A stretch of 37,654 bases of DNA from Dehalococcoidia bacterium (GTDB lineage Bacteria; Chloroflexota; Dehalococcoidia; GIF9; AB-539-J10), in contig JAUWQY010000013.1 in the NCBI GenBank assembly GCA_030610855.1, positions 1 to 37,654 on the forward strand, given 5' to 3'. The notes beneath the pieces are model-generated. The model ran no database searches and had not been told where the DNA came from. It saw nothing but the letters and a program-made list of their open reading frames with translations. Of this stretch, positions 1-37,654 are shown piece after piece. Each line of letters opens with the position of its first letter. Position 1 is the stretch's first letter. The position numbers and the translations under genes are program-made.

Positions 1-75
1 TTTGCAGATGCGCAGCACATCGTCGGTGTTGACCGCGCCAGCCCTGGCGAAATAGACTATCTTGCCTTCTATCAT
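1..75 (-). CDS. 5' end of a pyruvate kinase C-terminal-domain-like protein (partial)
   Basis: Only the first 25 codons are in the window; the gene runs off the left edge. The ATG at 75-73 is preceded by an excellent ribosome binding site (AGGAGGT, about 6 bases upstream), so the start is firm. The peptide begins MIEGKIVYFARAG and continues NTDDVLRIC. This resembles the start of stand-alone proteins made of the alpha/beta (C-terminal) domain of pyruvate kinase, which typically begin with a VYFEKPG-like segment followed by NTEETL. That assignment is from memory of the family and rests on 25 residues. It lies divergent to an operon that ends in full-length pyruvate kinase. A minus-strand promoter-like TTGACA lies about 95 bases upstream. 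Confidence 0.55.
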   Translation of the reverse strand, partial: MIEGKIVYFARAGAVNTDDVLRICK

Positions 76-145
76 TCCTGTACCTCCTGACGTCAATTGC
101 CCTTGGTGATGCCGTTTCCCAGCACTTGAGCTTTTGCGAGACACT

Positions 146-175
146 AGCCTATGTCATCGCGGTGGGAACTGTCAA
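146..175 (-). promoter_or_regulatory. Possible promoter for the left-edge gene
   Basis: On the minus strand a perfect TTGACA (175-170) is followed after 18 bases by TAGGCT (151-146), a poor -10 element. The predicted transcript would start near 140 and reach the ATG at 75 after about 65 bases. Confidence 0.3.
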
Positions 176-233
176 GCGGTTCTGCGAGCTACGCGATGGC
201 TCACAACTGAAGCCACTTTGTGCCGGGCGGGAT

Positions 234-356
234 GCCTGCTATAGTTGGACTGAGGAACCTCGCTTAGAGATTGCGGAGCCTGTTCCGAACCGCAGGTGAG
301 GAATCTCGCTCCTCGCAATGACAAGAAAGAAGTGTCACTAATCACCTGAACGAGTA
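234..356 (-). repeat. Dispersed repeat, copy 1
   Basis: This 123-base block, read on the minus strand, aligns without gaps to 18981-19103 on the plus strand with about 8 mismatches by eye (about 93% identity). It contains the motif TTGTCATTGCGAGGAGCGAG. It lies between the divergent left-edge gene and the glycolytic operon. The short reading frame through it is a by-product of the repeat, not a gene. The stretch 357-587 shows nothing else recognisable. Confidence 0.85.
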
Positions 357-587
357 CACGGTCTTTTCTTATCATCCGCCCTAGTATAGAATAATAGCGA
401 TCCGTAAGGAAATCCATTGTCGAGAGGTCGGGGCAGCTCTACGAGACGGGAGGATGCACGTAATCCAGGCCTGCCGGCTCTTCTGGACCGGGAAGTGGGG
501 CTGCGAAGATATCCGCCGGGGTCATCTAGGAATAAAGTGGGAACAAGGTCTGGGAAGAGACGCTGGCTCTGAAGAAGGGGACCGCTT

Positions 588-1643
588 ATGACTGAGGCTC
601 ATAGCCGGAGTTCGGAATTGTGCGAGAACACCGACGATTTGATTCTTGGCGTCGACCTTGGAGGCAGCAAGATCCTGACGGCAGTGATCGGCTCTCAGGG
701 CAAGATGCTCTCGGCCGACCATCGCATAACGCCAGCCAGAGAAGGTCATGAGGCGGTAATCGGGGCTATCCTGGAGTCTGCGCATCGTGCTTCAGAACAG
801 GCATGTGTCGCCGTTTCAGACCTTACCGCCATAGGGGTGGCAGCGCCCGGCCTGGTGAATCCTGATGCGGGAATCGTTCTCACATCACCCCATCTGCCGG
901 GGTGGAGAGATATTCCCCTGAGAGACATGATACAGGAAAGGCTGGGTAACAGGACGTTTCTCATCAATGACGCCAATGCCGCTGCTCTGGGCGAACTCCG
1001 TTTTGGCGCCGCCCGGGGTGCCCGTAACTTCATCTACATTACTCTCAGCACCGGCATCGGTGGGGGCATCGTCGTTGACGGCAAGATCTACGGCGGAGCT
1101 ACTGGTGTCGCCGGCGAGGTGGGACATATGACCATCGATGACGATGGACCGGTTTGCAGCTGCGGAAACAGAGGTTGCTGGGAGACGCTGGCTTCGGGAA
1201 CAGCTCTGGCCAGAGAGGCAAGGCAGCGCATTAGAGAAGGTGCCAGCACTTCCATTCCGGGATACGTTAACGGTGATGCAGAAAGGGTGACGGCAGAGGT
1301 CATTCATAGCGCCGCCCAGCAGGGCGATAGTCTGGCCAAAGAGCTTATTGCCCGGACCGGCTACTACGTGGGTGTCGGGCTGGCCAGTTTAGTGAACGTA
1401 TTCAACCCTGAGTTGATAGTCATCGGTGGCGGCTTATCAAACATCGGTGATATGCTGTTCAAGCCAGCCTTCAAGGTGGCCCGGGAGAGGGCATACAAGC
1501 ATGCTTCCCGGGCGGTGCGCTTTGCTTGTGCTGAGCTGGGTCAGAATTCGGGAGTGCTCGGTGCCGCTGCCTTTGCTCTGCAGGAGATGAGAGGGCAAGG
1601 CGCCCAAAATCCGGGCTTCTGTTGCCGGAAAATGCAGCCATAA
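588..1643 (+). CDS. ROK-family sugar kinase, probable glucokinase
   Basis: Predicted to phosphorylate glucose (or a related hexose or N-acetylhexosamine) with ATP in the cytoplasm. The N-terminal phosphate-binding motif DLGGSK is at about residues 23-28, and the catalytic Asp lies in INDAN (about D128). The ATP-phosphate loop STGIGGG is at about 154-160. The ROK signature follows with zinc ligands His180, Cys190, Cys192 and Cys197 (pattern H-x9-CxCGNRGC). At 351 residues it is slightly longer than typical glucokinases (about 310-320), with about 18 extra N-terminal residues and a short C-terminal tail. It is the first gene of a co-directional operon with phosphofructokinase, an aldolase and pyruvate kinase, which supports a glycolytic role. 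The ROK family also includes repressors, but no helix-turn-helix region is present. Substrate is inferred from context. Confidence 0.88.
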   Translation: MTEAHSRSSELCENTDDLILGVDLGGSKILTAVIGSQGKMLSADHRITPAREGHEAVIGAILESAHRASEQACVAVSDLTAIGVAAPGLVNPDAGIVLTSPHLPGWRDIPLRDMIQERLGNRTFLINDANAAALGELRFGAARGARNFIYITLSTGIGGGIVVDGKIYGGATGVAGEVGHMTIDDDGPVCSCGNRGCWETLASGTALAREARQRIREGASTSIPGYVNGDAERVTAEVIHSAAQQGDSLAKELIARTGYYVGVGLASLVNVFNPELIVIGGGLSNIGDMLFKPAFKVARERAYKHASRAVRFACAELGQNSGVLGAAAFALQEMRGQGAQNPGFCCRKMQP

Positions 1644-1682
1644 CAGAGTTTGCAGGGAGAAAGATAGCCTGAGGAGGAGTCT

Positions 1683-2651
1683 ATGAAAAGGATCGGCATA
1701 CTGACCAGCGGCGGCGATGCTCCGGGCATGAATGCCTGTATCCGCGCAGCGGTGCGTGCTGCCCGGGCTCAGGAGCTTGAGATTTTCGGCATCAGGCGTG
1801 GCTACGCCGGGCTCATCCGAGGTGAAATAGGGCTCCTGGACAGGAAGGCCGTCGCCAATATCATCCACCAGGGCGGCACAACTCTGGGCACCGCCCGCTC
1901 GCCTGAATTCATGACCGGTGAGGGCAGGACGCCGGCTATAGAGAACCTTGAGAAAAGGGGTATCGAGGGCCTGATTCTCATCGGGGGCGATGGCACGTTC
2001 CGTGGGGGCACCGCGCTGTCGCAAGAATGCGGCATCGGCATCATCGGTGTGCCGGGGACGATAGATAATGATATCTACGGCACCGACTACAGCATAGGGT
2101 TTGACTCGGCCGTGAACTGCGCGCTGGAGGCCATCGATCGTATTCGGGATACGGCCCTGTCTCATGAGCGCCTGTTTTTCGTGGAGGTGATGGGGCGACA
2201 CACCGGATTCATCGCCCTGGAGAGCGGGATAGCTGGCGGTGCCGAGGAGTTGCTCATCCCCGAGATTCCTTTCAGCGTTGATGAGCTTTGTTCACACCTG
2301 GAAAGGAGTTTCAAAGGGGAGAAGAAGAGTGCCATCGTGGTGGTGGCAGAAAGCGGGCAGCCGGGCGATAGTTTTCGTATAGCCCGGGAAGTGAGGGAGA
2401 AGTTGGGTCTCGACTCCCGGGTGTGTATTCTGGGGCATCTCCAGCGCGGAGGTTCACCGACCGCACGTGACAGAGTTCTCGCGGGCAAGCTCGGTGTGGC
2501 CGCTGTACGGGCCCTCGTGGCAGGCAAGAGCGGATACATGGTGGGCGAGATGAATTGGAGAGTGGCCTATACCCCGCTGCGAGATACCTGGGAGAAGAAG
2601 AAGGAGTTGAACGTTGAGCTTCTGGAGATGAGAATGCTCCTCTGCGAGTGA
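1683..2651 (+). CDS. pfkA: ATP-dependent 6-phosphofructokinase
   Basis: Converts fructose 6-phosphate plus ATP to fructose 1,6-bisphosphate, the committed step of glycolysis. The 322-residue length matches bacterial PfkA. Visible motifs are the ATP-binding TSGGDAPGMN near residue 8, GGDGT at 101-105, PGTIDND at 124-130 with the catalytic Asp128, and MGRHTG near 170. Two positions separate ATP- from pyrophosphate-dependent enzymes. Here they are Gly in GGDGT and Gly in PGTIDND; pyrophosphate enzymes usually carry Asp and Lys. The enzyme should therefore use ATP. A GAGGAGG ribosome binding site precedes the ATG. It lies 39 bases after the ROK kinase. Confidence 0.95.
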   Translation: MKRIGILTSGGDAPGMNACIRAAVRAARAQELEIFGIRRGYAGLIRGEIGLLDRKAVANIIHQGGTTLGTARSPEFMTGEGRTPAIENLEKRGIEGLILIGGDGTFRGGTALSQECGIGIIGVPGTIDNDIYGTDYSIGFDSAVNCALEAIDRIRDTALSHERLFFVEVMGRHTGFIALESGIAGGAEELLIPEIPFSVDELCSHLERSFKGEKKSAIVVVAESGQPGDSFRIAREVREKLGLDSRVCILGHLQRGGSPTARDRVLAGKLGVAAVRALVAGKSGYMVGEMNWRVAYTPLRDTWEKKKELNVELLEMRMLLCE

Positions 2652-2684
2652 AAGGAAGAACTAATCTATCATGGGGGTGATTCG

Positions 2685-3677
2685 ATGAACATATCTATTG
2701 GCAAGCTGAGAGGGCTCCAGCAACTGGCTGATTCCAGGGGCATGATGACGATGTGCGCCATTGACCACAGAGGAGCACTCAGGCGCGCTTTGAACGAGAA
2801 GAATCCTGATGCTGTGAGCTACCAGGCTATGGTTGATTTCAAGCTTGACCTTTGCCAGGCGGTAGCCCCCTTTGCCAGTGCCATATTACTTGACCCGGAG
2901 TATGGAGCCGCTCAGGCTGTGGCTGCCGGTCTCATGCCCGGTTCTAAGGGACTTCTTGTCAGCATGGAAAAGTCCGGCTACAGCGGAGACAGTGGAGTCA
3001 GAATCACCGAGCTTCTGCCCGGCTGGAGCGTGAAGAAGGCGAAGAAAATGGGCGCTTCAGCGGTGAAGCTTCTGATCTACTTCAGACCCGATCTCAAGGA
3101 CATCGCCTCAAAGCAACTCGATCTGGTGGCAAGGCTGGCCGACCAGTGCATTGAAGAAGATATGGCCCTTCTGGTTGAGCCGGTAAGCTATCCCGTGGAA
3201 AAAGGCGGGACATCCTCAAAGACATTCGCCGAGATGAAGCCTGACCTGGTAATCGAAACCGCGCGGCAGATCACTGCCCTGCCCGTTGATGTACTGAAAG
3301 CAGAGTTTCCGGCAGATATGAGGTTTGAGCAAGACGAGGGCAGGCTGCTGAGGCTTTGCCGGGAGTTAGATCGCGCATCCCGGCTACCCTGGGTGTTGCT
3401 CAGTGCCGGCGTTGACTTCGACTCATTCAAGAAGCAGGTGGAGATAAGCTGTAAGGCGGGGGCTTGCGGCTTCCTGGCAGGGCGTGCCCTGTGGCAGGAA
3501 GGCGCCCGAATCCGTTCCCGGGAAGAGCGACTGAGTTTCTTCAAGAATACGGCCGCTCCGAGGTTAAAGGAACTGGCTGAGATAGCTGACAGCCACGGCA
3601 AGCCCTGGTATTCCAGATGGGGGTCTGAAAAGGGCGAGTTCGCCCCGGTGCCTGAGGACTGGCACCAAAGTTATTGA
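2685..3677 (+). CDS. lacD: LacD-type class I aldolase (tagatose/fructose 1,6-bisphosphate)
   Basis: A TIM-barrel Schiff-base aldolase of the DeoC/LacD family that splits ketohexose 1,6-bisphosphate into dihydroxyacetone phosphate and glyceraldehyde 3-phosphate. The 330-residue length fits LacD. Lys205 (in VLKAEFP) aligns with the Schiff-base lysine of streptococcal LacD, with Glu165 (EPVSYP) and Lys128 (KLLIYFRP) as the other active-site residues. An IDHRG motif is near residue 26. It sits between pfkA and pyruvate kinase, and no other tagatose-pathway gene is present. I infer that fructose 1,6-bisphosphate is the main physiological substrate. The stop overlaps a potential TTG start of the next gene by four bases. 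Confidence 0.85.
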   Translation: MNISIGKLRGLQQLADSRGMMTMCAIDHRGALRRALNEKNPDAVSYQAMVDFKLDLCQAVAPFASAILLDPEYGAAQAVAAGLMPGSKGLLVSMEKSGYSGDSGVRITELLPGWSVKKAKKMGASAVKLLIYFRPDLKDIASKQLDLVARLADQCIEEDMALLVEPVSYPVEKGGTSSKTFAEMKPDLVIETARQITALPVDVLKAEFPADMRFEQDEGRLLRLCRELDRASRLPWVLLSAGVDFDSFKKQVEISCKAGACGFLAGRALWQEGARIRSREERLSFFKNTAAPRLKELAEIADSHGKPWYSRWGSEKGEFAPVPEDWHQSY

Positions 3678-3709
3678 CAGGTAATGCTCCAGCAGTGTTA
3701 GATGGTGAT

Positions 3710-5146
3710 ATGAGACGCTCGAGGCTTTTTGACAGGCGAACGAAAATAGTGTGCACTATCGGTCCGGCTACCGGCTCGACCGCCGTGATCAGGCAACTGA
3801 TAAGGGCGGGCATGAATGTCGCCAGGCTCAATCTATCCCACGGTACCTACAGGGAACACGCCCGCCATATCCAGACCGTAAGGAAGCTATCCCGCAGCCT
3901 CGGCATCCCTGTTGCCATACTGATGGACTTGCCCGGGCCGAAGTATCGAACCGGGAAGCTGAAAGACGGTCAGGCGAGGCTGAAAAAAGGTGCCCGGGTT
4001 ATCCTCAGTACAAGGCAGATGGAGGGAGACAGCAAGGTAGTACCGGTTAGCCTCCCTACCCTTTCTCAGGACATAAAGGTGGGGGATACCGTGCTGCTTG
4101 ATGATGGTGCGATGCAGCTCAAGGTAATTGAGAGACAGGACACGGAGGTCAGGTGTAGGGTCATGGTGGGAGGGATCCTCACCGAGGGACGCGGGCTGGT
4201 CGTGCCCGGTATGCCTAGCTCTGGACCTTTTATCACCGACGCTTTGCGAGAATGCATTTCCTTTGCTATCAAGCAGCAGCCTGACTACGTGGCCATCTCT
4301 TTTGTCAGGAATGCCGAGGACGTAAACGGTGTGAGAGCCGTGCTACATGAGAGCGACGCCGACATACCGGTCATTGCCAAGATTGAGAGGGGCGTGGCGG
4401 TCAACAGATTCGACAGCATACTGGCAGCCAGCGAGGGCATAATGGTGGCGCGGGGAGACCTGGGCGTGGACATCCCTCTGGAGAAGGTGCCGCTGGTACA
4501 GAAGAAGATCATCAGGAAATGCAATCAGGCTGGTAAGCCGGTGATCACGGCTACGCAGATGCTGGAATCAATGGTCAATGCCCCCCGGCCGACGCGGGCC
4601 GAGGTCGCTGACGTGGCCAATGCTATATTCGATGGTACGGATGCCGTCATGCTCTCAGCCGAGACTTCGATCGGGAAGTACCCTGTGCAGGCAGTCAAGA
4701 TGATGGCAAGGATCGCCCGGGAGACGGAAGACGCACTACCCTACGAGCAGATACTATCAGAGAGAGGCAGGTGGTTGGAGCAGAAGACGGATGAGTTGAT
4801 AAGCTACAGTGCCTGTTATACAGCTCACATCCTCAGGGCGGTGGCTCTTGTGGCCTTTACCCAGACGGGCAGCACAACAGGACGCGTGTCAAAGTATCGT
4901 CCCAGGATGCCCATTCTGGCGCTGACTCCTGACGCCGTTGTCCTGGAGAGATCGATGCTGCGCTGGGGTGTTTACCCCTTTCAGACAGCGGCACCCTCGT
5001 CAGTGGAAGAGCTATTCGCTACGGGAGCCAGGCTTTGCAAGGAACTGGGGCTGGCCAGGCCCGGTGACCTGATAGTGATCACCGGCGGCATTCCTATCGG
5101 AGTAACCGGCTCCACCAATCTGCTCAAGGTGGAAGAGATCCAGTAG
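3710..5146 (+). CDS. pyk: Pyruvate kinase
   Basis: Transfers phosphate from phosphoenolpyruvate to ADP to make pyruvate and ATP. All core motifs are present: RRTKIVCTIGPA at the N-terminus, the B-domain after MDLPGPKYR, the catalytic Lys/Glu pair in IAKIERG, the metal/phosphate loop VARGDLGV, and ATQMLESM followed by RAEVADVANAIFDG. The C-terminal allosteric domain (last ~120 residues) is complete. I chose the ATG at 3710, 8 residues before the conserved block (478 aa). A TTG at 3674 overlapping the aldolase stop would add 12 residues and allow coupling. Last gene of the glycolytic operon. Confidence 0.95.
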   Translation: MRRSRLFDRRTKIVCTIGPATGSTAVIRQLIRAGMNVARLNLSHGTYREHARHIQTVRKLSRSLGIPVAILMDLPGPKYRTGKLKDGQARLKKGARVILSTRQMEGDSKVVPVSLPTLSQDIKVGDTVLLDDGAMQLKVIERQDTEVRCRVMVGGILTEGRGLVVPGMPSSGPFITDALRECISFAIKQQPDYVAISFVRNAEDVNGVRAVLHESDADIPVIAKIERGVAVNRFDSILAASEGIMVARGDLGVDIPLEKVPLVQKKIIRKCNQAGKPVITATQMLESMVNAPRPTRAEVADVANAIFDGTDAVMLSAETSIGKYPVQAVKMMARIARETEDALPYEQILSERGRWLEQKTDELISYSACYTAHILRAVALVAFTQTGSTTGRVSKYRPRMPILALTPDAVVLERSMLRWGVYPFQTAAPSSVEELFATGARLCKELGLARPGDLIVITGGIPIGVTGSTNLLKVEEIQ

Positions 5147-5202
5147 TCGTGCCGTGGCAATATCCGCGTATTCTGTGTGCAGTTGCCTGACGATATGTTG
5201 CG

Positions 5203-5274
5203 GAGACACGTATCTCGTGTCTCGATGAATCACTCTGAACTGCAGCGTATCACAGCAGCGTGCGTGCTGTGGTA
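5203..5274 (+). terminator. Two tandem hairpins after pyk
   Basis: First hairpin: perfect 8-bp stem GAGACACG/CGTGTCTC (5203-5210 and 5216-5223) with a 5-base loop. Second hairpin: 10-bp stem with one G-T wobble, TATCACAGCA/TGCTGTGGTA (5248-5257 and 5265-5274), followed by TTATGTT. Neither has a strong T-run, so they are likely but not certain terminators of the glycolytic operon. Confidence 0.45.
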
Positions 5275-5413
5275 TTATGTTGATAACACCATTCATTGTA
5301 GACTGAAATGGATGTCAGACGGTTGAAGGGGTCATGGCCAGGCCTCTCGGGATCTCCTGTCGGCGGTATTCGCCATCTAGCGGCTTTTGCACAGTTTAAG
5401 GAGGTGATTAGAC

Positions 5414-5458
5414 GTGCAGAAGAAACCCGCCCCTGGGAAGCCCGCCCCCAAGAGGTAA
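5414..5458 (+). CDS. Possible 14-residue Lys/Pro/Ala-rich peptide
   Basis: A GTG-initiated frame of 14 codons ends at TAA (5456-5458) and would encode MQKKPAPGKPAPKR. It is preceded at 5399-5409 by AAGGAGGTGAT, a perfect complement of the 16S 3' end, with spacing of about 5 bases. The ribosome binding site is better than that of most genes here. No family is recognised. The peptide is strongly basic and could be a leader peptide or a short regulatory peptide, or the site could be fortuitous. It lies alone between the pyk hairpins and a convergent membrane gene. Confidence 0.35.
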   Translation: MQKKPAPGKPAPKR

Positions 5459-5866
5459 GTAACCATAGCCCAGAGGTTCAGGGGCGAGAGGGGCATCCCT
5501 CCCACCCCTGATGCATTTATTGAGAGATCTCTCGTTCTTGAAGGAGGAGGGAGAGGGCCGATACTGGCAATTAGCTCGGGTGAGGTAAGGCAGTGGTCAC
5601 GGCTGCTAAGACGGGAAGAGTGATAGCTGAGCGCCGGTTAAGAGATCTTCGGAGGACAAGGTATTCTGGTTTCACGGTGGTAGGGTGGCAAGGAACCGGC
5701 ATGCGTCTGCAGCAACACTTGGGAAAAGGAATCATGATGGGACGGCGAGAAGCGGGGCCTGCCCTTTGGAGTGTGGGCTTCTTCGAACGGCATGACTGTG
5801 GTGCTTCCGTCGTTACTTGCAGAGGCAACAGTTCTTTGGATTACATACAAAGAGTATCGGCCGGAG
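5459..5866. other. Intergenic stretch with no supported gene
   Basis: Several overlapping frames are open on both strands, but none matches a family I know and none has a convincing start signal. An AAGGAGGAGG run near 5540 is not followed by a useful frame. A G/C-rich imperfect hairpin lies around 5479-5510 (AGGGG...CCCCT). Confidence 0.4.
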
Positions 5867-6151
5867 TTAATCCTCATCCGATCGGGCAAGATAGAGATGG
5901 TCCCTGAACCCTCGACGCTTCGGCACTGTCTTCTCACCGCAATACGGACAGGATATCTTGCGCGGTTGACTGGCATAGAAACCAATGCCGGCAAGCCCCA
6001 TTACTATCAGAAGTATTCCAAGAGCGAATGGCATCCACCAGATTCGCTCCATGAACCCGGGAGAACGGCTGAAATGCCCCATTAACGTTAAGGCAATCCC
6101 CAAGATTACTATCCCCGCCGTTTGCACGATCTGACTTACTCTATCGGACAC
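5867..6151 (-). CDS. Small membrane protein with a C-terminal CxxC motif
   Basis: A 94-residue protein with a GTG start preceded by a near-perfect ribosome binding site (AAAGGAGGTGAA, about 2 bases from the start). Two hydrophobic segments at about residues 9-27 and 40-60 look like membrane helices. They are followed by a cytosolic tail with CPYCGEKT and many basic residues. Only one Cys pair is present, so a complete zinc ribbon would need a partner or dimerisation. No specific family is recognised. It is convergent with the glycolytic operon and downstream of priA on the same strand, about 230 bases away. Confidence 0.7.
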   Translation of the reverse strand: MSDRVSQIVQTAGIVILGIALTLMGHFSRSPGFMERIWWMPFALGILLIVMGLAGIGFYASQPRKISCPYCGEKTVPKRRGFRDHLYLARSDED

Positions 6152-6383
6152 TGTTCACCTCCTTTGTGTTTGATGACAGCAGCGCTGCACCACCGTAGTC
6201 ATATCGTACTACTTATAGGCAATGCTGCCAAGTCCAGATAGGCTGTTGTACGGCTCTCCTGATCTAGGTGAGGCATCTGGAAAGCAGTCATATGCTCATC
6301 GTGAAGCGAACACGACGTGAGAGCGAGCCGTCGATTATTTCCCACCGAATGCTGGCAACTCCCTCAAGGGCGTCGGCGCAAGA

Positions 6384-8828
6384 TCAAACCATCCCTACCG
6401 GATCGACATCTACAGTCCAGCCCTGGGGCAGGGTGACCCGGGATAATATCCGGGCTGGCGCAGGGCTGCGGAGGAAAAGCTGCCAGCGATATCTGCCTCT
6501 CGCCCGGAAGGCAAAAGCAGGCACAGGACCGATTACATCGAAGTCAATCATATCGTCTCTTGCCCTTTCATCGAGAATCAGACGATGCACTCTTTCCGCT
6601 TCATGACGACACAGTTCGTCGTTAATGTGGCTATAGACCAGGCGGATCAACCGGCTGAAAGGCGGATAGTTGTATCGTCGCCGATAATCACTTTCTGCTT
6701 CATAGAAACCGAGATAATCATGTCGGGCGGCAGCTTGAACCGTGTAATTGTCGGGTGAATAAGTCTGGATGATCACCTTTCCTGCTTTGATCCCTCGGCC
6801 AGCCCTGCCAGCTACCTGGCACAAGAGCTGAAACGTGTGCTCGCCACTGCGGAAATCAGGGAAATTGAGGCCGGTATCGGCACTGATTATCCCCGCTAGG
6901 GTCACTTCAGGCAGGTCCAATCCTTTGGCTACCATCTGGGTGCCAATGAGCACATCTGCCTTATGGTCGCGAAAATCCTGCAGTAGCTCTTCGTGACCAT
7001 ATCTCCTGGTAATCACGTCTCTGTCCCAGCGAAGCAATCTCGCTTCTGGGAAGAAGTGACTGACCTCTTCTTCTACCCTCTGCGTGCCGATGCCCAGAAA
7101 CCTGAGATGGTGCCGAAAACACTGGGGACAGCTTTGGGCCACCGGAATGGAGTAGCGGCAGCGGTGACAAATCAGTCTCTTCTGTACCGAATGATGGGTA
7201 AGAGCTATGGAGCAGCGGGGGCAGCGGAAGACAAAGCCGCAGCTACGACACCGCACAAAGGTAGCGGTTCCGCGACGGTTGAGAAAAAGAATGGCCTGCT
7301 CCCCCTGCGTCAGGGTTTCTTTCATAGCAGCTAACAAGGAACGACTTAATGAGCCTGTGTTTCCTGCTTTGAGTTCTTCCCGCAAATCCACTATGCTTAC
7401 TTCGGGAAGAGGAGAATAGCCACGGGGAGTGATTCTTTCCTTTAGCTCTAGAAGATGATACTCACCTTGCTGCGCCTTATCGAAGGTGCCAATATCGGGA
7501 GTAGCACTGCCAAGGATGACAGCGGCACCACTGAGTTGCGCCAGTTTGATGGCCACGTCCCGGGCATGATAGCGGGGCGACTTATCGTCTTGCTTGTACG
7601 TCCACTCATGTTCTTCATCAATGATGATGAGACCGAGGTCGGGCAACGGGGCAAATAGAGCACTCCTCGGTCCAATGACCACGTCGCAGTTTCCCTCCTC
7701 TATCCATTGCCATTCGTCGAACTGTTCTCCCGCGGAAAGGCCGCTGTGCAGCACTGCCACGCGCCCGGGGAAGCGACTGGAGAATCTCTCCACTGTTTGC
7801 CGGGTCAAGGCGATTTCAGGAACAAGGCAGATTCCTCGCTTACCGGCCGAAATGGTCTGAGTCAAGGCCCACAGGTAGACCTCGGTCTTTCCGCTGCCGG
7901 TAACCCCGAAGAGGAGAAAAACCGGCGGCCTGCCGGATTGTCTCCCTTCCCTGACAATAACGTTGTGGATCGATTCGCAGGCAGCTTGTTGAGACGGAGT
8001 GAGGAGCGGAGCCGGAGAAGGCAGCACACTGAGGTGAGATAGGGGGTCACGTCTTACCCTGACCCTTTCCACAGCCACCAGATTGCGACTCTCCAGGGCC
8101 TTGATAGTGGCAGAAGCGCGAGTGAAACGCTTCCCTAATTCGTTGACCGAAACAGGTTGAGTCTGCTCCGTCAGAAACTCCAGGAGTTGCGCTTGTTTGT
8201 AGGCTCTGCGCTTATGGAGGCGAGCCTTTTCCGCTTCGACTCCTTCTCTCCGACCTGTCGGAGCTATTAACTTGACATAAAGGACCGTCTTGGGCTTTAT
8301 CTTCACCGGTTCCAGTTCCAGAGTCTTTGTAACTAGCCGACGGTCCAGCAACTGGTCGATGACTTGCCCGGCTTTCCTCTTGCCGATTGCCTTCTCCAGT
8401 TCAGCCAAGCTTGCTTTCTTCTTCGCTTTGATGATGTGCAAGACCTGCCTTTGCTCTGGCGTCAGAGAATACAAATCCATCTGGGAATCGGCTAGCTGAA
8501 TGTAGGTAATAGTCTGTCTCTCAAATCCTGGAGGCAGCATCAGGGCAAGGGCATCGAAAGGAGGGGAAAGGTATCGTTCGCTTATCCATCGGGCAAGCTC
8601 CATTTGTCGGGAGGAAAGCACAGGAGTACCTGTAACGAGGTCAGCTATTTCCTTGGTTGTTTCTACCGACGGCTGATCCGATAACTCAACAACAATTCCC
8701 TGAAGAATCCTGGAGCCAAAAGGTACCCATACTGCTTGCCCGACATGAACGCTTAGCCGTGCCGGGATGGCATAAGTGAAAGTCGACCGGCTCACCGGCG
8801 AGTTGACTGCCACGTCGGCGTACTTCAT
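6384..8828 (-). CDS. priA: Primosomal protein N', replication restart helicase
   Basis: PriA recognises stalled or recombined forks and reloads the replicative helicase. The 814-residue protein has an N-terminal DNA-binding domain (about 1-100), a winged-helix-like insertion, then a superfamily 2 helicase core. Walker A is GVTGSGKT (308-315), and Walker B is DEEH (404-407) followed by the aromatic-rich loop YKQDD. The Cys-rich zinc region between the two RecA lobes starts CRSCGFVFRCPRC and continues CHRC and CPQC, giving the expected eight cysteines. GTQMVAKGLD and QVAGRAGR motifs complete the helicase. The ATG overlaps the rplS stop as ATGA, indicating coupling. Confidence 0.96.
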   Translation of the reverse strand: MKYADVAVNSPVSRSTFTYAIPARLSVHVGQAVWVPFGSRILQGIVVELSDQPSVETTKEIADLVTGTPVLSSRQMELARWISERYLSPPFDALALMLPPGFERQTITYIQLADSQMDLYSLTPEQRQVLHIIKAKKKASLAELEKAIGKRKAGQVIDQLLDRRLVTKTLELEPVKIKPKTVLYVKLIAPTGRREGVEAEKARLHKRRAYKQAQLLEFLTEQTQPVSVNELGKRFTRASATIKALESRNLVAVERVRVRRDPLSHLSVLPSPAPLLTPSQQAACESIHNVIVREGRQSGRPPVFLLFGVTGSGKTEVYLWALTQTISAGKRGICLVPEIALTRQTVERFSSRFPGRVAVLHSGLSAGEQFDEWQWIEEGNCDVVIGPRSALFAPLPDLGLIIIDEEHEWTYKQDDKSPRYHARDVAIKLAQLSGAAVILGSATPDIGTFDKAQQGEYHLLELKERITPRGYSPLPEVSIVDLREELKAGNTGSLSRSLLAAMKETLTQGEQAILFLNRRGTATFVRCRSCGFVFRCPRCSIALTHHSVQKRLICHRCRYSIPVAQSCPQCFRHHLRFLGIGTQRVEEEVSHFFPEARLLRWDRDVITRRYGHEELLQDFRDHKADVLIGTQMVAKGLDLPEVTLAGIISADTGLNFPDFRSGEHTFQLLCQVAGRAGRGIKAGKVIIQTYSPDNYTVQAAARHDYLGFYEAESDYRRRYNYPPFSRLIRLVYSHINDELCRHEAERVHRLILDERARDDMIDFDVIGPVPAFAFRARGRYRWQLFLRSPAPARILSRVTLPQGWTVDVDPVGMV

Positions 8829-9214
8829 TCAGAAGGCTGAGCTTCTTCTGGAGGCACGGCTGGCCCGATTGCTTTCTCTCTTCTTTCCTTAAGTCGAGCC
8901 TGCTTGGCGCTCAGCCTGCGCATGTAGTAGAGCTTGGCTCGGCGTACCTGGCCGTGCCTGAGCACCTCGACATTCTGCACCGAAGGAGACTGGAAAGGGA
9001 AAGTACGTTCCACTCCAGTGCCGTGAGAGACGCGCCTTACCGTAAAGCTCCCGCCATCGACGCCCTTTCTCATTCCGATCACGACACCCTGGAAGTGCTG
9101 CAGTCGCTCCTTACCCCCTTCCAGAGTCTTTAGACTGAGCCTGACCGTGTCACCGGGGGAGATTTGGGGAATGTTGGGGTTCAGCTTGGGTCTAACAAAT
9201 TCTCTGACATCCAT
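8825..9214 (-). CDS. rplS: 50S ribosomal protein L19
   Basis: Ribosomal protein L19 lies at the interface of the two ribosomal subunits. The 129-residue protein shows the family core: [38 protein letters not shown] and [10 protein letters not shown]. It is slightly longer than the usual ~115 residues because of an acidic C-terminal tail. Its start lies inside the last 34 bases of trmD and its stop overlaps priA by 4 bases, so the three genes form one translationally coupled unit on the minus strand. Confidence 0.97.
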
Positions 9215-9921
9215 TTCCTCTCCTCATCGCATAAGCTGCCTTTCTTTAGAAGATCAGGGCGCCGTTTCGCGGTTCGCAGGATAGCTTGACGGCGCCGCCA
9301 TTGAGCAATCTCGCTGTGATTGCCTGAGAGCAGTATCGAGGGTACTGACCAATCCCGATATGTCTGAGGCCTGGTGTATTGGGGGTATTCAAGAAGTCCG
9401 TTGCTGTGAGAATCGCTATCGGCAGAAAACTCTGAGCCAAGCACTCCCGGTATCAGTCGGACGATAGCGTCGACCGCGACCAGGGCGGCTAATTCGCCCC
9501 CGCTGAGTACATAGTCCCCGATACTGATTTCATCAGTAGCCAAATGCTCACACACTCTCTCGTCCAAACCTTCGTAATGACCACAGATCAACGTTATATG
9601 AGGGTGGAGGGCTAGTTCTTGAGCAACAGATTGCGAAAAAAGCCTGCCCTGAGGGGTGAGTAGAATCACCGGTACTTCGCATGCACCAGGTTGCTGCTTT
9701 ATCGCTTCCACTGCCTCAAAGATAGGCTCGGGCTTGAGCACCATGCCGGGTCCACCACCGTAGGGATAGTCATCCGCAGTTCGATGTTTGTCATGCGTGT
9801 AGTCGCGAATATCATGAATCACGATGTTCACCAGTCCCCGCTCGGCAGCACGCTTGACGATGCTCTGGTTGAGCGGAGAGACAAACACTTCGGGGAAGAG
9901 GCAGAGAATATCGATGCGCAT
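9181..9921 (-). CDS. trmD: tRNA (guanine-37 N1)-methyltransferase
   Basis: Methylates G37 next to the anticodon using S-adenosylmethionine, preventing frameshifting. The start is the ATG at 9921 ([11 protein letters not shown]), preceded by GAGGAAG; the frame is open further upstream but has no TrmD-like sequence there. Visible SPOUT-fold features are [42 protein letters not shown] and a C-terminal [13 protein letters not shown] block. Length is 246 residues, as usual. rpsP and rimM, frequent upstream partners, are absent. The gene faces away from mraZ across a 386-base intergenic region. Confidence 0.96.
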
Positions 9922-10109
9922 GGACTTCCTCAACAAAAACCTTTGAATTGCATATCTTAGCATGCGGACGGGGCAAAAGAAAGCCGCTCTGCGTTCAGGT
10001 GACTTCAGCTCTCGGGGAGTCATGTATCGGGCGGGCTGTGTTTGGCAGCACTCCATTTCCAGCGTTCGGAGAGAAAACTCAAGAAACAAGCAATAAACGC
10101 CCAAAGGTA

Positions 10110-10137
10110 TTGACAAAATATGAATATGGTTTATAAT
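10110..10137 (+). promoter_or_regulatory. Consensus sigma-70-type promoter of the mraZ division operon
   Basis: Perfect TTGACA at 10110-10115 and perfect TATAAT at 10132-10137, with a 16-base spacer. Transcription should begin near 10144, immediately at the MraZ-type repeats, and reads into mraZ. Confidence 0.85.
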
Positions 10138-10144
10138 AGGGTTG

Positions 10145-10168
10145 TGGGGAAAAGTGGGGAAAAAGGGC
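10145..10168 (+). promoter_or_regulatory. MraZ-binding repeats (autoregulatory operator)
   Basis: Two TGGGG units (10145-10149 and 10155-10159) repeat with a 10-base period, followed by a degenerate AGGGC one base out of phase (10164-10168). MraZ is known in other bacteria to bind TGGGN direct repeats with 5-base spacers in its own promoter. Their position at the predicted transcription start is ideal for repression. Confidence 0.75.
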
Positions 10169-10307
10169 AACCTGGGCCAGGCCATGATGAATAGTGTAAG
10201 GCTAGGAAGGTCAGGCAGCTTTGGGAGCAGACAAAGCGGTCTCTTGCTCCCGTTAGCAGAAATCTTGCCTTTAGACAAAGGCAGTATTACAAATCGAGGT
10301 GAATGAT

Positions 10308-10730
10308 ATGTTCATTGGCGAGTCTCCGTATAAGGTTGATGATAAAGGAAGAGTACCTCTTCCGCCGAAATTCAGGCGGGAACTGAAGGCGGGCATGGTG
10401 TTAGCGAAAGGGCTGGAGAAATGTATTACCGTTTATCCCATAGCACAGTGGGAGAAATTGTCCGAAAGCCTGGCGGCTAAGGCGGTTGGTGGAGCTAGCT
10501 TGAGAAAACTAACCCGCGCTATCTTCGCCTCTGCCTTCAGCGCCTCCTTCGATGGGCAGGGCAGGATAGTGTTGCCATATGCTTTGCGAGAACACGCCGG
10601 GATTGCCGACACAGCTATTGTTATCGGTGCCAATCGGACCGTTGAGCTCTGGAGTGAAGAGGAATGGAAGGCAGAGAAAATATCCGCCGACGAGCAGGCA
10701 GCAAAGATTATGGAGGATTTGGGAGCGTAG
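10308..10730 (+). CDS. mraZ: Transcriptional regulator MraZ
   Basis: An AbrB-like DNA-binding protein that forms a ring and represses the division cluster. I chose the ATG at 10308 ([16 protein letters not shown]) with CGAGGTGA about 5 bases upstream; a GTG three codons earlier is also open. Two MraZ half-domains are visible: [12 protein letters not shown] near residue 7 and [20 protein letters not shown] near residue 80. Length is 140 residues, as expected. It is the first gene of a four-gene unit with rsmH, ftsA and ftsZ, and its probable operator lies 140 bases upstream. Confidence 0.95.
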
Positions 10731-10733
10731 TTG

Positions 10734-11672
10734 ATGAGTCTGACCATGTCCTTGCCGATTCATATACCTGTTTTGCTTGATGAAGCTATAGAAGGGCTAC
10801 GGGCTCGGCCAGGAGGGTACTTCGTCGACTGCACCGTAGGCCTAGGAGGACACGCGGCGGTGATACTCGAAAGAATCATGCCCTCGGGAAGGCTCCTGGG
10901 CATTGACGCTGATCCTGAAGCCATCCACGTAAGTCAAGATGAACTCAGTAACTATGGCGAAGCAGTTACTCTGGCTAATGACAACTTTGTCAACCTTGAG
11001 GCTATATGCAAGAGATACCATTTTCATCCAGTTGATGGTGTTCTCTTCGACCTCGGTGTTTCTTCTCTGCAACTGGATACAGCCGAACGCGGCTTCAGCT
11101 TCCACCTCGACGCTCATCTGAACATGCGGTTCGATCCCAGGCAAGGGTTAACTGCCTCTGATATCGTTAACACCTTCTCAGAGCAAGAGTTGGCTCGGCT
11201 CATAGAAAAATACGGCGAAGAGCGTCACAGCCGGAGGATAGCGCGACACATTGTTCAGAATCGCCCCGTCGCTACCACCCTGGAGCTTGCCCGCTTGGTC
11301 GAGCAAGCTTTGCGCAGCAAGCGTGCCAGAATCCACCCTGCAACAAGGACATTCATGGCGCTGCGCATCGCGGCCAACAGCGAGCTACAGAATCTGGAAC
11401 CGGCTCTCAAACAGGCTATTGACCTTCTCCGCCCCGAGGGAAGATTGGCAGTCATCAGTTATCATTCCCTCGAGGACCGCATAGTCAAGCAGTTCATGCG
11501 ACGCGCAGCCAGCAATTGCCTCTGTCCCCCTAGAACAGTGATGTGTCGCTGCGGGCATGTACCCACGCTAAAGCTCATTTCACGGAAGGTTATTAAGCCT
11601 ACCTCATTGGAGATAGAATCCAACCCGCGCAGCCGTAGTGCCAAATTGAGGATAGCCGAGCGACTCAACTAA
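10734..11672 (+). CDS. rsmH: 16S rRNA (cytosine-1402 N4)-methyltransferase
   Basis: Methylates C1402 in the ribosomal P site using S-adenosylmethionine. Motifs are HIPVLLDEAIEGL at the start, the SAM-binding VDCTVGLGGHA, GIDADPEA, VLFDLGVSS, and the C-terminal SYHSLEDRIVKQF. Length is 312 residues from the ATG at 10734; a TTG three bases earlier and an ATG at 10746 are alternatives. It starts four bases after the mraZ stop. In typical clusters ftsL and ftsI follow; here ftsA follows directly. Confidence 0.96.
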   Translation: MSLTMSLPIHIPVLLDEAIEGLRARPGGYFVDCTVGLGGHAAVILERIMPSGRLLGIDADPEAIHVSQDELSNYGEAVTLANDNFVNLEAICKRYHFHPVDGVLFDLGVSSLQLDTAERGFSFHLDAHLNMRFDPRQGLTASDIVNTFSEQELARLIEKYGEERHSRRIARHIVQNRPVATTLELARLVEQALRSKRARIHPATRTFMALRIAANSELQNLEPALKQAIDLLRPEGRLAVISYHSLEDRIVKQFMRRAASNCLCPPRTVMCRCGHVPTLKLISRKVIKPTSLEIESNPRSRSAKLRIAERLN

Positions 11673-11702
11673 GCAGTATTGTCATCAAAAAGGGAGGTGA
11701 AA

Positions 11703-12920
11703 ATGGCAAAGAAGATCATTTCAGCTATTGATGTGGGCACAACCAAGGTAGCCACCATCGTAGCTAGTGTCAGGGCGAAAGACGACATTGAAGTTCTTGG
11801 TGTGGGAGTCGTTCCCAGTCGTGGCCTGCACAAAGGCATCGTCGTCAACATAGATGAAGCCAAACAGTCCATAGCAGCATCAGTGAGAGAAGCTCAGAGA
11901 ATCAGCGGCATACGCATAGATTCCGCTTATGTTGGGGTTACGGGCAGACATATAAGTAGTCTGAACAACAGGGGAGTTGTAGCTATCCCGCGAGATGATC
12001 GCTTAGTGCGTACTGGCGATCTCAAACGGGTACTGTCTGCGGCTCGCAATCTGCCTGTCGCTGAGGGAAAGAAGGTGCTCCACGCTATTCCTCGTTTCTA
12101 CGCCCTGGATGGACAGGAGGGTGTGAAACAGCCGGTGGGCATGCACGGGTCCAGGTTAGATGTGGAAACCCATATCATCACCGCTTCAATAACCTCGATA
12201 CAAAACCTGGCCAAATGCGTCCGCAGTATCGGTGTTGACGTCGAAGACCTCATCCTTGAGCCTCTGGCCAGCGGAGAAGCGGTATTGACTCCGGAAGAAA
12301 GAGACACAGGTGTCATTATGGCTGACATGGGTGGTGGTACCACGGACATAGCCGTATTCAAAAACGGCAGCATCTACCATACCTCTATCATCCCGGTAGC
12401 CGGTTATCAAGTGACCAGCGACATATCTATAGGTTTGGGTCTGCCTTTTGGCATTGCGGAAAAGATGAAGAAGAAATATGGCAACGTCACACCTGCTCAA
12501 GAGGCGGACCAGACGGTCCAGGTGGGTACCGAGAATGGTCACAGTGCCTCTTATAAGGAGCTATGCAGCATTATCCGGGCTCGGATGGAGGAGTTGCTGC
12601 AACTCATATTGCTGGAGATGCCCACCAGCGATTACCATAACCTGGCGCCTTGTGGCTTGGTGGTCACAGGTGGCACAGCCAATCTATCCGGGCTTGAGGA
12701 GTTAGGGCAGCAAATGTTGCGGATTCCGGTGCGCATGGGCCGACCTTTGAGCACGGGCATCTACGGCATTTCCGATATCCTTCATGATCCGTCTTATGCT
12801 ACGACTCTGGGACTTGTCCTATGGCAGGTGAGAGGCAAAGAGGGATCAATGTACCAAGACAAGAGAAACGGTAGTTGGAGCAGCTTCATGCGTTTGATTA
12901 GGAAGCTGCTTCGCGCCTGA
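11703..12920 (+). CDS. ftsA: Cell division protein FtsA
   Basis: Actin-like ATPase that tethers FtsZ filaments to the membrane. The ATG at 11703 has a strong GGGAGGTGA ribosome binding site; the open frame extends upstream but without a plausible start. Visible motifs are the phosphate-1 loop AIDVGTTKV, an SHS2 insertion around residues 85-160, ADMGGGTTDIAVF (phosphate-2), and VVTGGTANLSG (adenosine motif). The C-terminus ends in a short amphipathic stretch, SFMRLIRKLLRA, typical of the FtsA membrane-targeting helix. The 405-residue length is usual. It precedes ftsZ by 19 bases. Confidence 0.95.
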   Translation: MAKKIISAIDVGTTKVATIVASVRAKDDIEVLGVGVVPSRGLHKGIVVNIDEAKQSIAASVREAQRISGIRIDSAYVGVTGRHISSLNNRGVVAIPRDDRLVRTGDLKRVLSAARNLPVAEGKKVLHAIPRFYALDGQEGVKQPVGMHGSRLDVETHIITASITSIQNLAKCVRSIGVDVEDLILEPLASGEAVLTPEERDTGVIMADMGGGTTDIAVFKNGSIYHTSIIPVAGYQVTSDISIGLGLPFGIAEKMKKKYGNVTPAQEADQTVQVGTENGHSASYKELCSIIRARMEELLQLILLEMPTSDYHNLAPCGLVVTGGTANLSGLEELGQQMLRIPVRMGRPLSTGIYGISDILHDPSYATTLGLVLWQVRGKEGSMYQDKRNGSWSSFMRLIRKLLRA

Positions 12921-12939
12921 TTTGTGAAAGGAGGTTAGA

Positions 12940-14070
12940 ATGGCGAAGCAAATTTATACTCCAGCTCCAGCAAGAATCAAGGCTATCGGAATTGGCGGTG
13001 CCGGCTGTAATGCCATTACCCGCATGGTCCGAGAGGGGATCAAGGGTGTTGACTTCATAGTCATGAATACCGATGGCCAGGCGCTGGCTCTGGCTGAAGC
13101 CCCTACAAGAATTCAACTGGGTGAGAAAATAACCCGAGGTCTGGGTGCCGGCGGCGATCACAGGGTTGGCAACAAAGCAGCCGAAGAGAGCCGTGACATA
13201 GTTGAGGAGCTCGTTCAGGGCGTTGACATGGTGTTCATTGCTGCCGGCATGGGCGGTGGCACAGGCACGGGCGGCATTCCTGTCGTGGCTGATGTGGCTA
13301 AGCAGAGTGGCGCTCTCACAATTGCAGTGGTGACCAAGCCCTTCAGCTTCGAGGGGACGCACCGAGCTCAAGTAGCCGAGGAAGGACTGATTAACCTTTC
13401 GGGCAAGGTTGATACTCTTATCATCATACCCAATGACCGCCTTCTTCAGCTCTGCGATGCCAAGACGACCGTGGACAGTGCCTTCAGGCTAGCGGACGAC
13501 GCTCTTCTATTGGGAGTTCAGGCTATTTCTGAAGTAGTTACAGTTCCAGGGTTGATCAACCTGGACTTCGCCGATATCAAATCGGTGATGAGGGACGCCG
13601 GCCCAGCCTGGATGTCTGTGGGTAAAGCTGGCGGACAAAGCCGCGCTGCTGAAGCAGCCAAAGCTGCCCTGGCCAGTCCTTTGCTCGACGTATCTGTGAA
13701 CGGAGCCACGGGGGTGCTGTTCAATATTACCGGCGGCCCGAGTCTTACCCTGTTCGAGTGCAACGAGGCTGCTCAGGTTATTAGCCAGGCAGTGGATCCC
13801 GATGCCAACATAGTCTTTGGCGTAGTATTCGATCCCAAGATGGATAGCGAGGTTCGGATTACCGTTATCGCTACTGGCTTTGCTAGGACGCAAGGCAGAG
13901 GAGTATACAGCGCCGAGGAGCTTCGACGCCTGGTAAAAGGCGGCAGCGAAGCTCTCGACATGCCCTCGTTTTTGCGCCGCGGTCAGCGTTTCCCTGTCTC
14001 CCGTTTCGAGGATGGCTCCAAGACCGCCGCACAGGTTACTCCAGAGCCGTCCAGAATATCTCGACAGTAA
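12940..14070 (+). CDS. ftsZ: Cell division GTPase FtsZ
   Basis: Tubulin-like GTPase forming the division ring. The start has an AAAGGAGGT ribosome binding site. The G-box GGGTGTG is at about 105-111, the N-terminal nucleotide-binding GIGGAGCNA at about 17-25, and the synergy (T7) loop [10 protein letters not shown] at about 203-212. The 376-residue protein has a C-terminal segment DMPSFLRRG resembling the conserved peptide that binds FtsA. A 14-bp hairpin follows. No mur or fts genes are interposed between rsmH and ftsA, so division genes are present without wall-synthesis genes. Confidence 0.97.
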
Positions 14071-14085
14071 ACCTAAGCCTCATTA

Positions 14086-14119
14086 GGGGAGAGGGGTAGT
14101 TCTAGCTACCCCTCTCCCC
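14086..14119 (+). terminator. Strong hairpin after ftsZ
   Basis: A perfect 14-bp inverted repeat, GGGGAGAGGGGTAG at 14086-14099 and its complement at 14106-14119, with a 6-base loop. No T-run follows (the next bases are CCCACAG), so it may be a processing or stabilising hairpin or a non-canonical terminator. It separates the division operon from the nrd promoter. Confidence 0.7.
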
Positions 14120-14130
14120 CCACAGAAGTA

Positions 14131-14183
14131 TTGCATTCTACTACATCTAGTGGTAGAATGTTCTTTTACCACAATCTTTGGGA
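14131..14183 (+). promoter_or_regulatory. nrdR-nrdJ promoter with two NrdR-box-like sites
   Basis: TTGCAT (14131-14136) and TAGAAT (14154-14159) with a 17-base spacer form a promoter. The spacer holds ACTACATCTAGT (14140-14151), 10 of 12 matches to the ACTATATATAGT core of the NrdR box. A weaker site, beginning CACAATCTTTGG (14170-14183), lies about 31 bases away centre to centre, three helical turns. Tandem boxes with this spacing are typical of NrdR regulation. A wider dyad, CATTCTACTA/TGGTAGAATG (14134-14160), overlaps and could alternatively form a hairpin. Confidence 0.6.
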
Positions 14184-14190
14184 ATAATCC

Positions 14191-14715
14191 ATGAACTGTC
14201 CGTACTGCGGTGGGCAGGAAGCAAGGGTGATAGACTCTCGGGGCTTAGATGAAATGGTGAGGCGCCGAAGGAAATGCCTCGCCTGCGGCGCTCGATTTAC
14301 TACTTATGAACGCATACAGCCGCACGATATCTTCGTCATAAAAAGGGACGGGCGGCGTGAGGAATTCAGCCGGGATAAACTCTCTTTGGGTATTCGAAAA
14401 GCTTGTGAGAAACGCCCCCTTCCTGCAGGCACCATTGATAAGTTCGTAGATAGCATCGAGGCCGAGCTATACGAAGTGGGTAGACGGGAGGTCGCCAGTT
14501 CTTATATTGGTGATTTGGTGATGGCAGGACTCAAGCAACTGGACCACATCGCTTACATCCGCTTCGCCAGTGTTTATCGGCAATTCGCTGATATCGGCGT
14601 TTTGAAACAGGAGGTAGATAGCCTGGCGGTCCGAAGGGAGTCGCCGCCAACAAACCGGCCGCCGCTTCCTTCTTCTAAGGCGGTGAACTCGCCGATTGAT
14701 CGTAAGAGAAGGTAG
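14191..14715 (+). CDS. nrdR: Transcriptional repressor NrdR
   Basis: Zinc-ribbon/ATP-cone repressor that senses dATP/ATP and controls ribonucleotide reductase genes. The zinc ribbon uses Cys3, Cys6, Cys29 and Cys32, with the DNA-contacting RRRRKC segment between. The ATP-cone follows from about residue 48 (IFVIKRDGRREEF) to about 138. The 174-residue protein is slightly longer than usual (about 150), with a Pro-rich basic tail. It is followed one base later by nrdJ. The likely binding sites sit in its own promoter, indicating autoregulation of the pair. Confidence 0.95.
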   Translation: MNCPYCGGQEARVIDSRGLDEMVRRRRKCLACGARFTTYERIQPHDIFVIKRDGRREEFSRDKLSLGIRKACEKRPLPAGTIDKFVDSIEAELYEVGRREVASSYIGDLVMAGLKQLDHIAYIRFASVYRQFADIGVLKQEVDSLAVRRESPPTNRPPLPSSKAVNSPIDRKRR

Positions 14716-14716
14716 G

Positions 14717-17236
14717 ATGTCCAGACCCCGTCGTAAAGAGAACCAGAGAGCTAACGGGCGAGACAGGGTAGCTCGGGCTGTTTTCGCTGCTGCCGAATCC
14801 ATGGGCATAAGTGACAGGAAACTACTGGAGAAGTTCACCGAGCAGGTAAGCCGGCGCCTGGAGGTAGCTCAGCCGTTCCCAGGCATGGAGGAACTGGTTC
14901 CTCAGAAGACGGCACAGCCTGTGTCTTCCTCCCAGATTCGGGCAATAATGAAGAGAATGTTGACCGCAGACGAGTTCTCGCCTCAGTCCAGAAGCCAGGT
15001 CATTTCTGGAATCAAACTCAGTGATAATGCCGTAAGGGTTCTGGAAAGGAGATACTTGACGAAAGATGAGGAGGGGAGGGTCATTGAGACGCCTCAAGAG
15101 TTACTCCGCTGCGTCGCCAAGCATATTGCCTCAGCAGAACTGCTTTACGATTCGGAGGCAGACGTTTCCACTTGGGAGGAGGCATTCTATCAGTTGATGG
15201 CAAACCTGGAGTTCTTGCCCAATTCGCCCACTCTAATGAACGCCGGTCGCGAGCTGGGCCAATTGTCAGCTTGCTTTGTCATACCTATTGAGGATTCTAT
15301 GGAGTCCATTTTTGATGCAGTTAAACACACCGCTCTGATCCATAAAAGCGGCGGAGGCACCGGTTTTTCCTTTTCTCGACTCAGACCGGAAAAGGATAGA
15401 GTGGGTTCTACCGGTGGCATTGCTAGCGGTCCCGTTTCTTTCATGCGAGCATTTGATGCCACCACCGATGTCATAAAGCAGGGTGGCATGCGCCGCGGAG
15501 CCAATATGGCGATACTCAATGTCGATCATCCCGACATCTTGAGGTTTATTGAGGCCAAGGGAGATACGGAAGCGCTAACCAATTTCAACCTGTCCGTAGC
15601 TGTGACGGACGAGTTTATGAGGGCAGTCGAGAGGGGCACCGATTATGATTTGGTGAACCCGCGAACCGGCAAGGTGACGGGTAAGCTCAACGCAAAGGAC
15701 GTATTTGACAAGATAGTTGAACTGGCCTGGCGCACCGGCGACCCGGGTGTCGTGTTCATTGATGAGATAAACAGGCACAACCCCACGCCTAAGCTGGGCA
15801 GAATAGAAAGTACCAATCCTTGCGGCGAACAACCCTTGCTTCCCTTCGAGTCCTGCAATCTGGGCTCTATCAATCTATCCAAGATGGTGATGTATCAAAA
15901 TGAGCAGCCCTGCGTGGACTATGACAGACTCGCCGGAACAGTCAGGCTAGCAGTGCGCTTTCTTGATGATGTTATCGATGTCAACCGGTTTCCTCTGCCA
16001 GAGATTGCCAAGATGACAAGAACTACCAGGAAAATAGGCCTGGGGGTGATGGGTTTTGCCGATATGCTGATCGAACTCGGCATCCCTTATGACAGTGAAC
16101 AAGGCCTTGCCCAGGCCGAGGAAGTCGCCCGTTTCATATCCCAAGAGGCAGAACAAGCCTCAATCGAGTTGGCCCAGGAGAGGGGTGTTTTTCCTGCTTT
16201 CGAGGGAAGTGTCTATGATCGGCCCGATGGCCATCGGTTTCGAAATGCCTCTCGGACTACCATTGCTCCCACTGGCAGCCTGAGCATAATCGCCAATTGC
16301 TCCAGCGGTATTGAACCATTATTTGCCTTAAGCTATGTGCGTCATATCCTTGACGGCGAGGAATTCGTCGAAGTGAACCCTTATTTTGAGGAGACGGCCA
16401 AGAACAGGGAGTTCCATGCACCGGATCTCATGAGGCAATTAGCTGCGGGGAAGAGCTTGAGAGATGTGGAAGGAGTGCCGGAGGACATAAAGAAGCTCTT
16501 TGTCACCGCTCATGACATATCTCCCGAGTGGCATGTCAGGATGCAGGCTGCGTTTCAGAAATCTACTGATAGCGCTGTATCCAAGACGGTCAATTTCCCG
16601 TACGAGGCGACGCCTGATGATGTAGCTAAAGTGTATATGCTGGCTTACCAGGCAGGACTGAAGGGAATAACCATTTACCGGGACAGAAGCCGGGAGAGCC
16701 AGGTTCTCACCGTAGGTGAAGGGGGCAAGAGTGCTGAAGCGAAAAAGGCTGAGGCTAAGCTATCTCCCCGGAAGAGGCCTAAAGTTACCAGGGGTGTTAC
16801 CGAGAGAGTAAACACCGGGTGCGGCTACATCTATGTGACAGTGAATTTTGATAGCCGGGGAATATCCGAGGTCTTCTCCACCTTAGGAAAGGCTGGGGGG
16901 TGTGCCGCAGCACAGCTTGAGGCTATTAGCCGTCTCACATCCCTGGCTCTGAGGTCCGAGATAGATACAGATTCCATTGTGAAGCACCTGCGCGGAATCA
17001 GATGCCCTTCTATTGTCTGGGAGCACGGACATGCTGTCCTGTCCTGTGCCGATGCCATCGCCAGTGTGCTGGAGAAGTACGTCAGAGAGGAGACGGCTGC
17101 TGATTCAGCTACGCCTTCCAAGAATCCCGAGATGGTTAAGAGCTGGGCCGGGCAATGTCCCGATTGCGGCGGCCCTCTGATTCACCAGGAGGGCTGCAAC
17201 ATTTGCCTCAGCTGTGGTTTTACCAAATGCGGATAG
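14717..17236 (+). CDS. nrdJ: Adenosylcobalamin-dependent (class II) ribonucleotide reductase
   Basis: Reduces ribonucleotides to deoxyribonucleotides using adenosylcobalamin, independent of oxygen. I chose the ATG at 14717 (839 residues) after AGAAGG; the frame is open 21 bases further upstream. Recognisable parts are an N-terminal helical region; the barrel with NSPTLMNAGRELGQLSACFV; the active-site NPCGEQPLLPFESCNLGS; and APTGSLSIIANCSSGIEP. Near the C-terminus a TSCPD domain follows (NTGCGYIYVTVNFD, GKAGGCAAAQLEA). The protein ends in a zinc ribbon, CPDCGG with CNICLSCGFTKCG, which carries the Cys pair that re-reduces the active site. Coupling to nrdR and absence of nrdAB in the window support B12-dependent dNTP synthesis. 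Confidence 0.96.
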   Translation: MSRPRRKENQRANGRDRVARAVFAAAESMGISDRKLLEKFTEQVSRRLEVAQPFPGMEELVPQKTAQPVSSSQIRAIMKRMLTADEFSPQSRSQVISGIKLSDNAVRVLERRYLTKDEEGRVIETPQELLRCVAKHIASAELLYDSEADVSTWEEAFYQLMANLEFLPNSPTLMNAGRELGQLSACFVIPIEDSMESIFDAVKHTALIHKSGGGTGFSFSRLRPEKDRVGSTGGIASGPVSFMRAFDATTDVIKQGGMRRGANMAILNVDHPDILRFIEAKGDTEALTNFNLSVAVTDEFMRAVERGTDYDLVNPRTGKVTGKLNAKDVFDKIVELAWRTGDPGVVFIDEINRHNPTPKLGRIESTNPCGEQPLLPFESCNLGSINLSKMVMYQNEQPCVDYDRLAGTVRLAVRFLDDVIDVNRFPLPEIAKMTRTTRKIGLGVMGFADMLIELGIPYDSEQGLAQAEEVARFISQEAEQASIELAQERGVFPAFEGSVYDRPDGHRFRNASRTTIAPTGSLSIIANCSSGIEPLFALSYVRHILDGEEFVEVNPYFEETAKNREFHAPDLMRQLAAGKSLRDVEGVPEDIKKLFVTAHDISPEWHVRMQAAFQKSTDSAVSKTVNFPYEATPDDVAKVYMLAYQAGLKGITIYRDRSRESQVLTVGEGGKSAEAKKAEAKLSPRKRPKVTRGVTERVNTGCGYIYVTVNFDSRGISEVFSTLGKAGGCAAAQLEAISRLTSLALRSEIDTDSIVKHLRGIRCPSIVWEHGHAVLSCADAIASVLEKYVREETAADSATPSKNPEMVKSWAGQCPDCGGPLIHQEGCNICLSCGFTKCG

Positions 17237-17248
17237 GGTGAGAAAGAA

Positions 17249-18697
17249 GTGGCCGGGTCAAGAGGTAGTTATTACTCAGCCCTTAAGCGGATAACCAAAG
17301 CTGCCAATTCAGCTTTTGGTCTGAGAAAGATCTGCAATTCCATAGCCAAAAGCACGGCCAAGGCAATGCAGGCGAATGGCTGCCGCATCCTATCGCTGAA
17401 TTCCCGGAAGGAATACCTCATCACTGTAGGCACGTATGGCTTGAGCGACCTTTACCTGAAGAAGGGGCCTCTTGATGCTCGCAAAAGCCTTCCCGATATC
17501 CTTGAGGGAAGAGCGGTCTTCATTGCCGATGCTACCGAGGATGAAAGGGTTCAGCATCCTCAAGTAGCGCTGGCACAGGGAATATCCTCTATTCTCGGGG
17601 TTCCCATACTCGAAAAGGGGCAGGCTATCGGGGAGATCCGAATCTACACTCGTGAGCACCGCCAGTTCTCGGAAGCTGATAAGAGCTTCCTCTTCAGTGT
17701 TGCTGATGTGTGCGCTGTCATCTTCGAGAGAGCAGAGCTTCATCAGTTATTGGAGCAAGGCTATAAGACAAGTGAGAGACGAGGCAAACCGTCTCAACTA
17801 TCTCCGCTACCCACTACTACGCTGCGGCCGGCGGGTTTCGCTCATCCTAGCGAGGAGGATTTTGCCAAGCTTTTGGACTTCTACTGCATTGAATGGCTTT
17901 ATGAGCCTCGCTCCTTTCCTCTCAGGTGGGAAGGCGGCAAGATAGCGGAGATGTTCACTCCCGATTTCTATCTGCCGGAGCTAGACATCTATGTTGAACT
18001 CACTACGCTGAAACAGAATCTGATAACCGAGAAGAATCGCAAACTGCGGCAGGTCAGAGAACTTTACCCGGAAGTCAATGTAAGGCTTCTGACCAAGAGT
18101 GATTTTCTCAGGCTGCTGGCCAAGTATGGCTATGGCCCTCTAGGCGAAGCAAAAGTAGAGGGAGTCGATCGAGTTTTGTACAACCAGGCCCGAATTCAGC
18201 GAAGGATAAGAACATTGGCCAGGCACATTTCCCGCGATTACGCGGGTGAGCGATTGGTGCTGGTAGGCATCTTGAAGGGCGTTATCTGCTTCATGGCTGA
18301 CCTGATGCAGCACCTCTCTCTTCCGGTTACTCTGGACTTCATGGCTATCTCATACTATGGTAGTGACGGTCAAGTGGTCAAGATAACCAAAGACCTTGAT
18401 AGCAGCATAACAGGGCAGCATGTTCTGATGGTTGAGGATATCGTAGATACTGGCATGACATTGAACTACGTTCTCGACCATCTCTCTGCTCACAATCCTG
18501 CTAGTCTTCGTGTTTGCGCCCTGCTTGACAAGAGAGCACGTCGATTGATAGATGTTCCTCTTGATTACGTCGGCTTTGAAACTCCCGATGAGTTTGTCGT
18601 GGGTTACGGATTAGATTACAGGGGAGAATACCGCAATTTGCCCTTCATTGGCATCCTCCGCCCCGGGTTAACCAAAGGCGAAGAGCTACAGGAGTAA
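17249..18697 (+). CDS. Fusion: GAF domain - restriction-endonuclease-like domain - hypoxanthine phosphoribosyltransferase
   Basis: A 482-residue protein with three parts. Residues about 15-165 look like a GAF sensor domain (SILGVPILEKGQAIGEIRIYT). Residues about 200-290 resemble a PD-(D/E)XK nuclease-like fold: an N-terminal helix with Glu202/Glu203, PDFYLPELDIYVELT with Asp239 and Glu250, a basic helix, then VNVRLLTKSDF. The usual catalytic Lys two residues after the Glu is Thr252, so activity may be lost or use a nearby Lys. Residues about 305-478 are a complete HPRT: LKGV at 342-345, the PRPP loop EDIVDTGMT at 396-404, DKRARR and VGYGLDY. HPRT salvages hypoxanthine and guanine with PRPP. 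GTG start, 12 bases after nrdJ. The HPRT call is firm; the nuclease-like call is inference. Confidence 0.85.
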   Translation: MAGSRGSYYSALKRITKAANSAFGLRKICNSIAKSTAKAMQANGCRILSLNSRKEYLITVGTYGLSDLYLKKGPLDARKSLPDILEGRAVFIADATEDERVQHPQVALAQGISSILGVPILEKGQAIGEIRIYTREHRQFSEADKSFLFSVADVCAVIFERAELHQLLEQGYKTSERRGKPSQLSPLPTTTLRPAGFAHPSEEDFAKLLDFYCIEWLYEPRSFPLRWEGGKIAEMFTPDFYLPELDIYVELTTLKQNLITEKNRKLRQVRELYPEVNVRLLTKSDFLRLLAKYGYGPLGEAKVEGVDRVLYNQARIQRRIRTLARHISRDYAGERLVLVGILKGVICFMADLMQHLSLPVTLDFMAISYYGSDGQVVKITKDLDSSITGQHVLMVEDIVDTGMTLNYVLDHLSAHNPASLRVCALLDKRARRLIDVPLDYVGFETPDEFVVGYGLDYRGEYRNLPFIGILRPGLTKGEELQE

Positions 18698-18770
18698 GAA
18701 GCTCAGATTGGTCGCCTTCTTCACCCGGGCCTGCCGTAGCTGGCATAGCGATAAGAGTGGAGAAGGCCCG

Positions 18771-18938
18771 CAACAAGAAACTGCCCCAAGTAACTTCCCT
18801 GTCCTTGGCTTTCCACCCACCTGCCTTTCTGCTTCCACTTACCTTGCGCCGGGCCTCTTACCTCCCAGCACCTTTCAGCTTCCACCTACTCGGCGGCTAG
18901 CTCCTCACTTACCAAGTTGTCGTTCGGTTACTTGGGAC
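18771..18938 (-). ncRNA. Candidate structured non-coding RNA
   Basis: Downstream of a consensus minus-strand promoter (18973-18945) the predicted transcript begins near 18938. A perfect 10-bp long-range helix follows: CCCAAGTAAC (transcript 18936-18927) pairs with GTTACTTGGG (18794-18785). A nested CTTGG/CCAAG pairing lies inside. After the closing helix comes a T-rich TTTCTTGTT. The interior is purine-rich with two related stretches, TGGAAGCTGAAAGG and TGGAAGCAGAAAGG. No signature of SRP RNA, RNase P RNA, tmRNA or 6S RNA is seen. It points into the 3' end of the HPRT fusion gene. Confidence 0.4.
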
Positions 18939-18944
18939 ACTGCT

Positions 18945-18973
18945 ATAGTAGCACATCCCTGGGATCTTGTCAA
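18945..18973 (-). promoter_or_regulatory. Minus-strand promoter upstream of the candidate ncRNA
   Basis: TTGACA at 18973-18968 and TACTAT at 18950-18945 with a 17-base spacer. No protein-coding gene lies downstream on this strand before the convergent HPRT fusion, which suggests that the product is an RNA. Confidence 0.6.
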
Positions 18974-18980
18974 GTGGTTG

Positions 18981-19160
18981 TGCTCGTTCAGGTGATTAGT
19001 GACACTTCTTTTTTGTCACTGCGAGGAGCGAGATTCCTCAGCTGCGGTTCGGAACAGGCTCCGCAATCTCTAGGCGGGGTTCCTCAGTCGAGCTATAGCA
19101 GGCTCCGGCTTCGCGATGAGATTGCCACGCCCCGACTTGTCGGGGCTCGCAACGACACGG
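18981..19160 (+). repeat. Dispersed repeat, copy 2 (long form)
   Basis: The first 123 bases match copy 1 (234-356, opposite strand) at about 93%. The unit continues to TCGCAACGACACGG, so the ends are inverted (TGTCACTGCGAG ... CTCGCAACGACA). An internal hairpin CCCCGAC/GTCGGGG lies at about 19129-19144. The corresponding part of copy 3 has CCCGAT/ATCGGG, a paired change that keeps the stem. Confidence 0.85.
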
Positions 19161-19237
19161 AAGGGTATTACCCAATGTTACAAGCACATGAAGTGTCGCC
19201 CATCTATCTGAACCAGATCAGTGGTTGTGCTGGCTGA

Positions 19238-19403
19238 CTACATGAGTAATAGCTGTGGATATGTTTTGGCGATTTCGTTTTCAATATACTCTATAGGAGC
19301 GAGATAGCCAAGGGATTGGTGTGGCCGGTTGAAATTGCACTCAACAAGGCATTCGGTCAGGCGGAGATGAACGAATCCGCTGATAGGAGCTGAGGCCCGA
19401 CTC
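19238..19403 (-). pseudogene. C-terminal remnant of an IS3/IS481-type transposase
   Basis: Read on the minus strand, about 50 codons ending at TAG (19240-19238) encode ECNFNRPHQSLGYLAPIEYI. This is the hallmark C-terminal end of rve-type integrase/transposases (usual form YNxxRPHQSLGxxTPxEY). The DDE-bearing N-terminal portion is missing, and no inverted repeats are evident. It lies between a dispersed repeat and the 4-hydroxybutyryl-CoA dehydratase-like gene, marking past insertion activity. Confidence 0.8.
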
Positions 19404-19471
19404 TTGTGCGAAACCACAATAGTAAGCTGATACGCCAGAAAATCCTGCAGGTTCCTGGAAAAGCTTGCCTG

Positions 19472-21004
19472 TTACTGCGTGGAAGCGTCGGCGGCCATCT
19501 TGCCCGGGTGGGTCATCGTTCTGCTCAGGGCATCATGGTCGCCGCCGCTCATGCCGGCAATATGCTTGACCAGTTTCTTCCTGGACTCGATGTCATACTG
19601 CGTTGTGATGGCGATTTGCTCCATGATAGGTGAGCCGCCACCATGGTAACTGCCGATGTTGTATATGCCTCCGCTGGCCGAGCAGAGGACATCGCCCAAA
19701 TAGCGCCATAACTGCGCCTGGTCCTCGACTGGCATGTTGGGATTGCGCTTTGTGTATTTGAGGAGCAGGTCACGGGTCTCCGGGTTCAGGAAATCGTTCT
19801 CATGGGGGAAGGTGGCCATCACGCCACCGGCGATATCGCAGAGCATCTCCGCTTCACGATAGACCGCCTCACCCGTGAGGCAGCGACCGACATTGCAGTA
19901 AATCGAATTGGGTATGTAGGAACCGGGGCCGTAGGGCACGAATCCTATTCCGGGTATGTAGACCTCGGGCTTGCCGAGGGCGGATGCTGTGTACCCGGCC
20001 GCATAACCGAGTTCAGTCGTCATGATGATCTCGGCCAGCTTCTCCCTGACGTGAGGTGTCTTGTGGATGTTGTTCACCTCTGCGGCAAGCGCCGCGGTTC
20101 CCAGGATTATGTCTCCGATAGCCGGCTTGCAGCCGGAATAGGAATGGCGATGAAACAGGGCAAACAGGAGCGCCAGCGCGCCGCCGTGTTGACATTCGCC
20201 CGCGAGGAAGACCCTTTCCCAGGGTACGAAGCAGTTATCAAATATCAGATAAGAATCTGTAGCGCCAGGTTGAAAGCCGCGCCTGAAGTGTTCCCTGGGC
20301 CTGAGATTATGGATGGTGACTATCTGTTTCAGTCCTTCCCAGTCACCAGGGATGGCGAAGGCGACGGCGTAGTCCTTGTCCTCCGGTCGCAGAGCGCGTG
20401 TCGGCACCACCAGCACCTCGTCGGCAACCGATGCCTCGGAGATGTGGAGCTTGCAGCCGCTCACGATAATGCCATCACTGCGCCTCTCTTTGATCCGTAC
20501 ATAGGCATCGGGGTCCGGCTGGTCAGCGGGCCTCAGCAGTCTATCGCCCTTGACGTCCGTCTGAGCACAGCAGCCTACCAGGTCTTCGCTCTGGAAGCGC
20601 ATAAGCCACTTCCTGAAGTTCTCGTGGTACTCGGTTGCGCCATTGTTCATCTTGTCTGCTTCGTAGGACACGTTGTAGACGGCATTGGTGGCATCGATGC
20701 CCATACATCTCTGGATGCATCCGCCCACCTTCTGGCAGAGCATGCGGGTCATGTCTTGCTTCTTGTGCAGGTCATCGGTGTTCTGGTGGATGTGAGTGAA
20801 GCGGCTGATGCGCTCGCCGCTGAGATGGGAGATGGCGGTGCACAGGTCCTGGTTCTCCGGCTTGGCAGCTTCATCAAATGTCGTGCCGATCGTATTTATG
20901 CAGTCCATTTGTAGCTCGTCTGTGCGGTCGATGAGTTCGCCATCGAAGTAGACGTTTCGCCTCATCCTGGCGAGGCCCTGTATATACTGCTCTTTTGTCC
21001 TCAT
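19472..21004 (-). CDS. abfD: 4-hydroxybutyryl-CoA dehydratase / vinylacetyl-CoA isomerase family flavoprotein
   Basis: Homologue of AbfD, the FAD and [4Fe-4S] enzyme that dehydrates 4-hydroxybutyryl-CoA to crotonyl-CoA; the same fold serves 4-hydroxyphenylacetate 3-monooxygenases. The start is the ATG at 21004 (MRTKEQYIQG), preceded by AAGGAG, giving 510 residues. The four cluster ligands of clostridial AbfD (Cys99, Cys103, His292, Cys299) appear as Cys96 and Cys100 in CIQRC, and His285 and Cys292 in HRHSYSGC, with identical spacing; Tyr289 is also present. These are absent from simple monooxygenases, so the dehydratase call is favoured. No CoA-transferase or hydroxybutyrate dehydrogenase is adjacent; the gene is isolated in an accessory region. 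Confidence 0.85.
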   Translation of the reverse strand: MRTKEQYIQGLARMRRNVYFDGELIDRTDELQMDCINTIGTTFDEAAKPENQDLCTAISHLSGERISRFTHIHQNTDDLHKKQDMTRMLCQKVGGCIQRCMGIDATNAVYNVSYEADKMNNGATEYHENFRKWLMRFQSEDLVGCCAQTDVKGDRLLRPADQPDPDAYVRIKERRSDGIIVSGCKLHISEASVADEVLVVPTRALRPEDKDYAVAFAIPGDWEGLKQIVTIHNLRPREHFRRGFQPGATDSYLIFDNCFVPWERVFLAGECQHGGALALLFALFHRHSYSGCKPAIGDIILGTAALAAEVNNIHKTPHVREKLAEIIMTTELGYAAGYTASALGKPEVYIPGIGFVPYGPGSYIPNSIYCNVGRCLTGEAVYREAEMLCDIAGGVMATFPHENDFLNPETRDLLLKYTKRNPNMPVEDQAQLWRYLGDVLCSASGGIYNIGSYHGGGSPIMEQIAITTQYDIESRKKLVKHIAGMSGGDHDALSRTMTHPGKMAADASTQ

Positions 21005-21504
21005 TCTTCTCTCCTTGTTCAGTGGATAGCCAAAGTGACGCGGTCCCGGGTTGTCGTTGTTTAGCTTCCCCGGAATCCTGGTGCACAGTATAGCATCTCC
21101 TGCCCCCTCAGGCACTTTTCCGGCTTCTCTCGATTGTGCTGCAGTTGTGTCCTCATGCGGTACCGAAGTCAGGAAATCGGGCTACAGAGGCGGAGCACTG
21201 CTATCCCACGCCAGACCCTAACAACACGCTGATGAGCCGGGAGGCCCTCGGGTTAGGGGAAAGCGTTGCCTGATGCTGGGTTTCTGTTTTGTCTTAGAGC
21301 TGCCGTTATCTGTGCCTTGCTAGAATTCTTATCTATTGTCCGAGGCTTGCCTAGTTACAACGGATATCGCCACAGCGTTTCACGGTGTCAGGATAGCTAG
21401 ACCAGGCGCGCCACAAAGCGGGAGCCGAGGCCGGGCCTCGGCTCTCAGGCCGTTTCTCTTTACTGGCCCGGCCGCTCACCTAGGGTCCCGGACTGCTGTT
21501 AAGC
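21005..21504. other. Intergenic region with a degenerate recR-tail copy
   Basis: No gene is supported. Positions 21302-21351 match the recR 3' end (see separate repeat entry), and weaker similarity continues back to about 21225. A GC-rich stretch near 21425-21475 (CCGAGGCCGGGCCTCGG) can form a hairpin and may terminate transcription of the beta-helix genes. Confidence 0.5.
21302..21351 (-). repeat. Degenerate copy of the recR 3' end
   Basis: Fifty bases align without gaps to 25889-25938 with about 10 mismatches (about 80%), mostly transitions. The frame that in recR reads ALENRQEF followed by stop reads ASDNR, stop, EF here, so it is non-functional. It is in the same orientation as recR and lies on the far side of the two beta-helix genes. 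Confidence 0.75.
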
Positions 21505-23715
21505 TCATGAGCCTTTCCCCGACCACAAATCGCGGGTCCGATCCAGTATCTTCACAATCGGGTCGACAAAGCCCACCCTCACCATCGTTCTTAGACCCTC
21601 GTGTCGGGAGATTAAGTCGGCCAGGGGAGGACTGGTCTTATAGTAGAAAGCTACTAAGCCGGTGCCCAGCCTGTTAGGTAGTAGAACCGTGTCCCTGAAC
21701 TCCCTCAGGATGTCTATCTCCTCTGCTGTATCGGTACCATAGGCTGCGGTGGCGATGAAGCACCACAGAAGAAACTTGAAGTTGGCCGTTATGGAATAGT
21801 CGCCGTTGATAGTGATGGTGGTTGTGGGGGATCCGACATTGGCGATGGTATCCACATCTCCAGTCCACCTGTCGAAGCGATAGAGACCTTCTGACATCGC
21901 TATCAGTTCAACCTCCGTTCCAGCATCATAGGTGAAAGCTCCCTCGCCGGGTTTGAATACTGAACCCCCACCGGTGCTTGAGATTTCGATGGTATTTAGA
22001 TAAGCCGTAATCCAGGGGTCAAAGCGGACATCTGCGGAGACGGCACTTCCAGTGCCATCTGCAATCCTTCCGCTAACGGGATCGACCACGCCACCACTGG
22101 GCCCACTGGCATGGCCCCACCAGTTGTATGTGGCTTCAGCGATGACGGCACTGTCTTCGACGTAGAGCCCGTAATCGTCGTTCTGGGCGAGGCTGTTGAA
22201 GTTGACGAACACGGTGCTGTCGCCAACCACGGATTCCAGGTAGATTCCATAGCCATTCTTGTAGATCTTGTTATCCTCGACGGTTATGGCGCTGTCGTTC
22301 AGTACCCCATTCCGGCTTGTTACGCCGGCTATGGCACCAGTGAGGATGTTCTGCTTGATGGTGACCTCGCTTTCGTTGTCGATGGAAAACCATATGGCGA
22401 AGTCGCCACCGCCAGCATCGACGGTGAATCCAGCGTCATCCCCACCGAGTAAGACTATCTCAGCATCCAGCTCTATGCTGATAGAGCCGATAATGGTGGT
22501 CTCGTCAGCCCCGTCTGCCGACTGGAGGATCAGGGACTTGTCAATAATTAAGTCCTCCCCGTATACGCCCTTCGCTACCATAACGGTATCGCCGGGGTCT
22601 GCCGCATCAATGGCGTCCTGGATGAGGCCCGTCGGATCCACGCCCCAGGTCATCGGTTCTGTGCCGAGTTCGGCACCCAGCCACGGTGAGTAAAGAACCT
22701 TGCTGGAGACGGCATCGCCGCCACCGGGTCCCGCGCTGCTGGGTCCGCTGACATCTCCCCACCAGTTTACGGTGGCGTCCAGCGTCTCGCCTCCATTATT
22801 CCACACACCATACCGAGAGTTGCCGGCGATGTTGTTGAAATTGACGGCGATCCCATCAAGCTCTGTCTGCGTATCAAACACATAGATACCGATGGAGTTT
22901 CCGGTAAAGGTATTGCCTTCCACTTTCACGTCCCTAGAAAGGTCACGGCCGTAGTGCTCTTCGAAAGTTATGCCCGCACCCTTTGTATAACCAGTTACTG
23001 TGTTATTCTTGATTTCGGTGTTAAGGAATTGCCCGCTTATGCCCACGCCCCCCTGAGCGAAGTTCCTCACCAGGTTGCCTTGGATAAGGGAATCTTCGAG
23101 GTACCCGGTGATGCCAAACTCTGAGTTAACGATTTCGTTGTGCCTGAAGGTCGCCACTGTCGGGTCCAACGGCTGAAGGGCACCCGCGTTGATGCCGTAT
23201 TCCGCGTCTTCCACATAGCAGTACTCAACCGTTGCTCTCTGTGTGTAGGCCATGGTAATCCCGCCCTTACTGCAGTTCAACACGCGTACGTTTTTGACTG
23301 TGATATCGGTAACATCATCCATCCCGACAGGATTTGGAGCCACGATTGCGGTCCGTGCGTTGCGCACCGTCAAACCATCAACCACGACGACACGGTCGGC
23401 AGCGCTCACAATCTCGATCCCTGTTCCCTCATCTGGTTCAATAATCGTTTCATTGCCCCTGGGGGTCCTTGCGTCGACCCCGGCCTGTGCACCCTTTAAG
23501 GTCAACGACTTGTCAATGACAACATTCTCCTCGTATAACCCCACCGCCACCATGACAGTGTCGCCATCCGAGGCAGCATCAATGGCTGCCTGGATGGTGG
23601 GATAATCACCGGGCACGTCAATAATGCTGTTCTGTGCCGTCACCGGCGTCGGCGTCACCGCTCCCACGCTCAAGACCAACACCACTGCAAACAGGATACT
23701 GACTATCTTCTTCAC
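21505..23715 (-). CDS. Secreted parallel beta-helix protein with InlB-like repeat and CFI-box C-terminus
   Basis: The GTG at 23715 follows AAGGAGAAAAAG and begins a signal peptide (MKKIVSILFAVVLVLSVGA, cleavage after about residue 28), giving 736 residues. Two NosD-like right-handed beta-helix segments follow, each opening with PGDYPTIQAAIDAA- or LIQDAIDAADPGDT-type sequence and many N-rich turns (NNTVTGY, EGNTFTGN). Near residue 580-645 is a divergent InlB B-repeat (GGGSVFKPGEGAFTYDAG ... YRFDRWTGD). The last 85 residues are a CFI-box C-terminal domain starting CFIATAAYGT, thought to be a processing or sorting module. Probably a surface or extracellular protein that binds or modifies polysaccharide; no catalytic residues are identified. 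It is tandem with the next gene, 79 bases downstream of it, and their C-termini are close paralogues. Confidence 0.85.
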   Translation of the reverse strand: MKKIVSILFAVVLVLSVGAVTPTPVTAQNSIIDVPGDYPTIQAAIDAASDGDTVMVAVGLYEENVVIDKSLTLKGAQAGVDARTPRGNETIIEPDEGTGIEIVSAADRVVVVDGLTVRNARTAIVAPNPVGMDDVTDITVKNVRVLNCSKGGITMAYTQRATVEYCYVEDAEYGINAGALQPLDPTVATFRHNEIVNSEFGITGYLEDSLIQGNLVRNFAQGGVGISGQFLNTEIKNNTVTGYTKGAGITFEEHYGRDLSRDVKVEGNTFTGNSIGIYVFDTQTELDGIAVNFNNIAGNSRYGVWNNGGETLDATVNWWGDVSGPSSAGPGGGDAVSSKVLYSPWLGAELGTEPMTWGVDPTGLIQDAIDAADPGDTVMVAKGVYGEDLIIDKSLILQSADGADETTIIGSISIELDAEIVLLGGDDAGFTVDAGGGDFAIWFSIDNESEVTIKQNILTGAIAGVTSRNGVLNDSAITVEDNKIYKNGYGIYLESVVGDSTVFVNFNSLAQNDDYGLYVEDSAVIAEATYNWWGHASGPSGGVVDPVSGRIADGTGSAVSADVRFDPWITAYLNTIEISSTGGGSVFKPGEGAFTYDAGTEVELIAMSEGLYRFDRWTGDVDTIANVGSPTTTITINGDYSITANFKFLLWCFIATAAYGTDTAEEIDILREFRDTVLLPNRLGTGLVAFYYKTSPPLADLISRHEGLRTMVRVGFVDPIVKILDRTRDLWSGKGS

Positions 23716-23794
23716 CTTTTTCTCCTTCTCGGTTCTAGCACCGTTTCTCTTCACTCCGCCAGGGCTCACTCACTGTGCGGGGTTGCGGTTACAT

Positions 23795-25276
23795 TCATGA
23801 GCCTCTGTCGGACCATAGATGGTGGGTCCGATTTAGTATGTTCACAATCGGGTCGACAAAGCCCACCCTCACCGCTGTTCTTACAACCTCGTGGCGGGAG
23901 ATGAAGCCGGCTATGGGAGGACTGGTTCTGTAATAGAAGGAGACAAACTTAGCGCCTAAGCTGTTGGGCAGCAGAACGGTGTCCCTGAACTCTCTCAGGA
24001 TGTCCAATCCCTGTGCCGTATCGGTACCGTAGGCTGCGGTAGCAATGAAACAACCACAACCAATATCGCTCGGACCTTCCCAGAAATCCTCATTCCAGGT
24101 TCCTGTCAAATCGACCAGACGTGGCTCGGTGTCGGCTGTTATTCTTGCCCACATATAACCGCTGTAGCCATCGGTGCTGTCGGTATTGACTCCGCCGACT
24201 GAGTACCGTTTCCACTCGGTGCCGTTCCACCAGCGGAGCCGGAGATATTGCTGGAGTTCCTTGCTGATGTTTCCTACGTCATCATCGGTATAGTAAAGCC
24301 TTATTTCGATCTCCGTGACTTGCGAAGTATCGGGAACGTAGACATCGATATATCTACCCAGTGCCACAATGCCGGCTGGAGGATCCCCGCCGGGATTACT
24401 GGTGGATTTCGTCACGGTTACCGTAGCCGTGCCGGTTACCCAAACCTCGGTGTCAGCCTCCACCCTGGCGTTGACGAAACCATTACCTTCCACTGTCTCT
24501 GTTACTACCTGGGACGCCGTCCAGGGATCGATAATCACATTATCACTGACAGGGTTGCCCGCGCCGGTAGGGTTAGTTGAGTGGAACGGCCCTAAGGCAG
24601 TGCCCCACCAGTTGTAGCGGGCGTCCACCGGCTCGACTCCATCGTTAACAACACCGAACCCGGTGTTGTTAACGATGTTGTTGAAGTGAGCTTCCACTAT
24701 GGAATCGTCGCAAACATATATGCCTATGGTATTATTGGAGACAGCGCACCCTTTCATCTCTACAGTGGGTACCTCCGCCTCTCCCTCAGGCACACCTATG
24801 ATAGCGACTCCTGCCCCCACTTCCGTGCCGATGATGTTCTCCACCGACAGGTTAACAATGCTCCCTGTACTGTCAATGTATGCGATGCCGACGACTGCTT
24901 GCTTTCCCGTGATCGCGGTTCCGTCGAAGCTTATACCGTCAATACAGATACTTTCTGAGTCCTTCACCACAGCCATGAGCCACGCATCTTCTATTGAGCC
25001 GCGGTTAATGGAGGTGGAATTCGCGCCAGTAACGGTTGCCCCCTCGGTGCTGATTATGCGTATGTTCTGCTTCTCCAGAACCAGGAAGGCGGCGTATTCG
25101 CCCGCCGCTACCCTGATGGTGTCGCCATCCGAGGCAGCGTCAACGGCTTCCTGGATAGTGGGGTAGTCACCGGGCACGTAAATAACGGTGCCATCTGCCA
25201 AGACCGGCGCCGCCGTCACCAGCCCCAGGCTCACGACCAGCACCAAGGCAAACAGGATACTAAGTATCTTTCTCAC
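23795..25276 (-). CDS. Secreted beta-helix protein with CFI-box C-terminus
   Basis: The GTG at 25276 follows AAAAGGAGAAAAG and starts a signal peptide (MRKILSILFALVLVVSLGL), giving 493 residues. A NosD-like beta-helix (PGDYPTIQEAVDAASDGDTI, then NNTIGIYVCDDSI and NNIVNNTGFGVVNDG) occupies about residues 35-240. A beta-rich segment at about 280-400 (IDVYVPDTSQVTEIEIRLYY, WWNGTEWKRYS) resembles a region found in archaeal and Chloroflexi surface proteins. The final 85 residues are the CFI-box domain (CFIATAAYGTDTAQGLDIL ...). It is the first of two tandem paralogues, probably co-transcribed. Upstream lie a hairpin/T-run and a long leader, so expression may be attenuated. Confidence 0.85.
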   Translation of the reverse strand: MRKILSILFALVLVVSLGLVTAAPVLADGTVIYVPGDYPTIQEAVDAASDGDTIRVAAGEYAAFLVLEKQNIRIISTEGATVTGANSTSINRGSIEDAWLMAVVKDSESICIDGISFDGTAITGKQAVVGIAYIDSTGSIVNLSVENIIGTEVGAGVAIIGVPEGEAEVPTVEMKGCAVSNNTIGIYVCDDSIVEAHFNNIVNNTGFGVVNDGVEPVDARYNWWGTALGPFHSTNPTGAGNPVSDNVIIDPWTASQVVTETVEGNGFVNARVEADTEVWVTGTATVTVTKSTSNPGGDPPAGIVALGRYIDVYVPDTSQVTEIEIRLYYTDDDVGNISKELQQYLRLRWWNGTEWKRYSVGGVNTDSTDGYSGYMWARITADTEPRLVDLTGTWNEDFWEGPSDIGCGCFIATAAYGTDTAQGLDILREFRDTVLLPNSLGAKFVSFYYRTSPPIAGFISRHEVVRTAVRVGFVDPIVNILNRTHHLWSDRGS

Positions 25277-25379
25277 CTTTTCTCCTTTTATTGCTTCTCT
25301 TATTGCCTTATCGCCCCCTCGACCAGGGGCATAGCGGCTCTCTATCGCGCAACTCTCATTTCCATAGGCATCACCTTCC

Positions 25380-25416
25380 CTCAAAACAGAAAACCGACCT
25401 TCAAAGAAGGTCGGTT
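25380..25416 (-). terminator. Intrinsic terminator-like hairpin upstream of the beta-helix genes
   Basis: On the minus strand AACCGACCTT and AAGGTCGGTT (25416-25407 and 25401-25392) form a perfect 10-bp stem with a 5-base loop, followed by TTCTGTTTT. It may end transcription from recR, 490 bases upstream. Alternatively it may act as an attenuator in the leader of the beta-helix operon, whose first codon is 116 bases downstream. Confidence 0.75.
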
Positions 25417-25906
25417 ACATCATGAGCTACTCGATGTCCTGTTGACGGCCCGGAGCCTGAAGGCATCGTCCCGCCGCTCACCGCCATTTCTCTCCCCGGC
25501 AGTTCTGTCACTATTGCTCCTCAACTCCCGCGCAACAGACAGGATACGTAGCAATCCAATTCCAGCGAGAGGCTAGTCATTATTATATCATGCCCCACTC
25601 TCAGGAGTATCCTGAGTAACCTCGCGTGTGTTCAGCTCATTATGATTATGATAACATAGGAATGTTAAAATCCTGTTAAGCCCCGGCAGATGCCGCAGCT
25701 TTCGGGCAGGATCTTCTGGCTTCTTCCCTGTTTTCCGACAGCATTGATGTAGAAGTCGATAAGCCGAGTGGCAGTAACTGAGCGCCGATTCGCATATCCT
25801 CCATGACAGTGAGCCGATAAGCGAGAAAACCCCATCGGGCTATTTAGGGGAACCTGGTCTCCGAGGAATGTCCGTTTTGCTTTGCGGCGCCGTTATCTAT
25901 GCCTTA
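25417..25906. other. Long leader/intergenic region between recR and the beta-helix genes
   Basis: No gene is supported. On the minus strand, a G-rich segment (about 25440-25560) can fold into hairpins, for example GACG/CGTC around 25444-25470. A 47-codon open frame on the minus strand (25665-25806, reading through RLIDFYINAVGKQG and ILPESCGICRG) has no proper start and no family I recognise. It may be a gene remnant. Confidence 0.4.
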
Positions 25907-25938
25907 TTAGAATTCCTGTCTGTTCTCCAACGCCTGCC
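25889..25938 (-). repeat. recR 3' end, parent copy of the repeat at 21302-21351
   Basis: This segment covers the last codons and stop of recR plus 18 bases beyond. It matches 21302-21351 in direct orientation, so the beta-helix gene pair is bracketed by the two copies. Confidence 0.75.
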
Positions 25939-26506
25939 CCAGTGTTAGATCATCGGCGTATTCCAGTTCAGCACCAAAGGGCAAGCCGCGAGCCAGGCGG
26001 GTGACGCGGATGCCGAGAGGCGCGATGATCCGCTGAAGATACATAGCCATAGTCTCGCTCTCTACGTTAGGATTGGTTGCTATAATCACTTCGGTTACCG
26101 AGCCATCTTGAAGACGAGCCAGAAGGTCCTTTATCTTTAGCTCTTCAGGCCCGATACCCTGCGCGGGATTGATAGTTCCGTGAAGCACATGATAAACACC
26201 GTTGTATTTCCTGGTGTGCTCCAGGGGAAGGATATCCGAAGGTCTCTCTACGACACAGATTTTGGAATGGTCACGCTCTGCATCTTGACAAACGGGGCAG
26301 GTGTCGCCATCAGTGTTGTTGAAACAGAGCGAACAGAGCTTTATCTTTTCCTTCAACACTATGATCGCCTCGGCCAAGGCCCTGGCTTCTTCATCAGAAT
26401 TGCGCAATAGATGATAAGTCAGCCTCTGAGCGCTTTTTGGCCCGATGCCGGGCAGTTTGTTGAACTCTTCAATCAGTCGGGCTATAGGCTCAGCCACAAA
26501 TCTCAT
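25907..26506 (-). CDS. recR: Recombination mediator RecR
   Basis: Works with RecO and RecF to load RecA on gapped DNA. The 199-residue protein has the N-terminal helix-hairpin-helix (KLPGIGPKSAQRL at about 18-30). The zinc finger Cys58, Cys61, Cys70, Cys73 follows, then a Toprim domain starting ICVVERPSDI. The C-terminus has TRLARGLPFGAELEYADDLTL. It is the last gene of a dnaX-ybaB-recR set on the minus strand, a common bacterial arrangement. The 96 bases between it and ybaB hold nothing notable. Confidence 0.97.
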   Translation of the reverse strand: MRFVAEPIARLIEEFNKLPGIGPKSAQRLTYHLLRNSDEEARALAEAIIVLKEKIKLCSLCFNNTDGDTCPVCQDAERDHSKICVVERPSDILPLEHTRKYNGVYHVLHGTINPAQGIGPEELKIKDLLARLQDGSVTEVIIATNPNVESETMAMYLQRIIAPLGIRVTRLARGLPFGAELEYADDLTLGQALENRQEF

Positions 26507-26602
26507 CTTCTCTAAACCTTTACCTTGTTCTTGCCTGGCACACAGCGAAAAGCACCGAAGACCCTGACGGCTGACATCCCGCAGCTAACAGCTGATACCT
26601 CA

Positions 26603-26908
26603 CTAGAATAACCCCGGAATATTGAGACCACCTGTCAAGCTGCTAAGATGCTTGCCGGCAAGCTCCTGCGACTTGGTAATAGCCTCGTTGACGCCAGCCA
26701 TGACTAGATCTTGCAGTAACTCAACATCCCGGGCCTCAATCACTTCGGAAGATATGTCCACGGAACGAACCTTCTGATGTCCATCAATCACCACCTTGAC
26801 GGCGCCGCCTCCACTTGTAGCTTCCACAGTCATGTTGCCCAATTCTTCCTGGGCTTTAGCCAGCTTTGCCTGCAGTTGCTGGGCCTGGCGCAGTATTGAT
26901 TTATCCAT
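26603..26908 (-). CDS. ybaB: Nucleoid-associated protein, YbaB/EbfC family
   Basis: Small DNA-binding dimer of 101 residues. The N-terminal helix (MDKSILRQAQQLQAKLAKAQEEL) leads into the beta-sheet core VEATSGGGAVKVVIDGHQKV and a second helix with LLQDLVMAGVNEAI. The start has an AAAGGAGGGAG ribosome binding site. It sits between dnaX (30 bases upstream) and recR, its canonical position. Confidence 0.96.
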   Translation of the reverse strand: MDKSILRQAQQLQAKLAKAQEELGNMTVEATSGGGAVKVVIDGHQKVRSVDISSEVIEARDVELLQDLVMAGVNEAITKSQELAGKHLSSLTGGLNIPGLF

Positions 26909-26938
26909 CTCCCTCCTTTGCTTCGGCTTCGCTCAGGG

Positions 26939-28513
26939 CTACAACTCTTCCTCGCTAATCCTGGCCCCCATTTCCAGAGCAGCTTTAACCACCGGATTGT
27001 GTGTCCTCGCCTCTGAGGGCACCTCTCTCTTATGGTCGACCAGAACACATCTTATCTTATAGGGCCGACCGAAAACCTCTTTGAGCTTCCTCTCCACCAG
27101 ATGTCGGTATTTGGCGTCTTCGATTTTCTCCTTGTGGAAGGAGTAATAGAAACCTAACACCAGTATGTCATCCTCAAGGGCCACGGGGTCACAAGCGCTA
27201 CGCAAGAAGGCGTCGAGATTGCCGCTGGAGCCCTCTCCGCGCAAAGCTCTGATGAACTCCTTCCAGCGACTGCGGAGATGATCAAAGTCCGGGGCAATGT
27301 CTTCGCCTGCAGCCTCAGCCCCGACTCTGGCAGGATCCACTGCCGCAGGAGCCTCAACTTCCTCCAGGAACTCGGTTGTCTCTGTACCTCCCGCTACGTC
27401 CAAAGGCTGAGGTGTGGCTATCCGTTCTTGCCCTGCGTATGGAGACAAAGCACAATCGAGCAAAGCCAATTCCAATGGCAGAGCGGAGTAATTGGCACTT
27501 CGAAGGTCTATGCTGGAGAAAGACTTGACCGCCCTAAGCAAGTAATCCAGTGTCGCACTGGCCGCAAGGTTTCTCATCTCGGCTAGATCCTCGCTAGTCG
27601 TATCTAAAGCCTCTTCGCATCGGGATTTAACCAGCAACAACCCTCGAAGGTATTCTACCAGGCCCAGATTAAACTGACGAAGATCAACACCATCGCTGTT
27701 AAGGCTATTTATGACTCTTAGCCCGGCAGCCATATCCCTGGCCACCACATGTTGTGCTAGTTGCCTGACCCGCCAATCCCGGCTAATACCGAGCTCCGCC
27801 TGAACCCGATCAAGCTCAATCCGATTGCCGTAGTAGGCAATCATCTGCTGCAGAATGTTTTCAGCGTCTCGAAGACTCCCCGTAGCCGCACGAGCAATAA
27901 GCCTTAAGGAATCAGGCTCGATCTGAACTCCCTCCTTCTCGCATATCAGCTTGAGCTTGTCCATTATGTCAGGGTGGCCCAGGCGACGGAAGTTGAACCG
28001 CTGACATCTGGACACTATGGTGGCTATCACCTTGTGCGCCTCTGTGGTAGCCAGAACAAAAATCACATGCCCGGGTGGCTCCTCCAATGTTTTCAGCAGG
28101 GCGTTGCAGGCCGCCTCGGTAAGCATGTGGACTTCGTCTATGATATATACCTTGAAGCGAGCGAGGCTGGGGGCGTAGTTTGCCCTTTCCCTGAGACTAC
28201 GGATTTCGTCAATGCCGCGATTGCTGGCGGCATCAATTTCTATTACATCGAGAGCCCTGCCCTCGGCGATTGAACGACACATAGCGCAGACATTGCATGG
28301 CTCACCGCCTCTCTGCTCAGGACAGTTCACCGCTTTGGCTAAGATGCGCGCCATGCTGGTCTTGCCTGTACCTCGCGGACCGCAGAAAAGATAGGCATGA
28401 GCTATCTTCCCACTTTCCACAGCATGACGCAGAGTCTGAGTCACAGGCTCTTGTCCCAGCACCTCGCTAAGGGTCTGCGGTCGCCACTTGCGGTAGAAAA
28501 CTTCGGAACCCAT
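26939..28513 (-). CDS. dnaX: DNA polymerase III subunit gamma/tau
   Basis: AAA+ clamp-loader ATPase. I chose the ATG at 28513 (MGSEVFYRKWRPQTL), giving 524 residues; the frame is open 30 bases upstream but that segment contains the probable promoter. Walker A is GPRGTGKT (45-52). The zinc module uses Cys64, Cys73, Cys76 and Cys79, Walker B/DEVH lies in IIDEVHML, and sensor 1 in LATTEAHKV. The C-terminal half (about 350-524) is acidic and less conserved, ending in a tau-like domain. No slippery run typical of programmed frameshifting stands out. First gene of the dnaX-ybaB-recR unit. Confidence 0.95.
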   Translation of the reverse strand: MGSEVFYRKWRPQTLSEVLGQEPVTQTLRHAVESGKIAHAYLFCGPRGTGKTSMARILAKAVNCPEQRGGEPCNVCAMCRSIAEGRALDVIEIDAASNRGIDEIRSLRERANYAPSLARFKVYIIDEVHMLTEAACNALLKTLEEPPGHVIFVLATTEAHKVIATIVSRCQRFNFRRLGHPDIMDKLKLICEKEGVQIEPDSLRLIARAATGSLRDAENILQQMIAYYGNRIELDRVQAELGISRDWRVRQLAQHVVARDMAAGLRVINSLNSDGVDLRQFNLGLVEYLRGLLLVKSRCEEALDTTSEDLAEMRNLAASATLDYLLRAVKSFSSIDLRSANYSALPLELALLDCALSPYAGQERIATPQPLDVAGGTETTEFLEEVEAPAAVDPARVGAEAAGEDIAPDFDHLRSRWKEFIRALRGEGSSGNLDAFLRSACDPVALEDDILVLGFYYSFHKEKIEDAKYRHLVERKLKEVFGRPYKIRCVLVDHKREVPSEARTHNPVVKAALEMGARISEEEL

Positions 28514-28525
28514 ATACTGGGGCTT

Positions 28526-28554
28526 ATTATACCACCCCGCCACGTAATCCCGAA
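28526..28554 (-). promoter_or_regulatory. Probable dnaX promoter (leaderless)
   Basis: Perfect TATAAT on the minus strand at 28531-28526, with a poor TTCGGG 17 bases upstream (28554-28549). The start codon is only 12 bases from the -10 box, so the mRNA would have almost no leader; indeed no ribosome binding site precedes the ATG. Confidence 0.45.
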
Positions 28555-28979
28555 AGCAGATCCCCTACACCAAATCACCGGTAACGTATCGGTTTAGAGG
28601 ATTTTGCACCAATGGTGTGCAAGACTATGAAATAAGCGGAGATTCGTGTGTGGGCAGGCTTGTGGATTTGCCTTGAGGACATGCGCAGAAACGGAGCGAA
28701 TAAGAAGCGAGAAAGCACTGGAAGCGGGGGCTGAAGACATGCTGCTCTTTCGAGCTATATGAGGAAGAACTGGTAAGCAGTGGGTTGCAATGGTCACCGG
28801 ACACCGGTGAGCAGGCAGCAGCTCCTTAATCCGCAGCCTGGTGCTTTCCTGTGCCACAGCGTCCCCATTGATACGGCAGGGGCAGAGTTTCCGGAGAGGG
28901 AGCTCTCCCTAGGCAACGTTAAAGAGCTAGCCGCAGTTGCCTGGTTTATCAGGCTTGGGGCACCGAGTCCTTAGTAGCT
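28555..28979. other. Intergenic region rich in hairpins, no supported gene
   Basis: Several perfect short stems are visible: CACCGG/CCGGTG (about 28795-28810), GGAGAG/CTCTCC with a 4-base loop (about 28901-28916), GGCAAC/GTTGCC (about 28912-28941), and GCCTG/CAGGC (28939-28954). A CTGCTC/GAGCAG pairing spans about 28742-28812. A weak plus-strand promoter TTGCAC-16-TATGAA precedes at about 28604-28631. The 87-codon minus-strand frame here has no family resemblance. Possible ncRNA or terminator cluster of the next gene. Confidence 0.35.
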
Positions 28980-29420
28980 TTACTTGTTGGCCATCTTCTC
29001 AGCCCAGTCACCCGCTCCGGGCACCTTCCACATCTTGCCGGTTCCCGCCTGTATCAGAAGGATAATCCACAATACGACCATCAGGATCCAGATAAGTATC
29101 GATAGGATCCAGCCGATAAAGGGAATCCAGGTTAAGATGAGGAGGGCTACGGTTAATACACCGAAGGTCATTATGGATTGCCAGGCATGGAATTTAACGA
29201 AGGTGCTCTTCTTCTCAATGACCACAAAGACTATTCCGGTTATCCACGTAAACAAGTAGCAAAGAAGCCCGGCTATATTGGCTGACATACCTGTGCTACT
29301 CTCCGCTTCCGGCTTAGCTCCGTCTTCAGTTGGTTTTGCCGCAACACCAAGCCCGGTGCCGCACTTGGAGCAGAAGTTGGTTCCCTCAGGATTTTCTGTA
29401 CCACATTTAGAACAGAACAT
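28980..29420 (-). CDS. Zinc-ribbon membrane protein, DUF4870-like
   Basis: A 146-residue protein with an N-terminal zinc ribbon (Cys3, Cys6, Cys17, Cys20; MFCSKCGTENPEG) and a Pro/Glu linker. A Tic20/DUF4870-like membrane region follows with about three hydrophobic segments from residue 46: IAGLLCYLFTWITGIVFVVI, then ILILTWIPFIGWIL-type sequence. The conserved FVKFHAWQS between helices is the family hallmark. The function of the family is unknown. The start follows GGAAGGAGGCGAAT, a strong ribosome binding site. It appears monocistronic, separated from gyrA by a repeat block. Confidence 0.88.
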   Translation of the reverse strand: MFCSKCGTENPEGTNFCSKCGTGLGVAAKPTEDGAKPEAESSTGMSANIAGLLCYLFTWITGIVFVVIEKKSTFVKFHAWQSIMTFGVLTVALLILTWIPFIGWILSILIWILMVVLWIILLIQAGTGKMWKVPGAGDWAEKMANK

Positions 29421-29499
29421 ATTCGCCTCCTTCCATTGAGTTTATGTTAAATGCTACGAATCTGTCAATAGCCTTCTGAAGGTCTTTCGTCACCGTGAA

Positions 29500-29745
29500 C
29501 TTCAGAGCAAGGGCTACGTTCCCCCTTTGGGCGAAGTCTGCCCTGAGTGGTATAAGATACTTCGCGGAGTTTATCCTGAATGGGACTAGATTCTTCGCTT
29601 CGCTCAGAACGACAAGAAGCGAAGGGCCTGGAGTGACACCCCCTTCTGACACTGCGAGGCTGACGAAGTTAGCCTATGCAATCTCATGGAGGGGTGTGGG
29701 ATTGCCACGTCCCGATTGCATCGGGAGTCGCAATGACAAGAGGTC
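29500..29745. repeat. Dispersed repeat block, copy 3 and a second repeat type
   Basis: 29648-29740 begins GACACTGCGAGG and ends GTCGCAATGACAAG, sharing ends and the ATTGCCACG core with copy 2 (19014-19160). Just before it, about 29560-29620 contains GAGTTTATCCTGAATGGGAC and TTCGCTTCGCTCAGAACGAC. These are characteristic of another interspersed repeat whose minus-strand translation reads LSEAKNL. Neither encodes a gene. The block fills the space between gyrA and the zinc-ribbon membrane gene. Confidence 0.7.
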
Positions 29746-29808
29746 AGGGGGCTAGCGCGACAGAGAGTCAAGCTGTCAGAGTGACGGGAGGCGAAGGCCG
29801 TTGCCTGT

Positions 29809-32244
29809 TCACAGGATTTCATCGTGCGGGAAAACCCAGGTGAGGGAAACAACGCTATCATCTTCTCCTAAGCCCATCAACCGGGCTCCCCGGCCACCCC
29901 TGCCCTGAATTGAAACCTGTCCCATAGGAATGTTCACCACGTTACCTCTCGTCGATAACATCACCAGGGAGCCTTGCGGAGAAACAAGCCTGGACGCAAC
30001 TAGGCTCCCCGTTTTCGGGCTAACTCTGTAGGCCCGAACTCCCTTGCCTCCCCTATTGTGAACCGGGTAGTTCTTTATCGGAGTCAGCTTGCCAAAACCT
30101 TTTTCGCTTACGGTAAGCACATGTGCATCGGCAAAGACAATGCCCATGCCGACAACATAATCGTCAACAAGACGAATGCCACGAACCCCGCCACTGGTTC
30201 GAGAGGCAGTCCTCAGGTTATTAACCCTAAATCTAATAGCCTGCCCATTTCGGCTCAGCAGGATGACCTCATCCTCGGCGGCGACTACGCCTGCTGAGAT
30301 TAGCTCATCCTTGTTTCTGAGCCCCATAGCAATAATGCCAGTTCTCCTTATCGAGGCAAATGCACTTAGAGTAGTCTTCTTTATCACGCCACCCCTGGTA
30401 GCCATTAGCAGGAACTTATCCGACGGAAAGCCATCTATTGCCAATAACACCGTCACTTCGTCTTCCAGATCGACAGGCAGCAGATTAACCAGGGCCATCC
30501 CCTTGGTGGTGCGGGATGAATCCTCGGGAATCTCGTAGCACTTAAGACAGTAAACCTTACTGGTGCGGGTAAAGAAAAGCAGATTATCATGAGTGTCGGC
30601 AACCAGGATATGGTTCACTGTATCACGGTCCCGGACTACCATTCCGATGACGCCCTTTCCGCCGCGGCGCTGTAACCGATAAGTGGCGGCTGGAATCCTC
30701 TTGATGAACCCCCGGCTGGTCAGGGTAACCACCATTGCTTCGTGAGGAACAAGGTCTTCCGTACGAAATTCCTCGATTTCGTCGGCTTCTATTACGGTTC
30801 GCCGAGGATCACCATACTTGGACTTAAGCTCCTGAGCATCTTGGGCAACGACTGATAATACCTTCCGAGGATTGGCCAGCAAATCTTCAAGATAGGACAT
30901 ATTCTTTATCACAGTGGCATATTCCTCAGTTATCTTGTCCTGCTCTAGCTTAGCGAATCTGCGCAGGGGCATGTCAAGGATAGCTTGCGCCTGAATCTGC
31001 GACAGAGCAAAGGCGGCCATCAAATCGGCACGAGCGGACTCTACGGTCTGAGACTGTCGGATAATCTTGATCACCTGGTCAGCATTGTTCAGGGCAATTC
31101 TGAAGCCTTCGAGGATATGAGCCCTGTCCCTTGCCTTACCGAGTTCAAACTCAGACCTCTTTGTAATGACTTGAAAACGGAAGTCGATATAAGAAGTGAG
31201 TGCCTCTTTAAGACTAATGACCTTCGGTTGCCCATTAAGCAAGGCGACCATGTTGATAAAGAAGGCAGACTGCATTGCGGTATACTTGTAGAGGTTATTG
31301 AGAACTTGTCGAGTCTGTGCTTCTTTTCTGAGTTCGATAACAATACGCATGCCTTCCCTATCCGACTCATCACGCACCTCGGCTATCCCTGATATTCTCT
31401 TCGCTTTGACCAGCTCAGCTATCCTCTCTACCAAAGCTGCCTTGTTCACCTGATACGGGAGCTCGCTGACAACTATTTGTCTCCTGCCCCCCTTGCCACT
31501 CACCTCGCCGGCTCTAGCACGGAGTACAATCTTTCCTTGCCCTGTAGTATAAGCACTGTCTATGCCCTCTCTACCCCAGATGATGCCGGCAGTGGGAAAA
31601 TCGGGGCCTGTGACCAATTCCATTAGTTCTTCCACCGTAGCCTCGGGATTATCAACTAGATGGACAATGGCATCACATATCTCGCCCAAGTTGTGGGGAG
31701 GGATATTGGTCGTCATTCCCACAGCTATGCCCGACGAACCACCGACTAATAAGTTAGGCAACCTGGCGGGTAAGACAGATGGTTCCTGGAGAGAGCCATC
31801 GAAGTTGGGGACGAAGTCGACAGTATTCCTCTCGATGTCAACCAGCATTTCCTCGGCGATCTCAGAAAGGCGAGCTTCGGTATACCTCATTGCCGCCGGT
31901 GGGTCATTGTCAACGCTGCCGAAATTGCCCTGCCCATCAACGAGGGGATACCTCAGAGAGAAATCCTGAGCCATGCGCACCATAGCCTCATATATCGGCG
32001 CATCTCCATGGGGGTGATACTTCCCCATGACTTCACCGACAATGCGGGCGCTCTTCTTGTATGGGCTGTTGTGGCGTAACCCGAGGCCATCGATGGCGTA
32101 CAGAATGCGCCGTTGCACTGGTTTCAATCCGTCGCGCGCATCGGGCAAGGCTCGCGAGACGATTACGCTCATAGCGTAGTCCAGATAGGAGCTCTTCATC
32201 TCCTGTTCGATATCGATAGGCTTTACTATTGACACTTCTGTCAA
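29809..32244 (-). CDS. gyrA: DNA gyrase subunit A
   Basis: The breakage-reunion subunit of DNA gyrase, 811 residues. The catalytic tyrosine is Tyr121 in AAMRYTEAR. The quinolone-resistance region reads [15 protein letters not shown], so the positions matching E. coli Ser83 and Asp87 are Ala82 and Glu86. The GyrA box QRRGGKG, present in the C-terminal beta-pinwheel, marks this as gyrase rather than topoisomerase IV. The start is TTG, three bases after the TPR gene stop, with GAGAGGA upstream; a GTG three codons later is an alternative. gyrB is not adjacent. Confidence 0.97.
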
Positions 32245-32247
32245 ATC

Positions 32248-33126
32248 TCAGATTCCTCTCTCACTGTCTTCACCAACAACAGTGAAACCCTCAGGTAAGA
32301 ATTCCTCTTCGCCGCCGGCGTCATCTTCTTCCTCATAATCGCCAAGGTCCGGCAAGGCCTCACCTTCATCGGTAGAACCTCCTCGTGTGAGGAGTCTTTC
32401 TCTAATGCGGGTGCGCAGGTGCTCCTCAGCCTTGACAGGAAAAGAGGGGCGTCCGGCCTGGCTGGGATGCTGACACATCTCTTTGATAACTACCTGCACC
32501 TTACTGTCTGCTACATTGAGGATCGCCGCATCATACCTGTTGCCACCTTGCATTAGCTGGACGAGGCGCAATCCCTGTCTCGGTTCCACCTCTCCCAGAT
32601 ATTCTCCATCCTCGCTTTTCACAATCAAGTGTTGTCCTCTCACTTCCAGGTGCACCTGGTCACCAAACGTCGTTTTAGCTAATACGTTGCCGGAAGCCAC
32701 ATTGCGCAGATCAACCACCCCGGCCTTGCCCATTTCAGTCATGAAGAGATCAAGAGCAACCCTCCGAGTTGGACTTCGTGAGGTCAGAATCCTATCTGAG
32801 TCATCTCTCAGAGCTGCCATAGACTCTGACAAACTTGTCAAGCGGGCAAGATTCTTCTTAGCAATAGTGTTCTGAGGGACAAGCTCCAAGGCCGTGAAGT
32901 AGGCTTCTTTGGCTCCGCCAAAATCACCTAACTCTGTCAACGCTCGGCCAAGACGATTATGGGTCTCGGCATCAGCCGGAAATTGCTCGATTATGCGTCT
33001 GTTTATCGCTTCCGCCTCCTCCCACCTGCCATGAAGAGCAAGGTTTATGGCTTCCCTGCTCAGTCGCTCTCTTAATCGGGCTCTTTCTTCCTCCTGATAT
33101 TGGTACGACCCTATATACATTTCCAT
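32248..33126 (-). CDS. TPR-repeat protein with acidic C-terminus
   Basis: A 292-residue protein. About three tetratricopeptide-type helix pairs lie at residues 22-100 (LHGRWEEAEAINRRIIEQFP, then NRLGRALTELGDFGGAKEAY). A beta-rich middle region at about 140-225 follows (TFGDQVHLEVRGQHLIVKS, YLGEVEPRQGLRL). The end is very acidic. No signal peptide or membrane segment is seen, so it is probably cytoplasmic. Function unknown. It is coupled to gyrA, three bases apart, and preceded closely by a small ORF and the broken apgM. Confidence 0.8.
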   Translation of the reverse strand: MEMYIGSYQYQEEERARLRERLSREAINLALHGRWEEAEAINRRIIEQFPADAETHNRLGRALTELGDFGGAKEAYFTALELVPQNTIAKKNLARLTSLSESMAALRDDSDRILTSRSPTRRVALDLFMTEMGKAGVVDLRNVASGNVLAKTTFGDQVHLEVRGQHLIVKSEDGEYLGEVEPRQGLRLVQLMQGGNRYDAAILNVADSKVQVVIKEMCQHPSQAGRPSFPVKAEEHLRTRIRERLLTRGGSTDEGEALPDLGDYEEEDDAGGEEEFLPEGFTVVGEDSERGI

Positions 33127-33136
33127 TCTACTAAAC

Positions 33137-33334
33137 TCAGGATTTCAGGCTGAGATTGTCAAGGTTCCTTCTCAAGTCCAGGAGCTCTATGCAAGGGCGG
33201 AACAGCATCGCTAAATCTCGGATGTGATACCGCTTATCCCTCTCTTCTGCTATCGCGACATTGCGAGCTGCGCTCGTGATCTTCTCCGCATCGGTTATCG
33301 ACCTGCCACAATGCTCCTGAACTATCAGCGCCAT
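33137..33334 (-). CDS. Small hypothetical protein
   Basis: A 65-residue frame starting 14 bases after the apgM stop and ending 10 bases before the TPR gene. Its tight fit in the gene string and a composition without stop-avoidance oddities suggest it is real. It is mainly helical and charged (AEERDKRYHIRDLAMLF), with no motif I recognise. No strong ribosome binding site precedes the ATG, so it could be an accidental frame. Confidence 0.45.
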   Translation of the reverse strand: MALIVQEHCGRSITDAEKITSAARNVAIAEERDKRYHIRDLAMLFRPCIELLDLRRNLDNLSLKS

Positions 33335-33348
33335 CTGTTCGTGTCCGT

Positions 33349-34534
33349 TTATTCTATCAGCCTGCTCATAATATTACACCCCTCCCTGATAAAGACGCCT
33401 GTGGCTTTTGCTTCTGTCTCGGTAAATCTCTTGGCCCCGCTGGCCGTAAACCCGGGCCCCCAGAGCATAAATGGAACGGGATCAGCAACGTGGGTCTGAA
33501 CTTCAATCGGTGTGGCGTGGTCAGGCAGAACTAGCACCCGAAGCGCATCCTTGTCCCAGGCAAGAAGCCGACTCACAATCTCCTTGTCTACTGCCTGGAT
33601 AGCCTCTGTCTTCTCTTCAACCAGGCCGGCATGAGCTGCATCGTCGGTTGCTTCCATATGGATAACTACCATAACATGTTCCTCAAGTGCTTCCAGCGCA
33701 CCAACAGCCTGAGAGACGTAGTCATTGTCCGGCCCGCCAGTAACGCCAGGGATATTAAGCACCTTCATACCGACCATTTGGGCTAGGCCCCGCATAACAT
33801 CGACTGCTGATGTCACGGCAGCATCAAGTCCGCAGACCTCCTTGAAGGACGGCATATCGGGTATTTTAGCACTACCCCAGAAAAGCCATATCATACTGGC
33901 CGGCATGTCTCCTCGTATTCGTCGCTCTATGTTCACAGGATGGTCGTGAAGCACACGGGCGGAGCGTTCCATGAGGTCTCCTCAGCAGGTCGCTCCCTGG
34001 CCCTCTGGGAAGGAATCCGGCAATAGCCTTGTCCGGAATATCATGCGGGGGGGTACAATTGGCCAGGAGCGTGTCTTCCCTCCCTCTTATCTTGCATATA
34101 TGCCTATAGCTGAGGCCGGGATAGAAATGCAGGTTGTCGTTGCCAAGGTTTTCGTTCAGACTGGCAATAAGAACTCGGGCCTCGCCAGTACTGATAAGCC
34201 CGCAACTATAGCTCCACATCCTCCGGTAGCGAACGGTCACCAGGTTGCAGCGAAAAACGACATCTCCTTCGCTGAGAGGAATACCCATGCCCTCAGCTTC
34301 AATGGCGCTCCTGCCCCGGAAGTGAACCCTGGGGTCATATCCTAACACCGACATGCAGGCACAGGCACTGCTAGGCTTCATCCCCGGTGGCACGTTACAA
34401 ACCAGACCGACGACACTCGCCTTTGCCATAGCATCCAAGTTGGGCGTGTGCGCCAGCTCCAGACAAGTCCTTCCACCGTGGCCACCCAACGGCTAACCTG
34501 ATGCCCCGTCAAGTATCAGCACGCAGTACTTCAT
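33349..34534 (-). pseudogene. apgM: Archaeal-type cofactor-independent phosphoglycerate mutase, broken
   Basis: An alkaline-phosphatase-superfamily mutase interconverting 3- and 2-phosphoglycerate. The original ATG is at 34534 (MKYCVLILDGASG), but codon 14, normally Trp in this family, is TAG (34495-34493). The rest continues in frame (GGHGGRTCLELAHTPNLDAMA, PSSACACMSVLGYDP). Around 33972-33990 the frame shifts by one extra base: the first part ends near GPGSDLL and the second resumes at ERSARVLHDHPVN to the true C-terminus (GCNIMSRLIE). The total span is 1186 bases, one more than a multiple of three. Two independent lesions point to a pseudogene, unless both are sequencing or assembly errors. 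Confidence 0.85.
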
Positions 34535-34536
34535 TC

Positions 34537-34565
34537 TTGCCTCAATAATCAAAGCATCATATAAT
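34537..34565 (+). promoter_or_regulatory. Promoter of tRNA-Pro
   Basis: TTGCCT (34537-34542) and perfect TATAAT (34560-34565) with a 17-base spacer. The mature tRNA starts 13 bases after the -10 box. The promoter abuts the divergent apgM start. Confidence 0.75.
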
Positions 34566-34577
34566 AGCACAGGCAAA

Positions 34578-34650
34578 CGGGGCGTAGCGCAGTTGGTAGC
34601 GCGCAGCGTTCGGGACGCTGAGGTCGGAGGTTCAAGTCCTCTCGCCCCGA
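34578..34650 (+). tRNA. tRNA-Pro (anticodon CGG)
   Basis: A 73-base cloverleaf. The acceptor stem CGGGGCG (34578-34584) pairs with CGCCCCG (34643-34649), with discriminator A at 34650. The D-arm is GCGC/GCGC with AGTTGGTA, the anticodon stem CAGCG/CGCTG with loop TTCGGGA, and the T-arm has TTCAAGT. Anticodon CGG reads the proline codon CCG. The 3' CCA is not encoded and must be added by the CCA enzyme. Confidence 0.95.
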
Positions 34651-34742
34651 TTACCTCAATAAAAGGAAGTGCAAGCTGCTTATGCCTAATCCGCAGGGAG
34701 AAAATATAGATATATGGGCCAAACGTGAGGAGCTACCAAGGC

Positions 34743-34806
34743 GACACCTGATAAGGTGTCAGCAGGTGCACGAAATTTGACAAGAAATAAGTATTTACTT
34801 TATAGT
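34743..34806 (+). promoter_or_regulatory. asd promoter with adjacent dyad
   Basis: TTGACA (34777-34782) and TATAGT (34801-34806) with an 18-base spacer lie 43 bases before the asd start. Just upstream a perfect 7-bp dyad, GACACCT/AGGTGTC with a GATA loop (34743-34760), could be an operator or a terminator for the tRNA transcript. Confidence 0.6.
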
Positions 34807-34848
34807 GCCCGCTTATCCTTAAATTAAAAACAGAGTAGAGGGGAAACC

Positions 34849-35931
34849 ATGATAAAAGCTGGAATCATAGGAGCTACTGGCATAGTTGGTCAGCAATTTC
34901 TCGTTGCCCTGAAGGGTCATCCCTGGATTCAAATTGCTGCCCTTGCTGCCTCCGAGAGGTCAGCAGGGCGCAACTATAAGGCAGCCATAACCGATGTCCA
35001 GTCTGGAGCCTTGCGCTGGTTCTGCCAGGAGCCTCCAGTAGAGGAGGTTATGGCCATGCCCGTCCAGAATGCTGCCGAGATGGATATCTCCGCCCTGGAT
35101 ATCGTCTTTTCCGCCATAGAGTCCGACCAGGCGAAGATTTTGGAACCTAAATTTGCCAGAGATAAAGCGGTTATAAGCACGGCCTCAGCCTTCCGCTACG
35201 ATGAGGATGTGCCCATCTTAATTCCCGGCATCAACTCCGAGCATGCCAAATTAATTGATGTTCAGAGAAAAGCCCGGGGATGGAAAGGCTTCATTATACC
35301 TATTCCCAACTGCACCACTACCGGCCTGGCGATAACGTTAAAACCAATTTACGAATCGTTCGGAGTAAACGCCGTCATAATGACCTCCATGCAAGCCCTG
35401 TCAGGTGCAGGCAGGAGCCCGGGGGTAATAAGCCTCGACATCCTGGATAATGTTATTCCCTTTATTGTCGGGGAAGAAGAAAAGGTGCAGCGTGAAACGC
35501 AGAAAATACTGGGCACTTTCGCAGGTAAGTCAGTCAGTCCAGCCAAGTTCAATGTAAGCAGTACCTGCACCCGTGTCAATGTCCGGGAAGGACATACGGA
35601 ATCGGTCTTCGTCTCCACGCAGAACGTCTGTGAGGTTGACGAGGTTGTCAGGGCTATGAGGGAATACAGCGTCTCAGCCAACGAAGTTGAGCTGCCTTCA
35701 GCCCCCAAGCACATGATAATAGTCCACGAAGACCCGTTCCGACCTCAACCGCGGCTCGATCGTGATGCTGAGGATGGCATGGCTACCGTGGTCGGCAGAA
35801 TCAGGAAGGACAACGTCCTGAAAAACGGCATCAAGTACCTTCTGGTATCCCACAACACCAAGATGGGAGCAGCCAAAGGCGCAGTTCTTGTCGCCGAACT
35901 CCTTATCAGAGAAGGGTATATTTCCTCGTAA
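34849..35931 (+). CDS. asd: Aspartate-semialdehyde dehydrogenase (archaeal/fungal-type)
   Basis: Reduces aspartyl phosphate to aspartate semialdehyde with NADPH, the branch point to lysine, threonine and methionine. The 360-residue protein has the Rossmann motif GIIGATGIVGQQF at 5-17 and active-site Cys155 in PIPNCTTTG. The substrate-binding region has SMQALSGAGRSPG, and the probable catalytic His lies in REGHTESVF. The PNCTTT motif and length place it in the archaeal/fungal branch. Malonyl-CoA reductases of Sulfolobales are related to this branch, so an alternative role cannot be fully excluded. The start has GAGGGGAAACC upstream. Transcribed alone from its own promoter. A truncated homologue lies 88 bases downstream. 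Confidence 0.9.
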   Translation: MIKAGIIGATGIVGQQFLVALKGHPWIQIAALAASERSAGRNYKAAITDVQSGALRWFCQEPPVEEVMAMPVQNAAEMDISALDIVFSAIESDQAKILEPKFARDKAVISTASAFRYDEDVPILIPGINSEHAKLIDVQRKARGWKGFIIPIPNCTTTGLAITLKPIYESFGVNAVIMTSMQALSGAGRSPGVISLDILDNVIPFIVGEEEKVQRETQKILGTFAGKSVSPAKFNVSSTCTRVNVREGHTESVFVSTQNVCEVDEVVRAMREYSVSANEVELPSAPKHMIIVHEDPFRPQPRLDRDAEDGMATVVGRIRKDNVLKNGIKYLLVSHNTKMGAAKGAVLVAELLIREGYISS

Positions 35932-35983
35932 AATGGGGGCAACTCTACTTCTCTCCTACTCTTTCCCCACCGAGATTACCTCT

Positions 35984-35998
35984 GCTGGCTTCGCCAGC
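35984..35998 (+). terminator. Hairpin after asd
   Basis: Perfect 6-bp stem GCTGGC/GCCAGC with a TTC loop, 53 bases after the stop. It lacks a T-run, so the terminator call is weak. Confidence 0.3.
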
Positions 35999-36018
35999 CT
36001 GGCAACAACGTAGAAACT

Positions 36019-36310
36019 GAGCCTTGCGCTGGTTCTGCCAGGAGCCTCCGGTGGAGGAGGTTATGGCTATGCCCGTCCAGAATGCCGCCTACATGGATGC
36101 CTCCGCTCTGGATATCGTCTTTTCCGCCATAGAATCCGACCAGGCGAAGATTCTGTAACCGAAATTTGCCAGAGATAAAGCGGTTATAAGTACGGCCTCA
36201 GCCTTCCGCTACGATGAAGATGTGCCCATCTTAATTCCCGGCATCAATTCCGAGCATGCCAAGTTAATTGATGTTCAGCGAAAAGCCCGGGGATGGAAAG
36301 GCTTCATCAT
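36019..36310 (+). pseudogene. asd: Internal fragment of a second asd gene
   Basis: 292 bases align without gaps to 35006-35297 (offset 1013) with about 19 differences, about 93% identity. It covers codons 53 to about 149 of asd and lacks both ends, including the active-site Cys. One change creates an in-frame TAA (at LE, codons 98-99). Most other differences are synonymous, so the copy probably diverged as a functional gene before being truncated. It ends abruptly in unrelated sequence before the amidohydrolase. Confidence 0.9.
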
Positions 36311-36400
36311 CCAGATTGTTCAACAGAACAGGCTTTCTGTTTCCATACCGAGCACAGGGAAGTGGATTGGCGAGCCAAAACACACTCTCAAAAACTTCTT

Positions 36401-36428
36401 TTGCCTGGAACAACGGTTGGTGTAGAAT
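36401..36428 (+). promoter_or_regulatory. Probable leaderless promoter of the amidohydrolase
   Basis: TTGCCT (36401-36406) and TAGAAT (36423-36428), 16-base spacer. The start codon at 36435 coincides with the expected transcription start, and there is no ribosome binding site. Confidence 0.45.
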
Positions 36429-36434
36429 GTACGA

Positions 36435-37493
36435 ATGAGTGAGAAGCAAAGGAAAACCGAACCAAATACATCGGCAAGTGTACAACAAGGAGATGGCGCC
36501 ATTTCCACTCTGGTCAGCGGATACAAGGTGATGGATGTGACATTCTCCGAAAGCGAAGCTTGCCCTACATTTATGATAGCGAATATAAACCCCAAGTTTG
36601 ATATTGGCTACAATCTCTCACGCATGGAAAGTATCGTACAGGTAGCCCACGAGGTGAGTGCTGATATCCTGGTCTTTCCAGAATTGTGTATTTCTGGCTA
36701 TATTTGGGACGCGGACCACAAGGCAGAGGTACAGGAGCAACTGAAAGCCAGTGATAACCACCAGCCGGAGGTAAAAAGGGTGCTGGATGGTATAAAAGCG
36801 GGGCTAGTTGGCAGCGGCAACGGGCTGAAGATGGTCTTCTTTAGCAATGTAAGAGTGGATAAACACCACGCAAAGATACACGATAGCACCTTTGTGATGA
36901 CGCCGGACGCTGATTACAATAATATATTCTACGACAAGATATTTTTAACTCCGCTGGATAAACTCTTTTTTCACAGAGGAAGTGACAGGAGGCTGGTGCT
37001 GGATATGCGATGGGGGAGGATGGGAGTAGTGATGTGCTATGACCTGTGTTTTGTAGGTCTGGGCAGAAGATATGCTTTTGATGATGAGGTGGATGTCATC
37101 ATTACCCTGGCTGCTTGGCGGGTGGAAGCAGTCCGTAAGTACCCCTTGCTTAACCTGCAGATAGACAACTACTATCAGTTCATCTGGAGGCTGATGCACT
37201 CAGCATTGGCTGCCCATAACCAGGTATGGAGCATCGGGGCTAACTGCGTGGGCGTGTTTGAACAAAGCGGTAGACGCTTCTGCGGCGAAAGCGGCGTCTG
37301 GAGTCCTTCGGGAATCCAACTTGTGCATGCGTCTCATGAAGAGGAAGAACTAATCGTTATCCGCCACCTTGAGATACGAGGACATATGAGACACCAGGCA
37401 AAGGAGCATTTTGACTACAGCTTCGACTTTGATGAAGTCTACCGGAACATAAAGGATATGAAGCCTAAGTGGGTGTCTCTACGTAATCTGTGA
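36435..37493 (+). CDS. Carbon-nitrogen hydrolase (nitrilase superfamily)
   Basis: A cytoplasmic amidase/nitrilase-fold hydrolase, 352 residues. The catalytic triad is visible: Glu83 in VFPELCISGY, Lys168 in YDKIFLTP, and Cys201 in GVVMCYDLCF. The N-terminal 45 residues are an extension before the first core strand, so translation might instead begin later (for example Met33). The C-terminal part contains the usual GESGVWSPSG segment. Substrate cannot be told from the sequence; the superfamily includes aliphatic amidases, carbamoylases and N-acyl hydrolases. It is on its own, with a fragment of asd upstream. Confidence 0.88.
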   Translation: MSEKQRKTEPNTSASVQQGDGAISTLVSGYKVMDVTFSESEACPTFMIANINPKFDIGYNLSRMESIVQVAHEVSADILVFPELCISGYIWDADHKAEVQEQLKASDNHQPEVKRVLDGIKAGLVGSGNGLKMVFFSNVRVDKHHAKIHDSTFVMTPDADYNNIFYDKIFLTPLDKLFFHRGSDRRLVLDMRWGRMGVVMCYDLCFVGLGRRYAFDDEVDVIITLAAWRVEAVRKYPLLNLQIDNYYQFIWRLMHSALAAHNQVWSIGANCVGVFEQSGRRFCGESGVWSPSGIQLVHASHEEEELIVIRHLEIRGHMRHQAKEHFDYSFDFDEVYRNIKDMKPKWVSLRNL

Positions 37494-37654
37494 ATTAATC
37501 AGGTGTAATTCACCTCTGAGCCAGGAATCTTATTGAGTGGCCTGCCACGGCTGTACGTGCCGGTTTCTGTTCAGACCGGGCATAATCCCAAGAGCTGTAC
37601 CCTTCGATGAACTTAGGGGAGCATCAGGTGGCACCGCAGTACTTCGCTCTTAGC
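37494..37654 (+). promoter_or_regulatory. Edge region with a T-box-like motif
   Basis: TGGCACCGC at 37629-37637 matches the TGGNACCGC core of T-box antiterminators, preceded by AGG. The expected upstream specifier stem cannot be identified with confidence, and the downstream gene is outside the window. An eight-base match can occur by chance about once in a window this size. Confidence 0.3.

Follow-up and report, generated by a model that had tools for sequence, protein, structure and literature searches.

We predict a family of structured non-coding RNAs that is found mainly in Dehalococcoidia and also in at least one other Chloroflexota group, and whose primary copy neighbors a gene for an unusual purine-salvage protein joining GAF, PD-(D/E)XK-like and HPRT domains (hereafter, the fusion protein). 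The family was recognized from an RNA of about 165 nt predicted on the minus strand (about 18938-18772) of a 37,654-nucleotide stretch of a Dehalococcoidia bacterium genome, the whole of which we analyzed and refer to as the window. Judged by comparative sequence evidence, it is nearly certain that this RNA family is real. That it is a new trans-acting family working with the fusion protein, which the RNA would probably bind as a regulator or a decoy, is in our assessment an evenly balanced proposition.

The element lies downstream of a sigma70-type promoter, TTGACA-17-TACTAT (18973-18945), with a 17-nt spacer and 10 of 12 matches to consensus (Table 1). The sequence-only reading of the window had described this promoter, a 10-bp helix closing a 132-base interior, a nested CTTGG/CCAAG pairing and a T-rich stretch (minus strand 18782-18770), and we found all of them in place; the 10-nt arms CCCAAGTAAC (18785-18794) and GTTACTTGGG (18927-18936), with 132 nt between them, are exact and extend to 13 nt (helix P1). 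From the sequence, the RNA is predicted to start at about 18938-18940 and to end at about 18772, within the T-tract. The same reading had judged a 10-bp match unlikely by chance. Taken alone such a match is not rare, as about 8 independent inverted matches of a perfect 10 bp, spaced 80-230 nt apart, occur in the 37.6-kb window; its placement at the predicted transcript ends does count, and we take the helix as real because of this placement and, above all, because it is conserved. When the RNA was folded as a single sequence, thermodynamics lent it no support (MFE -56.6 vs -57.3 for shuffles, z 0.17).

Table 1. Features of the predicted RNA and of the neighboring gene, in window coordinates
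Feature	Position	Strand	Evidence or remark
GAF + PD-(D/E)XK-like + HPRT fusion gene, 482 aa	17249-18697	+	Pfam/NCBIfam, predicted fold; convergent with RNA
T-rich tract directly after P1	18770-18782	-	T-tract after P1 in nearly all members
RNA gene, match to covariance model R1	18772-18940	-	178.4 bits, E 1.2e-39 (this copy is in the R1 training set; model E-values are rough)
P1 3' arm AGUUACUUGGGGC	18783-18795	-	Same covariation evidence as P1 5' arm
P2 3' arm GCCAAG	18804-18809	-	Pairing evidence from alignment
Module 2 GGUA-AGU-GGAA-GCA-GAAA	18826-18843	-	Module 1 repeated in direct orientation at 47-nt spacing
P4 hairpin GUGCUGGG...CCCGGCGC	18846-18871	-	90% of cells paired; two-sided changes at 4 of 8 pairs
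Module 1 AGUA-GGU-GGAA-GCU-GAAA	18873-18890	-	Putative loop-E/bulged-G-like hairpin, from sequence only
P2 5' arm CUUGGU	18911-18916, pairs with 18804-18809	-	The nested CTTGG/CCAAG pairing
GA of putative tandem purine mismatch above P1	18924-18925, partner GA 18796-18797	-	97-member comparison
P1 5' arm GUCCCAAGUAACC	18926-18938	-	98.9% of cells paired in alignment A1; class-wide covariation
-10 element TACTAT, TG just before	18945-18950	-	TA-rich -10 likewise placed in relatives
-35 element TTGACA	18968-18973	-	TTGACA-like at same position in nearly all members

Several other features lie on the far side of the promoter. The intergenic stretch at 19010-19170 is repeat-like (GCGAGGAGCGAGATTCCTCAG..., ACGCCCCGACTTGTCGGGGC) and resembles an interspersed repeat, and a short minus-strand ORF upstream of the RNA promoter (19238-19417) contains a transposase-like stretch, FNRPHQSLGYLAP, and is probably an insertion-sequence remnant. 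The gene for an HpaB-family protein (4-hydroxyphenylacetate hydroxylase / 4-hydroxybutyryl-CoA dehydratase type; 19475-21115) adjoins the RNA, an arrangement seen elsewhere in only a few close relatives. A 754-aa minus-strand ORF (21505-23769) possibly encodes a surface protein; its N-terminus is signal-like and it has beta-helix-like repeats.

A DNA search of 60 relatives yielded matches in 27, with the best similarity spanning approximately the promoter to just beyond the closing helix. In an alignment of 29 copies, conserved blocks (YCCRAGUAAYCRARC, GGAAGCUGAAAGGUGC, GCRCAAGGUARGYGGAAGC and GAGGUUACUYGGGRC) alternated with variable stretches; P1 (13 bp) was 98.9% paired, and P2 and P4 were changed on both sides, P2 (79% of cells paired) at 4 of its 6 pairs. 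The alignment-based structure score was above nearly all shuffles and above slid controls. When 97 class-wide members were aligned to R1, a procedure biased towards P1, all 13 P1 positions were canonically paired in about 90-100% of members and most of them varied in pair type (position 1, GC/GU/AU/CG; 2, CG/UA/UG/AU; 6, AU/GC/GU; 7, AU/GC; 9, UA/CG/GC; 10, AU/GU/GC/UA), with many compensatory changes. The sequence-only reading had staked its candidate on this helix being conserved in relatives with compensatory changes, and both were found. A scan for promoter and helix that was independent of R1 recovered helices of quite different sequence, e.g., UCUCGGGUGGGC/GGUCACCCGAGA. Immediately above P1, the first position was G.A or A.A in 90 of the 97 members and the next was mostly A.G, A.A or G.A, purine pairs that would form a tandem purine mismatch. 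An AGUA-stem-loop-stem-GAAA module, whose sequence suggests a loop-E/bulged-G-like fold, occurred in 33 of 102 members, compared with 2.7 ± 1.8 after interior shuffling; many members contain one or two such modules.

Family members are about 90-240 nt long. Nearly all copies inspected have a TTGACA-like promoter just 5' of P1 and T-rich DNA 3', and across the family the predicted start lies 0-3 nt ahead of a closing helix of 12-13 bp. The core lengths of long-type orthologues (144-154 nt) fall in every residue modulo 3, and even close orthologues differ in length by every residue modulo 3; we therefore rejected coding potential and consider the locus not to be peptide-coding. With promoter, helix and T-tract recurring in relatives and the helix covarying, the earlier proposal of a promoter-driven structured RNA is strongly supported, and helices kept by compensatory changes at a locus that appears not to code for protein point to a structured non-coding RNA.

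We compared the RNA with known families. Neither the window nor four distant members contained any Rfam 15 family at gathering score, tmRNA included, which agrees with the sequence-only reading, where the RNA could not be matched to SRP, RNase P, tmRNA or 6S RNA. Low-threshold Rfam matches (bxd_4, snoRNA and lncRNA models) were judged chance-like. The small SRP RNA (RF00169) and RNase P RNA (RF00010) models gave no covariance match to the RNA, and the corresponding RNAs were located elsewhere (SRP RNA at G000:C43, 72.8 bits; RNase P RNA at G000:C68, 297.6 bits). An assignment of GGUAAGAG to an RNase P specificity domain was dropped because the loop varies among relatives.

For 6S RNA (RF00013), with which the RNA shares a sigma70-type promoter of its own, a long helix closing the two ends, an elongated fold and a T-tract, the RNA was likewise below the Rfam cut-off; it differs from 6S RNA in sequence, size range and internal modules, and in its tie to the HPRT-fusion gene. 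It could nonetheless be a functional analogue or an extremely diverged relative of 6S RNA, abundant, elongated and binding RNA polymerase, with the HPRT neighborhood incidental. The strong promoter, MFE folds that are mostly unbranched and contain internal loops, and the class-wide presence all fit such a role. Rfam 6S was found in 94 of 400 Chloroflexota genomes, none of them among those sampled from the window's class, where 6S RNA has either been lost or become too diverged for the model, and in f116, a family outside the class, no genome has both the fusion and a 6S match. However, the RNA has no evident likeness to the 6S RNAs of the phylum, whether at its ends, in its size range or in its central bubble: in a comparison with L278-L280 by eye and by MFE fold, we did not see the 6S-type rod of about 180 nt in which conserved sequence flanks a large central bubble, the lengths here running from about 90 to 240 nt and the interior being different. 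In addition, the RNA and the fusion are jointly absent from four genomes of one genus, and genome G618 (f133) has a 6S RNA (80.7 bits) together with a probable diverged copy of our RNA, GCCUCAAG.../...GGGUUACUUGAGGC (only 13.8 bits), convergent with and directly after its fusion gene; we looked for a promoter at this candidate and saw none that was clear. We consider a 6S-like identity unlikely; together with the base-pairing sRNA reading discussed below, it is one of the two main rivals of our own.

Using R1, we found the RNA in 77 of the 84 genomes of the order, at 1-5 copies per genome; five are present in the genome of the window, on contigs C20 (the window), C61, C44, C16 and C73. Across the class, 76 of 393 genomes had an R1 match, which underestimates occurrence because R1 is tuned to one family. 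Only 3 matches came from a sequence-pattern scan across named genomes. Extra copies are located away from the fusion gene. Three tandem copies occur at L081 (G072:C18; 3182-3343, 3592-3752 and 3979-4140), each with a promoter-like site, and two tandem copies in each of G269 and G279. Having up to five diverged copies per genome, a purine-rich interior and a T-rich 3' end, the family might instead consist of base-pairing regulatory sRNAs, in which internal loops rich in purines would anneal to pyrimidine-rich stretches of mRNAs and the copies would serve different targets. This reading leaves the linkage to the fusion gene unexplained and sits poorly with conservation that is strongest in helices and modules, not in one exposed seed; we assign it a low probability. 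CsrB and RsmZ, which are protein-sponge RNAs, offer a precedent for a decoy acting through dosage. They resemble the present family in having several copies per genome, purine-rich sequence with GGA-containing loops and repeated hairpin modules; here, however, the neighbor is a PD-(D/E)XK-like-HPRT fusion and not CsrA, and the modules are AGUA/GAAA hairpins.

The fusion protein (about 460-520 aa, with GAF, PD-(D/E)XK-like middle and HPRT domains) is the only class-wide recurrent neighbor of the primary RNA copy. We assigned the middle domain by its motif pattern, weak library matches and the alpha-beta-beta-beta-alpha-beta order in a structure model of modest confidence (pLDDT 64). This nuclease-like domain has E-x-T in place of the usual E-x-K, and it may therefore be a binding domain, not a cutting one. 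The HPRT domain weakly resembles PyrR, and a fold search with the fusion protein returned only HPRT structures among the matches listed. Conservation is high in the middle domain, and proteins that match in the nuclease-like and HPRT part alone are widespread in Chloroflexota; many genomes also contain a second match to the fusion protein, probably a plain HPRT. An RNA gene that adjoins a gene for a nuclease-fold protein, and is present and absent jointly with it, might suggest that the RNA is a guide, inhibitor or substrate of this protein within a toxin-like, selfish or defense module. We regard this as very unlikely: inheritance is apparently vertical and class-wide, the catalytic K is apparently replaced, the RNA has no spacer-like variable segment, and the PADLOC defense library contained no convincing family for the fusion protein (best E 8e-4, partial).

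To what extent the RNA and the fusion travel together can be seen from their distribution. The fusion protein scored >300 bits in 145 of the 393 class genomes, and this set included 74 of the 76 RNA-positive genomes; on inspection, the remaining two (G104 and G242) proved to have the fusion gene next to the RNA, in diverged form or at a contig edge, so that all 76 carry the fusion (hypergeometric 3e-40 for co-occurrence, phylogeny ignored). Of 45 fusion loci from genomes that lacked a genome-wide R1 match, 29 had an R1 match within 1.2 kb of flanking sequence; a further 8 had a promoter-and-helix candidate, some of these being weaker. The RNA was present in 7/7 fusion genomes of family f16 and in 0/4 congeneric, ~99%-complete genomes having only plain HPRT. 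Because the R2 model had the f16 positives in its training set, it is informative solely where it finds nothing, and it might overlook very divergent copies. Counted within that genus, 4 complete fusion genomes have the RNA, and the 4 genomes without the fusion are also without the RNA. Outside the class, the nuclease-like and HPRT core occurs in several families; the RNA was found at 7/7 fetched fusion loci of f116 and at none of the fusion loci of f138, f124, f131, f153 and f141. No adjacent RNA was seen at fusion loci L175, L179, L194, L197, L198, L203, L205 and L227, and in family f19 the RNA and fusion are 4-8 kb apart or on separate contigs.

Adjacency of the primary copy to the fusion gene is kept while other neighbors, and even orientation, change. 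The RNA is convergent with the fusion gene in the window and in most families of the class, an arrangement that would suit a cis-acting antisense RNA or a terminator of the fusion gene, and the sequence-only reading had placed the RNA antisense to the end of this gene. That part of the reading does not hold. In the window the stop codon ends at 18697 and the RNA with its T-tract at about 18770, so the two do not overlap (the gap from RNA to gene is 75 nt); in several other families the RNA, or its best candidate, is found 3' of the fusion gene and in the same orientation, by R1 at L199, L200 and L219 and by the promoter-and-helix scan only at L201, L204, L206, L224 and L225; and unlinked copies exist in the same genome. 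Since orientation varies, the linkage is not explained by antisense pairing or by a fixed order of the genes, and we rejected a cis-antisense role as extremely improbable. The HPRT fusion is better described as a conserved, co-occurring neighbor.

That the RNA and the fusion are largely present or absent together in the genomes checked points to a two-part RNA-protein system, although the linkage could instead stem from shared regulation or slow rearrangement; we put a partnership between the two at about an even chance, and we infer transcription, binding and function of the RNA. In the mechanism we propose, the fusion protein would bind the RNA, most likely via its nuclease-like domain, and the RNA would control or scaffold the protein, setting its activity or availability, for example as a decoy of which extra copies raise the dose. 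The GAF and HPRT domains suggest a tie to nucleotide state. Bacterial Y RNAs, whose genes lie beside rsr/Ro60 and which have an end-to-end stem, are similar in that a structured RNA gene with such a stem adjoins a protein gene; they differ in that our RNA has no Rfam match and the neighboring protein is another. PyrR is a phosphoribosyltransferase-fold protein that binds RNA (the pyr attenuators), to which the weak PyrR similarity of the fusion HPRT domain bears some likeness, but here the RNA is a free-standing gene and not an mRNA leader. More tentatively, and with somewhat less than even confidence, we suggest a Chloroflexota ribonucleoprotein system in which a multi-copy RNA and a (GAF)-nuclease-fold-HPRT fusion couple purine-nucleotide state to an RNA-based regulator.

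We found no description of the RNA family in the literature (open papers only), and we consider the family and its pairing with the fusion protein to be apparently new, a claim that concerns these two and does not extend to a demonstrated mechanism. The RNA is spread over a bacterial class, yet it has no Rfam 15 entry and no published description that we found. Most orphan RNAs lack a partner that can be tested directly; the tie to a single odd fusion protein would supply one here.
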